DNA from: Chryseolinea serpens
Lineage (GTDB): Bacteria; Bacteroidota; Bacteroidia; Cytophagales; Cyclobacteriaceae
NCBI RefSeq assembly: GCF_900129725.1
Contig: NZ_FQWQ01000006.1
Location: 310,001 to 374,000 of the forward strand
Direction: 5' to 3'
DNA: 64,000 nucleotides
Part shown: piece by piece, positions 1-64,000 of the stretch
How positions within the stretch are numbered: the stretch's first letter is position 1
How the letters are laid out: the number at the start of each line of letters is the position of its first letter
Notes under the pieces: generated by a model
What the model saw: only the letters and a program-made list of their open reading frames with translations
Database searches by the model: none
Told to the model about the DNA's origin: nothing
Program-made: the position numbers and the translations under genes

Positions 1-1365
1 AGCATTCAAACCTACGACCAGTTTCGCGAGCGCATTCCCATTCACACCTACGAAGAGACCTATCCTTACATCGAACGGCTCATGAAAGGTGAGCAGAACA
101 TTCTGTGGCCCTCGGAAATCAAGTGGTTCTCCAAGTCGTCGGGCACCACCAATGCACGCAGCAAGTTCATCCCGGTGTCGCAGGAGGCTTTGGAAGATTG
201 TCATTTCAAAGGGGGCAAGGATTTGCTCTCCATTTATGTGAACAATTTTCCGGAAACGAAGCTTTTCGATGGCAAAGGCCTTGCCGTGGGCGGAAGTCAC
301 CAGATCAATGAACTTGATCCAAGTGCATCGTCCTACTACGGCGACGTGTCGGCCGTGATCATGCAGAACCTTCCGCCTTGGGCGCAGTTCATTCGCACAC
401 CAAGTCTGGAAACGGCGTTGATGGGCAATTGGGAAGAGAAAATAGAAAAGCTGGCGCGGGAAACGGCCAAGACCAATGTCACCAACATTGCCGGTGTGCC
501 GACGTGGACGGTGCTGCTCATTCAAAAAATCGTGGAGCTCGAAAAGAAAAGCAGCATCCTCGAAGTGTGGCCCAACCTGGAAGTTTTCTTTCATGGCGCC
601 GTATCGTTCGCGCCCTACCGCTCCCTTTTCCAATCGCTTATTCCCGCCGAAAAGATGCAGTATTGGGAAACCTACAATGCCAGCGAAGGCTTTTTTGGCA
701 TTCAGGATCAGAAGAATTCAGAAGAGCTCCTGCTGATGCTGGACTATGGTATCTTCTACGAGTTCATTCCCGCCCACGAGCTGGACAAGGAACATCCCCG
801 CGCCGTGCGCTTGGGTGAAGTGGAGTTAGATAAAAATTATGCGATGGTCATCTCCACCAATTCGGGTCTGTGGCGCTACAACCTGGGCGATACTGTAAAA
901 TTCACGTCACTATCGCCCTACCGGATAAAGATCACGGGACGCACCAAACATTTCATGAATGCATTCGGCGAAGAGGTGATTGTGGAGAACGCCGAGGCCG
1001 CCATCACAAAAGCCTGTGAAGCAACCGGCGCCGTGATCGACAACTTTACGGCTGCGCCCGTCTATCTCGAAGAAGGCAAGCAAGGCCGTCACGAATGGAT
1101 CATTGAATTTAAAGTAGAGCCTCCAACGCTCCCCGCCTTCGCCCACGAGCTCGATGAAGCATTGCGCTCCATCAACTCAGATTACGACGCCAAGCGTCAT
1201 CACAACCTGGCGCTCATCGCACCAAAAATCCACAGCGTGCGGGAAGGCACGTTCTATAACTGGATGAAGCGCCGCGGAAAACTGGGTGGTCAAAACAAGG
1301 TTCCCCGCCTTGCCAATTCACGCGAGTATGTCGATGACATCCTCAGCATGATGCGGGAGTCCTGA
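1..1365 (+). CDS. GH3 auxin-responsive-promoter family protein (5' truncated)
   Basis: The reading frame is open from base 1, so the N-terminus lies outside the window and about 454 residues are visible. The first ATG in view, at base 82, is internal. GH3 proteins are adenylate-forming enzymes that activate carboxylic acids and, in plants, conjugate them to amino acids. Here SSGTT followed by a basic stretch (about bases 136-170) resembles the ATP-binding P-loop of the ANL superfamily. YNASEGFFG, RYNLGDTVKF and ITGRTKHFMNAFGEE are typical GH3 core motifs. Bacterial members are common in Bacteroidota but their substrate is unknown. It converges on the next gene with a 10-nt gap. Family assignment is firm; substrate is unknown. 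Confidence 0.88.
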   Translation, partial: SIQTYDQFRERIPIHTYEETYPYIERLMKGEQNILWPSEIKWFSKSSGTTNARSKFIPVSQEALEDCHFKGGKDLLSIYVNNFPETKLFDGKGLAVGGSHQINELDPSASSYYGDVSAVIMQNLPPWAQFIRTPSLETALMGNWEEKIEKLARETAKTNVTNIAGVPTWTVLLIQKIVELEKKSSILEVWPNLEVFFHGAVSFAPYRSLFQSLIPAEKMQYWETYNASEGFFGIQDQKNSEELLLMLDYGIFYEFIPAHELDKEHPRAVRLGEVELDKNYAMVISTNSGLWRYNLGDTVKFTSLSPYRIKITGRTKHFMNAFGEEVIVENAEAAITKACEATGAVIDNFTAAPVYLEEGKQGRHEWIIEFKVEPPTLPAFAHELDEALRSINSDYDAKRHHNLALIAPKIHSVREGTFYNWMKRRGKLGGQNKVPRLANSREYVDDILSMMRES

Positions 1366-1375
1366 CATCAAAAAA

Positions 1376-2296
1376 TTATTTCTTCACGATGGTGTAGGTG
1401 ATCTGTGTTAAGATCTCCATGGGAACATCCATGTCTGTCGGGATCATGCCCCCGGCCAGGAGGGTCATTTTTCCTTTTAGGGTAGAGGTGATGTGTATTT
1501 CGGTTGGCCAGCCCGTCTTGGCATTCACATCTGCCTTGGTGGCTTGGTTGCCTGCCAGATCCATTTTCGCCTGGATGCCACCCGGCATGTTCACGGTCTT
1601 GTTCTTGTCGAGCGTGGCAAAGGTGGCGTCGTTGTTCACTTTCGCAGCGTCGCCGGCCAGGTTGGCCAGACTCCAGGTGTTGTTGGATTCGATCGGAAAA
1701 TCCATGGGGAAAGCATTTTTCGAGAACCAGGTATCGCCTTGTTTAACTTTCTTGTCGCTGTAATATACCATGGCTTGTTCCAGGCTGTTCTTCAGCGATT
1801 TCTTTCCCATCATTTGCTCCATAACGATCTTCATTTGCGCCAGGGTGGCCTCATCCAGACCGAGGTCGTCCATGCCGGTCCACAGGTTGTCTGAATTTTC
1901 TACTTCTACGATCCCTTGTTTGCTGATGCTGATCAGGACAATCTTATTCATCATCGACTTCAGCACTTTGTTCTCTGTGTTTTCGCTGTCTCCCTCCGTG
2001 TCCATCGCCTTTTCGCCCATAACCGATTTGAGACTGGATTTCAACTTCAAAAATCGCATCTCCAGCTTTGCTCCCGTGGCGGTGACGGCGGTCACTTTAT
2101 ATTTCATCTGACCCGAGATCAAATTTTCAGCAACCTGGTCCATGCCCATTATGCTTTGCTTAATGGTTTGATTGGTGGTTTGATTCAGCGTGTACTCGTC
2201 GCCCACCTTAAAAACGTATTCCAACTTCACTTCCTTGGCTGGAAATGTAAAGGCCGATGCCGCCAGAAATATTAAGACAAACCCAATTCTTTTCAT
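1376..2296 (-). CDS. exported DUF6263-like protein of unknown function
   Basis: About 306 residues. The start at 2296 was chosen because it opens directly into a signal peptide (MKRIGFVLIFLAASAFTFPA). The longer frame to 2371 adds 25 residues that do not look like a leader. The mature part begins with VKLEYVFKVGDEYTLNQTTNQ and continues as alternating beta-strand-like segments, as in the DUF6263 family of Bacteroidota exported proteins, for which no function is established. It lies downstream of radA in the same orientation with a 78-nt gap. The family name is a recollection of pattern, not a search result. Confidence 0.7.
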   Translation of the reverse strand: MKRIGFVLIFLAASAFTFPAKEVKLEYVFKVGDEYTLNQTTNQTIKQSIMGMDQVAENLISGQMKYKVTAVTATGAKLEMRFLKLKSSLKSVMGEKAMDTEGDSENTENKVLKSMMNKIVLISISKQGIVEVENSDNLWTGMDDLGLDEATLAQMKIVMEQMMGKKSLKNSLEQAMVYYSDKKVKQGDTWFSKNAFPMDFPIESNNTWSLANLAGDAAKVNNDATFATLDKNKTVNMPGGIQAKMDLAGNQATKADVNAKTGWPTEIHITSTLKGKMTLLAGGMIPTDMDVPMEILTQITYTIVKK

Positions 2297-2374
2297 TTGT
2301 AAAAATTTTAAAGGATAACGAATTACGATAAAAATAGCATTCAAAACCATCACCCGCTGGATCGATGCCAAGCA

Positions 2375-3748
2375 CTAGCCAAACAAATCCTCAAAAACTT
2401 CGGTCAGTTTCCCAAAGGATTTGATCGCGATTTTTGTATTCTTCAAACCGATCGCCTTCTGACTGTATTTTGAAATATAGATCTCCTGGAAACCCAGCTT
2501 CTCCGCCTCGGATATGCGCTGGTCAATTTTATTTACCGCCCGCAATTCTCCACCCAATCCGACTTCGGCCGCAAAACAAATTTTGTCCGATATGGAGATC
2601 TCCTCCATGGAAGAGATAATGGAAATGCACACCGCCAGGTCAATGGCCGGATCCTCCACTTTGATGCCGCCGGCCATGTTAAGAAAAACATCCTGCGTAC
2701 CCATGCGGAACCCGCAGCGTTTCTCGAGCACGGCCAGCAGCATGTTCAAACGCTTTTGATCAAAGCCAGTAGGCGTGCGCTGCGGCGTGCCATAGGACGC
2801 CGGGCTCACCAGCGATTGTATTTCGATGAGCAGCGGCCGGTTGCCTTCTATCGTCGCGCCAATGGTGACGCCGCTGATGGGTCCGTCTTTTTGTGATATC
2901 AGTATTTCCGAGGGGTTGCTGACCTCGCGCAGGCCAGTGCCCAACATTTCATAGATGCCGATCTCCGACGTAGAGCCAAAACGGTTTTTTGTTGTTCGCA
3001 AAATGCGATAGGCCAGGTGGCGGTCGCCTTCAAATTGCAGCACGGTGTCAACCATATGTTCCAACACTTTGGGGCCGGCCAGCATGCCGTCTTTGGTGAT
3101 GTGACCGATCAGAAAAACGGGTGTCGCGGTTTCCTTGGCAAACTTCATCAACTCGCCCGTGCACTGCCGCACTTGCCCGATGCTGCCAGCGGTAGAATCC
3201 AGTTGCGCCGAGTGCAAGGTTTGGATGGAGTCGATGATTAGTACGTGGGGTTCCACCGTTTCGATCGCCAGAAAAATGCTCTTCGTGTTGGTCTCTGTCA
3301 GGATATAAAAATTCTCCGACGTGTTGCCCAATCGCTCGGCGCGCATTTTGATTTGTTGTTCGCTTTCCTCACCGGACACATAGAGCACCCGTTGTTTTTT
3401 TAGCAACAAGCCCACTTGCAACATGAGGGTCGATTTCCCAATGCCCGGTTCGCCGCCGATGAGCACGAGCGACCCGGGAACAATGCCACCCCCCAACACC
3501 CGGTTCAATTCTTCATCGATAGAGTGGATGCGGATCTCCTCGGTGGATTCGATCTCGTTTAGCGTCTTTGCCCTCATGGCCTTCGAGCGCGTCGACTCCT
3601 GGCGCCACTCGGTTTTGGGGCCTTCGTCTTTTGTGATCACCTCCTCCACGAACGTATTCCACGCGCTGCACGAAGGACATTTTCCAAGCCATTTAGCCGA
3701 CTCGTAGCCACAGGATTGACAAAAAAAGGTTGTTTTAGTTTTCGCCAT
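2375..3748 (-). CDS. radA: DNA repair/recombination protein RadA
   Basis: 457 residues, the usual length. RadA (Sms) is a RecA-related, hexameric DnaB-like helicase that promotes branch migration during recombinational repair. Three parts are visible in order: a C4 zinc finger with cysteines 10, 13, 24 and 27; a RecA-type ATPase with Walker A GEPGIGKS near 99-106, Walker B VLIIDSIQT near 169-177 and the RadA-specific KNRFG motif at 254-258; and a C-terminal Lon-protease-like domain lacking the catalytic serine-lysine setting, as in all RadA. It is transcribed divergently from the DUF3857 cluster across a 98-nt AT-rich gap. Confidence 0.96.
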   Translation of the reverse strand: MAKTKTTFFCQSCGYESAKWLGKCPSCSAWNTFVEEVITKDEGPKTEWRQESTRSKAMRAKTLNEIESTEEIRIHSIDEELNRVLGGGIVPGSLVLIGGEPGIGKSTLMLQVGLLLKKQRVLYVSGEESEQQIKMRAERLGNTSENFYILTETNTKSIFLAIETVEPHVLIIDSIQTLHSAQLDSTAGSIGQVRQCTGELMKFAKETATPVFLIGHITKDGMLAGPKVLEHMVDTVLQFEGDRHLAYRILRTTKNRFGSTSEIGIYEMLGTGLREVSNPSEILISQKDGPISGVTIGATIEGNRPLLIEIQSLVSPASYGTPQRTPTGFDQKRLNMLLAVLEKRCGFRMGTQDVFLNMAGGIKVEDPAIDLAVCISIISSMEEISISDKICFAAEVGLGGELRAVNKIDQRISEAEKLGFQEIYISKYSQKAIGLKNTKIAIKSFGKLTEVFEDLFG

Positions 3749-3846
3749 GTTGGGGTGTAAACTTACTAAAGTATCCCTGCTGAAAAGTAGAAATATTATA
3801 ATTCAATATTTTTTTTAATCTTGCATTTTCTAAACCTAATAGTTGC

Positions 3847-5784
3847 ATGAAATCGGTGTTTTTAGGACTATTCGTCCTCGTTGTGTGTACTGTCTACGCA
3901 CAAAAATCGCCTATCAAATTTGGCGTAATTCCCCAGGAAGATCTCAAAATGACAACCTATGACATGGATACCTCCGCGGAGGCCGTCATGCTCACGAATT
4001 ATGGATCAGCATACATCGTTATCAGCACCGGGAATGCCTCCCTGGTATATGAGCGGCACGTGCGGATCAAGATCCTGAAAAAGGGTGGATTGGATTGGGC
4101 CAATGTTTCCATTCCTTTATATCATTCCGGAAGCAACGAAGAGCATGTCACCCGCTTGAAAGCCTCCACCTACAATTTGGAGAACGGAAAAATAGTGGAG
4201 ACCGAGATGGAGAAAACAAGCATCTTCAAGGAGAAGCATAGCCGTAGCATCAATCTTCAGAAGTTTTCACTCCCCAATGTAAAAGAAGGCTCCATCATCG
4301 AATACAGCTACACGCTCAATTCGGATTTTCTCACGTCCTTTCCCAATTGGCAATTTCAATATGATATCCCGGTCCGCTGGAGCGAATACTGGGCGCTTTT
4401 GCCGGACTTCTTAGTATTCCAAAAATACATGCAGGGCTACATCACGCCGGCGGTCTATGAAGTAAAGGACTTTTCGCGCGACGGCTACCGGGAAGCCGGC
4501 CATCATTGGATTTCCAAGAATGTGCCCGCCTTCAAAGAGGAACCTTTCATGACTTGCGAGGATGACTATGTTTCGAAAATAAACATGGCCCTCTCTCATA
4601 TCACGATGCCCAACCAGATGGTGCGCGAGATCATGGGCAGCTGGTCAGGTCTCAACAACAAATTGATCGACAGCGACGACTTTGGCAAAGTGATCACCGG
4701 CTCGGGGTTCTTAAAAACAAAGGCGAGAGAGCTCACCACCGGTATGACCGACCCCATGCAAAAAGTGACCGCCATCTTTAGCTATGTTCAGCAAACCCTG
4801 GAATGGGACGGCACGAAAGACAAATATCCCGACAACCTGAAGAAAGTATTCGACGATAAAAAGGGTACTGCCGCGGACATCAACTTCATTGTGGCAGCGA
4901 TGTTGGAAAAAGTGGACGTGCCGGCCGATATGGTTCTGCTGAGCACTCGCGACCACGGTTTCATTCGTCAACAGTACCCGATGGACGACCAGTTGAATTA
5001 TGCGATCGTGTCGGTGATACTCGGCGACAAAGTGTTGTTGCTGGACGCTACTGAAAAATATTTGCCTATGGGCGTTTTGCCCGAACGCTGTCTCAACGGC
5101 GAAGGGCTCGTGATCTCCAAAACGCGTCACGGGTGGATGGAGATCAAACCCAAGGCGAAGTCACGCACCGCTATAAATTCCGACCTCGTGATCAGCGCCG
5201 AGGGAGAGTTGAAAGGGAAAATGTCATTCTCCTATGACGGTTATGCCGCCCAGAAACTGCGCAAAGACTATTTCAAAAACGGGGAAGCCGACTATCTGAA
5301 TGAATTCCTGTCGGACAAGACCTGGGAAGTCGAGAAAACCGAATTTCAAAACATGAAAGAGATCGACAAATCGCCGCGTCAATCACACGAACTGGTGGTG
5401 CGCGAACACGCGACGACCGCCGGCGATGTGATCTACTTGAACCCCATGCTTTCCGAGCAAATCACCGACAATATCTTTAAAGCCGAAACGCGCGAATACC
5501 CGGTGGATTTCGGCAAGCCCCTGGAGCAGACCTACATGGCACGGTTCACACTTCCTGAAAACTATGTAGTAGACGAAATGCCAAAACCCAAAGTGGTTAC
5601 GCTGCCCAACAACGCGGCCAAGTATACCTACAACGTGACGCAAATGGGCAACGTCGTGAGTGTGGTCAGCATGTTGCAAATCAACAAGAGCATGTTTGTC
5701 CAGGACGAATATCCTCATCTCCGGGAGTTGTATAACCTGGTGATCGCCAAACAGGCAGAGCAGATCGTGCTGAAGAAAAAATAG
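3847..5784 (+). CDS. exported DUF3857 / transglutaminase-like protein, catalytic residues replaced (copy 1)
   Basis: 645 residues with a signal peptide ending near AQ19-K20. The architecture follows DUF3857 (about 60-230) plus a transglutaminase-like core (about 300-420) and a C-terminal beta-rich region. In papain-like transglutaminase cores the motif is GDC...FNH...D. Here the Cys position reads G-T-A (Ala342), the His position reads LNY (Tyr385), and only Asp400 in LLLDAT remains, so I infer no thiol hydrolase activity. The family is periplasmic in Bacteroidota and its function is unknown. It is first of three consecutive related genes, 2 nt ahead of a very similar paralogue, which suggests tandem duplication and one transcript. 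Confidence 0.88.
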   Translation: MKSVFLGLFVLVVCTVYAQKSPIKFGVIPQEDLKMTTYDMDTSAEAVMLTNYGSAYIVISTGNASLVYERHVRIKILKKGGLDWANVSIPLYHSGSNEEHVTRLKASTYNLENGKIVETEMEKTSIFKEKHSRSINLQKFSLPNVKEGSIIEYSYTLNSDFLTSFPNWQFQYDIPVRWSEYWALLPDFLVFQKYMQGYITPAVYEVKDFSRDGYREAGHHWISKNVPAFKEEPFMTCEDDYVSKINMALSHITMPNQMVREIMGSWSGLNNKLIDSDDFGKVITGSGFLKTKARELTTGMTDPMQKVTAIFSYVQQTLEWDGTKDKYPDNLKKVFDDKKGTAADINFIVAAMLEKVDVPADMVLLSTRDHGFIRQQYPMDDQLNYAIVSVILGDKVLLLDATEKYLPMGVLPERCLNGEGLVISKTRHGWMEIKPKAKSRTAINSDLVISAEGELKGKMSFSYDGYAAQKLRKDYFKNGEADYLNEFLSDKTWEVEKTEFQNMKEIDKSPRQSHELVVREHATTAGDVIYLNPMLSEQITDNIFKAETREYPVDFGKPLEQTYMARFTLPENYVVDEMPKPKVVTLPNNAAKYTYNVTQMGNVVSVVSMLQINKSMFVQDEYPHLRELYNLVIAKQAEQIVLKKK

Positions 5785-5786
5785 GA

Positions 5787-7730
5787 ATGAAAGCGCTGCT
5801 GTTTTCAGGTTTCCTTGCCTTGACGGTGTGTCATGTTTGTGCGCAGAAATCGCCCATTTTGTACGGGATAATTCCGTTGGAAGATCTCAAAATGACCACC
5901 TACCCCTTGGATACCTCTGCAGTCGCCGTTGTTCTCACAGACTTTGGCAAGGTCTACACCTCCATCAATGCCGTTGATGTGCGATTGACTTACGAGCGTC
6001 ATGTGCGCATTAAGATCCTAAAAAAAGAGGGTCTGAATTGGGCGAATTTTATTATTCCACTATTTCACGATGGTGGGCATGAAGAACGCATCACGCGACT
6101 GAGGGCAAGCACGTTTAACCTCGAGCACGGGAAACTGGTGGAGACCGAAATGGAAAAATCCAGTGTATTCAAAGAACATCATAGCCATAACATCAACCTT
6201 CAGAAATTTACTTTTCCGAACGTTAAAGAGGGTTCTGTTCTTGAACTGAATGTAACGATAGCGTCTGATTTTTTGACCGCTTTTCCCAATTGGCAATTTC
6301 AGTTTGACATTCCCGTGCGCTGGAGTGAGTATTGGGCATTTTTGCACGAATTCTTTGTGTTCGAGAAATATATGCAAGGCTATGTCCCCACCACGCTGTA
6401 TGAAGTGGAGACCGTAAATCATACCGACTACGTGGAGTTCGCCCACCATTGGATTTCCAAAAATGTGCCCGCTTTCAAAGCAGAGCCCTTTATGACCTGC
6501 AAGAATGACTACTTCTCTAAAATAAACATTGCGCTTTCGCATGTGTCATTTCGCAATGAGATGCCACTGGAGATCATGAGCAGTTGGGAGCGTCTCAGCG
6601 ATAGATTGGTTGATCATGATGAATTCGGTAAGATGATAACGGGGTCGGGATTCCTAAAGGCTAAAGCTCTGGAGGTGACAGCCGGTCTAACCGATCCCGA
6701 GCAAAAAGTGGAGGCGATATTTCGCTACGTTCAACAAACGCTGGAGTGGAACGAAATCAATGACAAATATCCCGACAACCTCAAAAAAGTATTCGAAGAT
6801 AAAAAAGGTTCAGCAGCCGACATCAATTTCGTAGTAGCTGCCCTGCTGGATAAAGTGGACATTCCCGTCGACATGGTTTTGCTCAGCACCCGCGATCACG
6901 GTTTTGTTCGCAAAATGTATCCCATGGACCGGCAATTGAATTATGCTATTGCGTCGGTAAAACTGGGCGACAAGCTGTTGTTGCTCGACGCCACCGAAAA
7001 ATATTTGCCCATAGGTATCTTGCCCGAACGTTGCCTCAACGGCGAGGGACTTGTTATCTCCAAGACGCGCTTCGGATGGATACCCATCGAGCCTAAGGTC
7101 AAGGCGCGTACCAGCATAAATTCCGACCTTGTTATCGATAGCCAGGGGGAGTTAAAGGGAAAAATGAGTTTCACCTATGATGGCTATGCCGCCCAGGAGC
7201 TTCGCAGCAATTATTTTAAAAAGGGCGAGTCTGCCTATTTAAAGGCATTCCTTTCAAAAAAATTGTGGACCGAGATTGAGAAAAGCGAATTTCAAAACCT
7301 AAGCGAGATCAAGAAGAATCCAAGACAGTCACACGACGTAGTCGTTAGCGAACACGTGACGATGTCCGGTGATTTGTTGTATTTAAATCCTATGCTTTCT
7401 GAGCAGATCCAGGAGAATGTTTTCAAGCTCGAAAATCGCGAATACCCGGTGGATTTTGGAAAACCCTTTGAGACAACTTACGTGGCGCGGTTCACGCTGC
7501 CCGACGATATCGTGGTGGACGAAATACCAAAACCCAAGTTGCTAACATTGCCGAATGGCGCCGCGAAGTATGCTTACAATGTAACACAGGCCGGCAATGT
7601 CCTGAACGTGGTGAGCTTGCTGCAGATCAACAAAAGTTTGTTTGATCAAACAGAATATCCCGACCTGCGGGAATTGTATAACCTGGTGGTTTCCAAACAG
7701 GCTGAACAAATTGTATTAAAAAAGAAATAA
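5787..7730 (+). CDS. exported DUF3857 / transglutaminase-like protein, catalytic residues replaced (copy 2)
   Basis: 647 residues, collinear with the preceding gene and highly similar throughout by eye (shared blocks include FPNWQFQ, DIPVRWSEYWA, LPERCLNGEGLVISKTR and PDLRELYNLV). The signal peptide ends near CAQ20. The Cys and His positions are again lost: KKGSAADINF stands where GDC is expected and QLNYAIASV where FNH is expected, while LLLDAT is kept. Both copies keep the same replacements, so the loss predates the duplication. Only 2 nt separate it from copy 1 and 4 nt from the next gene, which fits an operon. Periplasmic location is inferred. Confidence 0.88.
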   Translation: MKALLFSGFLALTVCHVCAQKSPILYGIIPLEDLKMTTYPLDTSAVAVVLTDFGKVYTSINAVDVRLTYERHVRIKILKKEGLNWANFIIPLFHDGGHEERITRLRASTFNLEHGKLVETEMEKSSVFKEHHSHNINLQKFTFPNVKEGSVLELNVTIASDFLTAFPNWQFQFDIPVRWSEYWAFLHEFFVFEKYMQGYVPTTLYEVETVNHTDYVEFAHHWISKNVPAFKAEPFMTCKNDYFSKINIALSHVSFRNEMPLEIMSSWERLSDRLVDHDEFGKMITGSGFLKAKALEVTAGLTDPEQKVEAIFRYVQQTLEWNEINDKYPDNLKKVFEDKKGSAADINFVVAALLDKVDIPVDMVLLSTRDHGFVRKMYPMDRQLNYAIASVKLGDKLLLLDATEKYLPIGILPERCLNGEGLVISKTRFGWIPIEPKVKARTSINSDLVIDSQGELKGKMSFTYDGYAAQELRSNYFKKGESAYLKAFLSKKLWTEIEKSEFQNLSEIKKNPRQSHDVVVSEHVTMSGDLLYLNPMLSEQIQENVFKLENREYPVDFGKPFETTYVARFTLPDDIVVDEIPKPKLLTLPNGAAKYAYNVTQAGNVLNVVSLLQINKSLFDQTEYPDLRELYNLVVSKQAEQIVLKKK

Positions 7731-7734
7731 AAAT

Positions 7735-9648
7735 ATGAGAGGGTTAATTCTTGTTATGATATGTTGGTCGGTTGCATCAGCATTCGCCAAAGATGCACCA
7801 AAGTTTCCGGTGAGCGCCATTTCCGAGGAAATGAAAAAAGATGTGAACGTGGTGTATCGTGAGGACCAGGCTGTCTTTTCCATCATCACGCGGAGCAAGG
7901 CCCTCTATCATGTTCACCAGGTCAAAACCATTCTGAATGCAAATGCCAAGGGCAACGCAAGCGAGGCGGTTTTCTATGACAAGTTGAAAAAGATCACATC
8001 GCTAAAAGCAACGGTCTACAATGCCGAGGGATTCGAGATCGCCAAGCTGAAGAACAGCGACATCCAGGATCGTAGTGTGTTCGACGGGATCACATTGTTC
8101 AGCGACAGCCGTGTGAAAAGTTTCGACCTTTCCCAGGGGACTTACCCTTACACTATCGAAATTGAATACGACCTGGAGTTTAAGTTTCTGTTTTTTATCC
8201 CTGATTTCTACGTTACCGTGGGTGAAAAGGGCTCCGTCGAGCATTCGCTCTACCGGCTGGAATATTCCGCCGCCAATCTCGCACCCCGCTACAAAACCTA
8301 CAATCTTCCAAAGCAGCCAGCCACCGAAAAGCGTCCCGATGGCAGTGGGTCAATTTCCTTCGAATTCACCAATGTGAAGCCGCTCAAGCTGGAGTCCTAT
8401 AGCGACGACCGGTATCAGCATCAATACATCGAGGCTGCGCCGACCAATTTTGAATACGAAAGCTATGTCGGCACCATGGATACCTGGGACAACTTCGGTC
8501 TTTGGATAAATTCCTTAAACAAAGGCCGCGACGTATTGCCCGAAGCCACCAAACAAAAAGTCAGAAGCCTGGCCGCGCAGGGAAAAACCGACGAAGAAAA
8601 AATCAAGATCATCTACGAATACCTCCAGGGAAAAACCCGCTATGTGAACATCCGTCTGGGCATCGGAGGGTATCAGCCTTTTGAAGCTTCTGTGGTGGAT
8701 CAAACAGGCTATGGCGACTGTAAGGCGTTGTCCAACTATATGGTGGCGATGTTGAAAGAAGTGGGCATCAAAGCGCACTATGCCTTGATCTTTTCGGGTG
8801 ATGAGCACCTGGAGATCGATCCAAAGTTTCCGCAAACCCAATTCAACCACGCCACGGTTTGTGTTCCGTTGAAAAAAGATACGGTATGGATGGAATGCAC
8901 CAGTCAAACCGATCCCTTCGGATACCAGGGCACGTTTACGGGCGACCGGCAAGCGTTGATCATCACCGACAACGGTGCCAAGGTGGTGAACACGCTGCGC
9001 TATCCCGCCGAAAAGAATTTGCAAACGCGTACGGCGGACGTATTTCTTCAACTCACCGGAGATGCCACGGCGAAAGTGAAAACCACCTACAGCGGGTTGA
9101 AATACGAAGACGATGGCTTGAACTTCATCCTCAACAATCAGTTCGACGAGCAAAAGAAATGGCTGCAACGAGTGATCGATATCCCCAGCTTTGATATCAC
9201 ATCCTTCAAGATGCAGAATCACAAAGACAAAATTCCATCGGCCGAAGTAGCCGTCGACCTTTCATTGAAGCGTTTTGCCACCGTGAGCGGCAAGCGCGTG
9301 TTCATCACCCCTAACCTGATGAATCGCTCAGCCTTCGTCCCTGAGAAGACCGAAAGCCGCAAAACCAAGGTCGTGCTTCACAACGCCTTTGTCGACCTGG
9401 ACACGATCCGTTACCATTTGCCCGAAGGCATCTATCCGGAATTCCTGCCCAAGCCTGTGACGTTGAAGTCTCGCTTTGGCGAATACCAAGCCGACTTTAA
9501 ATTGGATCAGAACGATCTCATCTATGTGCGTCGGTTGAAAGTCCAGCGCGGCGAATACCCTGCGGAATCGTACGCGGAATTTATGGACTTCTTCAAAAGC
9601 CTGAACCGGGCAGACAACACCAAGCTCGTCTTCCTCAGCAAAACCTAG
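7735..9648 (+). CDS. exported DUF3857 / transglutaminase-like protein with intact Cys-His
   Basis: 637 residues, signal peptide ending near FAK19. Its domain order matches the two preceding genes but the sequence is much more divergent. It retains the catalytic motifs: GYGDCK with Cys329 and FNHATV with His372. The acidic partner position reads WMECTS (Glu387 in place of the usual Asp). It may therefore be an active thiol peptidase or transglutaminase, while its two neighbours look inactive. Its start lies 4 nt after the previous stop, so it is probably co-transcribed. Substrate unknown. Confidence 0.87.
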   Translation: MRGLILVMICWSVASAFAKDAPKFPVSAISEEMKKDVNVVYREDQAVFSIITRSKALYHVHQVKTILNANAKGNASEAVFYDKLKKITSLKATVYNAEGFEIAKLKNSDIQDRSVFDGITLFSDSRVKSFDLSQGTYPYTIEIEYDLEFKFLFFIPDFYVTVGEKGSVEHSLYRLEYSAANLAPRYKTYNLPKQPATEKRPDGSGSISFEFTNVKPLKLESYSDDRYQHQYIEAAPTNFEYESYVGTMDTWDNFGLWINSLNKGRDVLPEATKQKVRSLAAQGKTDEEKIKIIYEYLQGKTRYVNIRLGIGGYQPFEASVVDQTGYGDCKALSNYMVAMLKEVGIKAHYALIFSGDEHLEIDPKFPQTQFNHATVCVPLKKDTVWMECTSQTDPFGYQGTFTGDRQALIITDNGAKVVNTLRYPAEKNLQTRTADVFLQLTGDATAKVKTTYSGLKYEDDGLNFILNNQFDEQKKWLQRVIDIPSFDITSFKMQNHKDKIPSAEVAVDLSLKRFATVSGKRVFITPNLMNRSAFVPEKTESRKTKVVLHNAFVDLDTIRYHLPEGIYPEFLPKPVTLKSRFGEYQADFKLDQNDLIYVRRLKVQRGEYPAESYAEFMDFFKSLNRADNTKLVFLSKT

Positions 9649-9664
9649 AGCAGAAATTATGTAA

Positions 9665-10471
9665 TTATTTAATGGGCGCATCCGTCTCCCGGGCCATGGC
9701 CTCGTAGACGATTTTGTCCGACAGGCTGGGCAGCCATTTGCTGAGGAACACGGCGATTTTTCCTTCGGTGGTGAGCACGATGTTGCGCTTGCGCTTCACG
9801 GTGGCCTTGTAGATATGACGGGCGCACTCTTCGGCCGTCATCATCTTGCCTTCCTCGCGGGGCGATTCGCCCTGGGCCTTTCCGTTCTTTGTGAGCGACC
9901 GCTTGCGTATGTTGGACGACGTGAATCCCGGGCAGGCCGTGAGCACGTGGACATCCCTTTTCAGGTATTCTGTGCGCAACACTTCCAGGAAACCGTTCAG
10001 AGCAAACTTGGAAGCTGAGTAACCGGTGCGCCCGGGCAGACCACAATAGCCGGCAATCGACGAGATGCCCACAATAGACCCTTTGTTTTTTACGATCTCG
10101 GGAAGGCAATATTTGGTCGCATAGAGCACGCCGTAAAAGTTGATGTCCATCACTTTCTTCACCACCTCCAGGTCGACATCCTCAAACAAAGCCCGCATGG
10201 AAATGCCCGCGTTGTTGATGAGCACATCGATGGTCCCATAGCGTTTGATCACCTCTTCGGCCATCCGCTTGTTGTCTTCCTCTTTGCTGACATCGGCCTG
10301 TAGTCCATAGACCAGGATGCCCTTGTCGCGAAGCTCTGCCACGGCCTTGTCAAGACCGGTCTGATCCCTTCCGGTAATAAAGACCTTGGAACCCTTCAGC
10401 CCGAACTCCTGGGCCAGGGCAAGTCCAATACCGGAGGTTCCCCCGGTGATCACGACAACTTTGTGCTTCAT
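9665..10471 (-). CDS. short-chain dehydrogenase/reductase (SDR)
   Basis: 268 residues using the ATG at 10471. A frame extension to 10510 would add residues before the first beta-strand and is unlikely. A classical SDR with Rossmann fold: TGGTSGIG nucleotide-binding motif near residue 8, NNAG near 88, catalytic Ser in GISSIAG and the YSASK Tyr-Lys pair near 156-160. It catalyses an NAD(P)-dependent carbonyl/alcohol interconversion; the substrate cannot be read from sequence. It ends 17 nt from the convergent DUF3857 gene. A promoter-like TACTTTTG sits 4 nt before the start. Confidence 0.92.
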   Translation of the reverse strand: MKHKVVVITGGTSGIGLALAQEFGLKGSKVFITGRDQTGLDKAVAELRDKGILVYGLQADVSKEEDNKRMAEEVIKRYGTIDVLINNAGISMRALFEDVDLEVVKKVMDINFYGVLYATKYCLPEIVKNKGSIVGISSIAGYCGLPGRTGYSASKFALNGFLEVLRTEYLKRDVHVLTACPGFTSSNIRKRSLTKNGKAQGESPREEGKMMTAEECARHIYKATVKRKRNIVLTTEGKIAVFLSKWLPSLSDKIVYEAMARETDAPIK

Positions 10472-10475
10472 GCGC

Positions 10476-10483
10476 CAAAAGTA
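10476..10483 (-). promoter_or_regulatory. -7 promoter element of the SDR gene
   Basis: On the minus strand this reads TACTTTTG, a full match to the Bacteroidota -7 consensus TAnnTTTG. Transcription would begin within a few bases of the ATG at 10471, implying an almost leaderless mRNA. No TTG is found at 17-23 nt upstream; the nearest is 26 nt away. Moderate to low confidence. Confidence 0.35.
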
Positions 10484-10519
10484 ATAATAGTTGTTTAACT
10501 TGCCCGGCACAAACCTGCT

Positions 10520-11371
10520 ATGTTTTTCATACGCTTGCTCTCCCGGTTACCCCTGCCGGTGCTTTATGCATTTTCAGATTTCCTTTTTGCCGTGAGCTAT
10601 TACCTGGTGCGCTACCGGCGGGCTATGGTGCAAAAGAATCTCAAAAATTCGTTTCCCGAGAAGACCCAGGCCGAACGCGACCAGATCGAAAAACAGTTCT
10701 TTAAGGATTTGTGCGACTATGCTGTAGAGATGCTGAAGCTGCTCACCATCAGCCAGGAAGAGCTTGGCCGGCGGGTAGTCTTCAAAAATCCGGAAGTATC
10801 CAACCGCTACATCCTCAACGGGCAATCGTTGCTGAACCTGGCCTCACACAATTTCAATTGGGAGTGGCTGCTGGTAGCCGGGTCGTTCACCCTGCCGGGG
10901 CAAATGGACTTTGTCTACCAATCGGTGAACAGTAAATTCTTTGATGATTTTTCGTATGCATGCCGGACCCGTTTTGGAGCCTATGGCATCAAGCGCGATG
11001 AAGTGGCACGCGAGATTGTGAAGCGCAGGCACATCGTGCGCAACATCGCTTTGGTAGGAGACCAATACCCGGGCTACAAACACGATAAAAAATATGCCAC
11101 CCGTTTTCTGAATCAGGACACTGTTTTTTTCTACGGCTCAAACCAGTTGGCACAACTTACCCAGTACCCGGTCATGTATTACGCCATGAAGAAGGTGAAA
11201 CGCGGCTATTATGAAACCCATATCGTAGAGCTGGCCCGGCCGCCGTATGCAAAAGACAGCGATGTGGTGATGGACCATTATGTGCGCGAACTCGAAAAGG
11301 TGATCCGCGAAAATCCATCGCAGTGGCTATGGTCACACAACCGGTGGAAGACGCGCCACCTCGAAGCCTAG
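10520..11371 (+). CDS. LpxL/HtrB-like lysophospholipid acyltransferase
   Basis: 283 residues. The family transfers acyl chains onto lipid A precursors or related glycolipids at the inner membrane. There is an N-terminal hydrophobic segment (about 10-30) and the catalytic HX4E motif as His110 to Glu115 within ASHNFNWEW. Further conserved patches occur near GDQYPGY and the C-terminal WLWSHNRWKTR. Length is close to the LpxL family. It is divergent from the SDR gene with a 48-nt spacer. Which acyl group and acceptor it uses is not decided by sequence. Confidence 0.88.
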   Translation: MFFIRLLSRLPLPVLYAFSDFLFAVSYYLVRYRRAMVQKNLKNSFPEKTQAERDQIEKQFFKDLCDYAVEMLKLLTISQEELGRRVVFKNPEVSNRYILNGQSLLNLASHNFNWEWLLVAGSFTLPGQMDFVYQSVNSKFFDDFSYACRTRFGAYGIKRDEVAREIVKRRHIVRNIALVGDQYPGYKHDKKYATRFLNQDTVFFYGSNQLAQLTQYPVMYYAMKKVKRGYYETHIVELARPPYAKDSDVVMDHYVRELEKVIRENPSQWLWSHNRWKTRHLEA

Positions 11372-11402
11372 CCCGTGGGGCGGGTTTACGCTAAATAGCA
11401 AA

Positions 11403-11432
11403 TTGAAACATGCGCCGGGTTTTTGTACCTTG
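11403..11432 (+). promoter_or_regulatory. possible promoter of the PD40 gene
   Basis: TTG at 11403-11405, a 20-nt spacer and TACCTTG at 11426-11432, one T short of the TAnnTTTG consensus. The inferred start of transcription lies about 70 nt before the ATG at 11511. Weak. Confidence 0.2.
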
Positions 11433-11510
11433 TTCTAACCCGAAAAATACCCCGTCTGGGGCGGCAGTTGGCCTGAGCATTCTTCCTAAGATTGTATTAA
11501 ACCTTTTCCT

Positions 11511-12464
11511 ATGAAAGCCTGTCTACCCTTGCTTGCACTGAGCTTTTCCACGATGCTGGCACAATCCCAACCTTTGCAACCTCCGACCCATCCTGGCCTT
11601 TTCATGGAGGGGTCTGTGAGCACAAACCTCAACGAGCGCGACATGGCCATTTCGCCCGATGGAAAAGAAATGTATTATACGCTGGAGGCGGCTCAAAACG
11701 CCTTCTCCACCATTCTCTATCGGCACAAACTTCCGGGCAACAAATGGTCAGCGCCAGAAGTCGCTCCTTTCTCCGGACAATTCAAAGACCTCGAGCCGGC
11801 GTTCAGCGCCGACGGTCATCGCTTATTCTTTAGCTCCAACCGACCACTCAGCGACACACAGCCAAAAGACTTTGACATCTGGGTGGTTGAACGAACCAAA
11901 GACGGCACATGGTCTTCGCCCCGCAACGTGGGCGCACCTGTAAACACCGGGGCAAATGAATTCTATCCGTCGGTTGCGCTGTCGGGAAATCTGTACTTCA
12001 CTTCGGAGTATGAGAAAGGTGTGGGCAAAGAAGACATTTACATGTGCCCATGGCAGGGTGGAAAATACGGGGAGAGTATAGCGCTCGACACCGCCGTTAA
12101 TTCGAAGCTATGGGAATTCAATGCCTTTGTTTCACCCGATGAAAAATTCATTCTCTTCACTTCCTATGGCCGCAAAGACGATCAGGGTGGCGGCGATCTC
12201 TACATCAGCTTTCGCGATGCCGGCGGCGCCTGGCAGCCCGCCAAAAATGTGAGCGCGCTCAACTCGCCGAAGTTGGACTATTGTCCCTTTGTTTCCTTCG
12301 ACCAGAAGATCCTCTTCTTCACCAGCAGCCGCCACGATCTCCCGGCGACTTATGAAAAACCAGCCACACACGCGGCGCTGGTCAAGGCCTACAACGGCGT
12401 GCGCAATGGTTCGGAAAATATTTACTGGATCGATTTTCAGACACTGGTGCGTGCCCTGAAGTGA
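11511..12464 (+). CDS. exported PD40 (TolB-like) beta-propeller protein
   Basis: 317 residues with a signal peptide (cleavage near AQSQ21). The body is made of repeated PD40/WD40-like blades. The blade signature is visible as ISPDGKEMYYT, FSADGHRLFFSSNRP, SVALSGNLYFTSEY, VSPDEKFILFTSYG and SFDQKILFFTSSR, about five blades. Such propellers occur in TolB and in peptidoglycan-associated or serine-peptidase partners and act as binding platforms. No catalytic or OmpA-like domain is present. It stands alone, convergent with the helicase gene, whose stop lies 2 nt beyond its own. Confidence 0.85.
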   Translation: MKACLPLLALSFSTMLAQSQPLQPPTHPGLFMEGSVSTNLNERDMAISPDGKEMYYTLEAAQNAFSTILYRHKLPGNKWSAPEVAPFSGQFKDLEPAFSADGHRLFFSSNRPLSDTQPKDFDIWVVERTKDGTWSSPRNVGAPVNTGANEFYPSVALSGNLYFTSEYEKGVGKEDIYMCPWQGGKYGESIALDTAVNSKLWEFNAFVSPDEKFILFTSYGRKDDQGGGDLYISFRDAGGAWQPAKNVSALNSPKLDYCPFVSFDQKILFFTSSRHDLPATYEKPATHAALVKAYNGVRNGSENIYWIDFQTLVRALK

Positions 12465-12466
12465 GA

Positions 12467-15412
12467 CTACAACAACATCTGTTCGATGTCTTCCTTGGTG
12501 AGCTGCTTCATGAAGCTTTCTTCGGTGGTGATCAGCTCGGTGGTGAGGCGCAACTTGCGCTGTTGCAGCGTGAGGATCTTTTCCTCTACCGTGTTGCGTG
12601 TAATGAATTTATAGGTGAACACTTTTCGCTTCTGACCGATGCGGTGCGCGCGGTCCACGGCCTGTGCTTCCACGGCTGGGTTCCACCAGGGATCGAGAAT
12701 GAAGACGTAGTCGGCTTCCGTGAGGTTCAATCCGAGACCACCGGCCTTTATGGAAATCAAAAATACTTTTAACGACGTGTCTTTGTTGAAGCGCTCCACC
12801 TGCTCCTTGCGGTCGGTGCTGGAGCCGTCGAGGTAGGTGTAGTCTATCTTGTTCGACTTCAAATACTGACGCACAATTTCCAGGTGCTTCACATATTGGC
12901 TAAAGACCAGCACCTTGTGGCCTTCGGCAATAGCGTTCTCCAACATGTGTGTGATGTCTTCCATTTTTCCGGAATCGCCCGAATAGCCTTGCTCCACCAT
13001 GCGCGGGTGGTTTGCAATTTGGCGAAGCTTGGTGAGTCCCTCCAGGATCATGAAGCGGCTATTGCCGAGGCCTTCCTGTTCAATGAGCTTGAAGATCTTC
13101 TCGCGGTAATGTGCCTTCACCTCTTCGTAGCGTTTCTCCTGCTCAGAGGTCATGGAGCAATATTGAATGTTCTCCACTTTCTCGGGAAGCTCGGTGGCCA
13201 CCTGTGATTTATGCCGGCGCAAGATGAATGGCTTGATCACGGAGTGCAGCTTCTTCGACCGTGCCTCGTCATTTTTCTTTTCGATCGGATTCTGAAACTC
13301 GTTCCGGAAGTATGTTTGCGTTCCCAGAATGCCCGGGTTGATAAACGACATCTGCGACCAGAGGTCCATCGTCGTGTTCTCGATAGGCGTTCCCGTCAGC
13401 ACCAGTTTATGCCGCGACTTCAATTCGCGCACAGCTTTGGCAATGTTCGATGTGGGATTCTTGATCACCTGCGACTCGTCGAGGATCACGTAGTTAAAAT
13501 AAAACTCACGCAACAACTCAACATCCAGGCGGGTAATGCCATAGGAGGTGAGTACCAGGTCATATTTTTCAAAACGGCGCACATCCTTGTTCCGCATAGT
13601 GCCGGTGTAGTTGAGCAAACGCAGCCCCGGTGTGAATTTGCTGGCCTCCATCTCCCAGTTGTAGATGAGGGATGTGGGCATGATGAGGAGCGTAGTGCCC
13701 GAGCCGTTTTCTTTTTCAGCCTGTAGCATGGACAGGGTTTGAACGGTCTTACCCAAACCCATGTCATCGGCCAGACATCCACCGAGTCTGTATTCGTTGA
13801 GGAAACGCAGCCAGTTGTAGCCCGCCTTTTGATAGGGACGAAGCTCGCCTGAAAAGCCTTGCGGCGGCGGGTAATTTTTTATGCCGCTAAACGAATTGAG
13901 CGAACGCAACTTTTCGCTGAGATGGACCTTGGCCAGGTTGCCTTCTTCCAACTCCTTCACCAGGTTGAGGTGATGTTTGCGCAGCACGGGTTTCTCATTG
14001 TCACCATCCGTCTCGCTCAAGGCGAAGAGGTCGGCATATTTGGTGAGCCATGCTTCGGGTATAATGGCGATCTCACCGTTGGGTAATTTGAATTCCACTT
14101 TTTTGCGAAGGATCAGCTTTCGCAAATCCTTGAACGGAATTTCGAATTCACCGAAACGGATCTTGGCATGAATATCGAACCAGTCGATGTTCTCCTTCAC
14201 CTCCACTTCGATCACGGCTTTTCCTACAAAATACTTTTTGTCGCGGCTCTCCGGTTGGCTCACTTCAAAACCCAGGTTGAGCAGGTTCACACGGTTCTCG
14301 TTCAACCACGAGAAAGCTTCCGACTTGGGTATGGCCACGCGAAATCCTTTCATGGGCAATCCCAACTTTTGCAGGGTGTGCAAAAAGTTCTTCTCGTCGT
14401 CGTTGCGGCGCGACACGCGATGGAACACGTAGCCTTCGCCTTGCTTTTCCAAGGTTACGCTGACCGGTCCCAGGTGGTCGCCGCGGAAACGATGCTTGCC
14501 GTATTTAAACGAAAGGTCAAAAACAATTTTGCCGGCCTCGTCGGTAGCCGCCTCCTCAGCGGGACGGCGGTCTTCGAAAAGCGATGGAGCCGACGTGGTT
14601 TGTGCCGAGTGAAGCTCCGAGAGCGTCAGCACAGGGTGTGGATCGTAGGTGCTTTTATTGATCTCAAAACCGCTGGCCTCCACGTCGTCGAACGAGGCAA
14701 TGAGGGGCGCGACAAAACGGTTGTAGTACGTTTCTTCTACGTTCTTCGGGATGACCACATATTTCTTGGTAAAAAACGGGATCAGTTTTTTGCCGTCGAC
14801 GTGCTTTTCAAAACCGTGGAGGCGGCCGTTCAATACCATCCAGGCCGGGCTCTTACAGATGAGGTAGGCCGATGGGTTGGGGAGGTCCAGTTTCTTCCCC
14901 TGGTAGAATATGGTGGGGTAGTAGTTCGTGTGATCGTCCGTTCGCATAAAATGGAACTGGATGGTGGCGCGCTTGTCGAGCACTTCTATTTTGCGCCAGG
15001 TGGGCTCGCCGTCGTTGCCCATTTCGAAAAGCACTTTGCCTTTCATTTTCTCCAGGATCTTGGCCCGGCGTTTCTCCATGTAGTCTTCGATCTGCTCTTG
15101 CAGCATTTCGTTGCCCTTCACTTTGTCGTAGGTCTTGGAAAAGAACTCTTCCGGTTTCATGAACTTGGCGGAAAATTTCTTTACGATCGATTCCTGCGTC
15201 ATGGAGTCCATGAGTTCGATCAGCTCGAAGTCGCGGTCATCGAGACCTTTCGAAAATTCGCGGGCGTTTTTGGAGGAAATGTTCTGGTGCTGATACGTGA
15301 GCTTCCCTTTTTCGTCGAGATGGACAATGTAGGATTCAAACACGAATCCCAGGTATTCGTGTTGATACAACGAATATATAATTTGAAAAGGTTGTGAAGC
15401 AGACACTTTCAT
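12467..15412 (-). CDS. SNF2-family helicase-like ATPase
   Basis: 981 residues. The C-terminal half is a complete SNF2/Rad54-type motor: motif I DDMGLGKT near residue 550, the DEAH-equivalent LDESQVIKN near 644, motif III LTGTPIENT, and helicase C-terminal motifs ending in DRAHRIGQ near 925. Such ATPases translocate on double-stranded DNA and remodel bound proteins. The first 500 or so residues contain no domain I recognise and no zinc-finger SWIM motif is evident. No methyltransferase or nuclease partner is adjacent, so I do not link it to a defence system. Confidence 0.93.
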   Translation of the reverse strand: MKVSASQPFQIIYSLYQHEYLGFVFESYIVHLDEKGKLTYQHQNISSKNAREFSKGLDDRDFELIELMDSMTQESIVKKFSAKFMKPEEFFSKTYDKVKGNEMLQEQIEDYMEKRRAKILEKMKGKVLFEMGNDGEPTWRKIEVLDKRATIQFHFMRTDDHTNYYPTIFYQGKKLDLPNPSAYLICKSPAWMVLNGRLHGFEKHVDGKKLIPFFTKKYVVIPKNVEETYYNRFVAPLIASFDDVEASGFEINKSTYDPHPVLTLSELHSAQTTSAPSLFEDRRPAEEAATDEAGKIVFDLSFKYGKHRFRGDHLGPVSVTLEKQGEGYVFHRVSRRNDDEKNFLHTLQKLGLPMKGFRVAIPKSEAFSWLNENRVNLLNLGFEVSQPESRDKKYFVGKAVIEVEVKENIDWFDIHAKIRFGEFEIPFKDLRKLILRKKVEFKLPNGEIAIIPEAWLTKYADLFALSETDGDNEKPVLRKHHLNLVKELEEGNLAKVHLSEKLRSLNSFSGIKNYPPPQGFSGELRPYQKAGYNWLRFLNEYRLGGCLADDMGLGKTVQTLSMLQAEKENGSGTTLLIMPTSLIYNWEMEASKFTPGLRLLNYTGTMRNKDVRRFEKYDLVLTSYGITRLDVELLREFYFNYVILDESQVIKNPTSNIAKAVRELKSRHKLVLTGTPIENTTMDLWSQMSFINPGILGTQTYFRNEFQNPIEKKNDEARSKKLHSVIKPFILRRHKSQVATELPEKVENIQYCSMTSEQEKRYEEVKAHYREKIFKLIEQEGLGNSRFMILEGLTKLRQIANHPRMVEQGYSGDSGKMEDITHMLENAIAEGHKVLVFSQYVKHLEIVRQYLKSNKIDYTYLDGSSTDRKEQVERFNKDTSLKVFLISIKAGGLGLNLTEADYVFILDPWWNPAVEAQAVDRAHRIGQKRKVFTYKFITRNTVEEKILTLQQRKLRLTTELITTEESFMKQLTKEDIEQMLL

Positions 15413-15506
15413 CTCGAAACCTGCATTTTGATGAAAACGGAATCTGAAAATTAGGGATTATCCAGCAGAAAAAACTGCCTTTTTCGGGATATTTAGTACA
15501 TGGATA

Positions 15507-16733
15507 TTACAGGTTTTGAACGGAAGCAAACCGTGACGCGAGGGCAGCTGGTCGCGAAGAGATGGCCAAGGTGACCACGGCCATTATAGAAAACACGTAG
15601 AGGAAGTCGGAAAACAACATTTTTACAGGATAACCATCCACCACCGACGAATTCATACCCATCGAAACAAAGCCAAATTGTTGTTGCAACAATAGAATAA
15701 GGCCACCGAAAAAAAGACCTATCCCAGTGCCAATAGCGGCAATGAGCAAGCCTTCGGTAATGAAAATCCTTCTTAACAGGCGGTTATCGGCACCCAAGGC
15801 CGCCAGGATGGTGATGTCTCTCTTCTTGTCGATGGCCAACATCATGAGGCTGAAATAGATGTTGATGGAACCGATCACCAGCAACAGGATGGCCGCTACC
15901 GAGGCGAACAACTTTTCCAGCTTCAACACTCGGTACAGATCCTCGTGTTGCTCTTCGCCATTGAGCACATTAAAATCTTTTCCCAGCGCTAGCTGCAGAG
16001 CCCCTTCCACGTTTCGTATGTCGGCACCGGGATTCACTTTTATTTCCAGCGACGTCCGCTTGTTGTTGTAGTTGAGCAATTGCTGGGCAAAATCCAGCGG
16101 GACGATCACATAGTTTTCGTCGAAGGTTTGAATGATGGAGAAGACGCCGGCGGGTTGAATGTTTTTTTGCGTATACATTTTCGACGGGTCGAAACTTCCG
16201 CTCTTCACACTTTTCACATAATACAATTGCAACGCATAAAAATCCTGGTCAACGGCAATGGATAAGGTGCTCCGCACACCATAACCCACCAGGGCACGCG
16301 GCTTGCCATTCTTCTTTAACACCAGGTCGCCTTCGACAATGCTTTCGGCGGGTATGCGGTCCTGCTGCATAAAGTTGTCGCTCACGCCTTTCACCATCAC
16401 CACTTGCGTGGCATCGTTGTAGCGGGCGTAGGCATAGTCCTCGATCACTTCCGTCACGAGCTTGACGCCTGGAACGCTTTTTACTTTTTTCAACAGGACG
16501 TCGTTCACCTCAAACGATTTTCCCACGCTGGCTTCTATTTTGATCTCGGGGTCGAAGGAGTTGTTGATGGCATGCAGCAAATCGCCAAGGCCGTTGAAGA
16601 TGGAGAGCACGATGATGATGGCCGCCGAAAGGATGGCCACAGCAACCATGGAGATGATGGAGATCACGTTGATGAAATTCTTCTTCCGCTTCGAAAGCAA
16701 ATAGCGCCGGGCAATGAAGTAGGGGACGTTCAA
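15507..16733 (-). CDS. LolC/LolE-type ABC transporter permease (FtsX family)
   Basis: 408 residues, the usual length for LolC/E. It starts with NVPYFIARRYLLSKRKKNFINVIS, the characteristic opening of lipoprotein-releasing permeases. It has an N-terminal transmembrane segment, a large periplasmic domain (about 45-265) and three C-terminal transmembrane helices in an FtsX domain (about 280-400). The role is extraction of outer-membrane lipoproteins from the inner membrane with a LolD ATPase, which is not encoded nearby. It follows rbfA with a 15-nt gap in the same orientation. Confidence 0.88.
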   Translation of the reverse strand: MNVPYFIARRYLLSKRKKNFINVISIISMVAVAILSAAIIIVLSIFNGLGDLLHAINNSFDPEIKIEASVGKSFEVNDVLLKKVKSVPGVKLVTEVIEDYAYARYNDATQVVMVKGVSDNFMQQDRIPAESIVEGDLVLKKNGKPRALVGYGVRSTLSIAVDQDFYALQLYYVKSVKSGSFDPSKMYTQKNIQPAGVFSIIQTFDENYVIVPLDFAQQLLNYNNKRTSLEIKVNPGADIRNVEGALQLALGKDFNVLNGEEQHEDLYRVLKLEKLFASVAAILLLVIGSINIYFSLMMLAIDKKRDITILAALGADNRLLRRIFITEGLLIAAIGTGIGLFFGGLILLLQQQFGFVSMGMNSSVVDGYPVKMLFSDFLYVFSIMAVVTLAISSRPAALASRFASVQNL

Positions 16734-16748
16734 CGTTTTGAGGATTGG

Positions 16749-17117
16749 TTAGCTTTTTTGTTCCGGCGGGATGTGGAGGTTCTTGATCAGGTCATCCATG
16801 CGGGTTGCATTTTCCTCCACTTCGTCTTTGAAGAAGATCAATTCGGGCACAATGCGCACTTGCTTGCCGATCTTGTCGCCCAAGGCCTTGCGGATCTCGC
16901 TTTTGTGTTTGTTTATCTTCTCCAGTGTTTTCTCTTTGTCCTTCGCCAGCAACATGCTGATGTAGATCTTGGCCACGCTCAGGTCGGGATTCATGCGTAC
17001 GTCGGCAATGCTGATAAAGGCGTTGTCGAGGATGCCCCGTTTATCGCGCTGAAAGATATCGCTCAATTCCTTCTGGATCAGCTTCGCGTATTTTTGTTGT
17101 CGGGTCGTGCCACTCAT
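16749..17117 (-). CDS. rbfA: 30S ribosome-binding factor A
   Basis: 122 residues from the ATG at 17117, which gives the standard opening SGTTRQQKYAKLIQKELSDIF. The longer frame to 17153 adds 12 unrelated residues. RbfA is a single KH-like domain that binds immature 30S subunits near the 5' end of 16S rRNA and is needed for late maturation and cold growth. The motif DVRMNPDLSVAKIYIS and the Val-Pro-Glu-Leu stretch (IVPELIFFKDE) are conserved. The LolC/E-type permease lies 15 nt downstream, a pairing I recall as common in Bacteroidota. Confidence 0.94.
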   Translation of the reverse strand: MSGTTRQQKYAKLIQKELSDIFQRDKRGILDNAFISIADVRMNPDLSVAKIYISMLLAKDKEKTLEKINKHKSEIRKALGDKIGKQVRIVPELIFFKDEVEENATRMDDLIKNLHIPPEQKS

Positions 17118-17209
17118 AGGGACAAATATCTCGCATCCCCCAACAATTAGCAATGAACCATTGGCAATTATAAAAACCTTGGTCTATTTTGTGCACTTAA
17201 CACGTCGCC

Positions 17210-18604
17210 TTGTTACAATATTTCCGCATCAACGACCCTTACCGCCTCCTGGGCGTGCTGGTGATCATGCTTCTGATCGGCCTGCCTTTGCTTATCGACT
17301 CACCCGGCATGACCTATCCTGAGTTGAAAAACCTGGTGGTGGGGGAAAAAGTCCACAACGGAAGTGCGCTCTATACCGAGCTGGTAGATTCGGGCGGACC
17401 GCTGGCCGGTTGGTTCAATGGCTTATTGGATATGGTTTTTGGCCGGTCGCTATTGGCCCGGCACATCCTGGCATTTATCGTCATCTTCTTCCAGGCGTCA
17501 TACCTGGGCATCGTTTTCGCGAACAAGAAAGCGTTTTCCGAGAACACCTACATCCCATCCCTGCTCTTCGCCATCTTTTCGTTCTTTTCCTTCGACACAC
17601 TTTCGCTGACTCCCGAGCTGCTTGGATCGGGGTTTCTGCTGTTGGCCCTGAGCAACTTGTTTACGGAGATCGAATTCCGCGCGCAACGAAACGAAACGAT
17701 CTTTAACCTGGGACTGTATATCGGGCTAGCATCTCTCTTCTCGTTCTCCTACAGCGTTTACTTGATCGGTGCATTGATTGTCCTGATCATCTTCACCCGC
17801 CACACCTCGCGCAAATATGTGCTGCTCGTGGTAGGATTCTTCATTCCCCATTTTTTCCTGATGACGGTCTACTATTTGAAGGAGGGTCTCTCGGAGTTGT
17901 GGCAATACTATTACTTGCCAAACCTCGGCTTTCACGCCACCAACTACGTATCCTCGGGCAGTCTCTGGTTTCTTTCCGCTGTGCCGTTATTCTTTCTGGT
18001 CGTCTCTCTGGTCATGCTCAATCGCGATGCACGGTTCACAAAATATCAGTCCCAACTGGTGCAAAGCATGTTTCTCTGGATGATCTTTTCCATCCTCCAG
18101 GTTTTCTATTCCAAAGACTGGCGCCCGCAAAGCTTCATCACGCTCATTCCCAGCCTGAGCTTTTTCATCGCCCAGTTTTTGTTGCTGATCCGCCGCAGAA
18201 AGTTTGCGGAAATAAACACATGGGTTATGCTGGTAAGCGTGGTCTCGATCTGCTACCTGGCACGTTACGATAACATCGGCAGCGTGAATTACACACGTCT
18301 TTTTGTGCCCGATCCTCCCGCGCTACCCCAGGCCACGCGTGTGCTGGTTTTGGATGACGACTGGAGTGTCTACAAACAACATCCGCTCGGCTCGGCGTTC
18401 TTCAACTGGACACTCAGCAAAGACATTTTTGCCCATGCTGAATATTACGACAACGTGATCCAGGTATACGAGGGCATAAAGTCAGACCCGCCGTCGGTCA
18501 TCCGCGACAAAAACAATTTGTTCGGTCCCTTCCTGGAAAGGATCCCCGAGTTCAAGAAAATGTACGTGAGAAAGGGCGAGTACTACACCACGGTCAGCAA
18601 CTGA
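17210..18604 (+). CDS. polytopic membrane protein of unknown function
   Basis: 464 residues starting at TTG 17210 (opening LQYFRINDPYRLLGVL). No in-frame ATG lies upstream. About ten to twelve hydrophobic segments cover residues 15 to 380, followed by a soluble C-terminal tail of about 80 residues containing LVLDDDWSVYKQHPLGSAFFNW. The layout recalls a Bacteroidota DUF of integral membrane proteins with distant likeness to GT-C glycosyltransferase frames, but I see no catalytic acidic motif, so no function is proposed. Its stop overlaps the convergent rpiB gene by 11 nt. Confidence 0.75.
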   Translation: MLQYFRINDPYRLLGVLVIMLLIGLPLLIDSPGMTYPELKNLVVGEKVHNGSALYTELVDSGGPLAGWFNGLLDMVFGRSLLARHILAFIVIFFQASYLGIVFANKKAFSENTYIPSLLFAIFSFFSFDTLSLTPELLGSGFLLLALSNLFTEIEFRAQRNETIFNLGLYIGLASLFSFSYSVYLIGALIVLIIFTRHTSRKYVLLVVGFFIPHFFLMTVYYLKEGLSELWQYYYLPNLGFHATNYVSSGSLWFLSAVPLFFLVVSLVMLNRDARFTKYQSQLVQSMFLWMIFSILQVFYSKDWRPQSFITLIPSLSFFIAQFLLLIRRRKFAEINTWVMLVSVVSICYLARYDNIGSVNYTRLFVPDPPALPQATRVLVLDDDWSVYKQHPLGSAFFNWTLSKDIFAHAEYYDNVIQVYEGIKSDPPSVIRDKNNLFGPFLERIPEFKKMYVRKGEYYTTVSN

Positions 18605-19022
18605 TCTTACTAACTCTCCGGGCGTGGCGGCCACCTTCGAAGGCCGTGGTCAGGAAAATGCCGGTGATCTTCTCCGCCGTATCCATAGACACGAAGCGAG
18701 CCGGAATACACACCACGTTTGCATCGTTGTGCTGGCGCGACAGGGCGGCGAGTTCTTCGGCCCAGCAAATGGCCGCACGGATGCCCTGGTGCTTGTTGGC
18801 CGTGATGGCCACACCATTGGCGCTGCCACAAACCAACACACCAAAGTCGCATGCTTTGCTCTCTACGGCTTCGGCCACAGGGTGGGCAAAGTCGGCGTAG
18901 TCGGCCGCTTCAGCGCTGTGGGTGCCGAAATCTTTCAGGCTGTAGCCGTTCTTCTCCAGCCATTTTTTCAGGGCTTCCTTATATTCAAATCCGGCGTGGT
19001 CGCTGCCTATGGCTATGGTCAT
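18594..19022 (-). CDS. rpiB: ribose 5-phosphate isomerase B
   Basis: 142 residues, normal for RpiB, which interconverts ribose 5-phosphate and ribulose 5-phosphate in the non-oxidative pentose phosphate pathway. It begins MTIAIGSDHAGFEYKEAL with the conserved SDHAG motif. The active-site loop VCGSANGVAITANKHQGIRAA places Ser where many homologues have Gly-Thr-Gly; the Cys of CGS is present. The start codon overlaps the stop of tatC by 4 nt (ATGA), so the two are translationally coupled. The 3' end overlaps the convergent membrane-protein gene by 11 nt. Confidence 0.93.
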   Translation of the reverse strand: MTIAIGSDHAGFEYKEALKKWLEKNGYSLKDFGTHSAEAADYADFAHPVAEAVESKACDFGVLVCGSANGVAITANKHQGIRAAICWAEELAALSRQHNDANVVCIPARFVSMDTAEKITGIFLTTAFEGGRHARRVSKISC

Positions 19023-19882
19023 GATGCAGAGGATTGTTCGCGGAGTAATTCTTCGGCTTCATCTTTTGCTTTCTGACGTGCAACAATGGCCGAAATGACA
19101 ATACTGATCTCAAAAAGAATGTAGAGCGGGATCGTGATCATGATCTGGCTCAGCGGATCGGGAGGCGTCACGATTGCGGCAATGATCAGGATCACCACTA
19201 CGGAGTGCTTCCTGTACTTGCGCAGAAATTGCGGCGTAACAATGCCCATCTTGGACAAAAAGAAGATCACCACCGGCAACTGGAACAACAAGCCGGATCC
19301 TAACACCAACAACACCACGGTCGAAACATACGACGTGATATCGAACTCGTTCACGATCATGTCGCTGATGCTATAGTTCGCCAGGAAGTAGACCATCCAG
19401 GGAGCAATGATAAAATAGCCGAAGAGCACGCCGGAGAAAAACAAAATTGAAACGGCCGCCACCGCACCCCGCGAATACCGGCGCTCCTTCACTTGCAGAC
19501 CTGGCTTGATAAAACGCCAGATCTCCCAAACAACATAGGGAAAAGCAATGACCAACCCGATGATGAACGACGCCATGATGTGCATGGTGAACTGCCCGGT
19601 CATGAAACGGCTTTGCACTTTGAAGGGAATTTCCTTCACGCAGAGCGCTTCGTGGCCAATGAGATCGCCCAACTTGCAAAGCCACTTGAACGTGGCAAAG
19701 TCAACGCGGGCGGGCGCAAACACGATGTTCTGAAATATCCACGGCGCCAAAACAAATGCCACGATGGTGAAGATCACCACGGCAATCAACGATCGGATAA
19801 CGTGCCAACGCAACTCTTCGAGATGGTCCAGAAAACTCATCTCTTTTTCTCCACCATTCGACTCTTCTTGATCCAGCGGCAT
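19019..19882 (-). CDS. tatC: Sec-independent (Tat) translocase subunit TatC
   Basis: 287 residues with six hydrophobic helices. TatC is the twin-arginine signal receptor in the inner membrane. The N-terminal cytoplasmic signature MSFLDHLEELRWHVIRS is present, as are the family motif FPYVVWEIWRFIKPGL and the C-terminal TPPDPLSQ. An acidic 13-residue extension precedes the core. The gene overlaps rpiB by 4 nt. No tatA/tatB gene is in view. It lies 62 nt downstream of glyA's promoter-distal end in the same orientation and may be read through from glyA. Confidence 0.95.
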   Translation of the reverse strand: MPLDQEESNGGEKEMSFLDHLEELRWHVIRSLIAVVIFTIVAFVLAPWIFQNIVFAPARVDFATFKWLCKLGDLIGHEALCVKEIPFKVQSRFMTGQFTMHIMASFIIGLVIAFPYVVWEIWRFIKPGLQVKERRYSRGAVAAVSILFFSGVLFGYFIIAPWMVYFLANYSISDMIVNEFDITSYVSTVVLLVLGSGLLFQLPVVIFFLSKMGIVTPQFLRKYRKHSVVVILIIAAIVTPPDPLSQIMITIPLYILFEISIVISAIVARQKAKDEAEELLREQSSAS

Positions 19883-19944
19883 GATTCAGGTTTGTTAAAT
19901 TCTTGTTTGGCGTTTGTTATCGTGGGGGATTTAGAGGGATTTTA

Positions 19945-21213
19945 TTAGTACAAGGGGAATTTTTCCATGAAGCGGTTCACTTTGCGTTTCACCGCTTTCA
20001 GGTGTTTGGTGTCTTCCGGTTTTTGAAGGGCCTCGTCGATCAGGTCTACCACTTTCTGGACATCCTTTTCTTTCAGACCGCGTGTGGTAATGGCCGGTGT
20101 GCCGATGCGCATACCCGAAGTGATCATGGGCGATTGCGTATCGAACGGCACCATGTTCTTGTTGATGGTGATGTCGGCCTGGATAAGGCCTTCCTCGGCC
20201 TGCTTGCCGGTAAGTTTTTTCGAACGAAGATCGATCAGCATCAGGTGATTGTCGGTGCCACCGGAAATGATCTTGTATCCCTTGTCCAGGAATGACTGCG
20301 CCATAACCTTCGCATTTTTCGATACCTGGAGAATATACTCCATGTAGTCGTCCGACAGGGCTTCGAGGAACGATACGGCCTTCGCGGCAATAACGTGTTC
20401 CAGGGGCCCGCCTTGTGTTCCGGGGAACACGCCGGAGTCGAGCACTGACGTTATTTTTCTCAGCTCGCCTTTCGGTGTCTTCAGTCCCCAGGGGTTGTCA
20501 AAGTTTTTACCCACCAGGATCATCCCGCCGCGGGGACCTCGAAGGGTCTTGTGCGTAGTGGTGGTCACGATATGGCAATGTTCCATGGGGTCGTTCAGCA
20601 GTCCGCGGGCAATAAGACCGGCAGGGTGCGACACGTCTGCCAACAATAGGGCGCCCACACTGTCGGCAGCCTCTCTCAGCTTTTTATAATCCCAATCGCG
20701 GCTATAGGCGGAAGCACCGCAGATGATCATTTTGGGCTTCTCGCGTTGCGCGGTTTCAATCACTTTGTCGAAGTCGATAAGGCCGGTGGCTTGCTCAACG
20801 CCATAGAAGGACGGCTGATACAATTTTCCGGAGAAGTTCACGGGCGAACCGTGGGTAAGGTGACCGCCGTGCGACAGATCAAAACCCAGAATTTTATCGC
20901 CGGGCTTGAGACACGCCAACATGACGGCGGCATTGGCCTGCGCACCGGAGTGCGGCTGGACGTTGGCCCATTCGGCACCGAAAAGCTCCTTGGCGCGGTC
21001 GATGGCCAATTGTTCTACCTCGTCCACCACTTCGCAGCCGCCATAATAGCGCTTGCCCGGGAGGCCTTCGGCATATTTGTTGGTCAGCACCGAACCCTGT
21101 GCCTTCATCACCTGCTGCGAGGTGAAGTTCTCGGAGGCAATCAGTTCAATTCCGGCTTCCTGACGCTGTTTTTCTTTCTCAATGAGGTCGAAAATGGCTT
21201 TGTCGCGTTTCAT
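19945..21213 (-). CDS. glyA: serine hydroxymethyltransferase
   Basis: 422 residues, standard length. GlyA converts serine and tetrahydrofolate to glycine and 5,10-methylene-tetrahydrofolate, the main source of one-carbon units. It is a PLP fold type I enzyme: the PLP lysine is Lys222 in [20 protein letters not shown] and [14 protein letters not shown] substrate motifs occur near 27 and 46, and DVSHPAGL near 193. A well-formed minus-strand promoter lies 30-60 nt upstream. tatC and rpiB follow in the same direction. Confidence 0.97.
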
Positions 21214-21244
21214 GTTGTGGATGGGGTGTTTTTAAAAGAAGCGT

Positions 21245-21275
21245 CAAAAATAGTCTAGCCAACCGAGAACACAAA
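21245..21275 (-). promoter_or_regulatory. glyA promoter
   Basis: On the minus strand: TTTG (21275-21272), a 19-nt spacer, then TATTTTTG (21252-21245). Both elements match the Bacteroidota sigma-A consensus. The inferred transcription start is near 21239, leaving about 25 nt of leader before the glyA ATG. Confidence 0.6.
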
Positions 21276-21401
21276 TTTTTGTTTGCGGGTTGTTTGCAGG
21301 CTTTTTTTAGAGGAGAAATATCCGTTAAAAAAAGGGGCTGGGGCACCCATTTTGTCACTATTATACGGCATCGCCGCTTATCAAATTTAAGTGTCGGATG
21401 G

Positions 21402-22370
21402 TCACCACGACCCACTGCTACCGCCGCCGCCAAAGCTGCCACCACCGCCAGAAAAGCCTCCGCTGCTGCTGCCCGAAGACCAGCCGCTGCTGGACGACGA
21501 ACCACTGGACCATCCCGAACCAGACGACCAGCCACCACCTCCACTAACCCCTCCACCTTTACCTCCTTTTCCGATCTTGTTGCCTGCTTTCTTTCCCCAC
21601 GATGACCGGGGTAAGATGAACCGGAGGATGGGGAAACCCACCAGGTAGCAAACCAGGATCACCAGCCCGGCCGTTACCCCGTAGATGGCCATCGGGAAAA
21701 TGGCGTAAAAGGGAATGAGGAACAGGTATAAGAACCACCCCATCTTGTCGGGAATAAGTACGCCGAGACCGGTAAACACCCCCAGGATGCCAAAAATAAA
21801 AAGCCCCAGAACAACTTTCTCCACCCAACCCAGCTCCTCACTGTTGTCCTCACCACCATCAGCCGTGTATTCTCCGCCAATGGCAGCAACGATGGCATTG
21901 ACGGCCTCCTTTATGCCCGTGTCATAATCGTCTTTCCGAAAATTGGGCGCCAGTTCGTTACGGATGATGCGCGAGCTCACGGCATCCGTCAACGTGCCCT
22001 CCACGCCGTGGCCGGTCTCGATACGCATCTTGTGATCTTGAACGGCAACCAGCAACAAAACACCATTGTCCTTCCCTTTCTGACCCAACTTCCACTTCTC
22101 GGCTACCTTCATCGAATACTCTTCGATCGCCTCGCCATCAAGGGACGAAAGGATGAGGATGGCGATCTGGTTAGAGGTGGAATCTTCGTATTGTTTGAGT
22201 TGCTGTTCGAGCGCATCTTCCGTTTCCTGCGAGAGCACATCGGCATCGTCGTGAACATGAAGACCCCATAACTCCGGCACGGCCTTTTGCGCTGATGCCG
22301 GGACGTCGATCAACAGCAACAGCAGAAGGAAAGCAAACATACCTGACAGATTCCTGCAACCGGGGATCAT
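21402..22370 (-). CDS. TPM-domain (YgcG-like) exported membrane protein, copy 1
   Basis: About 322 residues from the ATG at 22370, chosen because it leads straight into a signal peptide ending near PASAQ. A TPM domain follows (about residues 35-165: HDDADVLSQ, SSLDGEAIEEYSMKVAEKWKLGQKGKDNGVLLLVA, HGVEGTLTDAVSSRIIRNELAPNFRKDDYDTG). Two or three transmembrane helices come next, then a Gly/Ser/Trp-rich tail ending GGGSSGSW. TPM proteins are poorly understood; plant and bacterial members have been linked to photosystem repair or respiratory assembly. It is last of three adjacent TPM genes on this strand. Confidence 0.87.
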   Translation of the reverse strand: MIPGCRNLSGMFAFLLLLLLIDVPASAQKAVPELWGLHVHDDADVLSQETEDALEQQLKQYEDSTSNQIAILILSSLDGEAIEEYSMKVAEKWKLGQKGKDNGVLLLVAVQDHKMRIETGHGVEGTLTDAVSSRIIRNELAPNFRKDDYDTGIKEAVNAIVAAIGGEYTADGGEDNSEELGWVEKVVLGLFIFGILGVFTGLGVLIPDKMGWFLYLFLIPFYAIFPMAIYGVTAGLVILVCYLVGFPILRFILPRSSWGKKAGNKIGKGGKGGGVSGGGGWSSGSGWSSGSSSSSGWSSGSSSGGFSGGGGSFGGGGSSGSW

Positions 22371-22416
22371 CCCATGAAAATGGACCATATTCATTTTTCT
22401 ACCGTTCTGTTATTTT

Positions 22417-23154
22417 TTACCAGGAATCGCTGGAACCACCGCCACCGAATCCACCGCCACCACCAAAATCAGCGCCGCCGCCAGAGCCACCACCCCAGCC
22501 GCCGCCTCCACCAAAGCCACCGCCACCAATCCAGCCACCGGTCGACCAATAGCCGCCACGTCGGCCTCCGCCACCGCCTCGTCGCGATGCAAAAAGAATG
22601 ACCAAAATGATAATAATGATGGTGACCCATGGCGACGAGCGCCGCGAGACTTTTCTGCGGGGAGGGGTGTCGTTCTTGTATTCACCTTTAATGGTTTGAA
22701 TGATCGCACGCGCGCCGGCGTAAACGCCTTCGTCATATTTCTCCTGACGGAAATAGGGTGCTACTTCGTTCCGGTTTATCCGGCTCGACATGGCATCCGT
22801 GAGCACGCCTTCCAGGCCATAACCGGTCTCGATGCGCAACCGGCGATCTTGTATAGCAATGAGAAACAAGACACCATTGCTTTTGGTCTTCTGACCGACG
22901 CCCCACTTCTCGGCTACACGCAGCGAGTAGTCCTCGATCGCCTCCCCCTGCAGCGAAGGAATGATGAGCACGGCGATCTGGTTGCTCGTGCTGTCGCGCT
23001 CCGCTTTGAGCATGGCTTCGATTTGTGCTTTTCCGGAGGGCGTGAGAATGTTGGCTTCATCGTGTACCCATACGCCTCCGTGTTCAGGAATGCTCAGTTG
23101 GGCAAACACCGTAGCCGGCAGCAGGAGCAAAAGAAAAAAGTACAGGGATTTCAT
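22417..23154 (-). CDS. TPM-domain (YgcG-like) exported membrane protein, copy 2
   Basis: About 245 residues from the ATG at 23154 (signal peptide MKSLYFFLLLLLPATVFAQ). Longer frames to 23211 or 23214 precede the leader and are disfavoured. The TPM domain (about 25-155) is closely similar to copy 1, with VHDEANILTPSGKAQ, LQGEAIEDYSLRVAEKWGVGQKTKSNGVLFLIA and GYGLEGVLTDAMSSRINRNEVAPYFR. One transmembrane helix and a Gly-rich tail end in GGGGSSDSW. The shared C-terminus with copy 1 shows the tail is a conserved element, not random low complexity. Confidence 0.87.
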   Translation of the reverse strand: MKSLYFFLLLLLPATVFAQLSIPEHGGVWVHDEANILTPSGKAQIEAMLKAERDSTSNQIAVLIIPSLQGEAIEDYSLRVAEKWGVGQKTKSNGVLFLIAIQDRRLRIETGYGLEGVLTDAMSSRINRNEVAPYFRQEKYDEGVYAGARAIIQTIKGEYKNDTPPRRKVSRRSSPWVTIIIIILVILFASRRGGGGGRRGGYWSTGGWIGGGGFGGGGGWGGGSGGGADFGGGGGFGGGGSSDSW

Positions 23155-23210
23155 GCAAGGGTGGCAGGTGGGTTGTTTCATCGATAAGCGTGGCGACGGG
23201 AGGGTGTTCA

Positions 23211-23873
23211 TCAATCTATTCTCAGGTCGTCGCTCAATTCATTCACATCGTCGTCGGCTTTATGAAATCCTTTTTCCAACAAAATTTCGCCACATCGTTT
23301 TATACCGGCCTCAAGGCCCTCCACAATTTTGCCATCGCGTATTTGGCCCACGAGGTCGGCCACGATTTTGTCCCATTGTTTTTGCTCCACCACTTTGCTG
23401 ATGCCCCGGTCGGCCATCACAATCACTTCGTGTTCAAAAAAAGAAATGAAGATCATGATGCCCGTGCGGTGTTTCGTGTTGAAAACTTCTTCTTCCAGGA
23501 AGGCTGTCTCGGCCCGTTGCCGTGTCACCTGGTCAAGTTGCACCTGGCCCACGAGCTGCCGCTTCAGTCCTTCCACAAAATTGGGCAGCAAGCCGCCCAC
23601 CAGGCCTCCGAGGATGACCACGAAGAAAATGAAAACCGGGTCGTAAAAAAGCGTGTTGCTATAATCGGAAATGATGTAACGATCCAAAATGATCATCAGG
23701 ATGAACGCCAGCGACCCGCCCACGATGGCGGCTTTGTAGTTGGCCGTCATATATTGCCCGCTGCGCTCTACGATGACCGGCACGATCTCACCGGAGATGC
23801 TGTTCTCCGCATCTTTCACTGCCGTTTTTATGCGTTGCAGATCCTGATCGGAAAATCGTTCTTTAATTTTCAT
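23211..23873 (-). CDS. TPM-domain membrane protein, copy 3 (no glycine tail)
   Basis: 220 residues. It has no signal peptide; an N-terminal soluble segment (KIKERFSDQDLQRIKTAVKDAENSISGEIVPVIVERS) precedes two hydrophobic helices (about 47-95), then the rest of the TPM-like domain with HRTGIMIFISFFEHEVIVMADRGI. This matches the second TPM protein that in many Bacteroidota lies beside a LemA gene and a YgcG-type gene. No lemA is found here. It is the first gene of the three-gene set; copy 2 begins about 56 nt beyond its stop. Confidence 0.84.
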   Translation of the reverse strand: MKIKERFSDQDLQRIKTAVKDAENSISGEIVPVIVERSGQYMTANYKAAIVGGSLAFILMIILDRYIISDYSNTLFYDPVFIFFVVILGGLVGGLLPNFVEGLKRQLVGQVQLDQVTRQRAETAFLEEEVFNTKHRTGIMIFISFFEHEVIVMADRGISKVVEQKQWDKIVADLVGQIRDGKIVEGLEAGIKRCGEILLEKGFHKADDDVNELSDDLRID

Positions 23874-23984
23874 AACGCTACAGTTATTGGTTTTCTCCGG
23901 AATATCCGGTGGGCTCCTGGTTTATTTTTTGACGGGTGAAGATAGCCCTTAAAATTCAGGGACGAACTTCCATCCTGTTTTATT

Positions 23985-24698
23985 CTATTTCAGTGCTTTG
24001 AGATACAGCTGAATGGTATTCTCCAATCCATAGTAAAGGGCATCGCAAATGAGCGCGTGCCCGATCGAAACCTCATCCAGCGATGGAATGCTTTGGGCCA
24101 GGAAGCGGAGGTTTTCCAGGTCCAGGTCGTGGCCGGCGTTGAGACCCAGACCGGCTTCTTTGGCCACGCGCGCACTTTCAACATAGGGTTTGATCGCGAT
24201 GTCGCGGTTCACCTTATATTCATGCGCATAGGGTTCGGTGTACAGCTCCACGCGATGGGCGCCAAGCCGGGCTGCCCCCTCTACCATGCGCGGCTGAGGG
24301 TCGACAAAAACAGACACGCGCACACCGTGAGATTTGATTTCGGCGATGATGTCTTTTAATAAGGCGGCGTGTTTCAGCGTGTCCCATCCGGCGTTGGAAG
24401 TGATGGCATCAGGAGCATCGGGCACGAGCGTGGCTTGCCCCGGTTTCACCTCGCGGATGATCTTCATATAACGCGCGTCCGGATAGCCTTCGATGTTGAA
24501 CTCGGTGGTCACCTTGTCTTTCAATGCCATCACGTCGGCATAGCGGATGTGGCGCTCGTCGGGCCGGGGATGTACGGTGATGCCCTCGGCGCCAAACCGT
24601 TCACAGTCAAGCGCCGTTTTTACGACATCGGGATTATTTCCCCCCCGTGCATTCCGGAGTGTGGCAATTTTATTAATATTGACGCTGAGTCTGGTCAT
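23985..24698 (-). CDS. pdxJ: pyridoxine 5'-phosphate synthase
   Basis: 237 residues from the ATG at 24698 (MTRLSVNINKIATLRNARGG). A frame reaching 24713 adds five residues. PdxJ is a TIM-barrel enzyme that condenses 1-deoxyxylulose 5-phosphate with 3-amino-2-oxopropyl phosphate, the last ring-forming step of DXP-dependent vitamin B6 synthesis. Conserved residues include His43, Arg45 and Arg49 in TVHPRPDERHI, Glu in FNIEGYP, and SIGHALICDALYYG near the C-terminus. It is divergent from the YqeY gene, with a TATATTTG element upstream. Confidence 0.96.
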   Translation of the reverse strand: MTRLSVNINKIATLRNARGGNNPDVVKTALDCERFGAEGITVHPRPDERHIRYADVMALKDKVTTEFNIEGYPDARYMKIIREVKPGQATLVPDAPDAITSNAGWDTLKHAALLKDIIAEIKSHGVRVSVFVDPQPRMVEGAARLGAHRVELYTEPYAHEYKVNRDIAIKPYVESARVAKEAGLGLNAGHDLDLENLRFLAQSIPSLDEVSIGHALICDALYYGLENTIQLYLKALK

Positions 24699-24717
24699 AT
24701 TGTATTTACGCAAAGCA

Positions 24718-24725
24718 CAAATATA
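24718..24725 (-). promoter_or_regulatory. -7 promoter element of pdxJ
   Basis: Minus-strand TATATTTG, an exact TAnnTTTG match, placed about 20 nt before the pdxJ ATG. No clear TTG lies at the -33 distance, so only half of the promoter is convincing. Confidence 0.4.
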
Positions 24726-24799
24726 TTTCCGGTTGAACGAACCCGTTATCGTTTCGGTCTAAAATCGTTCGAAATTAAACATTAACAAAAAGATAATGT

Positions 24800-25252
24800 A
24801 TGAGTCTGAAGCAACAAATTGACAACGATATTAAAAAGGCCATGTTGGCCAAGCAGAAAGAAGAACTGGAGGCGCTGCGCAGCATCAAATCCATGATCTT
24901 GCTGGCAGAAACTGACAAAAGCGCTTCAGGTGAAATTTCGGGCGATGCCGAAAATAAGATCCTCATGAAAGCCGCCAAGCAACGCAAAGAGTCGGCCGAC
25001 ATTTTTCAGCAACAAAATCGGCAGGATCTTGCCGAAAAGGAGTTGTTCCAGTTGGAAGTGATCAGTCGTTATCTGCCCAAGCAACTGTCCGAGGAAGAGA
25101 TTGCCTCCAAAGTAAAGGAAATCATCGCCCAGGTGGGCGCAAAAGGTCCGCAAGACATGGGCAAAGTCATGGGCGCCGCCACCAAAGCGCTGTCGGGCCA
25201 GGCCGATGGCAAAGTCATCTCTGAACTTGTAAAAAGACTTCTGACCGCGTGA
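24800..25252 (+). CDS. GatB/YqeY-domain protein
   Basis: 150 residues, the whole-length YqeY family. It opens SLKQQIDNDIKKAMLAKQKEELEALRSIKSMI and carries a C-terminal helical domain (EISRYLPKQLSEEEI..., KGPQDMGKVMGAATKAL) that resembles the tail domain of amidotransferase subunit GatB, which binds tRNA. The stand-alone protein has no established role. It overlaps the next gene by 4 nt (GTGA), so the pair is translationally coupled. Confidence 0.92.
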   Translation: MSLKQQIDNDIKKAMLAKQKEELEALRSIKSMILLAETDKSASGEISGDAENKILMKAAKQRKESADIFQQQNRQDLAEKELFQLEVISRYLPKQLSEEEIASKVKEIIAQVGAKGPQDMGKVMGAATKALSGQADGKVISELVKRLLTA

Positions 25253-25746
25253 GTATTATTGACATTGCCCTCCTCATTTTCATAGCGCTTGGCGCCTACG
25301 GCGGATATAAGGACGGGTTTGTAGTGGAGATCTTCTCGCTGATCGGCATCGTGCTGGGCGTACTGGGTGGATTTAAGCTCATGGGATGGGCCATGGTCAG
25401 GTTGGCCGACCGTTTCAACATAGACGAAAAAGTGTTGCCCTACGTCGCTTTCGGAGTGGTGTTCATCGCCATCGTGGTGGCCGTTAGCCTCACGGCCAGG
25501 CTCATCAAGGCATCGTTCAACAAAACATTGTTGGGTGCCGCCGATCAGGCTGCAGGTGCCGTGCTGGGGATAATGAAGACAACTTTTATGCTCAGTATTA
25601 TGTTGTGGATCGTCGATTCACTGGAAATAAAGTTGCCAGAGCGATGGACCGACCACTCCTGGGTATATCCTGTTGTGGCGGGCGTGGCTCCAAAAATTAC
25701 CCACTGGATCGGTGGAATTTTGCCCTTTTTCAAAGATGTGTTTTAG
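25249..25746 (+). CDS. CvpA family membrane protein
   Basis: 165 residues starting at GTG 25249, which overlaps the preceding stop by 4 nt. Four hydrophobic helices are visible (about 4-22, 28-48, 63-85 and 100-122), with the family pattern IDIALLIFIALGAYGGYKDGF at the N-terminus. CvpA proteins sit in the inner membrane and have been linked to colicin V export and envelope maintenance; the biochemical role is unclear. It precedes an alpha/beta hydrolase gene by 75 nt. Confidence 0.88.
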   Translation: MSIIDIALLIFIALGAYGGYKDGFVVEIFSLIGIVLGVLGGFKLMGWAMVRLADRFNIDEKVLPYVAFGVVFIAIVVAVSLTARLIKASFNKTLLGAADQAAGAVLGIMKTTFMLSIMLWIVDSLEIKLPERWTDHSWVYPVVAGVAPKITHWIGGILPFFKDVF

Positions 25747-25821
25747 CACGTTTCGGCCCGGGGGTAAAAACTTTTCTTTCTCATTATTTTTTTTCCTTAC
25801 TTATCGCCGATAAAGAAGATC

Positions 25822-26574
25822 ATGGCCATTTTAGTCAAAGAAGAAAACGGAATCCGGTACGTAGAAGAAGGCGAAGGACCCGTCCTGTTGTTGCTGCACG
25901 GCTTGTTTGGTGCGCTGAGCAACTGGGAAGGCGTGGTCAACCGTTTTTCAAAAAATTTCCGTGTGCTCATTCCCATGCTTCCCATCTACGAAATGCCCAT
26001 ACGCGAAGCGGGGTTGGACGGCTTACGAAAGTTCGTGGAGGATTTTGTTGCGCTAAAAAAATTGAACGACATGATCATCATGGGCAACAGCCTGGGCGGT
26101 CACATCGCTTTGATCTATACACTGAACAATTCCGACAAGGTGAAAAAGCTCATCCTCACCGGTAGCTCGGGGCTCTTTGAAGATTCCATGGGAGGCTCTT
26201 ACCCCAAGCGCGGCAATTACCAGTACATTAAGGAGCGGGTGTCTTATACTTTCTACGATCCGGAAGTTGCGACGAAAGAACTGATCGACGAAGTCTTTGA
26301 GATCACCAACAGCATTCCCAAATGTTTGCGCATTGTGGCCATTGCCAAGTCCGCACAGCGAAATAACATGGCCGACGAAATTCCCAATATAAAAATACCT
26401 ACTTTGCTGGTGTGGGGACTGAATGATACCATAACTCCCCCTATGGTAGCCCATGAATTTAATCGGCTTATTCCCAATTCGGACCTTAAGTTCATCGACA
26501 AATGTTGTCATGCACCCATGATGGAGCATCCAGAGACGTTTAATGAGCTGGTGGCAGACTTTTTGATAACATAA
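25822..26574 (+). CDS. alpha/beta hydrolase
   Basis: 250 residues with the complete fold: oxyanion region LLHGLFGALSNW near 24-35, nucleophile elbow GNSLGG with Ser90, acid Asp202 in WGLNDTITPP and His230 in KCCHAPMMEHP. Short and without a signal peptide, so cytoplasmic. Members of this branch cleave esters, thioesters or C-C bonds; the substrate is unknown. A CBS-domain gene and nadK follow in the same direction. Confidence 0.92.
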   Translation: MAILVKEENGIRYVEEGEGPVLLLLHGLFGALSNWEGVVNRFSKNFRVLIPMLPIYEMPIREAGLDGLRKFVEDFVALKKLNDMIIMGNSLGGHIALIYTLNNSDKVKKLILTGSSGLFEDSMGGSYPKRGNYQYIKERVSYTFYDPEVATKELIDEVFEITNSIPKCLRIVAIAKSAQRNNMADEIPNIKIPTLLVWGLNDTITPPMVAHEFNRLIPNSDLKFIDKCCHAPMMEHPETFNELVADFLIT

Positions 26575-26619
26575 AACCAAATCCAATCGCACCACCAAAA
26601 GCGTACGTATAACAACCTT

Positions 26620-27285
26620 ATGATTGCCGAAGATCTTATCAACCACATGATCCCTCCCCTCAAAGGATCCGATGACGCCCACAAGGCGATCGTGTGGATG
26701 GAAGAATTTCGTTGCAATTTTCTTCCCGTCGTCGAGGAGAGCAAGCTGCTGGGCTTCATCTCGGAAGAGATCATCCTGGAGGCCAACGACATCGACAAAC
26801 GGGTAAAGGATTTCAACCTCGTAGGGCAAAACTGCTTTGTTCACCTCGACACGCATTTTTACGACATCCTCAAAGTAGCCGCCGATAACAAATTGCAGGT
26901 CGTGGCCGTGCTCAACGAAGAGCAAAGCTATACCGGCCTCATCACCGTGCAGGATACCCTCACCTCATTTGCCCAAACCGCCGCCGTGCAACTCCCGGGT
27001 GGCATTTTGGTGCTGTCGATGAATCACGTGGACTATTCCCTGGCCGAGATCAGCCGCCTGGTGGAGGAAAACCACGCCAAGATCCTCAGCAGCATCGTGA
27101 AGGAGGATCCCCTCGATCCCGGCAAGCTTCGTCTCACCCTCAAAATCAACCAGTTGGACTTGTCGCGCATCGTGGCCACCCTGGAACGGTTCGGCTATAA
27201 AGTCATTGGCCGCTACCACGAAACCAAGGCCCTGGGCGACGAGAAGGACCGCATCGATATGCTGCTCCGCTACCTGGATATTTAA
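26620..27285 (+). CDS. CBS-domain protein with C-terminal ACT-like region
   Basis: 221 residues. Two CBS motifs (about 1-60 and 75-130) form one Bateman module that in other proteins senses adenine nucleotides. VVEESKLLGFISEE and VLNEEQSYTGLITVQD are the recognisable strand-turn motifs. The last 90 residues (LPGGILVLSMNHVDYSLAEISRLVEENHAKILS...) have the pattern of an ACT-type regulatory fold. No enzyme domain is attached. It precedes nadK by 96 nt, but the ligand is unknown. Confidence 0.88.
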   Translation: MIAEDLINHMIPPLKGSDDAHKAIVWMEEFRCNFLPVVEESKLLGFISEEIILEANDIDKRVKDFNLVGQNCFVHLDTHFYDILKVAADNKLQVVAVLNEEQSYTGLITVQDTLTSFAQTAAVQLPGGILVLSMNHVDYSLAEISRLVEENHAKILSSIVKEDPLDPGKLRLTLKINQLDLSRIVATLERFGYKVIGRYHETKALGDEKDRIDMLLRYLDI

Positions 27286-27300
27286 AATCCACCTACACTT

Positions 27301-27330
27301 TTGCGCCTTCCACTGCCCTTCCTATCTTTA
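27301..27330 (+). promoter_or_regulatory. possible nadK promoter
   Basis: TTG (27301-27303), 19-nt spacer, TATCTTTA (27323-27330), one mismatch from TAnnTTTG. Transcription would start near 27336, leaving about 45 nt of leader before the nadK ATG. Confidence 0.4.
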
Positions 27331-27381
27331 AACTAGATTCGGAAAAACCGGCTTAACCAACTTTAAAAAACCACGGGCTGC

Positions 27382-28254
27382 ATGAGAGTTGCTGTGCATG
27401 GAAAGGATTTTAATCGTGCATCGGCACCCTTCATCGCGCAGATCTTCGAGGTTCTGAGCCGGTACAAGATCGACCTCTGTGTTTCCGAGAAATTCAGCGG
27501 CTACCTCGGCAAGGCCGGCATCAAAACCAAATTCAAAACTTACAGTTCGGCAAAGGATCTCAAAAACGTTCAGATCTTCCTCAGCATTGGGGGCGATGGC
27601 ACGCTGCTGGAGTCCGTGACACACATCAGCCGGTTGGAAATTCCCATATTGGGTATCAATACGGGACGGCTGGGGTTTCTGGCCACCATCAGCAAAGAAG
27701 AAACAGAAAAATCGCTGCAGCATTTGTTCGACGGGGCCTACACGCTGGATCAACGCGCGCTCCTGAAGCTGGACACGGAAAAAGATATTTTCGGATCGCT
27801 CAATTTTGCTCTGAATGATTTCACGGTCGTGAAGAAAGATAGCTCGGCCATGATCACCATTCACACCTACATCGACGGTGAATTTCTGAACTCGTATTGG
27901 GCCGACGGCATCATCATCTCCACGCCAACAGGTTCCACCGGGTACTCCTTGAGTTGTGGAGGGCCGTTGATCTTTCCGCGCTCCGGAAACTTTGTCATCA
28001 CACCCGTAAGCCCTCACAATTTGACCGTTCGTCCTATTGTTGTTTCCGACCAATCGGAAATCACCTTCGAGGTCGAGGGCAGAAGCAAACGTTTCCTGGT
28101 TTCACTGGATTCTCGAATGGCCCCGGTCGACCCCTCGGTGAGATTGAAAGTCACTAAAGCAGATTTTAAGGTCAACCTCATTCAGCTCGAGGGCACGCAT
28201 TATTTTAAGACGCTGCGCCAGAAGTTGAATTGGGGGTTGGATATTCGGAATTGA
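27382..28254 (+). CDS. nadK: NAD kinase
   Basis: 290 residues, typical length. NadK phosphorylates NAD+ to NADP+. The GGDGT motif with catalytic Asp72 is present (SIGGDGTLLES), followed by NTGRLGFLA and the NAD-binding loop TPTGSTGYSLSCGGPLI. The C-terminal half forms the beta-rich NAD-binding domain. It begins with ATG after a possible promoter at 27301-27330, and 52 nt separate it from the next gene. Confidence 0.96.
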   Translation: MRVAVHGKDFNRASAPFIAQIFEVLSRYKIDLCVSEKFSGYLGKAGIKTKFKTYSSAKDLKNVQIFLSIGGDGTLLESVTHISRLEIPILGINTGRLGFLATISKEETEKSLQHLFDGAYTLDQRALLKLDTEKDIFGSLNFALNDFTVVKKDSSAMITIHTYIDGEFLNSYWADGIIISTPTGSTGYSLSCGGPLIFPRSGNFVITPVSPHNLTVRPIVVSDQSEITFEVEGRSKRFLVSLDSRMAPVDPSVRLKVTKADFKVNLIQLEGTHYFKTLRQKLNWGLDIRN

Positions 28255-28270
28255 TTTTTTATTACCTTTG
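28237..28270 (+). promoter_or_regulatory. promoter for the DUF6089-like gene pair
   Basis: TTG (28237-28239), a 23-nt spacer and TACCTTTG (28263-28270), a full match at the -7 element. The -35-like part lies inside the end of nadK. Inferred transcription start is near 28276, about 30 nt before the ATG. Confidence 0.45.
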
Positions 28271-28306
28271 TAGTTCACTGATTGATAAATACTTATTCCT
28301 GACTCA

Positions 28307-29362
28307 ATGAGAAAGCTTCTTTACGTAGTGCTGGCCGTTTTCATGATCTCAGTTGCCCATCAGGCAGAGGCTCAAATGAGCCGAAGAAATATAAAAAAGA
28401 ACAACAAACGCATCTCCACCTTCCGGGGGCGCAAGGCCTGGTTCGCCAAAGAAAAAGTATATAACGCAATTGGTTTCTCCGTTAGCGCTTTGAATTACTA
28501 CGGCGACTTGGCACCACGCCCCAGTCGTTTCAGCACCGATATTTCTTTTACTAAACCTGCCCTTGCACTGTCCTTCTCGCACCGCTTCGGTCCCCGGTAT
28601 ACGTTGACAGCCGCGTTCATGTATGGAACCCTCAAAGGCTCTGACGCCGAGTCGGCTGATAAGAACGACACGGGAAATGGCATTTTCCGCTATCAAAGAA
28701 ATCTATCGTTCCGGAACCGGATAAAAGAGTTCTCGATCGTTGGAACCTTCGATCTGTTTCCCAACAACGCCACCTACATCAGCCGTGTGAAATGGACGCC
28801 CTATGCTTTTGTAGGCGTTGCCGTTTTCCTCCACAACCCCCAGGCACAGGCACCAGCCCTCGACCCTCAGGGCAATCCTCTGCCGGAAGCCGGAAAATGG
28901 GTTGACTTACAGCCTCTTGGCACCGAAGGACAATATGCGACCCTGCAAGAGGGCGACGCCAACTACGGTATCAAACCCTACAAAAAAATTCAACCCGCCA
29001 TACCTTTTGGTATAGGCGCGCGTTTCAGACTAAACGAAGTGATGGATTTGGCCGCAGAGATTGGATTCCGCTATACATTCACGGATTACCTGGACGACGT
29101 CAGTAAGAACTACGTCGATCTTGGCGTGTTCCAGAACAACCAATTAGCCAAAGCCATGTCATACCGCTCGTCGGAAGTGGCCACACCCGGCACGACCTAC
29201 GTGGGTCGCGACGGAGGAACATACACTGTAGTTTCCGGTTACGGTCAAGAATTTCCCGACAACGTGAGAGGCAATAAAAACAACCGCGACATCTATATGG
29301 TGACCACGGTGCGTGTGACCTACATCCTCGGCAAGAACTTTCACCGCGCTAAATTCAGATGA
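28307..29362 (+). CDS. DUF6089-like outer-membrane beta-barrel protein 1
   Basis: 351 residues with a signal peptide ending near AEAQ23. After a basic segment, the rest has aromatic-rich alternating strands (YNAIGFSVSALNYYGDLAP, FGPRYTLTAAFMYGTLKGSD, IKPYKKIQPAIPFGIGARFRL, EIGFRYTFTDYLDDVS) ending in a strand close to the C-terminus, as in outer-membrane barrels. Bacteroidota proteins of this type sit between nadK and uppS-bamA. Function unknown. Its stop overlaps the start of the next gene by 4 nt. Confidence 0.83.
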   Translation: MRKLLYVVLAVFMISVAHQAEAQMSRRNIKKNNKRISTFRGRKAWFAKEKVYNAIGFSVSALNYYGDLAPRPSRFSTDISFTKPALALSFSHRFGPRYTLTAAFMYGTLKGSDAESADKNDTGNGIFRYQRNLSFRNRIKEFSIVGTFDLFPNNATYISRVKWTPYAFVGVAVFLHNPQAQAPALDPQGNPLPEAGKWVDLQPLGTEGQYATLQEGDANYGIKPYKKIQPAIPFGIGARFRLNEVMDLAAEIGFRYTFTDYLDDVSKNYVDLGVFQNNQLAKAMSYRSSEVATPGTTYVGRDGGTYTVVSGYGQEFPDNVRGNKNNRDIYMVTTVRVTYILGKNFHRAKFR

Positions 29363-30063
29363 TGCGTTCCCTCATAAAGAACCTCATTTGTCTATCGCTT
29401 TTCATCACGGCTTTCACGGTCGCACGTGCTCAGAGTGCAGAAGTCAATAGCGCCGAAGTAGGATTCGGCCTGGGCACATTCAACTACACCGGCGACCTGG
29501 TTCGCTTCTACAATTTCAAATACTCAAAACCCGCGGCCACCGTCCACTACAAATCCAACCTTAGCCGGGTGGTCAGCTTCCGTGTTACCATCACTGCCGG
29601 ACAGCTGGGCGCCAGCGAAAAACCGATCGATGCTTTTGCGACCCAGCGGGATGCCTCGTTCAATATTTTTTTATTGGAAGCCGCCACAGGCGTGGAGTAT
29701 CATTTCCTGAACTGGCGCGACCCCAAACGCTTCATCCGTTTCTCACCGTATTTATTTGGAGGTGTCGGCATTTTTAGCATGAGCGGCAACGCCACCAAAA
29801 CCGCCAACTACAGCAACGTGCAGGCGGTCATTCCTTTTGGTGGGGGCATCAAATACGTATACAATCCCAAGTGGTATTTTTCGCTGGAGTTTGGCGTTCG
29901 CAAAACCTTCACCGACTACCTGGATAACATCTCTGACGGCGACCCACGCTATAAAAATTATCAGTACGGCAACCCCAACGACAACGACAATTACTACTTC
30001 CTGGGGGTGAGCATCACGCGCACATTCTACTCCATACCCTGTCCCTCCAATCCTTACAAGTAA
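29359..30063 (+). CDS. DUF6089-like outer-membrane beta-barrel protein 2
   Basis: 234 residues, signal peptide ending near ARAQ25, start overlapping the previous stop (ATGA). It shares the barrel pattern of its neighbour: VGFGLGTFNYTGDLVRFYNF, FLLEAATGVEYHFLNW, FSPYLFGGVGIFSMSG, AVIPFGGGIKYVYNPKWYFSLEFGVRKTFTDYLDNIS. The TFTDYLDxxS strand occurs in both proteins, so they are paralogous. Likely in the outer membrane; role unknown, but the position before uppS-bamA suggests envelope assembly. Confidence 0.83.
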   Translation: MMRSLIKNLICLSLFITAFTVARAQSAEVNSAEVGFGLGTFNYTGDLVRFYNFKYSKPAATVHYKSNLSRVVSFRVTITAGQLGASEKPIDAFATQRDASFNIFLLEAATGVEYHFLNWRDPKRFIRFSPYLFGGVGIFSMSGNATKTANYSNVQAVIPFGGGIKYVYNPKWYFSLEFGVRKTFTDYLDNISDGDPRYKNYQYGNPNDNDNYYFLGVSITRTFYSIPCPSNPYK

Positions 30064-30121
30064 AAATTCCCATTTCGTCTACACTCGGCTCCTCAATCCA
30101 TTAATAACCAATATCTTTTAT

Positions 30122-30129
30122 TAATTTTG
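30122..30129 (+). promoter_or_regulatory. possible -7 element of uppS
   Basis: TAATTTTG matches TAnnTTTG exactly, and TATCTTTT lies 10 nt upstream. From the first, transcription would begin near the GTG start codon at 30137; from the second, about 12 nt earlier. No TTG is seen at the proper distance, so this is tentative. Confidence 0.25.
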
Positions 30130-30136
30130 AACCCCT

Positions 30137-30889
30137 GTGGCTTCATATAAGGAACATATCGACTTTAATAATATGCCCCAACACGTGGCGGTTATTATGG
30201 ATGGCAATGGCCGGTGGGCCAAGAAGAAGGGAGCCATGCGCATTTTTGGCCACCGCAACGCCGTTCAGGCCGTTCGCGATGTGACCGAGGGCTGTGGGGA
30301 GCTGGGGATCAAGTATCTTACCCTGTACGCCTTTTCCACCGAAAACTGGAATCGCCCAAAGGCGGAGATCGACGGCCTCATGGAGCTGTTGGTGAACACC
30401 CTGAAACAGGAGATCAAGACCCTTTCCGAAAACCAGGTACGCCTGGTCACCATTGGCGAAACTTCTCATTTGCCGGGCGACTGTCAGGCCAACCTTCAGT
30501 GGGCAATCGACCAAACAAAAAATAATAGTGGCCTTACGCTCATCCTGGCCCTCAGCTATAGTGGCCGGTGGGAGATCATGAAGGCCGTAAAAGCCCTGGC
30601 CAAGGACGTTTCCGAGGGAAAAGTGGCACCCGATGCCATAAATGAAGCCGTATTTGAAAACTATTTGCAGACTTCCGGCATCCCTGATCCGGAGTTGCTC
30701 ATCCGCACCAGCGGCGAGATGCGCGTCAGCAATTTTTTGCTGTGGCAAATTGCCTATACGGAACTCTATATCACACCCACACTCTGGCCAGACTTTCGAA
30801 AAGAGCACTTGTACGAAGCCATCTGGGCCTATCAACAACGTGAACGTAGATTCGGAAAGACAAGTGAACAATTGAACCCTGTAAGTTGA
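30137..30889 (+). CDS. uppS: undecaprenyl diphosphate synthase (isoprenyl transferase)
   Basis: 250 residues starting at GTG 30137; homologues begin with a similar stretch before PQHVAVIMDGNGRWA. UppS adds eight isopentenyl units to farnesyl diphosphate to make the lipid carrier for peptidoglycan and O-antigen. Catalytic Asp22 is in MDGNGRW. Conserved FSTENWNRP, the RTSGE motif and NFLLWQIAYTELY follow. The TGA stop shares a base with the bamA ATG, so uppS and bamA are coupled. Confidence 0.96.
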   Translation: MASYKEHIDFNNMPQHVAVIMDGNGRWAKKKGAMRIFGHRNAVQAVRDVTEGCGELGIKYLTLYAFSTENWNRPKAEIDGLMELLVNTLKQEIKTLSENQVRLVTIGETSHLPGDCQANLQWAIDQTKNNSGLTLILALSYSGRWEIMKAVKALAKDVSEGKVAPDAINEAVFENYLQTSGIPDPELLIRTSGEMRVSNFLLWQIAYTELYITPTLWPDFRKEHLYEAIWAYQQRERRFGKTSEQLNPVS

Positions 30890-33570
30890 TGAAGCGAGTT
30901 TTATTCCTGATTATTCTTTTAAGTGTTGCTGCTGACGGCTGGGCTCAATTCAGGGGAAGGCGTTCGGGAACGGCTTCAAATGTCACCGGAGATTTGAATT
31001 ATGCCAACCCGGCCGAATATATCATTGGAGGAATTGAAGTGACGGGATTGAACGTGCTGGATAAAAACGCCATGGTCTCCCTGACGGGTTTAAAAGTCGG
31101 CGACAAAATAAAAATCCCTGGCGACGCCATTTCCAGCGCCATCCGCAGTTTGTGGAAACACGGCCTGGTGGGCGACGTAACCATAAAAGTAGACCGCATT
31201 GAAGGCCAAACGGTCTTTCTGAACATCGCTCTCTCCGAACGCCCGCGCCTGACCGGATTCTATTTTACCGGCATCTCCAAATCACAGGAAAGTGGTCTGA
31301 AAGACGATTTGAAGCTTATCCGCGGTAAGATCGTGACCGAGACTATGATCCGGAACACGGAAACCGGTGTAAAAAAATACTTTGTCAAGAAGGGATTTCT
31401 CAACGCGGTGGTGAAGATCACGCAGCAGCGCGATACGCTGAACCGCGATGGTATCAAACTCAAAATTGCCATCAATCCAAAGTCGAAAGTCAAGATCAAT
31501 CACATCTCCTTTGTGGGCAACGAAGCCATGTCAGATGCTGTGTTGAAAAAGAAGCTAAAGAAAACACACGAGCGCCCGCGCTTTGCTTTGCACCGGACCA
31601 TTCTCAATAGCGTGGTGAACCTTAAGCCGAAGGAGTTTATCGACTCCAGCTATAAAGTGAGCCCGAAACAGCTCAAAGAATTTCTCGCCCAGAATGTCAA
31701 GCTCAACATCTTTGCCGGATCAAAATTCATCAAGACCGACTACGAGGAGGATAAAAAGAAACTGCTTGCCTTCTATAACACCAAGGGCTATCGCGATGCT
31801 GAAATTGTTTCCGACTCGATCTACGCCCACAGCGAAAACACCATCAACATCGACTTTGTGATCTCGGAAGGACCGAAGTACTATTTCCGCAACATCACCT
31901 GGACCGGTAACTACATCTACACCGACAAACAATTGGCCGCCGTGTTGGGCATCAATAAAGGCGATGTGTTCAATCGTGAGTCGATCGACAAAAAATTACA
32001 ATTCAATCCGAAAGGACTTGACATCAGTGGGCTTTACATGGATGACGGCTATTTGTTCTTCCAGATCCACGCCGTGGAAGTGGCCGTGGCCGGCGACTCG
32101 ATCGACATCGAGATGCGCATCAACGAAGGCGAGCAAGCCACCATCAATGAAGTGACCATCACCGGCAACCAACGCACCAGCGACCACGTGATCCGCCGGG
32201 AGTTGAGCACCGTGCCCGGACAAAAATTCCGCCGCTCCGACATCATCCGTACACAACAACGCCTTGGACAATTGGGCTACTTCGCTCCCGACAAGATCGG
32301 TCAGAACCTCGTGCCCAACCCCGCCAAAGGAACGGTGGATGTTGAATGGCAAGTGGAAGAACAGTCCAACGACCAGGTGGAATTGTCTGGTGGTTGGGGA
32401 GGTTATTATGGCTTTGTGGGAACCTTGGGTTTAACGTTCAACAACTTCTCGTTGCGCAATATCCCGCACTTCAAAAACTGGAAGCCTCTGCCCGTGGGCG
32501 ACGGTCAGCGTTTGTCGCTCCGTATGCAAGCCAACGGCCGGTCCTTCCAGAGCTACAGCTTCTCGTTCACAGAGCCCTGGCTGGGCGGACGCAAACCTCA
32601 CTCACTTAGCGTGAGCTATGTGCGATCCTTGTCTCGCTATGCCGGCGCGGGTGCGACCAGCTACAACGACCTGAACTCTGGAATAAAAGCCGACAACATT
32701 TCCGTAGGCTTGGGACGCATGTTGGAATGGCCCGACAACTATTTCACGCTCACCAACTCGCTGTCGTATGCGGTGTATTCCCTGAAAAATATCAACTACG
32801 GCCTGGGATGTACGACTTGTAAATCCTATGCGTTGACGTTCAACACCACCATTTCACGCAACAGCATCGACAACCAGATGTATCCTTCGTCCGGCTCATC
32901 GGTTTCGCTGAGCCTTACGCTGACCCCTCCGTATTCGGCCTTCAATGGTCTTGACTACACTACCGCCACGGCCGAGCAAAAGAATAAATGGCAGGAATAT
33001 CACAAATGGATGTTCGATGCAAAGTATTATCTTCCCCTCGACAGCAAGAAAAAGCTGGTGTTGGAAGCCAAAGCACACTTCGGCTTCCTCGGCGCCTATA
33101 ATAAAGCCAAAACCGGCATCGGACCTTTCGAGCGCTTTGTGCTCGGCGGCAGCGGTTTGGCAGGGGGCTTCAACTCCTTTGTTTTGGGCAAGGAAATCAT
33201 CGGTTTGCGAGGCTACCAGGACAATCAGATCACGCCACCTACGTATGCTGTGGGTAACAGCACCTCGCAACAAGGCGGCGTGGTTTACGAAAAACTGGGC
33301 TTGGAATTGCGCTATCCCGTCACTACGGGGAACGCTGCAACGATCTACGGCTTAGTTTTCACGGAGGCCGGAAACAACTGGGGTACTTATGAGAACTTTA
33401 ATCCGTTTAGTATGTATAAATCGGCCGGCTTTGGGGCCAGGATCTTTATGCCTGCGTTTGGATTGATTGGTTTGAACTGGGCATATGGATTTGATCCTGT
33501 TCCGTTGGGAAGCAGAGGGCCGGTCAGTGGATCGCAATTCCACTTCACCATCGGTCAGCAAATCAGATAG
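30889..33570 (+). CDS. bamA: outer membrane protein assembly factor BamA
   Basis: 893 residues from ATG 30889, which overlaps the uppS stop by one base. BamA inserts beta-barrel proteins into the outer membrane. A signal peptide ends near GWAQ20, five POTRA repeats span about 45-480 (for example YIIGGIEVTGLNVLDKNAMVSLTGLKVGD and INEVTITGNQRTSDHVIRREL), and a barrel occupies the C-terminal 400 residues with GLELRYPV and a terminal strand FHFTIGQQIR. The loop VLGGSGL stands in the VRGF/Y-type lid region, followed by GLRGYQDN. Two Skp-like genes follow at once. Confidence 0.95.
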   Translation: MKRVLFLIILLSVAADGWAQFRGRRSGTASNVTGDLNYANPAEYIIGGIEVTGLNVLDKNAMVSLTGLKVGDKIKIPGDAISSAIRSLWKHGLVGDVTIKVDRIEGQTVFLNIALSERPRLTGFYFTGISKSQESGLKDDLKLIRGKIVTETMIRNTETGVKKYFVKKGFLNAVVKITQQRDTLNRDGIKLKIAINPKSKVKINHISFVGNEAMSDAVLKKKLKKTHERPRFALHRTILNSVVNLKPKEFIDSSYKVSPKQLKEFLAQNVKLNIFAGSKFIKTDYEEDKKKLLAFYNTKGYRDAEIVSDSIYAHSENTINIDFVISEGPKYYFRNITWTGNYIYTDKQLAAVLGINKGDVFNRESIDKKLQFNPKGLDISGLYMDDGYLFFQIHAVEVAVAGDSIDIEMRINEGEQATINEVTITGNQRTSDHVIRRELSTVPGQKFRRSDIIRTQQRLGQLGYFAPDKIGQNLVPNPAKGTVDVEWQVEEQSNDQVELSGGWGGYYGFVGTLGLTFNNFSLRNIPHFKNWKPLPVGDGQRLSLRMQANGRSFQSYSFSFTEPWLGGRKPHSLSVSYVRSLSRYAGAGATSYNDLNSGIKADNISVGLGRMLEWPDNYFTLTNSLSYAVYSLKNINYGLGCTTCKSYALTFNTTISRNSIDNQMYPSSGSSVSLSLTLTPPYSAFNGLDYTTATAEQKNKWQEYHKWMFDAKYYLPLDSKKKLVLEAKAHFGFLGAYNKAKTGIGPFERFVLGGSGLAGGFNSFVLGKEIIGLRGYQDNQITPPTYAVGNSTSQQGGVVYEKLGLELRYPVTTGNAATIYGLVFTEAGNNWGTYENFNPFSMYKSAGFGARIFMPAFGLIGLNWAYGFDPVPLGSRGPVSGSQFHFTIGQQIR

Positions 33571-33572
33571 TT

Positions 33573-34109
33573 ATGCGCTTTTATATAATTACGATTTTTT
33601 TTCTCATTTTCGGCCTGAATTTTGGCTGTGCTCAGAGGTTCGGCTACATTGACACAGACTTCATCCTGAATAAAATGCCCGAATACAAAAAGGCGCAGGA
33701 AGAGATCAATCAGCTGTCGCAGGCCTGGGAAAAGGAAATCCAGGAGATGAGCAAGAAACGGGACGAGATGTACAGCGCGTTCCAGGCCGAACAAGTGCTG
33801 CTGACCGAAACCATGAAAAAGGAACGGACAGAGGCCCTTCAGAAAAAGGAAACCGAGCTGAAAGAATACCAGAAAAAGGTCTTCGGTTTTGGCGGGTTAT
33901 TTTTCCTGAAAAAACAGGAGTTAATCAAGCCCATTCAGGACAAAGTGTGGGATGCTGTCGATAAGGTTTGCAAGGAAAACAGCCTTGCCATCATGTTCGA
34001 CAAAGCCGGTGAGCTGGTGATGATTTACACCGATCCCCGCTATGATTACACCGATTTTGTACTAGACCAATTGGGCCTTGGAGACCCAAATGATAAGATT
34101 AAAAACTAA
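33573..34109 (+). CDS. OmpH/Skp-family periplasmic chaperone 1
   Basis: 178 residues, signal peptide ending near GCAQ24, start 2 nt after bamA. Skp-like chaperones hold unfolded outer-membrane proteins in the periplasm. The core motif RFGYIDTDFILNKMPEYKKAQEEINQLSQAWEKEIQ is followed by a long charged coiled coil (about 40-110) and a C-terminal strand AIMFDKAGELVMIYTDPRYDYTDFVLDQLG. It is the first of two consecutive paralogues. Confidence 0.93.
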   Translation: MRFYIITIFFLIFGLNFGCAQRFGYIDTDFILNKMPEYKKAQEEINQLSQAWEKEIQEMSKKRDEMYSAFQAEQVLLTETMKKERTEALQKKETELKEYQKKVFGFGGLFFLKKQELIKPIQDKVWDAVDKVCKENSLAIMFDKAGELVMIYTDPRYDYTDFVLDQLGLGDPNDKIKN

Positions 34110-34123
34110 ATTGAATTACTGTA

Positions 34124-34699
34124 ATGAGAAAACTCGTTTTATTCGTGGCCTTGGCACTAGCAGCCTTTGTATCCCATGCACAGGCACCAGCGACAACTAC
34201 CACCACCAAAGTAGGCTATGCGGATGTTGACTATATCTTCAGCCAGATGCCGGAAGCAAAACAAATTGATTCCGATCTTAAATCGCTTCAAACTCAATTG
34301 AAAAACCAGGTTGATACCAAATACCAGGAATTTCAGAAAAAGCTTGCCGACTACCAGGCCAATCTCAATACGATGATCGATGCCGTTCGTGCCAACACGG
34401 AACGCGAGCTTCAACAAATGCAGCAAAACATTGAAAAACTGCAACAGGATTCGCAAACCACCCTCCAGGCAAAACAAACCGCATTGATGGACCCCGTCTA
34501 CAAAAAAGTGGGCAAGGGCATTGAAGATGTGGCCAAGGAAAATGGCTATACCTTCATCCTTAACCAGCAAATCGGTGGCCTCGACGTGATCTTATATGGC
34601 GACGAGAAAATGGACATTTCTGACCTGGTGTTGAAAAAATTGGGTGTAACACCCAAACCGGCCGGTACACCTGCTACCACCCCGGTAAAACCCAAATAA
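34124..34699 (+). CDS. OmpH/Skp-family periplasmic chaperone 2
   Basis: 191 residues with a signal peptide ending near SHAQ20. The Skp core begins VGYADVDYIFSQMPEAKQIDSDLKSLQ and continues as a coiled coil to about residue 125, then GYTFILNQQIGGLDVILYGDEKMDISDLVLKKLG. A short Pro/Thr/Ala-rich tail ends in PVKPK. It closes the uppS-bamA-skp-skp transcription unit, with a strong terminator 26 nt downstream. Confidence 0.93.
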   Translation: MRKLVLFVALALAAFVSHAQAPATTTTTKVGYADVDYIFSQMPEAKQIDSDLKSLQTQLKNQVDTKYQEFQKKLADYQANLNTMIDAVRANTERELQQMQQNIEKLQQDSQTTLQAKQTALMDPVYKKVGKGIEDVAKENGYTFILNQQIGGLDVILYGDEKMDISDLVLKKLGVTPKPAGTPATTPVKPK

Positions 34700-34724
34700 A
34701 GATTACACGGCTTTTATAATCAAT

Positions 34725-34759
34725 AACCCTCCCGGATAAATCCCGGGAGGGTTTTTTAT
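34725..34759 (+). terminator. rho-independent terminator of the uppS-bamA-skp unit
   Basis: An 11-bp perfect stem, AACCCTCCCGG paired with CCGGGAGGGTT, with a 7-nt loop, followed by a T-rich run (TTTTTTATTTTT). It lies between the second skp gene and the LD-carboxypeptidase, whose ATG is only 10 nt beyond. Confidence 0.92.
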
Positions 34760-34768
34760 TTTTGATAG

Positions 34769-35719
34769 ATGATCAGACCACCTTTTCTTTCGACAGGAGA
34801 CACCGTAGCACTGGCCGCCACCGGGAGAAAAGTTTCCTCAGCCCAAATGCAAAAGGCCATGGAAGTACTCTCGTCCTGGGGATTGAATGTCCTGCAAACG
34901 CCTCACCTTTTCAATGAAGCGCATGGTTACCTGGCCGGCAACGATGAAACGCGGCTGCGCGATTTCCAACAGATGCTGGACGACAAAAACGTTCACGCCA
35001 TTTTTTGCGCCCGTGGCGGCTACGGCACAACCCGCATCCTGGATTGTCTTGATTTCACATCCCTTCTGGAAAAGCCAAAATGGATCGTTGGCTTTAGCGA
35101 CGTGACGGCCCTCCATCTGAAGCTTCTTCAATTGCGAATAGAAAGTATCCACGGCACCATGCCCATTCTATATCCAAGTGCCGGCGTCGAGCCTTCGTTG
35201 GAAAGTTTGAAAAAAATTCTTTTTGGAGAGGATTTCACCCTGCAAGCCACCTTCCACAAAGCCAACCGCATGGGTCAGGCGACTGGCCCCATTTTGGGTG
35301 GTAATCTTTCCTTGCTAACGGATGCATTGGGCACGTCGTGCGAACCCGACACGGTCGGAAAAATTCTTGTCATCGAAGAAATTGATGAGTACAAATACCG
35401 GTTAGATCGCATGCTTACCCATTTGCGGCGTGCGGGAAAGCTGGATCACCTGGCAGGATTGATCATTGGGCATATGACGGACATCAAAGATCCCGACCCT
35501 GCCTTTGGAGAGGAAATCGCCGCGATGGTGATGGATAAAATTGACGACACGCCATATCCGGTGGCGTTCAATTTTCCCATCGGGCACGAAAATCCAAACC
35601 TGGCCTGGCGGCATGGTTCGCTCATGTCGCTGGATGTAAATCCAACCGGCAGCATGCTGCAACCGGCAACGGGGTTGTTGCGTGAGGCGTATATTATCGG
35701 ACCAGGTTCAAAAAAGTAG
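34769..35719 (+). CDS. LD-carboxypeptidase (peptidase family S66)
   Basis: 316 residues, cytoplasmic. LdcA removes the terminal D-Ala from muropeptide tetrapeptides so the tripeptide can be recycled. The S66 catalytic triad is present: Ser110 in VGFSDVTA, Glu203 in VIEEIDEYKYRLDRML, and His273 in FPIGHENPN. The glycine-rich ARGGYGTTRILD motif precedes. Its start lies only 10 nt past a strong terminator, so its own promoter must overlap that terminator, or transcripts must read through. Its 3' end overlaps the convergent gene by 26 nt. Confidence 0.94.
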   Translation: MIRPPFLSTGDTVALAATGRKVSSAQMQKAMEVLSSWGLNVLQTPHLFNEAHGYLAGNDETRLRDFQQMLDDKNVHAIFCARGGYGTTRILDCLDFTSLLEKPKWIVGFSDVTALHLKLLQLRIESIHGTMPILYPSAGVEPSLESLKKILFGEDFTLQATFHKANRMGQATGPILGGNLSLLTDALGTSCEPDTVGKILVIEEIDEYKYRLDRMLTHLRRAGKLDHLAGLIIGHMTDIKDPDPAFGEEIAAMVMDKIDDTPYPVAFNFPIGHENPNLAWRHGSLMSLDVNPTGSMLQPATGLLREAYIIGPGSKK

Positions 35720-36527
35720 AGCCCAGGTTGTCGGCAATGATCTTTTTATAGCGAACGCCCTTGCGATAGTCGTCCGTTAAAAATTCCTTCCAGAGGCCAT
35801 CCCAATCGGATTGTTTTGCCATAATGAATCCCAGTTCTTCGGCATTACCCAGGTCGACGTCTTGTCGCTTGATGGGAAGTTTTTTTCTAACGACGCCCAC
35901 ATACTCCGTGAAATCAAGAATCGAAAAGATTTTTGGATTGGCCGTAAGACTCTTGATCACCGTCTCACTCGATGGTGCATAGGTGATGTTGAGATCGGGG
36001 TAGTATTGTTTTTTGAGCATGTCGGCATACTTCATGTGCGTGCTTCCCGTGATCACCAGGGCTGAAAACCCGGCATATACTTTAGGCAGGTCCTTGAGGT
36101 TGGTAAGGGCGGGAGCGTTTTGATGGGTGAGCAGGACCAGTTGTGTGGTCATGAACGGTGGGGTGAACTTCAATATCTTTTTTCGCTCATCCGTGATGCT
36201 GGTGTTGGTAACCCCCAGGATATTGGGCGTTGACTGGACGACTTTCAGAAATCCCGAGAATTCGCGCTCCTCACCCGCATAGTTGACGGTAACAGTCTTG
36301 CTATACTTTTCCTGGATGAATTTCGAGAAGTCGGAAAGGATGTCGACACAAACACCCTTCATCTGCCCGTTGTCTTTATAGATAAGACCGGGCTGTTCGT
36401 AATACACAATCGTTAGCGTTCCTTTGCCGGAGGCTTTTGTGTCGGCCCAACTGTTGCCCTGGTATTTCTGTGCGGCGGCCGATAGGGATACCATCAATAC
36501 AACGGCTGCGCTAATCCATTTTTTCAT
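35694..36527 (-). CDS. periplasmic solute-binding protein, family 3 type (orphan)
   Basis: 277 residues with a signal peptide ending near SAAAQ19. The fold pattern is that of bacterial extracellular solute-binding family 3: GTLTIVYYEQPGLIYKDNGQMKGVCVDILSDFSKFI, GVTNTSITDERKKILKFTPPFMTTQLVLLT, and lobe 2 VYAGFSALVITGSTHMKYADML. This family usually carries amino acids for an ABC importer, but no permease or ATPase gene is adjacent, so it may act as a sensor or have another partner. Its stop lies inside the 3' end of the LD-carboxypeptidase gene. Confidence 0.85.
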   Translation of the reverse strand: MKKWISAAVVLMVSLSAAAQKYQGNSWADTKASGKGTLTIVYYEQPGLIYKDNGQMKGVCVDILSDFSKFIQEKYSKTVTVNYAGEEREFSGFLKVVQSTPNILGVTNTSITDERKKILKFTPPFMTTQLVLLTHQNAPALTNLKDLPKVYAGFSALVITGSTHMKYADMLKKQYYPDLNITYAPSSETVIKSLTANPKIFSILDFTEYVGVVRKKLPIKRQDVDLGNAEELGFIMAKQSDWDGLWKEFLTDDYRKGVRYKKIIADNLGSTFLNLVR

Positions 36528-36580
36528 AGTGACAAATTTCTCTCACGAAGATAGAAGAGAAATGTTACCGCACAAATTTG

Positions 36581-36982
36581 TCAGCTCGCCGTTCGCTTGT
36601 TCCGGAGCAATCGCTTGTCGAGGAGATGAAGCAGGCTTATGAATACAATGGCAAATAAAAGTAGACCCTTATAGTTTTTCACGGCAGTAAAAACGCCGAC
36701 GTCAAATTTGAAGTCCGTTAGCACAATCGCGGTGATGAATGCGGCCAGGAGGAGCACAATGCCCACACCAAACCAAACGTATTCCCGAGTCGTAGTTTTT
36801 TCGGTCTGCTGTTGGACCAGCGCCCTTATCACGCGATTTGCAAAGGCGTGGGGCAAAACAAATTCGGGCTCCTGCCGGAGAGCATCAAACACGTGCCGGT
36901 AGGCCTTCACATCGATTTCGTCTCCAGGGCCAGATCGTCCGGCCTCCAGATTTTTCTGCATTTCTTCGTCGTGGATGTTCAT
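36581..36982 (-). CDS. probable anti-sigma factor, two transmembrane helices
   Basis: 133 residues from ATG 36982, which overlaps the sigma-factor stop by 4 nt (ATGA). The N-terminal 75 residues are soluble and charged (NIHDEEMQKNLEAGRSGPG..., YRHVFDALRQEPEFVLPHAFANRVIRALVQQQ) and are followed by two hydrophobic helices (about 77-96 and 104-121) and a basic tail. No zinc anti-sigma Cys/His motif is present. The overlap with an ECF sigma gene and the topology suggest it holds that sigma factor at the membrane. This function is inferred from position. Confidence 0.7.
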   Translation of the reverse strand: MNIHDEEMQKNLEAGRSGPGDEIDVKAYRHVFDALRQEPEFVLPHAFANRVIRALVQQQTEKTTTREYVWFGVGIVLLLAAFITAIVLTDFKFDVGVFTAVKNYKGLLLFAIVFISLLHLLDKRLLRNKRTAS

Positions 36983-37557
36983 AGTAGCTCTTCTTTGCCG
37001 ATACATTTCTTCACTTTCTCTTTCAACAAATTTCTGGCCCGGAACAAGTAACTTTTCACGGTGCCTTCCGGGAGGCCGGTCACTTGCCCAATTTCGTCAT
37101 AGCTCATGGCGTCGACATGGTAAAGTGTCAAAATGGTTTTGTACTGCGGGGGCAGGGCGTCGACCAGCGTCATCACAAACCCATTCATGTCCTGGTCCGA
37201 CAAAAGGGATTCGGGATTCTCCTCCTCTACAAACGCCGCCTTGAAATGATCTTCCTCCGCCAGGTCGGTCATGGGCATCTTCCGTTTTCGCATCCAGTTG
37301 ATCGCGTGCCGGTAGGCGATGGTAGCGACCCAGGTCGACAGTTTTGACTGAAAGCTGAAATCCGAAAGCTTTTCATACACTTTCAGGAACACGTCCTGGC
37401 AAAGCTCCTCCCGCTCCTCGTTGTTCTTGACCAAACGCCCGATCATGTGGGCCACAAGCCTTTCATGCTGCCCGATCAGCAGCCTGAAAGCTTGCATATC
37501 TCCCTGCAAAACCCGGGATACAAGCGTTTTGTCATCCGTCATGGGTGGGTGAGACAC
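36979..37557 (-). CDS. ECF-type RNA polymerase sigma factor
   Basis: 192 residues, normal ECF length. Region 2 is seen as FRLLIGQHERLVAHMIGRLVKNNEEREELCQDVFLKVYEKLSDFSFQSKLSTWVATIAYRHAINWMRKRK and region 4 as LPPQYKTILTLYHVDAMSYDEIGQVTGLPEGTVKSYLFRARNLLKEKV with its helix-turn-helix. An alternative start lies five codons later. It is co-directional and overlaps a putative anti-sigma gene. The regulon is unknown; divergent genes at 37694 and 38079 are candidates. Confidence 0.93.
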   Translation of the reverse strand: MSHPPMTDDKTLVSRVLQGDMQAFRLLIGQHERLVAHMIGRLVKNNEEREELCQDVFLKVYEKLSDFSFQSKLSTWVATIAYRHAINWMRKRKMPMTDLAEEDHFKAAFVEEENPESLLSDQDMNGFVMTLVDALPPQYKTILTLYHVDAMSYDEIGQVTGLPEGTVKSYLFRARNLLKEKVKKCIGKEELL

Positions 37558-37693
37558 GTTTTCCTGGGGCCATGTTGCAGTAAAAGGTAATTAATTTTTC
37601 TAAAGGATTTTTCTTTCCGTGTCTGCAACATTCCGGCGAAGAGCCGTGTCATACGCACCAAAACCGAAAAATCAACGCTTAAATATCCAGGTT

Positions 37694-38047
37694 ATGAACG
37701 AAAACTTAAAAGATGTCTTAATGCCCCTCACCATTATCGGGACCTTTGGAATGTCGCTGCTATTCTTTGCGCGCACCATCACCGACTACATCCTGAAAAA
37801 GAAAATGATTGAAAAGGGATTTGTCAACGACGACACGCAAGCCATTTTCAAACGCCACACGGAAGAGAATAAATTCAGCACTTTGAAATGGGGTCTCATT
37901 ATTTTGTCGGCCGGCCTTGCCCTGATCATCCTGGAGTATGTGCCCTACGAACGTGAGTCGCCCCTGCCGTATGGCATCTTTGCCGTCGCGGTATCGTTAG
38001 GCTTCCTGTTATATTATTTCCTGGTCCGCAAAGACCTCAACAAGTAG
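37694..38047 (+). CDS. small membrane protein (DUF6249-like)
   Basis: 117 residues from ATG 37694. A frame extension to 37619 adds 25 basic residues that do not resemble a leader. It opens NENLKDVLMPLTIIGTFGMSLLFFARTITDYILKKKMIEKGFVNDD, with one transmembrane helix, a short soluble part and two more helices (about 67-83 and 93-108). Small three-helix proteins of this kind often accompany ECF sigma/anti-sigma genes in Bacteroidota. It lies divergent to the sigma gene and 31 nt ahead of an ABC permease. Function unknown. Confidence 0.72.
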   Translation: MNENLKDVLMPLTIIGTFGMSLLFFARTITDYILKKKMIEKGFVNDDTQAIFKRHTEENKFSTLKWGLIILSAGLALIILEYVPYERESPLPYGIFAVAVSLGFLLYYFLVRKDLNK

Positions 38048-38078
38048 TCCGTTTTCTTCGACACTTTACTTCCAAAAA

Positions 38079-40508
38079 ATGATCCGAAACTATATCCTCG
38101 TGGCGCTGCGAAATATCCGGCGCCACAAATTTTTCTCGCTCATTAATATCTTAGGGTTAGCCGTAAGTATGTCGGTTTGTTTGGGCATCATTATGTTGGT
38201 GGCCGACCAAATGATGTATGACCAATACAACACGAAACGCGATCGCATCTACCGCGTTATCACACGGCATCTAAACCCCGACGGTTCAGGGGCGGGAAAC
38301 GATTACTCAACATCACCCCAACCTCTGGCCACTTCCCTGCTCGACGACTACACCGGCGTTGAAAAAGCCGTGCGCTTGCGCCGAGGATTTGGCAACACCT
38401 GGATGGAAATGGAACCCGACTTTGACGTGAACATCCCGCTGGGCGGACTGTTTGCCGATCCCGACGCACTCGATGTTTTTGAATGGGAGCTGGAGCAAGG
38501 CGACGCCAAAACAGCGTTGACAAAACCATACTCGGTAGTGCTCACGCGCAAAGCCGCTAACAAACTATTCAAGCAACCCAATCCTGTGGGCGAGGTGATC
38601 AAAGTAGGCCGCTTGGGAGAGTACACCGTTACGGGGGTGCTAAAAGAAAAAAATCAAAAATCACACATCGTCTTTGAAGCGCTCGCATCCTACAGCACCA
38701 TCAAAAGCCTCGAAGCCGACAGCATTTTTTCCAAAGAGGATGGCGAATATGGAAACTGGACTTCCGGCTGGGTATACTTGCTGTTGGAGGAAGGCCATTC
38801 GCCAACGGAAATAGAGCGGCACCTGCACGACATCACCAAAAAAAATCTCCCCGAAAGAGAGTCGGCGGCCGACGAGCACATCTATCAATTCTACTTACAA
38901 AATCTTACGAGCATCACACCGGGACCATTCATCAACAATCCCATCGGTCCGTTTATGCCGATGATCTTTGTATACTTTTTTGGAGGGCTTGCACTATTGG
39001 TCATGATCACATCTTGTTTCAATTATACCAATCTCAGCATTGCCCGATCGCTGACGCGCGCGCGTGAAATCGGTGTGCGCAAAGTGAATGGTGCCAATCG
39101 TCTGCAAATATTTTCGCAATTCATGTCAGAGTCCGTGGTGATCGCTCTGTTTGCGTTGGGCCTTGCGCTGCTTTTGCTGATGGTGGTGAAGCCCTTCATG
39201 CTTCACCTGAAGTTCGCCCAAGTTTTGAAGTGGGACCTGGAAGCCAACTATCTGGTGTTCGGAGTCTTTGTAGTGTTCAGCCTGGTCGTCGGTTTGTTGG
39301 CGGGACTCTTTCCGGCCGTGGTGCTTTCTAAATTCAAACCGGTGAAAGTTTTGAAAGGAGCCGGCTCCATGAGGTTGTTTTCGCGCATGGGGCTGCGCAA
39401 ATCTTTGTTGGTCGGCCAATTTGCGCTCTCGCTTCTTTTCATCCTCTCGGTGTTGCTGCTCTACAATCAGCTAAAACTCTTTGTGAAAGCCGATCACGGT
39501 TTCGACATGGCGAATAAAATAAATGTCCGCGCCAAAGATATTTCGCTGCAGGCCATGCAGTCGGAGTTGAGCAAATATTCCAACATCCAAAATGTGGCTG
39601 CCTCCTCACACATTCCCGCCACCGGCGTAACCTATGGCGACGGTTTTAAGCGCACGCTCGATGAGGCTGAAGACACCGGGGTAGATTATTTCTATGTCGA
39701 TGAAAACTATCTCGCGAACATGAACATCGAGCTTTTGGCCGGCCGGAACTTCAGAGATGCGGATGGCGAGTCGAACAAGAATTTTCTGGTCATCAACGAA
39801 ACGGCTGTAAAGAAATTTCAATTCACGTCACCCTCCGACGCGTTGGGTCAGGAGATCTATGCCGCCCGCGACTCGGTCAAATTCGAGATCATCGGCGTAG
39901 TGAAAGACTACAACCATCAATTCATGATGGCGAAGATCGATCCGATGGCTTTGCGTTTCGACACGAAAGAATTCAAGGTGTTGCAAGTGAAGTATTCCGG
40001 CAGCCACGACCAGGCCGTGAAGACCATCGAGAAAGCCTGGGGCAAGGTGAACCCCAACCTTAAACTCGACTACAAAGACTTTGAGGAGGAAGTGCGGTTT
40101 TTTTACAATACGATCTTTAGTGATTTTGTCACCATTGTCGGCGTCATTGCGTTCATGGCCATTTTCATTTCGTGCCTGGGTTTGTTGGGCATGGCGACTT
40201 ATGCCACGGAGACGCGATTGAAAGAGATCTCCATCCGGAAAGTATTGGGGTCGAGCGATGGTGCGCTAGTCATGCTTTTATCGCGTGGGTTCCTGGGATT
40301 GCTTTGCATCGCGGTGTTCATCGCTGTTCCGGCTGCGTGGTTTATCAACAATTTATGGTTGGAACTGATTGCCTATCGCACCGAATTTAGTGTTGGCGTT
40401 ATCGGCCTTGGCATTTTGATATTGCTTTTCCTGGGCGGCCTCACGGTGGGTTCTCAAACCATTCGAGCAGCGTTTACGAATCCGGTTGATAATCTGAAGA
40501 ACGAATAG
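38079..40508 (+). CDS. MacB-type ABC transporter permease with two FtsX domains
   Basis: 809 residues. It begins MIRNYILVALRNIRRHKFFSLINILGLAVSMSVCL, the usual opening of Bacteroidota MacB-like permeases. There are two repeats, each with a periplasmic MacB core (about 45-280 and 465-650) and three or four FtsX helices (about 290-430 and 690-800), with RAREIGVRKVNGA in the first and RLKEISIRKVLGSS in the second. Such proteins work as mechanotransmitters with a separate ATPase, which is absent here. A hairpin terminator follows. Confidence 0.9.
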   Translation: MIRNYILVALRNIRRHKFFSLINILGLAVSMSVCLGIIMLVADQMMYDQYNTKRDRIYRVITRHLNPDGSGAGNDYSTSPQPLATSLLDDYTGVEKAVRLRRGFGNTWMEMEPDFDVNIPLGGLFADPDALDVFEWELEQGDAKTALTKPYSVVLTRKAANKLFKQPNPVGEVIKVGRLGEYTVTGVLKEKNQKSHIVFEALASYSTIKSLEADSIFSKEDGEYGNWTSGWVYLLLEEGHSPTEIERHLHDITKKNLPERESAADEHIYQFYLQNLTSITPGPFINNPIGPFMPMIFVYFFGGLALLVMITSCFNYTNLSIARSLTRAREIGVRKVNGANRLQIFSQFMSESVVIALFALGLALLLLMVVKPFMLHLKFAQVLKWDLEANYLVFGVFVVFSLVVGLLAGLFPAVVLSKFKPVKVLKGAGSMRLFSRMGLRKSLLVGQFALSLLFILSVLLLYNQLKLFVKADHGFDMANKINVRAKDISLQAMQSELSKYSNIQNVAASSHIPATGVTYGDGFKRTLDEAEDTGVDYFYVDENYLANMNIELLAGRNFRDADGESNKNFLVINETAVKKFQFTSPSDALGQEIYAARDSVKFEIIGVVKDYNHQFMMAKIDPMALRFDTKEFKVLQVKYSGSHDQAVKTIEKAWGKVNPNLKLDYKDFEEEVRFFYNTIFSDFVTIVGVIAFMAIFISCLGLLGMATYATETRLKEISIRKVLGSSDGALVMLLSRGFLGLLCIAVFIAVPAAWFINNLWLELIAYRTEFSVGVIGLGILILLFLGGLTVGSQTIRAAFTNPVDNLKNE

Positions 40509-40532
40509 ACTTCATTCAAAATTGAGTCAATG

Positions 40533-40566
40533 AAAAAGGTGGTCCTCACAAAGGCCACCTTTTTTT
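40533..40566. terminator. bidirectional terminator between permease and flavoprotein genes
   Basis: AAAAAGGTGG pairs with CCACCTTTTT around a 12-nt loop. There is a T-run on the + strand and a matching one on the minus strand, so it can serve both convergent genes (permease ending 40508, flavoprotein ending 40606). Confidence 0.85.
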
Positions 40567-40605
40567 ATTTTCTACCAGTGTAAACTCCCGCAAATTCATG
40601 ACCTG

Positions 40606-41823
40606 CTATGAGGCGATGGTCCTCGCCGCCACGTACGCCGTTGTCCAAGCGGCCTGAAAATTGAAGCCACCCGTTTCGCCGTCGATATGCAAAACCTCGC
40701 CGGCAAAAAACAAACCGGGCACCAACTTGCTTTGCAGCGTTTCCAGATCGACCTCTTTCAGGTCCACCCCCCCGCAAGTGACAAACTCTTCCTTGAATGT
40801 AGTTTTACCTTTTATTTGAAACGGACAGCGGATCATGTTTTCCATGAGCTTGTTCATATTCTTTTGTGGCACCTCCGCCCAGATCTTGGTCTCTTCAATT
40901 TCCGACAGTTCGCATAATTTTTGCCACAAACGCTGTGGCAATCCAAATAATGGATTGGTGGTCACTTTTTGTTTGCCCCTTTGTTTCTTGTGTTCTTGCA
41001 AACCTTCCATAAATTCCATCTCCTTCATCGGACCGATCCAACTCACCAACGCCTGAAACGTATATTGAATGCCATTCAAATATTCTGCCGCCCATGCGGA
41101 AAGCTTTATCACGGCAGGTCCACTCAAACCCCAGTGCGTGATGAGCAACGGTCCCTCCTGTACAAATTTTGTCCCCGCAATTTTCACCTCCGCCCGCGGC
41201 ACGGAGATGCCCATGAGATCTTTGAATTTCTTTTCACTTTCGTTGAAGGTAAACAAAGAGGGGATCGGTTTTATGATGGTGTGACCGGTGTCCGCTATCC
41301 ATTGATAGGCTTGTGCCTGCGCATTGCCGCCGGCCGCAATCAAGACCTTGTCCGCTTCAAAAACTCCCTGACTGGTTTCGACCACGAAAATGTTGTCATG
41401 TTTCTTCACAGCCGAAACGGGGGCGCCAAGTTCAAGTCGTATTTTTCTGGAGTGCGCCTGCTCCATAAGGCAATCGATAATGGTTTGCGAGTCGTCGGTG
41501 ATGGGGAACATCCGGCCATCCTCTTCTGCTTTGAGCGCCACGCCTTTTGATTCGAACCATCGCACAGTGTCTTCGGCCTGGAAGGATTTGAACAAATTTT
41601 TTAGCGCCTTCTCACCCCTCGGGTAGTGCCGGGCCAGCTCGAAGGGGTTGAAATTGTTGTGGGTAACGTTGCACCGGCCACCGCCCGAAACCTTCACTTT
41701 CGTTAACAGCTTGGTCGTTTTCTCGAGGATCAACACCTTCAGTCCCGGTTTCCGCTCGGCGGCCTGGATGGCCCCAAAGAAACCAGCCGCGCCGCCACCG
41801 ATAACAACCAGATCGAATTTCAT
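40606..41823 (-). CDS. HI0933/YhiN-family FAD-dependent oxidoreductase
   Basis: 405 residues. The N-terminal Rossmann motif GGGAAGFFGAIQAAERKPGLKVLILEK is followed by the family signature KVSGGGRCNVTHNN. Further conserved elements are VLIAAGGNAQ, THWGLSGPAVIKLSAWA, CGGVDLKEVDLETLQSKLVPGLFFAGEVLHIDGETGGFNFQAAW. The family binds FAD and is distantly like BaiN; the substrate is unsettled. The 3' end is shared with a bidirectional terminator, and a TATATTTG element precedes it. Confidence 0.92.
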   Translation of the reverse strand: MKFDLVVIGGGAAGFFGAIQAAERKPGLKVLILEKTTKLLTKVKVSGGGRCNVTHNNFNPFELARHYPRGEKALKNLFKSFQAEDTVRWFESKGVALKAEEDGRMFPITDDSQTIIDCLMEQAHSRKIRLELGAPVSAVKKHDNIFVVETSQGVFEADKVLIAAGGNAQAQAYQWIADTGHTIIKPIPSLFTFNESEKKFKDLMGISVPRAEVKIAGTKFVQEGPLLITHWGLSGPAVIKLSAWAAEYLNGIQYTFQALVSWIGPMKEMEFMEGLQEHKKQRGKQKVTTNPLFGLPQRLWQKLCELSEIEETKIWAEVPQKNMNKLMENMIRCPFQIKGKTTFKEEFVTCGGVDLKEVDLETLQSKLVPGLFFAGEVLHIDGETGGFNFQAAWTTAYVAARTIAS

Positions 41824-41845
41824 TTATAGATCCCTCTTTTTCCGT

Positions 41846-41853
41846 CAAATATA
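41846..41853 (-). promoter_or_regulatory. -7 promoter element of the flavoprotein gene
   Basis: Minus-strand TATATTTG, a perfect TAnnTTTG match, about 23 nt before the ATG at 41823. A TTG lies 14 nt upstream, closer than usual. Confidence 0.35.
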
Positions 41854-41874
41854 AACCGTCCAGACCACAAGTTG

Positions 41875-43173
41875 ATGCTGGCTTATTTCTGCCGGGCCGC
41901 TTCTGTAAAGCGCGTGAGAGTAAACTTGCTAAAGATCCTGTTTATCTTTGGGAAAAAGCTGTCCTTGTTTCACAACATCCTATCCGCCGACGTCCAACGC
42001 TTCATTCACGAACACGACCGTGACGACGTGCGCGCACTGGTTTTGAAACATGCCGCCGTGAATGGTGTTCCGATGTCCATCATAGCCGAACAGATCTCCG
42101 GTCGAAAAAAAGCAAAAGAAAAAATTCCGCTCCTCGTCGAGACTGCCGGCATTGTTTATCCACCGAACCTTAATCTTGAGCAAAGCTCTTCCCAAAAAAC
42201 AGCGCTCTACAAAAATACTCTACTCAAAGATGTCCAATCGAAAGATCGCTGCGTGGACCTCACCGGCGGATTCGGCATCGACGCGTTCTTTTTCAGCAAA
42301 GTTTTTCGGGAAGTTCTGTATGTTGAGCCGAATGAAAATCTTCTTCGCCTGGTGGAACATAACCATAAGCAACTGGAGGCCGACAATATTCTTCATCAAG
42401 TAAACACCGCCGAAAAATTCCTGACCGACGCGTTGTCGAAGCAAACGAAACTGGATCTTGCCTACATCGATCCATCCCGCAGAAACAAGATCAACAAAAA
42501 AGTCTTTTCATTAACGGAATGCGAACCCGATGTCACAACGCTGCTGGATACAATTTTCAAGATAACAGACGTGCTGTTGATCAAGGCCTCTCCCTTACTA
42601 GACCTTCATCAAGGCCTGTTGGAATTGAGGTTTGTTCAAAAGATCATTGTGGTTGCCGTGGAGAACGAGGTGAGGGAAGTGCTCTTTTTATGTGTGAAGA
42701 ATTTCGAGGGCGAGCCTTTGATCCAACCCATCAATCTTTTAAAAGATGAGAAGGAAGAGGCGTTGTCCTTTTCGTTTTCTGAAGAACGTGCGGCCACATC
42801 AACTTTCTCGGATCCACAGAAATTTCTCTACGAACCCAACGCTGCCATCCTGAAAGCCGGCGCATTCAAAATGATTTCACAAAAGTTTCAGCTAGCAAAA
42901 CTACATCCGAGTACACACCTCTATACGTCCTCCATACTTCTTGAAAATTTTCCTGGAAGAGTATTCGGGATCCTGGAAACGCTGAAAGCTTCTCCAAAAT
43001 CAGTAGCGAGCCAATTTCCGGAAGGGAAAGCAAACATCACCACGCGCAACTATCCGTTGTCCGTAGAAGAACTCAAGAAAAAAACGGGACTGAAAGACGG
43101 CGGCTCAAATTACCTCATCGGCTTTTCGGGGCAACAAGAGAAATTTCTCGTGGCGGCCAAACGTCTGCAATAG
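41875..43173 (+). CDS. class I SAM-dependent methyltransferase with THUMP-like domain
   Basis: Up to 432 residues. SAM-binding motif I is LTGGFGIDAFFFSKVF (about 130-145) and a motif IV-like LDLAYIDPSRR follows near 195. The C-terminal third (GAFKMISQKFQLAKLHPSTHLYTS, NYPLSVEELKKKTGLKDGGSNYLIGF) is the THUMP-like domain seen in Bacteroidota homologues, so an RNA substrate is likely. The start is uncertain: recognisable homology begins around LSADVQRFIHEH (about residue 38), so the first 30 residues from ATG 41875 may not be translated and an alternative start codon may be used. Confidence 0.85.
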   Translation: MLAYFCRAASVKRVRVNLLKILFIFGKKLSLFHNILSADVQRFIHEHDRDDVRALVLKHAAVNGVPMSIIAEQISGRKKAKEKIPLLVETAGIVYPPNLNLEQSSSQKTALYKNTLLKDVQSKDRCVDLTGGFGIDAFFFSKVFREVLYVEPNENLLRLVEHNHKQLEADNILHQVNTAEKFLTDALSKQTKLDLAYIDPSRRNKINKKVFSLTECEPDVTTLLDTIFKITDVLLIKASPLLDLHQGLLELRFVQKIIVVAVENEVREVLFLCVKNFEGEPLIQPINLLKDEKEEALSFSFSEERAATSTFSDPQKFLYEPNAAILKAGAFKMISQKFQLAKLHPSTHLYTSSILLENFPGRVFGILETLKASPKSVASQFPEGKANITTRNYPLSVEELKKKTGLKDGGSNYLIGFSGQQEKFLVAAKRLQ

Positions 43174-43177
43174 AACG

Positions 43178-43711
43178 TTACAATACTTTCAGGATATCGT
43201 CCACCGGCGTCTCACCATTGAAATGTTTCACGAGGGCGTGGTCCTCGGAGTAAACATATAATGAAGGAGCGGAAATGGGCCCAAACGTGTTGACGATCTT
43301 TTCCACCGGGGTCAACGCAAAATGAACATTTATTTGATCGTTGAATTTATACTCCTTGGCAAACGCCTCCGATTCCTGCACCGTGGAGGCCGTAATAAAA
43401 TAAACCTCGTAAGACTGCAGGGCTTCGATGTGCTCACGCAGTGCCGTAGACTCCCGCTGGCAATGGTCGCAATCGGGTTGGTATAAAATTAAAATGATTT
43501 TTCCTTTCAGGGTCCGCAGGTTCACCGGCGTGCCGTTCAGGAGATTGACGGTCAGTTCGGGCAGCTCATTTTTTGCCGGTTTGGGCGCCGGAACAGCTGC
43601 AACGGTGTCCGCGCTGGCCTGCGCACTGTTGGTTTCGGTGTTGGTTGACTTTCCACAAGCGGCGAAAAGCACGATCGAAAATAGAACGAAAAGTTGGGTT
43701 AGTGTCCTCAT
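43178..43711 (-). CDS. thioredoxin-fold (TlpA/AhpC-like) lipoprotein
   Basis: 177 residues from ATG 43711. This start gives a lipoprotein signal (lipobox FAAC, Cys19), whereas a longer frame to 43948 has no leader and reads through the upstream gene. A Ser/Thr/Pro-rich linker leads into a thioredoxin-like domain: LTVNLLNGTPVNLRTLKGKIILILYQPDCDHCQRES with CDHC (Cys81, Cys84). The cis-proline is seen in ISAPSLYVY. A membrane-anchored periplasmic thiol oxidoreductase is likely. The start overlaps a small upstream gene by 4 nt. Confidence 0.88.
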   Translation of the reverse strand: MRTLTQLFVLFSIVLFAACGKSTNTETNSAQASADTVAAVPAPKPAKNELPELTVNLLNGTPVNLRTLKGKIILILYQPDCDHCQRESTALREHIEALQSYEVYFITASTVQESEAFAKEYKFNDQINVHFALTPVEKIVNTFGPISAPSLYVYSEDHALVKHFNGETPVDDILKVL

Positions 43712-43902
43712 GGCATGATCCAGATAAAAAGCCAATATACCAGATAACTCACGATCCCCACACTGCCGTATAACTTTATCACCTTGCGCCGGTTTTGAAC
43801 ACCCTCCCACCAAAGCATGGCCCAGGGTCTGAAAAGTCCGATCACCATAAAAAGAAACGACGTTACACTGCAAAACAGGAAAATCTGAGGAAAGAATTTC
43901 AT
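43708..43902 (-). CDS. small hydrophobic membrane protein, 64 residues
   Basis: 64 residues, two hydrophobic segments (about 7-30 and 45-62) separated by WWEGVQNRRKVIKLYG. Its TGA stop overlaps the ATG of the thioredoxin-fold lipoprotein by 4 nt, which argues that it is translated and coupled. A TATTTTTG element precedes its ATG. I do not recognise the family; no function is proposed. Confidence 0.7.
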   Translation of the reverse strand: MKFFPQIFLFCSVTSFLFMVIGLFRPWAMLWWEGVQNRRKVIKLYGSVGIVSYLVYWLFIWIMP

Positions 43903-43906
43903 GGAT

Positions 43907-43914
43907 CAAAAATA
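43907..43914 (-). promoter_or_regulatory. -7 promoter element for the small membrane protein and lipoprotein
   Basis: Minus-strand TATTTTTG (exact TAnnTTTG) ends 4 nt before the ATG at 43902, which would give a leaderless or almost leaderless transcript. No TTG is found at -33. Confidence 0.33.
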
Positions 43915-43935
43915 ACGGAATTTTCGTTCTCCCTT

Positions 43936-43968
43936 TTTGGATCGGCATAGACCCCAGCCCTATCTTTG
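43936..43968 (+). promoter_or_regulatory. mfd promoter
   Basis: TTTG (43936-43939), 21-nt spacer, TATCTTTG (43961-43968), both elements exact. The inferred transcription start is near 43974. This excludes the TTG at 43937 as the start codon of mfd and points to TTG 44015. Confidence 0.6.
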
Positions 43969-44014
43969 TGGCCTTTGCCGCTTTCCCAAGCAGCAGATAG
44001 TAAAGACACCGATA

Positions 44015-47000
44015 TTGAGGGCGAATGATTTCTTAAGCATCTACACCGCGGATGGTTTCATAAAGACCGTAGCCGCAGGGATAAAAGCGTCCAATCACAA
44101 AAACACCCAACTCAAAGGATTATCCGGAAGCCTGGACGCCCTGGTGATGGCCGCCGTCTTCAAACTCCACCACCTCGACCACGTGGTCATTCTCCACGAT
44201 CGCGAAGAAGCCGCCTACTTCCAAAACGACCTCCAGAACTTGCTGGGACGGGAAATTCTTATTTTTCCCATGTCCTATAAACGCCCCTACGAATACGACG
44301 AAACGGAAAACGCCAACATCCTCATGCGGGCAGAGGTGCTGAACAAACTGGCCAACAAAACGTCGCCCGAGATCATTGTCACCTACCCGGAAGCCCTCAG
44401 CGAGAAGGTTATCAATAAGCGATCGCTCGCCTCCAATACCTTCACCGTGACGCTCGGCGAAAAGCTGGATGTGCCGTTCCTGGAAGAATTTCTTCACAAC
44501 TACGATTTCGAAAAAACAGACTTTGTTTACGAAGCCGGACAGTTTGCCATCCGGGGAGGCATCATCGATATTTTTTCGTTCGCCTATGAGTTGCCCTACC
44601 GCATCGAACTCTTTGGTGCCGAAGTAGACAGCATCCGAACCTTCGACCCGGGCTCCCAACTGTCGGTGGATGCGTTGGAAAAAGTCAACATCATTCCCAA
44701 CGTCCAGTCCAAGCTGATGCAGGAAGAGCGCCAATCTTTTTTGGAGTTCATCGCACCCGATACGCGGCTTTGGTACAAGGACGTGCAGCTCACGCGCGAT
44801 GTGATCCAGAAGAGTTTTGAAAAAGCAGAGCAGTCCTTCCAAAACATCAAAAAAACAAGCGGCACGCAGGTAATCTCCTCTGCCGACAAATTGTTTGATA
44901 ACGGCGAAGCATTCACCGTAAAAGCCGCAAGCTTTCATGCCATCGAGTTCGGCAGCCGCTTTCGTTTTAGCGACGGGCAGCGGTTCGATTTCCACTCGTC
45001 GGCACAACCGTCGTTCAACAAAAACTTTGAACTGCTGGCCAAGGACCTGTACGATCAGCAAGTACAGGGCTTTAGCAATTTCATTACCGCCGATGTGCCG
45101 CGTCAAACCGAGCGTTTGAAAGGCATCTTCGAAGAGATCAATGCAGAGCTCCGTTTTCAACCACTCGATTTCGCGATGCGGCAGGGATTTATCGACGCCC
45201 AGCTAAAGATTGTTTGTTATACGGATCACCAGATCTTTGAGCGCTTTCACCGCTATCGCAGCAAAGAAAAATTTACAAAATCGAAGGCGCTCACCTTGCG
45301 TGAACTGCAAACCCTGCAGCCCGGCGATTTTGTGACCCACATCGATTATGGCATCGGCAAATTTGCCGGCCTCGAAAAAAAGGAAGTGAACGGCCACGAC
45401 CAGGAAGCCATCCGCCTGGTGTTCCGCGACGACGATTTGCTTTACGTAAGCATTCACTCCCTTCATAAAATTTCAAAGTACTCCGGCAAAGACGGTTCAC
45501 CACCCGTCATCAGCAAGCTGGGCTCACAGGAATGGGAAAACAAAAAATCTAAGGCAAAGAAACGCGTAAAGGATATTGCGAAAGAATTGATCTCGCTTTA
45601 CGCCAAACGAAAATCTGCCCCTGGCTATGCTTTCCCACCCGACGGATTCCTGCAAGCGGAATTGGAATCGTCCTTCATGTATGAAGACACCGCCGACCAG
45701 GCCCGTGCCACAGAAGATGTGAAGCGCGATATGCAACAACCCCACCCCATGGACCGTCTCGTTTGTGGCGACGTGGGTTTCGGAAAAACCGAAGTGGCCG
45801 TGCGCGCTGCATTCAAAGCCGCCACCGAAGGAAAACAAGTAGCCGTGCTGGTGCCCACGACCATCCTGGCCATGCAACATTATCGCACGTTCAGTGAACG
45901 CCTCTCCGCTTTCCCGGTAAAGATCGACTACGTTTCCCGTTTCAAAACGGAAAAGGAGATCAAGCAAATTCTGGAAGATGTAAAGTCGGGCGACATCAAC
46001 ATTCTCATCGGCACACACCGTGTCGTGAGCAAGGACATTGAATTTAAAAATCTGGGACTTTTGGTCATTGACGAAGAGCAAAAATTCGGCGTGAAGGTAA
46101 AGGACCGGCTAAAAGAATTGAAGGTAAACGTAGACGTGCTCACCCTCACCGCCACACCAATACCCCGGACGTTGCACTTCTCCTTGATGGGCGCACGCGA
46201 TCTCAGCATCATCTCCACGCCACCACCCAATCGCCAACCGGTAACCACCGAGTTGCACACCTTCGATGAAGCCCTCATTCGCGATGCAGTGAGCTACGAG
46301 TTGCGCCGCGGCGGACAAGTCTTCTTTGTGCACAACCGCGTCAGCGATATCGAATCCATCGCCAACGTCATCTACCGTCTTGTCCCCGACTCGCGCATCG
46401 GCATAGCGCACGGACAAATGGAAGGCGACAAATTGGAAAAGGTGATGATGCGATTTATTGACGGCGAATATGATGTGCTGGTGTCGACCAACATCATCGA
46501 GTCGGGATTGGACATTCCCAACGCCAACACTATCATGATCAACCACGCCCATATGTTCGGGCTTTCAGATCTGCACCAAATGCGTGGTCGCGTGGGCCGG
46601 TCGAACAAAAAAGCGTTTTGCTATTTGCTCACACCCCCCACATCCTTGTTGACGGCCGATTCGCGCAAGCGACTCGGAGCCCTCGAAGAATTCTCCGAAC
46701 TGGGCGACGGCTTCAAGGTGGCCATGCGCGACCTCGACATCCGTGGCGCCGGCAACTTGCTCGGAGGCGAGCAAAGCGGTTTCATCACCGACCTCGGTTT
46801 CGACACCTATCATAAGATCCTGGACGATGCCATCCAGGAATTAAAGGAAACCGATTTCAAAGATCTCTTCACCGCAGAATTGGAGGAAAAGGCAAAACTT
46901 ATTGTTCAGGATTGTGTGATCGAGACCGACCTGGAAATACTGATCCCCGACAACTATGTGAACAACATCAGCGAACGGCTGCAGTTGTATTCACGGTTAG

Positions 47001-47389
47001 ACAACATCAAGGACGAAAAGCAGTTGAAAGAATTTTCAGACGAGGTGCGCGACCGCTTCGGACCGTTGCCGCCGGCTACTGAAGAGCTGGTCAACACCGT
47101 ACGCCTGCGTTGGTTAGGGGAGAAGTTGGGATTCGAAAAGCTAAGCTTGAAAAGTGACAAGATGCGCGCATTCTTCGTAAGCGGCAACGACAAGTACTTC
47201 AGCTCGGATGTTTTTGGGGGCATCCTTTCCTTTGTCCAAAAACATCCGCGTCAATGCAAGATGAAAGACAGTGCCGGAAAAGCGATGCTGGTGATTGAAA
47301 GTATTAAGACCGTGGACGCCGCCATCGACCTTCTCGGTCAAATGACCATTCAAACCCCTAAATCGGCCAAGGAAATCCTATCCAAATAA
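44015..47389 (+). CDS. mfd: transcription-repair coupling factor Mfd
   Basis: 1124 residues if translation begins at TTG 44015 (RANDFLSIYTADG). The frame is open from 43937, but that part overlaps the promoter. Mfd pushes stalled RNA polymerase off damaged template and recruits UvrA. Domains in order: UvrB-like N-terminal region, RNA-polymerase-interacting domain (FVTHIDYGIGKFAGLEKKEVNG), RecG-like motor with Walker A GDVGFGKTEVA and DEEQKFGV box, helicase C motifs (HNRVSDIE, STNIIESGLDIPNANT, RMRGRVGRS written as QMRGRVGRSNKKAFCYLL), and the C-terminal UvrA-masking domain. The 3' end overlaps a convergent small gene by 40 nt. Confidence 0.95.
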   Translation: MRANDFLSIYTADGFIKTVAAGIKASNHKNTQLKGLSGSLDALVMAAVFKLHHLDHVVILHDREEAAYFQNDLQNLLGREILIFPMSYKRPYEYDETENANILMRAEVLNKLANKTSPEIIVTYPEALSEKVINKRSLASNTFTVTLGEKLDVPFLEEFLHNYDFEKTDFVYEAGQFAIRGGIIDIFSFAYELPYRIELFGAEVDSIRTFDPGSQLSVDALEKVNIIPNVQSKLMQEERQSFLEFIAPDTRLWYKDVQLTRDVIQKSFEKAEQSFQNIKKTSGTQVISSADKLFDNGEAFTVKAASFHAIEFGSRFRFSDGQRFDFHSSAQPSFNKNFELLAKDLYDQQVQGFSNFITADVPRQTERLKGIFEEINAELRFQPLDFAMRQGFIDAQLKIVCYTDHQIFERFHRYRSKEKFTKSKALTLRELQTLQPGDFVTHIDYGIGKFAGLEKKEVNGHDQEAIRLVFRDDDLLYVSIHSLHKISKYSGKDGSPPVISKLGSQEWENKKSKAKKRVKDIAKELISLYAKRKSAPGYAFPPDGFLQAELESSFMYEDTADQARATEDVKRDMQQPHPMDRLVCGDVGFGKTEVAVRAAFKAATEGKQVAVLVPTTILAMQHYRTFSERLSAFPVKIDYVSRFKTEKEIKQILEDVKSGDINILIGTHRVVSKDIEFKNLGLLVIDEEQKFGVKVKDRLKELKVNVDVLTLTATPIPRTLHFSLMGARDLSIISTPPPNRQPVTTELHTFDEALIRDAVSYELRRGGQVFFVHNRVSDIESIANVIYRLVPDSRIGIAHGQMEGDKLEKVMMRFIDGEYDVLVSTNIIESGLDIPNANTIMINHAHMFGLSDLHQMRGRVGRSNKKAFCYLLTPPTSLLTADSRKRLGALEEFSELGDGFKVAMRDLDIRGAGNLLGGEQSGFITDLGFDTYHKILDDAIQELKETDFKDLFTAELEEKAKLIVQDCVIETDLEILIPDNYVNNISERLQLYSRLDNIKDEKQLKEFSDEVRDRFGPLPPATEELVNTVRLRWLGEKLGFEKLSLKSDKMRAFFVSGNDKYFSSDVFGGILSFVQKHPRQCKMKDSAGKAMLVIESIKTVDAAIDLLGQMTIQTPKSAKEILSK

Positions 47390-47601
47390 GGCTCCAGCCC
47401 GAGGGTTTTCTCAAAGGCATTGATCATGAGCACCTTTTGGTAGCGGGGAGAATAGAAAACTTCGATGAAAAAACCATCTGTAAAGTATAAGAAAACCTTA
47501 CAGTCAGAAAGGGTGCGCTGCGACAGGTAGTTGCCCGAAAACGTAATCACATCACATTTCTTCTCGAAGGGCATTACTCTAAAATCTTCCAGGGTGTACA
47601 T
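47350..47601 (-). CDS. small conserved protein of unknown function
   Basis: 83 residues from ATG 47601 (MYTLEDFRVMPFEKKCDVITF). It looks like an alpha/beta globular protein with no signal peptide or helix repeats: FSGNYLSQRTLSDCKVFLYFTDGFFIEVFYSPRYQKVLMINAFE. I recall similar short proteins in cytophagalean genomes but not a function. It overlaps the 3' end of mfd by 40 nt on the opposite strand, and its coding sequence forms the C-terminus of Mfd in the other frame. Confidence 0.68.
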   Translation of the reverse strand: MYTLEDFRVMPFEKKCDVITFSGNYLSQRTLSDCKVFLYFTDGFFIEVFYSPRYQKVLMINAFEKTLGLEPYLDRISLADLGV

Positions 47602-47858
47602 ACTTTGTGTGCTTTGCACAACCCAGTAGAAATTCTATGCCACTCACTTTGGCCCTTCAAAATGTTCACTAAACGCCATTAGCTAAACTTCGGCTTCCCA
47701 ATTCTGGAGAACACTTTCCCGAAACAATAACTACCTGGGCAAAGCGTTCTTAATCCGCGCGTTTCTGTTCCATTACTAGTTGATCAATAAACTTGCACCA
47801 ACTTGGAAAACATCTGATTATCCATTTAATTAGCATTCTGTTTAAACTCGAAAATCAA

Positions 47859-49091
47859 ATGAGGTATTCACTCAGGGTTGTTTTGTATGTAATAGGCGGT
47901 TCAGTTGCCCTGACCTCCTGTTCACTTTTTGGAGGCAAAGGCGGTAAGCCGAATGCCCAGAACCCAGGTCAGAACAGTACGGCCACAGGCTTGGCGTACA
48001 ATGACGAAGATCAGGGCGGTTTCATGGTGAATCCCTACGAAGGCCAACCTGATGCACCGAACATGGTGTTCATCGAAGGTGGTCGCGCCGTAATGGGTTC
48101 CTTTGAAGAAGATGTTATGTCCTATCGCGACAACATTGAAAGAACAGTTTCCGTCGCTTCTTTCTACATGGACGAAACGGAAATTGCAAACGTGCACTGG
48201 CTGGAATACATGCACTACCTCGCGAAAGATTCCTCGCAGGAAGCCTACCAGGCCGCCCTTCCCGACACTACCGTGTGGGTTGGAAAGCTTGCCTTCAACG
48301 ATCCTTACGTAGAACATTATCTCCGCTATCCCGGCTTCCGCTATTTCCCTGTTGTGGGGATCACCTGGAGCCAAGCTAGCAAATATGCTGTGTGGAGAAC
48401 CCGCGCGGTAAACATCAAACTGGCTGAAGATGCCGGCGAAGAATATGCAGAAAGCGATGGCCGCATTCCCCTGGAATCTGGTATCGTGGTCCCTGCCTAC
48501 CGCCTGCCTACCGAAGCAGAATGGGAATACGCCGCCCAAGCCCTCATCGGCACCCAATGGCTGGAAGAATTGCAAACCCACCAACGCATTTATCCTTGGG
48601 ACGGCCACGCGGTTCGTAATCCTTATGGAAAACAAATGGGCTTCATGCTGGCCAACTTCAAACGCGGCCGCGGTGACTATGCCGGTATCGCCGGAAGACT
48701 GAACGATGCTGCGCTGATCACTTCTTATATATATGAGTATCCTCCGAACGACTACGGTCTGTACAACATGGCCGGTAACGTGAGCGAATGGGTACAAGAT
48801 ATCTACCGCCCGATGTCCTTCCAGGATTTCGACGATCTGAACCCTATCCGTCGCGATGGTTTCCTCGATCCCGCTTCCGGAGCAAACTCTGGTTATAACA
48901 GCGACTTCGAAAAGAACCCCGAAGCATTCACTTCGCTCATCACCGACCGTGCCCGCGTTTACAAAGGCGGTTCATGGAAAGATGTGGCTTACTGGATGTC
49001 GCCCGGTACCAGAAGATACCTCGACCAGGATTCTGCCACGGCTACAATCGGTTTCCGTTGCGCCATGATCCGCGCCGGTTCGAACTACTAA
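47859..49091 (+). CDS. gldJ: gliding motility / type IX secretion lipoprotein GldJ
   Basis: 410 residues from ATG 47859, which gives a lipoprotein signal with lipobox LTSC (Cys21). A formylglycine-generating-enzyme-like (SUMF1) domain fills the rest: MVFIEGGRAVMGS, SFYMDETEIANVHWLEYM, FPVVGITWSQASKYAVWRT, YRLPTEAEWEYAAQ, MAGNVSEWVQDIY and VYKGGSWKD...RRYLDQDSATATIGFRCA. Among SUMF1 lipoproteins of Bacteroidota the DEDQGGFMV and EGGxxVMGS style fits GldJ rather than GldK. GldJ is needed for gliding and for stability of the type IX secretion machinery. No other gld/spr gene is in the window. A terminator follows. Confidence 0.84.
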   Translation: MRYSLRVVLYVIGGSVALTSCSLFGGKGGKPNAQNPGQNSTATGLAYNDEDQGGFMVNPYEGQPDAPNMVFIEGGRAVMGSFEEDVMSYRDNIERTVSVASFYMDETEIANVHWLEYMHYLAKDSSQEAYQAALPDTTVWVGKLAFNDPYVEHYLRYPGFRYFPVVGITWSQASKYAVWRTRAVNIKLAEDAGEEYAESDGRIPLESGIVVPAYRLPTEAEWEYAAQALIGTQWLEELQTHQRIYPWDGHAVRNPYGKQMGFMLANFKRGRGDYAGIAGRLNDAALITSYIYEYPPNDYGLYNMAGNVSEWVQDIYRPMSFQDFDDLNPIRRDGFLDPASGANSGYNSDFEKNPEAFTSLITDRARVYKGGSWKDVAYWMSPGTRRYLDQDSATATIGFRCAMIRAGSNY

Positions 49092-49115
49092 GCCTCACGA
49101 GATCAAAAATATAAG

Positions 49116-49143
49116 ACCCCGGCTAATCCCCGGGGTTTTTTTT
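49116..49143 (+). terminator. rho-independent terminator of gldJ
   Basis: ACCCCGG pairs with CCGGGGT around a 7-nt loop, followed by eight T. It ends at the stop of the convergent comF-like gene, whose last codons overlap the T-run. Confidence 0.85.
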
Positions 49144-49840
49144 ATGTCTCGGCAATACAGGCAATGCTCAGCTCCGAGCATCCTTCTTTAAACAAAAGTT
49201 GACCGCAGGCCTCCAACGTGGCACCCGTCGTGACGACATCGTCCACTAAAAGAATCCGTTTGCCCGCGAGGTTTTCGCGACGGTTTAACTGGAAGACCCC
49301 TCTCATATTTTCCAGCCGATCCAATTTGCTTTTACGGGTCTGAGTCTCCGTTTTTTTCCCTCGCGCCAGCGTGCTGTCGGAAAACGGAATTCCTAACTTC
49401 TCGGATAAACCCTCAGCAAACTTGGCACTTTGGTTATAGCCGCGTCTCCTTCTCCGGGCCGGATGCAGGGGCACCGGCAAAATAAGGTCGAATGCCTGGC
49501 CCAGCCCACCGGCGATCATTCGCTCGCCGTACACTCTGCCCAGCATGACGCCGATCTCAGGGTGATTTTTGTATTTCAACTGGTGGAGCACCTGCTGAAC
49601 CCGCCCGTTCTTGCTGAATTTAAACAGGGCCATCGCCCGCGCCAGGGGCATTTGCAGTGAGAGTCTTTTATATAGAGCGTTCTCCTGGTACAGGTGATCT
49701 TCTGTTTTGGCCATCTCCAGCATACAGGTGGTGCAGATCGTTTCTTCGCCTTTCACCAACGCGTCGCTGCATCCCAGGCAATAGCGCGGGAAAAAAAGAT
49801 AGACAAAATCAAGCAGGATCTCCGTGAATCTTGAATTCAT
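49142..49840 (-). CDS. ComF-family phosphoribosyltransferase-like protein
   Basis: 232 residues. N-terminal zinc-finger-like cysteines (CLGC near 21-24 and CTTC near 36-39) precede a phosphoribosyltransferase domain with the PRPP loop ILLVDDVVTTGATLEACG near 198-215. RRRRGYNQSAKFAEGLSEKLGI is also typical. ComF proteins aid DNA uptake in competent bacteria, but orthologues are present in many species not known to be competent. The ATG at 49840 sits in the promoter of the divergent gene. Confidence 0.92.
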   Translation of the reverse strand: MNSRFTEILLDFVYLFFPRYCLGCSDALVKGEETICTTCMLEMAKTEDHLYQENALYKRLSLQMPLARAMALFKFSKNGRVQQVLHQLKYKNHPEIGVMLGRVYGERMIAGGLGQAFDLILPVPLHPARRRRRGYNQSAKFAEGLSEKLGIPFSDSTLARGKKTETQTRKSKLDRLENMRGVFQLNRRENLAGKRILLVDDVVTTGATLEACGQLLFKEGCSELSIACIAET

Positions 49841-49859
49841 GGTTTAGGGATTATATTTG
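49831..49859 (+). promoter_or_regulatory. promoter of the carboxymuconolactone decarboxylase-like gene
   Basis: TTG (49831-49833), 18-nt spacer, TATATTTG (49852-49859), an exact -7 element. The inferred start near 49865 leaves about 40 nt of leader. The TTG lies inside the start region of the divergent comF-like gene. Confidence 0.62.
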
Positions 49860-49906
49860 CCGCTAACAGTGTTTCTAAGTTAATTCAAAATCAAAGTTTT
49901 TTCTAT

Positions 49907-50248
49907 ATGGGATTAGTGGAAGATTTCAACGGCTACCGGAGCAAAATGAACGAAAAGATCATGGACTCCGACAGCCTCATCATCAAACGTATATTCAACC
50001 TCGACACCAACGCATACACCGAAGGACACCTCGATCTCAAATCCAAGGAATTGATCGGGCTCACCTGTTCGCTGGTGCTGCGGTGCGACGACTGCGTGAA
50101 ATATCACCTGGGCAAAAGCAAAGAGGTGGGCCTCACCACCGAGCAGGTGAATGAAGCCATGGGGATAGCCACCCTTATTGGGGGAACCATTGTAATACCG
50201 CACCTGCGTCGGGCGTTTGAATACTGGGAAGAGCTGAGCCATGTTTAA
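49907..50248 (+). CDS. carboxymuconolactone decarboxylase (AhpD-like) family protein
   Basis: 113 residues, all-helical. The CMD fold motif CDDCVKYHLGKSKEVGLTTEQVNEAMGIATLIGG includes Cys60, Cys63 and His67, the redox pair used by AhpD-type proteins. True carboxymuconolactone decarboxylases lack this pair, so a thiol peroxidase-related role is more likely. It overlaps the next gene by 8 nt and has a good promoter. Confidence 0.9.
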   Translation: MGLVEDFNGYRSKMNEKIMDSDSLIIKRIFNLDTNAYTEGHLDLKSKELIGLTCSLVLRCDDCVKYHLGKSKEVGLTTEQVNEAMGIATLIGGTIVIPHLRRAFEYWEELSHV

Positions 50249-50627
50249 GCGCGACCTCGACCTGGAACGAAGCTGGGCCTCGCTCACCACGAGCCTGGAA
50301 TCGCTCATGGGCAAAAAGCCCAAAGATCTCAATGGCGTGCTTTTTCTCATCGGTGTTCAGGAGCTCGGAAAAGGAAAGCGGGTTTTTAGCAAAGAGGAAA
50401 AACAGGACCTCATGCACATCGGCATTTGCAAGGTGTTGAGCCTGGCAGGCTATTATGAGTTGGAGGGACTGGATCAGGATGGATGGCCCCACTGGAAAAT
50501 GGTGAAAAAGCTTCCGCACTTCGACCTTCTGGAACAGGAGAAACTGCTGAAGCTGCAGGTCCTCGAATATTTCGAGAAGGAATTTGAATGGTCATTCGAA
50601 AAGCCGCCTCAGTCACCGGACGCCTGA
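50241..50627 (+). CDS. conserved protein of unknown function
   Basis: 128 residues, start overlapping the previous gene by 8 nt, so translation is coupled. Soluble, mostly helical, opening FKRDLDLERSWASLTTSLESLMGKKPKDLNGVLFLIGVQELGKGKRVFSKEEKQDLMHIGICKVL, with a Trp-rich C-terminal part. Co-occurrence with the CMD-like gene suggests a joint role, but I see no motif for a reaction. Confidence 0.75.
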   Translation: MFKRDLDLERSWASLTTSLESLMGKKPKDLNGVLFLIGVQELGKGKRVFSKEEKQDLMHIGICKVLSLAGYYELEGLDQDGWPHWKMVKKLPHFDLLEQEKLLKLQVLEYFEKEFEWSFEKPPQSPDA

Positions 50628-50647
50628 AGTGCAATCCCGTTCGTGAT

Positions 50648-50679
50648 TTTGTGAAACGCAGGGAAAGCCACTATCTTAG
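50648..50679 (+). promoter_or_regulatory. promoter of the DUF4175 gene
   Basis: TTTG (50648-50651), 20-nt spacer, TATCTTAG (50672-50679), one mismatch from TAnnTTTG. Inferred start near 50685, about 50 nt before the ATG at 50738. It may drive the whole run of rightward genes to 55125. Confidence 0.45.
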
Positions 50680-50737
50680 GAGTGTTTCAACTTTGAATGA
50701 TATTATTGCGTTTTTGATCATATAAATACTATTGGTT

Positions 50738-53700
50738 ATGGGAGCAGGAGTGGAGCGCATTCATGAAAAGATAGGGTCATTCAAGAAAAAGTATTACCTC
50801 AACATTTTTGTGCGAGGTGCTATTCTCACCTTGTCTATTCTCATCTCGTATTTTCTGATTGCCGTTTTGCTGGAGTACAATCTCTGGCTTGGACCGGTGG
50901 CACGGTTTTCCATATTCCTGGCTTTCTTCGCCGTCGTCGCGTTTTGTCTTTACCGGTTTTTGAAGGATCCACTACGGTGGTGGTTTGCAAAACAGGGTCT
51001 TTCCGAGGAACAAAGCGCCCAAGTGATCGGGAAATACACGCCCACCGTAAAAGACGGACTACTCAACCTCATCCAGCTCTCGGCAACACAAAAAGATTCC
51101 GCTTTGGCTTATGCCAGTGTCGAACAAAAGTCCAGGGAATTTGAGTCGGTTTCGTTTGATAGTTTTATCGATCTGCAGCAAAACAAACAGTATGTAAAGT
51201 ACCTCATCGTGCCGCTGTTGGTCATCGTCGGAATTATTTTCATCAACCGGAGCATCCTCACCCAAAGCACCGACCGAATCGTCCACTTTACACGCCACTA
51301 TTCTCCGCAGGCACCCTTCAAATTTTTAGTAGACCCCGAATCCCTCACAGCCTTTCACAATGAGAAGCTTACGCTGAACGTGCAGCTGCAAGGGGAAGCG
51401 TTGCCTGAAAGTGTCTACCTGCTTTCGGGAAACCAGCGGCTTAAACTTGAGCACTTGTCGGCCGATCAATATTCTTATGCCTTTGAAAATGTTCAGGAAG
51501 CATTCGACCTTCAGTTTGAAGCGGCCGGATTTTTCTCAGACGTCTATCACGTAACGGTTTCGGCCCGACCGGAGCTTTCCAACTTTAGCGTCGACCTGCA
51601 ATTCCCGCGCTACCTGCAGCGGAAGAACGAACGGCTTAACAACGCCGGCAACCTGGAAGTGCCGGAAGGTACGGTGGTGAAATGGAACCTGGCAACACGC
51701 GATGCACAGCAGGCCAGCATTCTTTTTTCTTCTGAAAAATCACCGTTCGACATGCAGGAGTCCGGTGGTGATTTGTTTAGCTACGGAAAAGAATTCAGGA
51801 ACCCCGATCAATACGAGATCATCCTGAAAAACGACAAGACAAAAAATAAAGAACGCATCGCCTATCACGTGGACGTGATCAAGGACGAGTTCCCCAAAAT
51901 TCAGGTCAACAATTTCAAGGACTCCGTGCTCTACAAAATGGTGGTGCTGAGCGGGCTGGTCGGCGATGATTATGGGGTGAGCCAATTGGCGCTTCATTTC
52001 AAGATCAGAAATGAAAATCAAAAAGAGATCCTCAGCGAAACGTCGGTCATTCCCATAGCCAAAAACCAGCTGCAACAAAGTTTCTTCCATCCTTGGCGGC
52101 TGGATTCCCTGGACCTGAAGCCGGGCAACCAATTGGAATATTACCTCGAGGTTTGGGACAACGACGGCGTGAACGGAAGAAAGTCAACCAAGACCGCACG
52201 CTACACCTTCATGGTTCCTTCGGAAGACAACCTGGTGGCCGAGATCAAAAGCTCACAGAACAAAACGCAGCAGAAGATCGACCAGAGCGCCGGCAAAGCC
52301 AACAAGCTTCACGAAAAAGTAGAGGAGGCCAACCAAAAGCTGAAAGGCAAACAGAGCCTCGACTGGCAAGACAAAAAAATGCTGGAAGACATCGTCGACC
52401 AAAAACAGGGACTCGACAAGTTGGTGGAGGAATTGAAAGAACAGAACAAACTCCTGGAACAGAAAAAAGAAGCCTTCACTAAACAAGACGAGCGGATCAA
52501 GGAGAAGGCGGAGCAGATCCAAAAACTGATGAACGAGCTCCTGGATGATGAAACCAAGAAGCTGTTCGAAGAACTTCAAAAACTTCTGCAGGAAAATAAA
52601 GATGTTTCACAAATCCAGAAAATCCTGGACAAGCTGAACCAGAACACAAACAACCTGGAGAAAGAGCTGGAAAGGACACTGGAATTGTTCAAGCAATTGC
52701 AATACGAATTCAAGCTCGACCAGGCCGCTCAGGATTTGAAGAAATCCATGGAAGAACAAAAAGCATTGCTGGAGAAGACCGAGGCGCTTGAAAAAAACAC
52801 CGAGGCAAAAGCCAACAAAGATCAAAAAGCCGATAACAAAAAAGATAAAAACAAAGACGCCAAAAATCAGGACAATAAAAACCAGGACGGAAAAGATCAG
52901 GACGGTAAGAACAAGGACGGAAAAGATCAGGACAGTAAGGACAAGGATGGTAAAAACCAAGACGGCAAAAATCAGGATCAAAAGAACGACGGCGACAAGA
53001 GCGACAAGAATAACGAGGACGGAAAAAACAGCGAAAGCCAGGAGCTGGCCAAAGAACAGGATAAACTGAAACAGGATTTCCAGAAAACAGCCGAGCAGAT
53101 CGAAGAATTAAAGAAGCTGGGCAACGAGCTGCAGAAGGACGACGACCTGCCCTCGGAGAAATCTTCGGAAGAAGTAGAGCAAGACCAGGAGGAAAGCAAA
53201 GACCAACTCGAGCAGGACAGCCCTTCAAAATCAAAGAGCTCACAGCAAAAGGCCCTTCAAAAAATGCAGAAGATGCAACAGCAAATGGAAGGTGCGCAAG
53301 AGGGGATGGCCATAGAAATGGACATGCAAAATCTGGAGGCGCTCCGCCAGATCATCCACGGCCTGGTGAAACTTTCGTTCGATGAAGAGGGCTTGATGAA
53401 AGGATTTAGTGAGCTGAACCAGAACGATCCCAACTTCAACACCATTGCACAAAAGCAATTAAAGCTCAAAGATGATGCTAAAGTATTGGAAGACAGTCTG
53501 TTAGCTCTTGGAAAGCGTGATCCTTACATGAATTCGATCGTGACAAAAGAGGTTGGCGATCTGAATGAACACCTCGATAAAGTGATTGAAGCAAACCGCG
53601 AGCGCCGCCGGCCCCAAGCTGCGAGCGAAATGCAAATGACGATGACGTCCATCAATAACCTGGCCCTTATGTTGGATGACCATTTCGACATGATGACCCA

Positions 53701-54250
53701 GATGATGCAAAACGCAAAGCCGTCGATGGGCAAGTCAAAGAAGAAAGGGCAGAAGCAAAGCCTCAGCCAGATGCAACAACAATTGAATCAGAAAATTCAG
53801 GAGTTGAAGGGAAGTGGAAAGCAGGGTCGCCAGCTCTCGGAGGAATTGGCGGAGATGGCAGCCGAACAGGAAAGGATTCGGAAGGCGCTCCAGGAGATGC
53901 AGGAAAAGATGAAAGATGGAAAAATGCCGGGTGGCGATTTGCAAGGCAAGATGGAGCAATCGGAAATGGACTTGGTGAACAAGCAACTCTCGGAGCAATT
54001 GATCAAGCGTCAACAGGAAATTGTAACGCGATTGCTGGAGACCGAGAAGTCGGCACGCGAACAGGACATGGATGAAGAGCGCAAAGGCGAAACAGCTAAG
54101 GACTATGAAAAAGAAATACCCAAGGCCTTTGAAGATTATTTGCGTCTAAAGGAAAAAGAAGTAGAATTGCTTAAAACAGTGCCACCTAAGCTTTACCCAT
54201 ATTATAAGAAAGAAGTGAGTGAATATTTCAAAAGAGTGGGTGAGCAATAA
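50738..54250 (+). CDS. DUF4175 family large membrane protein with charged coiled coil
   Basis: 1170 residues from ATG 50738; a TTG two codons earlier is possible. Three hydrophobic segments lie at about 27-50, 57-75 and 152-170, then a beta-rich periplasmic-type region to about 500 (FLVDPESLTAFHNEKLTLNVQLQ, FSVDLQFPRYLQRKNE). A long, very charged helical region of about 650 residues follows, including a Lys/Asp/Asn/Gly repeat tract near 693-766. The family is confined to Bacteroidota as far as I know and has no assigned role. The C-terminal part (KSKKKGQKQSLSQMQQQLNQKIQEL, LAEMAAEQERIRKALQEM) is the conserved core. Confidence 0.85.
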   Translation: MGAGVERIHEKIGSFKKKYYLNIFVRGAILTLSILISYFLIAVLLEYNLWLGPVARFSIFLAFFAVVAFCLYRFLKDPLRWWFAKQGLSEEQSAQVIGKYTPTVKDGLLNLIQLSATQKDSALAYASVEQKSREFESVSFDSFIDLQQNKQYVKYLIVPLLVIVGIIFINRSILTQSTDRIVHFTRHYSPQAPFKFLVDPESLTAFHNEKLTLNVQLQGEALPESVYLLSGNQRLKLEHLSADQYSYAFENVQEAFDLQFEAAGFFSDVYHVTVSARPELSNFSVDLQFPRYLQRKNERLNNAGNLEVPEGTVVKWNLATRDAQQASILFSSEKSPFDMQESGGDLFSYGKEFRNPDQYEIILKNDKTKNKERIAYHVDVIKDEFPKIQVNNFKDSVLYKMVVLSGLVGDDYGVSQLALHFKIRNENQKEILSETSVIPIAKNQLQQSFFHPWRLDSLDLKPGNQLEYYLEVWDNDGVNGRKSTKTARYTFMVPSEDNLVAEIKSSQNKTQQKIDQSAGKANKLHEKVEEANQKLKGKQSLDWQDKKMLEDIVDQKQGLDKLVEELKEQNKLLEQKKEAFTKQDERIKEKAEQIQKLMNELLDDETKKLFEELQKLLQENKDVSQIQKILDKLNQNTNNLEKELERTLELFKQLQYEFKLDQAAQDLKKSMEEQKALLEKTEALEKNTEAKANKDQKADNKKDKNKDAKNQDNKNQDGKDQDGKNKDGKDQDSKDKDGKNQDGKNQDQKNDGDKSDKNNEDGKNSESQELAKEQDKLKQDFQKTAEQIEELKKLGNELQKDDDLPSEKSSEEVEQDQEESKDQLEQDSPSKSKSSQQKALQKMQKMQQQMEGAQEGMAIEMDMQNLEALRQIIHGLVKLSFDEEGLMKGFSELNQNDPNFNTIAQKQLKLKDDAKVLEDSLLALGKRDPYMNSIVTKEVGDLNEHLDKVIEANRERRRPQAASEMQMTMTSINNLALMLDDHFDMMTQMMQNAKPSMGKSKKKGQKQSLSQMQQQLNQKIQELKGSGKQGRQLSEELAEMAAEQERIRKALQEMQEKMKDGKMPGGDLQGKMEQSEMDLVNKQLSEQLIKRQQEIVTRLLETEKSAREQDMDEERKGETAKDYEKEIPKAFEDYLRLKEKEVELLKTVPPKLYPYYKKEVSEYFKRVGEQ
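52815..53034 (+). repeat. degenerate KDG/NQDGK repeat tract within DUF4175 gene
   Basis: About 73 codons with near-periodic K(D/N)xDGKNQD units (for example GKDQDGKNKDGKDQD), A-rich in DNA. The stretch links two coiled-coil parts and is likely disordered and highly hydrophilic. Repeat units are imperfect, so array slippage is possible. Confidence 0.8.
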
Positions 54251-54297
54251 AACCCTAATGCCAAACAAATAGTTAAGAGAAACGTACAAAACTCAGC

Positions 54298-54702
54298 ATG
54301 AACACGATTAACATCCAGGTTCCGTCTATCGGAGAGAACATTAGAATGATTGAGAGTTTTATTGACAATGCGAAGGAGAAATTTCACCTGGACGACGACA
54401 TGTACGGCAACATTATGATCGCTGTGACTGAGGCCGTGAATAACGCCATCAAACACGGAAATGCCAACGACAAATCGAAGAACGTATTCCTGAGCCTTTT
54501 CCTGGACGACTCGATGTTGAAATTTATCATAAAGGACGAGGGCACTGGTTTCGACTACGCAAACTTGCCCGACCCCACCGCTCCCGAAAATCTGGAGAAA
54601 TTGGGTGGCCGTGGCATCTTCCTGATGAAGCACCTTTCCGACGAAGTGAACTTCAAGGAAAACGGCCGCATCGTTGAACTGAGCTTTTACATGAACTCCT
54701 AA
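54298..54702 (+). CDS. RsbW-like ATP-binding protein (HATPase, anti-sigma kinase type)
   Basis: 134 residues. The GHKL motifs are present: N box IMIAVTEAVNNAIKHGN, G1 DEGTGFDY and G2 GGRGIFLMKHLSD. This family phosphorylates anti-anti-sigma factors or binds sigma factors in other phyla; here no STAS or PP2C partner is adjacent, so the target is unknown. It sits between the DUF4175 gene (47 nt upstream) and ybeY, whose ATG follows the stop with no spacing. Confidence 0.9.
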   Translation: MNTINIQVPSIGENIRMIESFIDNAKEKFHLDDDMYGNIMIAVTEAVNNAIKHGNANDKSKNVFLSLFLDDSMLKFIIKDEGTGFDYANLPDPTAPENLEKLGGRGIFLMKHLSDEVNFKENGRIVELSFYMNS

Positions 54703-55125
54703 ATGTCGTCCATCCGATTCTTTGAGGAGGACATCACATTCCAAATCCCGCATCCGCGGAAGACATCAACCTGGATCAAGTCTGCGATAGCAAAAGAAAA
54801 GAGAATGCTCGGTGAGCTGAACTTTATCTTTTGCTCAGACAACCACCTTCGCCAGATCAACATCCAGTATCTCAACCATCACACCTTTACCGACATTGTG
54901 ACCTTCGACACCAGTGAGGAAAAAGGTCTAATCTCCGGCGACATCTTTATCAGTATAGACCGCGTACAGGAAAACGCTCAAAAGTTCAAAACTACGTTCG
55001 ACCACGAGCTACACCGGGTCCTCATTCATGGGGTACTTCACCTGGTTGGCTACTCCGACAAGGGAACGGACAAGAAAGCCGCCATGCGCAAAAAAGAGGA
55101 TGCTTATCTATCTTTGCGTAAGTAA
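54703..55125 (+). CDS. ybeY: endoribonuclease YbeY (rRNA maturation factor)
   Basis: 140 residues starting immediately after the previous stop. YbeY is a metal-dependent RNase that matures the 3' end of 16S rRNA and takes part in ribosome quality control. The metal-site motif HGVLHLVGYSDKG has His109 and His113. The third ligand, usually His, is Asp119, as I recall being common in Bacteroidota. The second half of the gene is followed by a parS-rich gap before mnmG. Confidence 0.93.
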   Translation: MSSIRFFEEDITFQIPHPRKTSTWIKSAIAKEKRMLGELNFIFCSDNHLRQINIQYLNHHTFTDIVTFDTSEEKGLISGDIFISIDRVQENAQKFKTTFDHELHRVLIHGVLHLVGYSDKGTDKKAAMRKKEDAYLSLRK

Positions 55126-55139
55126 GTTCCACGTGGAAC
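55126..55139. other. parS-like ParB-binding site 1
   Basis: GTTCCACGTGGAAC, a perfect 14-bp palindrome immediately after the ybeY stop. It matches the widely conserved parS core GTT(C/T)CACGTGGAAC-type sequence. Confidence 0.75.
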
Positions 55140-55171
55140 CTAAGCTTATCCTCATTGCTTGTAGAAGTAGC

Positions 55172-55185
55172 GTTCCACGTGAAAC
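55172..55185. other. parS-like ParB-binding site 2
   Basis: GTTCCACGTGAAAC, one base from a perfect palindrome and a common natural parS variant. Centre 46 nt from site 1. Confidence 0.75.
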
Positions 55186-55226
55186 AAATTGTGGAATTGT
55201 TGATGAATTTTGTGGGTAAGTATCAG

Positions 55227-55240
55227 GTTCCACGTGAAAC
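55227..55240. other. parS-like ParB-binding site 3
   Basis: GTTCCACGTGAAAC, identical to site 2, centre 55 nt further on and 19 nt before the mnmG ATG. Three copies in 115 bp is far beyond chance for a 14-mer. Confidence 0.75.
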
Positions 55241-55258
55241 CTTTTTAAAAACACGCAT

Positions 55259-57121
55259 ATGTTTCAAGAATACGATGTAATTGTGGTGGGGGCAGGCCAT
55301 GCGGGTTGCGAAGCAGCTGCCGCTGCGGCCACTATGGGGTCAAAGACCCTATTGGTGACGATGAATATGAACACGATCGCCCAGATGTCGTGCAACCCGG
55401 CTATGGGTGGGGTGGCTAAGGGTCAAATCGTAAGAGAAATAGATGCCTTGGGTGGAATGTCCGGAATTGTGTCGGATAAGTCCATGATCCAGTTCAGAAT
55501 GCTAAATCGCTCCAAAGGTCCCGCCATGTGGAGCCCCAGAACCCAGAATGATCGGATGAGATTCTCCGAAGAGTGGAGACTGGCCTTGGAGCGCACCCCT
55601 AATCTCGACTTCTGGCAGGAAATGGTCAAAGAGATCCTCGTGGAGAACGGAAGGGCAGTGGGAGTGAAGACGGCACTTGGGTTGGACATCCGGGCCAAGG
55701 CTGTGGTGCTCACCAACGGCACTTTCTTGAATGGAAAGATCCATATCGGGGAAAAGAACTTCGGTGGGGGACGAACAGCTGAAAAGTCGGCCACTGGATT
55801 GACTGAACAACTCATTACCCTTGGATTTGAGGCTGGAAGAATGAAAACGGGCACGCCTCCCCGCGTAGATGGCAGAAGTCTCGATTATTCTAAGATGGAA
55901 GAACAACCCGGCGACCTGGAGCCTGGAAAGTTCTCCTACTCCGACACTCAGCCCCTTCAGAAACAAATCAGCTGTTGGATCACCTATACGAATGACACGG
56001 TCCATAAGGAACTTCAAAAAGGCTTTGAGAAATCGCCGATGTTCCAGGGCCGCATCAAGGGCCTTGGTCCCCGGTACTGTCCCTCTATAGAAGACAAAAT
56101 AAACCGGTTCGCGGAAAGAGACCGCCACCAGATCTTTGTTGAGCCCGAAGGTTGGAATACGGTCGAGATCTATGTGAATGGATTCTCCACGTCCCTGCCC
56201 GAAGATGTCCAGCACAAGGCCCTTACCCGCATTCCAGGTTTTGAAAAGGCTAAGATGTTCCGGCCCGGGTATGCAATAGAGTATGACTTCTTTCCACCAA
56301 CGCAGCTCGGCTTGAGCCTCGAAACCCAATTGATTCAAAACCTCTACTTCGCGGGGCAGATCAATGGCACCACTGGCTATGAAGAGGCGGCTTGTCAGGG
56401 ACTCATGGCGGGCATCAATGCCCACCAGAAGGTCCACGGAAATGACCCTTTCATATTGAAGCGCTCGGATGCGTATATCGGAGTGTTGATCGACGACCTT
56501 GTCAGCAAGGGTACCCAGGAACCTTACCGGATGTTTACATCCAGGGCCGAATACCGTATCCTGCTGCGGCAGGACAACGCCGACATCCGGCTAACCGAAC
56601 TTGGACATTCTATTGGACTGGCAAGTGATGAAAGAAATGAAAAGGTCCTAGCCAAGAAACGGGATGTGGAAGCCCTTACCATTGAACTCAACAAGACAAA
56701 GCTCGAACCGGAATCCATAAACGAAGGACTAGAAGGTCTCCAGACTACAGCCATTCGCGAAAAAGTTGCTGCAAGTCACCTGTTGAAACGTCCTCAAATC
56801 GGTATCACGTCTCTGAAAGGCATCAACTCAGATCTCGAAAGGCTTCTGAATAAATACTCTATCGAAGTACAAGAACAGGCCGAAATCAACATTAAGTACG
56901 ACAGCTACATCGAACGCGAGGAGCAACTGGTGCAAAAGCTGGGCAACCTCGAGAACTTTAAGATCAGAACCGATTTCGACTATGATCGCGTGAAAGCTTT
57001 GTCATCCGAGGCCCGCGAAAAACTGAAGCGAATAAAACCCGAAACCGTCGGCCAGGCATCACGCATCAGTGGCGTGTCTCCCGCCGATGTTTCTGTACTT
57101 ACAATCTATATGGGTAAATGA
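55259..57121 (+). CDS. mnmG: tRNA uridine 5-carboxymethylaminomethyl modification enzyme MnmG (GidA)
   Basis: 620 residues, full length. MnmG with MnmE modifies U34 of tRNAs reading NNA/NNG codons, using FAD and methylene-tetrahydrofolate. Seen here: FAD motif VVGAGHAGCEAA near 10-21, MSCNPAMGGVAKGQIVREIDALGG, NGTFLNGKIHIGEKNFGGGR, GTPPRVDGRS and GQINGTTGYEEAACQG. It lies downstream of the parS-like sites. Its stop overlaps the next gene by 4 nt. In many bacteria gidA is close to the replication origin. Confidence 0.97.
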   Translation: MFQEYDVIVVGAGHAGCEAAAAAATMGSKTLLVTMNMNTIAQMSCNPAMGGVAKGQIVREIDALGGMSGIVSDKSMIQFRMLNRSKGPAMWSPRTQNDRMRFSEEWRLALERTPNLDFWQEMVKEILVENGRAVGVKTALGLDIRAKAVVLTNGTFLNGKIHIGEKNFGGGRTAEKSATGLTEQLITLGFEAGRMKTGTPPRVDGRSLDYSKMEEQPGDLEPGKFSYSDTQPLQKQISCWITYTNDTVHKELQKGFEKSPMFQGRIKGLGPRYCPSIEDKINRFAERDRHQIFVEPEGWNTVEIYVNGFSTSLPEDVQHKALTRIPGFEKAKMFRPGYAIEYDFFPPTQLGLSLETQLIQNLYFAGQINGTTGYEEAACQGLMAGINAHQKVHGNDPFILKRSDAYIGVLIDDLVSKGTQEPYRMFTSRAEYRILLRQDNADIRLTELGHSIGLASDERNEKVLAKKRDVEALTIELNKTKLEPESINEGLEGLQTTAIREKVAASHLLKRPQIGITSLKGINSDLERLLNKYSIEVQEQAEINIKYDSYIEREEQLVQKLGNLENFKIRTDFDYDRVKALSSEAREKLKRIKPETVGQASRISGVSPADVSVLTIYMGK

Positions 57122-58008
57122 AAGAATTGAAGAGCTGTCCCGTCTGCCAAAGTATCTCGTTTCAGAAGTTCATCACTGCTAAAGACTATACCGTTTCACG
57201 GGAAACATTTGCCCTGGTCAAATGCGATAGTTGCGGATTTATATTCACCAACCCCATTCCCGATCCAGAGAGGCTAGGAGAATACTACCTCTCCGACGAT
57301 TACATATCCCACTCAAAAAAAGCAACCGGCGTTATCGACAAGATCTATGTCGTGGCCCGAAGCTTCACATTGAAATGGAAATTGGGTCTCATTCAGAAAT
57401 ACACCGGAAACCAAGACAAAACCATTCTTGACTACGGCTGTGGCACAGGCGACTTCTTGAAAGCCTGCAAAGACAAGGGCTGGGTCGTCACCGGCGTCGA
57501 GCCTTCCGAAAAAGCGAGGCAACTAGCCACGGACCAAACCGGTGAAAAGATCGCAGCATCATTGAAGGATGTCGAAACAAAAGAATTCAATACAATAACA
57601 CTTTGGCACGTACTTGAGCACATCGAGGACCTGAACCACACCCTCCAACAATTAAAGGACAAGCTCAGTCCAAACGGCACACTCCTGATCGCCGTGCCAA
57701 ACCACGCCGCTTGGGACGGCACCCACTACGGACAATATTGGGCGGGATATGACGTGCCACGACACCTCTGGCATTTCACTCAACAAACCATGACGACGCT
57801 CTTGACGAAGAACAACCTTAAACTCGATGACATCGTACCGATGAAACTCGATGCTTACTACATTAGCTTACTCAGTGAAAAATATAAAGCCAACGGTAAG
57901 GCTGGACTCGCTGGCATGATAATCGCAGCCGCAAACGGACTCCGGTCGAACCTCAGCGCCCGGAAAAACAAAAACTATTCGAGCCTTATTTACATTGTGA
58001 GAAAATGA
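57118..58008 (+). CDS. class I SAM-dependent methyltransferase with N-terminal zinc-ribbon-like region
   Basis: 296 residues, overlapping mnmG by 4 nt (ATGA). The first 45 residues hold two CxxC pairs (CPVC and CDSC, at 8-11 and 38-41), likely a zinc ribbon. The SAM motif ILDYGCGTGDFLKACKDKGWVVTGVEPSE (near 101) and NTITLWHVLEHIEDL follow, as in sugar or quinone-type methyltransferases of family 11/12. The acceptor is unknown. A degenerate parS-like palindrome lies within the first 100 bp of the coding region. It overlaps the next gene by 4 nt. Confidence 0.9.
   Translation: MKELKSCPVCQSISFQKFITAKDYTVSRETFALVKCDSCGFIFTNPIPDPERLGEYYLSDDYISHSKKATGVIDKIYVVARSFTLKWKLGLIQKYTGNQDKTILDYGCGTGDFLKACKDKGWVVTGVEPSEKARQLATDQTGEKIAASLKDVETKEFNTITLWHVLEHIEDLNHTLQQLKDKLSPNGTLLIAVPNHAAWDGTHYGQYWAGYDVPRHLWHFTQQTMTTLLTKNNLKLDDIVPMKLDAYYISLLSEKYKANGKAGLAGMIIAAANGLRSNLSARKNKNYSSLIYIVRK
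57193..57206. other. degenerate parS-like site inside the methyltransferase gene
   Basis: GTTTCACGGGAAAC, a single change (G for T) from GTTTCACGTGAAAC, the canonical parS core. It encodes VSRET between the two CxxC pairs. Weak on its own. Confidence 0.35.
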
Positions 58009-59747
58009 ATCTCCGAAAGCATCTTCATTGGTTAATGTATCCACTGTTCTTTCTGGCCTGCGCCCGACAGACCACTCCCACCGGCGGCCCGAAAGACAGC
58101 CTCGCGCCAAAGTTAGGGCCCAGCATTCCTGAAAATGGACAAATTAAATTTAAGGGAAAAAGTGTAGAACTTACGTTTAATGAGGCTGTTCAGGTCAACA
58201 ATCCAAAGGAACAAATCATCATCATTCCTTCCGTAGGCAAAGATTTCGAGGCGACCGCCAAAAAGAATAAAGTCGTGCTTACGTTCAAAGACAATCTAAA
58301 GGACAGCACAACCTACTCCATCAACTTCCGCGAAAGCGTTCAGGATCTCACAGAAAAGAACCCAGCCAAAAATCTTAAGCTCGCGTTCAGCACCGGCGAC
58401 TACATAGACTCACTCTCCATCGAGGGTTTCATCTTCGATCCTCTCAAAGGCAAAGAAAGCAAAGACGCCACCGTCGCGTTGTTCCAGGCCGACACCTTCA
58501 ACATCTTCAAACACAAGCCCGTCTATCTGACCAAAACCAATGAAAAGGGAGAATATATAATAGAGAACCTCAAACCCGGCGACTACTATTTATACGCCAT
58601 GGAAGACAAGAATAAGAATCTCCTAGTAGACAGTAAATCAGAGACTTACGGGTTTGTAGCCCAAAAAATAACGCTCACCGAAGACATCAAACAAGAAGAT
58701 ATCCCGGTCATTAAATTGGATACACGCTCGCTAAAGCTCACAAATTCAAGGCCTTACAATACCTACTTCAACATAAAGACTTCCAAGAATCTGGATCACT
58801 ACCATCTTACGCCCACAGAAGGCGAGATCCTCCTTTCGGCTTTCGCGGAGGACCAAAGCAATATCCGCGTTTACAACACCATCGAAGACAAAGACAGTTT
58901 GGCTGTCAGGTTCAACGCCTACGACAGCGTGAACAATTCTATCGATACTACCGTGTATATCAAATTCACCAAGCGCGAAGTGAAGAAAGATCCCTTCAAA
59001 GCAACAGCCTCTCAATTCAAAGTCATCGGAACAAAGGGAATTCTAAGGGGGACCATTTCCTTCAATAAACCCATCGCGGCGATAAACTTTGACAGCATCT
59101 ATTACCAGATCGACTCCGCCAAAGTAGTACCGATCCTGGCCGAGGATATTAAGATCGATAGCGCTCACAATAAGGTTATCATCGAGAAAACCTTCGACAA
59201 AACCCTTATCCCAAAAAAACCAGACCCTTCGACGGAACCCCCGAAAAAGAAGGAAGCGCCAAAACCACCGCCGCCCAAACCAGCCACTGCCGCTGCCCCC
59301 ACACAAGGTCCAAAAAAACCGGTGGCACAACCAAAGCCTGTGCAGAACCAATTCATCACCAGCAAAGGAACCTTCATCAGCGTCGAGCTAGACAGTTCCG
59401 CAGCAACTCGTGAAACACTGAAGCCCTCAACTCTCGAAGAAACTGGAATCATTTTCATCGAAGTGAAAACGGAAGAAAAAAACTTCATCATCCAGCTGCT
59501 CAACAAGGATTTCAAACCGGTTGCGTCGAAGACAAATACCGCCAAAACTTCATTTGAGGATCTCGATCCGGGCGAGTATATGATCCGGCTCATTATCGAC
59601 AAGAACGGCGATGGAAAATGGAGTCCCGGAAATTTCCAGTTGCGTGAAGAACCCGAGCCAATAGTTTTCTATAAGAACGAAAAAAACACGCAAACCGTAA
59701 ATCTCAAGGCAAATTGGGAGCTTGGACCATTGTTAATAAGCTATTGA
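58005..59747 (+). CDS. Ig-like domain lipoprotein
   Basis: 580 residues with a lipoprotein signal (FFLAC, Cys19) then RQTTPTGGPKDSLAPKL. An SbsA-type Ig-like domain (about 40-125: PENGQIKFKGKSVELTFNEAVQVNNP, STTYSINFRESVQDL, AFSTGDYIDS) is followed by a SpaA/collagen-binding-like segment (SIEGFIFDPLKGKESKDATVALFQ, NEKGEYIIENLKPGDYYLYAMEDKN), a Pro/Lys-rich linker near 410-445 and a final Ig-like domain (FIIQLLNKDFKPVAS, EYMIRLIIDKNGDGKWSPGNF). Surface exposure by Bacteroidota lipoprotein export is likely. Function unknown. The gene ends at the putative replication origin. Confidence 0.85.
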   Translation: MNLRKHLHWLMYPLFFLACARQTTPTGGPKDSLAPKLGPSIPENGQIKFKGKSVELTFNEAVQVNNPKEQIIIIPSVGKDFEATAKKNKVVLTFKDNLKDSTTYSINFRESVQDLTEKNPAKNLKLAFSTGDYIDSLSIEGFIFDPLKGKESKDATVALFQADTFNIFKHKPVYLTKTNEKGEYIIENLKPGDYYLYAMEDKNKNLLVDSKSETYGFVAQKITLTEDIKQEDIPVIKLDTRSLKLTNSRPYNTYFNIKTSKNLDHYHLTPTEGEILLSAFAEDQSNIRVYNTIEDKDSLAVRFNAYDSVNNSIDTTVYIKFTKREVKKDPFKATASQFKVIGTKGILRGTISFNKPIAAINFDSIYYQIDSAKVVPILAEDIKIDSAHNKVIIEKTFDKTLIPKKPDPSTEPPKKKEAPKPPPPKPATAAAPTQGPKKPVAQPKPVQNQFITSKGTFISVELDSSAATRETLKPSTLEETGIIFIEVKTEEKNFIIQLLNKDFKPVASKTNTAKTSFEDLDPGEYMIRLIIDKNGDGKWSPGNFQLREEPEPIVFYKNEKNTQTVNLKANWELGPLLISY

Positions 59748-59823
59748 CAACTTGTGGATTGATGACAGCAACTTGGGCAAAAAACCGATAAATACCCCAA
59801 TTCGCGGAAAGAGAAAATCTGCT

Positions 59824-59832
59824 TGTGCATAA
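59824..59832 (-). promoter_or_regulatory. DnaA box (reverse, perfect)
   Basis: TGTGCATAA, reverse complement TTATGCACA, full match to TTATNCACA. It lies in the candidate origin. Confidence 0.6.
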
Positions 59833-59942
59833 GCAAACGGTTACCCACAACGTTTACATACCTAATGATCCACACCTCATCTATACACACCCAAAAACAT
59901 TGTTGACAACCTCCTAAGCCGCTGATAAAGAAAAGATTAATA

Positions 59943-59950
59943 TATATTTG
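59943..59950 (+). promoter_or_regulatory. -7 promoter element of the TPR gene
   Basis: TATATTTG is an exact TAnnTTTG. CTG (one mismatch from TTG) lies 18 nt upstream. Transcription would start near 59956, so transcripts of the TPR gene would cross the last DnaA box. Confidence 0.35.
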
Positions 59951-59988
59951 AATTCTACATAACTTCCACAATCCAAACCGGGTAAAGG

Positions 59989-59997
59989 TTATACACA
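59989..59997 (+). promoter_or_regulatory. DnaA box (forward, perfect)
   Basis: TTATACACA, full match to TTATNCACA, ending 7 nt before the TPR gene's ATG at 60005. Confidence 0.6.
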
Positions 59998-60004
59998 ATT
60001 GAAC

Positions 60005-61906
60005 ATGCCTAATAATATCTATATATATATATCTTATATAAGATTAATAAGGAACACCCTATTCGGGATAACTTTTCTTCTCCTTTTCTCTTGTTTTTCC
60101 GTTTTCGCTCAGAACCAGGATGACATTCAGCTGGCGAATGAATATTTATTAAAAGGCGATAAGAAAAAGGCGCTGGAGCTTTATCGCGATCTGGCCAAAA
60201 GTGATGTGAACACACCGTTTATTTATAACAACTATTTGAACGTGTTGCTTGACCTGGGCAATTTCGATGAGGCGCAAAATTTCTTAAAAAAAATCTCGAA
60301 GCGCGACCCGCTTAATATTCAATACAGGCTCGATGTAGGTCTCACCTATGTGAAGGCCGGGGACATGGCCCGTGCGGATAAATATTTCCGGGAGCTGATC
60401 GGCGAAAGCAAGACCAACGTGCAGCGCATAAAAATGATGTCGGACTATTTTATGTCGCATTCGCTGAATGACTACGGGATCCTTTCACTGACGGAAAGCC
60501 GCGAATCGCTTGGCAACCCCTCGCTGTTTTGTCTGGAGCTGGCGATGCTCTATCGCATAAAAGGAAACCAGGATAGAATGGTGCAGGAATATCTGAACTA
60601 TGTCACCCAAAATTCCGGCAACATTCAATATGTAAAAAATGTCATGCAGGCCCTGCTCACCAAACCGGAGGAGCTCGAAAGCCTGGAGCGGCTGCTATAC
60701 GACAAGGTGCAACAATATCCCGATGTGGAAGTGTATGCCGACCTGCTGATCTGGGTGACGATGCAGCAGAAAAATTTTTATGGATCGTTTATCCAGGCCC
60801 GGGCGTATGACAAACGCTACAAGCGCGACGGCGAAAAATGTATGGAAGTTGCACGCGTTGCGCTGGACAATGAAGATTATGACACGGCTTTAAAAATTTA
60901 CCGCTACCTGATCCGGGAGTATCAGGGATCCCCAAATTATTTATTGGCACGGCTAGGATTGATTCGCACCCGGGAAGCCCGCGTGAAAAATACCTACCCG
61001 GTAAAAATGGATTCGGTGAAAATTTTGATTTCGGACTACAAAAGTTTTATAAAACAATATCCCGACAACGTGAATTCGCTGGAGGCTTCCAAGAGCGAGG
61101 CCATGTTGTTTGCGAGCTACCTCGATCAAAAAGATTCGGCTGTTCATATCCTGGACAAGTTGATCGCCAATCCGAAAGCCACGCTCTATTTGAAATCGAA
61201 AGCCAAGCTGGACCTGGGTGATATTTATATGCTGAAGGGCGAACCATGGGAATCTTCTTTGCTGTATTCGCAAGTTGAAAAAACGCAAAAAGAGAATCCG
61301 GTCGGCTACGAAGCAAAATTGAAAAATGCAAAACTCTCCTACTACAAGGGCGACTTCCGCCTGGCGCAAGAACACCTGGACATTTTGAAACAGGCCACCA
61401 CCCGCGAGATCGCGAACGACGCGTTGGACCTGAGCATGCGCATCAAAGAAAATGTGGCGATCGACTCAACCGGGGAGGCACTAAAACAATATGCGTCGGT
61501 TGAGTTGCTGTTGTATCAAAACAAAACTGAGGAGGCGTTGAAAAAAATCGAATTCCTCAAACAAGGCACCTCGGGCACCGGCGCTTCTTTTTCGAACCAG
61601 ACGATCCTGGACGACGTCTATTTCCTGGAGGCCAACATCCGGATGCAGCGGGGTGAGTTTGAAAAATCCCTCACGCTCCTTCAAAAAATAATTGACGACT
61701 ACGGCGACGACATCCTGGCCGATGATGCCTATTTTCTGCAAGGGGAGATTTATGAGCGCCAGCTAAAAAATAAGGACAAGGCAATGGAGATTTACCGCGA
61801 CTTCCTTTCGAAATATCCCGGAAGCGTTTTCGCGGCGGAGGCCCGCAAGAGGTTCCGCCAGCTTCGCGGAGATTTTAACGGACAGGAGCAGCCCGCCCAA
61901 TTCTAA
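60005..61906 (+). CDS. exported tetratricopeptide-repeat protein
   Basis: 633 residues from ATG 60005; a TTG two codons upstream overlaps a DnaA box and is disfavoured. The first 20 residues (PNNIYIYISYIRLIR) are encoded by an (AT)-rich tract and precede a signal-peptide core ending near VFAQ. The mature part is made of TPR-like helices: QLANEYLLKGDKKKALELYRDLAK, NFDEAQNFLKKISKRDPLNIQYRLDVGLTYVKAGDMARADKYFREL, LKIYRYLIREYQGSPNYLLARLGLI, and a C-terminal YbgF-like pair ending ADDAYFLQGEIYERQLKNKDKAMEIYRDFLSKYPGSVFAAEARKRF. It is probably periplasmic or outer-membrane associated; the partner is unknown. A terminator follows. Confidence 0.86.
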   Translation: MPNNIYIYISYIRLIRNTLFGITFLLLFSCFSVFAQNQDDIQLANEYLLKGDKKKALELYRDLAKSDVNTPFIYNNYLNVLLDLGNFDEAQNFLKKISKRDPLNIQYRLDVGLTYVKAGDMARADKYFRELIGESKTNVQRIKMMSDYFMSHSLNDYGILSLTESRESLGNPSLFCLELAMLYRIKGNQDRMVQEYLNYVTQNSGNIQYVKNVMQALLTKPEELESLERLLYDKVQQYPDVEVYADLLIWVTMQQKNFYGSFIQARAYDKRYKRDGEKCMEVARVALDNEDYDTALKIYRYLIREYQGSPNYLLARLGLIRTREARVKNTYPVKMDSVKILISDYKSFIKQYPDNVNSLEASKSEAMLFASYLDQKDSAVHILDKLIANPKATLYLKSKAKLDLGDIYMLKGEPWESSLLYSQVEKTQKENPVGYEAKLKNAKLSYYKGDFRLAQEHLDILKQATTREIANDALDLSMRIKENVAIDSTGEALKQYASVELLLYQNKTEEALKKIEFLKQGTSGTGASFSNQTILDDVYFLEANIRMQRGEFEKSLTLLQKIIDDYGDDILADDAYFLQGEIYERQLKNKDKAMEIYRDFLSKYPGSVFAAEARKRFRQLRGDFNGQEQPAQF

Positions 61907-61915
61907 AAAAAATTT

Positions 61916-61945
61916 AAAAGCCCGGTCGTCACACCGGGCCTTTTT
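61916..61945 (+). terminator. rho-independent terminator of the TPR gene
   Basis: GCCCGGT (61920-61926) pairs with ACCGGGC (61933-61939), flanked by A4 and T5 that can extend the stem. It lies just after the TPR gene stop. Confidence 0.85.
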
Positions 61946-62021
61946 CAGAATCCATTTTTGAAAATCGCGGCCGTCCTTTTACTGGGCTCCGATCCGAAAA
62001 AATTTTTAAAAGCCAGACCGC

Positions 62022-62053
62022 TTGCCGGGGTAGCACGCTAATTTTATATCTTC
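62022..62053 (+). promoter_or_regulatory. possible promoter of the M20 peptidase gene
   Basis: TTG (62022-62024), 21-nt spacer, TATCTTCG (62046-62053), one mismatch. Transcription would begin just before the ATG at 62063, again almost without leader. Confidence 0.33.
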
Positions 62054-62062
62054 GGAAGAATT

Positions 62063-63502
62063 ATGGTAAAGCGTATCCTCTGGGTTATTCTGGCATTGAT
62101 CGCCGTTTTGGTCGCTATTCTCATATTCAATGCCGTAACGTTCAAATCAAAACAACTACCCATCGCTGCCTTGCCGGCTCCGGCAGTGCCGCCCACGGCG
62201 TTGGAACACCTGCAGGAAGCTATTCGCTTTAAAACCATTTCGTTCAATGATTCAACCTTGTTGGACACGGCCCAATTCTTGGGATTTCATCGCTTTTTGG
62301 AAAAAACCTATCCGGCGGTGCATTCAAACCTGGTACGGGAAAAAATAAAGAAATATAGCCTGCTCTATTTCTGGAAGGGGAAAAACTCATCGCTGAAACC
62401 CATTGTACTGATGGCCCACCAGGATGTGGTTCCCATCGAGGAAGCTTCAAAAAGCAACTGGACGGTCGAACCATTTTCCGGCGACGTGAAGGATGGCTTT
62501 ATCTGGGGCCGGGGCTCGGCCGACAACAAGATCAATGTGATCGGCATTTTTGAAACCATCGAAAAACTTCTGAAGGAAAGCTATCAACCGGAGCGAAGCC
62601 TCTACTTTGCCTTGGGCCATGACGAAGAACGCGGCGGAACCGGAGCCGTGGCCATCGCCGCGGTTTTAAAGCAACGCGGTGTTTCCGCCGAAATGGTGTT
62701 GGACGAAGGCGGGATCGTTACCCGCGAAAAGGTGCCAGGCATGACCAAACCGGTTGCGCTGATCGGCACCGCCGAAAAAGGATACCTGACATTATTGCTT
62801 TCGGTTGACAAAAATGGCGGGCACTCCTCCATGCCCGAACAGGAAACGGCGCTCGATATTCTTTCAAAAGCCGTGGTGAACATCCGCCAGCATCCTTTCC
62901 CGGCAAATTTTGCGCCGGCAACTGTCGGCTTCATGAACCACGTGGGTCCCGAAATGCCTTATCCTGAAAAATTAGTGTTTGCCAACACCTGGCTTTTTAA
63001 AAGTGTGGTTATCGGCATTTATGAAAAAAGTCCAGGAGGAAACGCTGTGGTCAGAACTACCGCCGTGCCCACGATTTTTAACGCCGGCATGAAAGACAAC
63101 GTGGTACCCACCAAAGCCACCGTCACCATGAACTTCCGCTTGCTCCAGGGTGATGGATCGGAAAAAGTGATTGCCGAAATAAAAAGGATCATTCAAGATG
63201 ACCGCGTGTCGATTGTTGTGTCGAAGGAATTTTCGGCAGAGCCCTCGGCCACTTCACCCGAGGACGGCTTTGGCTATAAACACGTTGACGAAACCGTTAA
63301 AAAAACCTTTGCTGAAACGGTCACAACGCCTTTTCTCATGATCGGCGGGACAGACTCGCGACATTTCGGAGAAATATCGACCAACATCATCAAGTTCAGT
63401 CCCATGACCGATCCGATTGGATTTCATGGTATTGACGAGCGTGTGAGTTTGGAGAGCTATCAGCAGACACTTTGGTTCTATGAACAATTGATCCGTCAGT
63501 AA
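62063..63502 (+). CDS. M20-family metallopeptidase (carboxypeptidase-like)
   Basis: 479 residues with an N-terminal membrane anchor (about 5-27). The zinc-binding motifs of clan MH are present: LMAHQDVVP (His), GRGSADNK (Asp), GHDEERGG (catalytic Glu), DEGGIV and the final TDSRHF His. A dimerisation lid domain lies between about 255 and 370. M20 enzymes cut dipeptides or N-acyl-amino acids; a periplasmic location with membrane anchor recalls carboxypeptidase-S-like members. It stands alone, convergent with the MOSC gene with a 6-nt gap. Confidence 0.92.
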   Translation: MVKRILWVILALIAVLVAILIFNAVTFKSKQLPIAALPAPAVPPTALEHLQEAIRFKTISFNDSTLLDTAQFLGFHRFLEKTYPAVHSNLVREKIKKYSLLYFWKGKNSSLKPIVLMAHQDVVPIEEASKSNWTVEPFSGDVKDGFIWGRGSADNKINVIGIFETIEKLLKESYQPERSLYFALGHDEERGGTGAVAIAAVLKQRGVSAEMVLDEGGIVTREKVPGMTKPVALIGTAEKGYLTLLLSVDKNGGHSSMPEQETALDILSKAVVNIRQHPFPANFAPATVGFMNHVGPEMPYPEKLVFANTWLFKSVVIGIYEKSPGGNAVVRTTAVPTIFNAGMKDNVVPTKATVTMNFRLLQGDGSEKVIAEIKRIIQDDRVSIVVSKEFSAEPSATSPEDGFGYKHVDETVKKTFAETVTTPFLMIGGTDSRHFGEISTNIIKFSPMTDPIGFHGIDERVSLESYQQTLWFYEQLIRQ

Positions 63503-63508
63503 AAAAAA

Positions 63509-63979
63509 TCAAATGGCGATAACTTCATCGCCGGTCTTGATCAATCCTCCCTGGATCACCTTCGCTGTGATGCCGCCGTGACCTCGCATGGCATTGTATC
63601 CTCCCGTTCCTAAATTTTCTTCCATCCGCGAACAAGGATGACATTCTCCGGAATATTGAAAAACAGCTTCCCCGATAGAAAATTGTTTTCCCTTTAACGC
63701 CAACAAATTGATGCCCTCGACCACGATGTTTCTTCGCGTTAGTTCAGGCTCCACGGATGAGCGACCGAGAAATGACGCCACGTCTTTCAGATGTTCGGCT
63801 TGAATGAAGGTGACCTGGCGTATTCCTGAATTTTTGTAGCGATCGCCTTCAAGCCCGCGGGCTTCGATGGCGACGACCTGGTCGAGCACTTTGACCGGCT
63901 CGCGGCGCTGAGGACGCACGCCGATGTAGACCACCCGGCCCGGCTTGGCAAAACCGTTTTGAAGTTCCTTTAATTCCAT
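63509..63979 (-). CDS. MOSC-domain protein
   Basis: 156 residues from ATG 63979; an upstream ATG at 63997 is also possible, and the gene's start region is close to the window end. The single domain resembles the MOSC family of molybdenum-cofactor sulfurase C-terminal domains: IGVRPQRREPVKVLDQVVAIEARGLEGDRY, VTFIQAEHL, TRRNIVVEGINLLALKGKQF and SGECHPCSRMEENLG with the conserved Cys. Such small proteins are thought to transfer or carry sulfur; the partner is unknown. Confidence 0.9.
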   Translation of the reverse strand: MELKELQNGFAKPGRVVYIGVRPQRREPVKVLDQVVAIEARGLEGDRYKNSGIRQVTFIQAEHLKDVASFLGRSSVEPELTRRNIVVEGINLLALKGKQFSIGEAVFQYSGECHPCSRMEENLGTGGYNAMRGHGGITAKVIQGGLIKTGDEVIAI

Positions 63980-64000
63980 CACCAGCGTTCTCTTCAAATT

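Follow-up and report, generated by a model that had tools for sequence, protein, structure and literature searches.

A predicted chromosomal replication origin near mnmG and away from dnaA in Chryseolinea serpens

The gap at about 59731-60055, between a Big_5/DUF2141 ORF and the gene for a TPR-repeat protein, is very probably the chromosomal replication origin of Chryseolinea serpens. It lies in the window that we analysed, a 64-kb stretch (contig C3:310001-374000) from a draft genome (G000) that totals 8.36 Mb over 10 contigs. An origin had been predicted in this gap from the sequence, and we find this prediction supported by the density of DnaA boxes, by a split of GC skew in relatives and by a conserved parS cluster that is unique in the genome. 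The absence of dnaA from beside the origin, also part of the original prediction, holds for the gap, as the DnaA gene lies on contig C8 and the predicted origin on C3. DnaA binding, strand opening, ParB binding and origin activity at the gap are activities that we infer from these features.

The gene order around the gap is ybeY, three parS sites, mnmG, a methyltransferase gene, the Big_5/DUF2141 ORF, the gap, the TPR-protein gene and an M20 peptidase gene (Table 1). About 2.6 kb and two genes separate mnmG from the gap. The ATG at 60005 was taken as the start of the TPR gene from the reading frame that is kept open in G000, G001, G002 and G005. Farther to the left, 50732-54250 encodes a 1172-aa protein with a KDKN/QDGK repeat region and a weak similarity to DUF4175 just below the curated cut-off.

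Table 1. Features of the predicted origin and its surroundings (positions in the window).
Feature	Position	Strand	Details
Three parS sites	55126-55240		55126-55139, 55172-55185 and 55227-55240, between ybeY and mnmG
mnmG (gidA)	55259-57121	+	PF01134, E 5.3e-165
Big_5/DUF2141 ORF	58005-59747	+	left neighbour of the gap
Left reverse pair of DnaA-box-like sites	59731-59761	-	22 nt apart; overlaps the 3' end of the upstream ORF
DnaA-box-like site	59731-59739	-	TTATTAACA, one mismatch (8/9); sixth box, in the 3' end of the upstream ORF
DnaA-box-like site	59753-59761	-	CAATCCACA, two mismatches
DnaA box	59824-59832	-	TTATGCACA, exact
DnaA box	59841	+	TTACCCACA, one mismatch; first of three in 59841-59889
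DnaA box	59866	+	TGATCCACA, one mismatch
DnaA box	59881	+	CTATACACA, one mismatch
Second AT-rich, weakly stable stretch	59922-59971		fourth least stable 50-bp peak in the window
Predicted unwinding module (BUS-like) and DNA unwinding element	59987-60055	+	profile R1 match and weak duplex
DnaA box	59989-59997	+	TTATACACA, exact; opens the predicted unwinding module
DnaA-trio-like triplets CTA-ATA-ATA	60009-60017	+	other strand 3'-GAT-TAT-TAT-5'; 11-nt spacer after the box end at 59997
TPR-repeat protein	60005-61906	+	right neighbour of the gap; N-terminus signal-peptide-like by eye; first codons apparently overlap the predicted unwinding element

DnaA boxes and the predicted unwinding module

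The original prediction had pointed to five 9-mers, and we recover the same five: DnaA boxes matching at 8/9 or 9/9 positions, two of them exact and one reversed, within the 174 bp of 59824-59997. Across the whole window, the number of boxes with at most one mismatch is what chance would give (40 found and 40.8 expected), so it is their clustering that counts. In 300 dinucleotide-shuffled versions of the 64-kb window, neither five boxes in 174 bp nor six boxes in 300 bp was ever reached, and the maximum was four at either width. We also sampled 467 kb of the C. serpens genome, taken from the window, from the dnaA locus and from 20 stretches of contig C3. The highest box count for any 300 nt in this sample is at the site, with six boxes against three in the runner-up. 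Box density, which had been proposed as a check on the prediction, therefore speaks for it. The site is likewise the densest 300-nt box window of the sampled DNA in G001, G034, G040 and G017.

Individual boxes are conserved to different degrees. The exact box at 59824 aligns to TGTGTATAA in G001 and G003 and to TGTGCATAG in G002. In six sequences from the same genus, the ACA ends of the boxes at 59841, 59866 and 59881 are invariant and the remainder varies. A reverse pair of boxes with at most one mismatch each, 21-22 nt apart, is found at the left end in 7 of 15 correctly oriented loci (L007, L010, L012, L018, L019, L024 and L028). A repeat search of the gap returned just short two-copy matches and no iteron-like family.

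The gap had been described as AT-rich. Its A+T content does exceed that of the window (61.8% vs 50.3%), which makes it only moderately AT-rich; the part with 82% A+T, 60005-60055, begins where the interval first noted stops (60004). That interval ended too early: the predicted unwinding element occupies 59989-60055, which takes it into the next ORF. In the window as a whole, duplex stability is lowest at 60001-60050 among 50-bp segments and at 59940-60039 among 100-bp segments.

The 11-nt spacer between the box at 59989 and the triplets contains a degenerate second box, and a TA-repeat run extends from the triplets to about 60050. The triplets agree with a published search rule, which the matched passages of PMC8287927 give as at least three 3'-NAN-5' no more than 16 bp from a DnaA box. 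This rule is loose, and conservation over 29 loci is the weightier evidence for the predicted module. When expectation-maximisation was run over 29 related gaps, seeded with a motif spotted by eye, the shared module was TTWTCCACA-N-ATCCACAG, two or three bases, TAATAATAATA and AT-rich DNA. The first triplet keeps its TA in all 29 aligned loci, and the triplet run is interrupted by one base in several relatives. In most of these loci the tandem second box is clear; in G000, G001, G002 and G005 it is degenerate (TTGAACATG-like). These same four genomes carry an ATG inside the module, and their unwinding element apparently codes for the N-terminus of the TPR protein. G003 and G004 have no such ATG in the module, and their TPR start apparently lies downstream.

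Conservation across relatives and a candidate relocated origin

Of 59 genomes searched with the TPR gene, 57 contained a match, and the best 30 of these were examined as loci, the window's own included. In 28 of these 30 loci (best 30 of 57), the box count in the gap upstream of the TPR gene exceeds that of 100 of 100 shuffles. The two exceptions are G005, whose four boxes equal its largest shuffle, and L009 (G016), which is truncated by a contig edge. A second set was made up of the 53 loci, out of 55 returned, that had 700 nt or more upstream; it partly overlaps the first (at least G002 to G005 are common to both). In 46 of these 53 loci, 400 nt held at least four boxes, and seven had no cluster. 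A control stretch inside the TPR genes held four or more boxes in 1 of 53.

We ran R1, a sequence-only profile of the unwinding module, on the 59 genomes under strict filters (89 of 726 candidates scored). With these filters, the one match reported in C. serpens at E ≤ 1 falls at the site (C3:369987-370049, E 1.7e-7). In the training set, R1 scored highest at the site in 28 of 29 genomes and missed it in G029. We then considered as held out the 21 genomes that have a strong TPR orthologue (E below 1e-30) and were left out of training. In eight of them (G019, G026, G027, G045, G046, G050, G051 and G052), the best R1 match is directly upstream of the TPR gene. The other 13 of 21 have no best R1 match at the TPR gene, and extending R1 to distant orders mostly gave no match at that gene. 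Together with the 7 of 53 loci that lack a cluster, these 13 genomes indicate that the position of the predicted origin is not universal.

A strong TPR orthologue is missing in 9 of the 59 genomes. Four of these nine were examined (G006, G024, G030 and G035), and in all four the best R1 match follows a Big_5/DUF2141 homologue (25-29% identity) and has a different gene to its right. The other five (G022, G025, G028, G043 and G057) have weaker R1 matches (E 3e-4 to 0.12). The predicted origin is independent of the TPR gene, as judged from this pattern. Conversely, the TPR upstream region was read in six genomes that have no R1 match there. Five of these regions (G056, G038, G054, G048 and G037) hold only 0-2 one-mismatch boxes in roughly 1.1 kb. 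In the sixth, G039, the left neighbour is retained and 236 nt upstream of the TPR gene contain four one-mismatch boxes, none exact, so a diverged origin may be present there. In G016, one of the 13 genomes above, the best R1 match (C16:8-67) and the TPR gene (edge of C48, L009) both lie at contig ends, which suggests that the assembly may break at the predicted origin.

In G056, mnmG, the TPR gene and the best R1 match (E 0.0037) are widely separated. At about 3.017 Mb on contig C1 of this genome (L219:2183-2945), 27 DnaA boxes, 12 of them exact, lie in 763 nt. Near its right end the array reads TTATCCAC-TTATTAACA-CTATAATAGTAATAG, the same box-triplet module, and more than 1 Mb separates the array from mnmG as well as from the TPR gene. 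This array looks like a candidate relocated origin. It adjoins a glutamate-dehydrogenase-like gene, named by sight. When this neighbour was sought in eight genomes, the closest sequence outside G056 was in G048 (58% identity), and G037 had one at 33%.

One broader reading, which we put forward tentatively and hold to be possible rather than probable, is that the origin core of Cytophagales is a movable unit that was relocated in G056, and that in the Chryseolinea clade its triplets also encode the start of the TPR protein. If the core is movable, its usual seat would be between the Big_5/DUF2141 gene and any right-hand gene. If the triplets are also TPR codons, origin opening would be tied to transcription of the TPR gene.

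parS, GC skew and the position of dnaA

A parS site near oriC is usual in bacteria, though not obligatory. The exact parS sequence GTTYCACGTGRAAC occurs three times in the 8.36-Mb genome of C. serpens, and all three copies are in the cluster beside mnmG, 4.7-4.9 kb from the module in the gap. A reversed-pattern control gave 0 matches in this genome. With the slightly looser pattern GTTNCACGTGNAAC, we found one to three copies in each of 11 relatives out of 12. These copies all lie immediately upstream of mnmG, at a distance of 3.8-4.9 kb from the R1 match at the TPR gene. No parS was found in G056 with the GTTNCACGTGNAAC pattern. The reversed-pattern control gave 0 matches in nine relatives and in G056, and per strand 1 match in G001 and 2 in G002. 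The parS-like cluster had been named in support of the original prediction, and its uniqueness in the genome and its conservation in 11 of 12 relatives strengthen that argument. ParB is encoded on contig C10.

Two other sites were noted near the cluster. A run of reverse DnaA-like sites (TTGTGGAATTGTTGATGAATTTTGTGGGTAA) lies between the parS sites at 55189-55219 and has a similar form in G000-G003. A parS-like site with two mismatches is found at 57192-57207, within the methyltransferase ORF.

Skew was sampled in four single-contig relatives, with 60 stretches of G001 (1.06 of 8.24 Mb) and 20 stretches each (0.4 Mb) of G034, G040 and G017. Skew splits near this locus in all four, clearly in G001, G034 and G017 and weakly in G040 (Table 2).

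Table 2. Sampled GC skew in four relatives. Corrected skew is gene-strand corrected, at third codon positions. The permutations treat stretches as independent and so overstate certainty.
Quantity	G001	G034	G040	G017
Half-genome contrast, origin at this locus	+0.035	+0.058	+0.020	+0.068
Half-genome contrast, origin at dnaA	0.000	+0.033	-0.027	-0.056
Permutations per 1000 reaching the raw contrast	0	0	103	0
Permutations per 1000 reaching the corrected contrast	0	2	4	0
Position of the site (Mb)	1.987	3.763	3.671	1.750
Best half-split, raw (Mb)	1.98	3.46	4.72 (1 Mb off)	1.78
Best half-split, corrected (Mb)	1.98	3.78	3.70	1.78
Raw cumulative minimum (Mb)	2.51-2.71	3.44-3.75	3.31-3.65	1.76-1.96
Permutations per 1000, gene polarity	17	73	440	187
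Distance from dnaA to the site (Mb)	1.71	0.86	2.79	2.41

The original prediction expected the skew minimum at the site. In these samples, the best half-split does fall at or near it, apart from the raw value of G040, but the cumulative minimum of G001 is 0.5-0.7 Mb away and the change along contig C3 of C. serpens is slight (raw skew -0.0135 to the left and +0.0012 to the right; corrected skew -0.0275 to -0.0059). The cumulative minima of the other three relatives are near the site and, at this spacing, do not exactly bracket it; the corrected minimum of G040 is at 3.69-4.01 Mb. Skew in the genus Chryseolinea is weak, and the raw skew of G040 is not significant. Gene polarity backs the site only in G001.

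Alternative readings, a proposed mechanism and known systems

The boxes might instead form a DnaA-regulated promoter of the TPR gene, with no origin present, and the cluster does lie directly upstream of this gene in most relatives examined. However, the module is kept in the four genomes with a different right-hand gene (G006, G024, G030 and G035), and the TPR gene does without the cluster in G056, G038, G054, G048 and G037. A promoter would also leave parS and the skew unexplained, and we consider it very unlikely. DnaA-titration sites are likewise dense in DnaA boxes, and the C. serpens cluster holds only two exact boxes, so the gap could be a datA-like site with the origin elsewhere nearby. 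We give this only a very small chance, as the gap has the conserved box-box-triplet-AT module and the weakest duplex of the window, and the strictly filtered R1 search reported no further match in the genome at E ≤ 1.

Two other readings place the origin at a different locus. It could lie in the intergenic region between parS and mnmG (55125-55258), or be bipartite with boxes there, since each of G000-G003 has at least one reverse one-mismatch box (TTACCCACA) between its parS sites. However, among the other eight loci such a box is absent from six and occurs once in each of two. None of the window's eight least stable peaks falls in this region, nor does any R1 match reported at E ≤ 1, and this reading appears extremely improbable to us. 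An origin beside dnaA, as in many bacteria, would agree with the usual default marker, which is adjacency to dnaA according to the matched passages of PMC10225481. Yet the C. serpens dnaA locus shows no box cluster (only 2 one-mismatch boxes in 3.5 kb), and in G001, G034, G040 and G017 the skew contrast at dnaA is below the contrast at this site. We see practically no chance that the origin is there.

If the gap upstream of the TPR gene is the origin, then DnaA, the product of a distant gene, would bind the box array and pass from the box at 59989 and the degenerate second box onto the triplets CTA-ATA-ATA. It would stretch the triplet strand and so open the AT-rich DNA at 60001-60050, where helicase would be loaded and two forks would depart. 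ParB bound to parS, 4.7 kb leftward, would organise and segregate the new origins. The start point would then be fixed for this and many related chromosomes, which matters for growth-rate estimates from coverage, for assembly rotation and for vectors. It also cautions that dnaA may be an unreliable mark of the origin in Cytophagales. A conserved origin core free of dnaA, with an apparent relocation in one lineage, would offer a natural series in which to test what an origin requires.

The oriC of Escherichia coli is the gidA-mioC region, near mnmG/gidA and away from dnaA. The predicted origin of C. serpens shares this setting but differs in its box layout and in the roughly 2.6 kb and two genes that separate it from mnmG.

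The predicted unwinding module resembles BUS, which the matched passages of PMC8287927 and PMC6669920 describe as tandem boxes, the upstream one nearer to consensus, with a spacer of 10-13 bp and a first trio of 3'-GAT-5'; the DnaA filament grows 3' to 5'. As in the BUS of Bacillus subtilis and others, there is a box pair in most of the loci, a spacer of this length and trios of the 3'-GAT-5' type, here adjoining AT-rich DNA. In contrast, the second box is degenerate in the Chryseolinea group, and the module here is predicted from sequence. The unwinding region of B. subtilis, as described there, lies between dnaA and dnaN, unlike the module here.

Among the matches listed in the open-licence literature, there was no origin paper for Chryseolinea or Cyclobacteriaceae. 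For Bacteroidetes, the matched text of PMC4755523 calls an oriC far from dnaA common. The predicted oriC of Prevotella intermedia OMA14 in that paper, like the one here, has a skew switch and a DnaA-box cluster and is far from dnaA. In Flavobacteriaceae, oriC was put at mnmG with Ori-Finder and skew, according to the matched parts of PMC11278836 and PMC12843772. The oriC of Mariniflexile litorale (PMC11278836) shares with our site a skew switch and a place beside mnmG and away from dnaA, and that of Algorimicrobium (PMC12843772) shares a skew switch and lies at mnmG. In PMC11278836, a figure legend marks mnmG as ter, which contradicts the text of the paper as matched. These three organisms belong to other orders, and parS and an unwinding module are absent from the matched descriptions of their origins.

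In gut Bacteroidetes, parS, skew and coverage indicate that the ori is not always with dnaA, and coverage agreed throughout 12 strains according to the authors (matched passages of PMC10197239). There, as here, a parS cluster and skew mark an ori that need not adjoin dnaA. That placement concerns other species and is experimental, whereas ours draws on sequence only. Because origins distant from dnaA have been published for Bacteroidota, the kind is already known, and the predicted origin of C. serpens would be a new and well-supported member of it.
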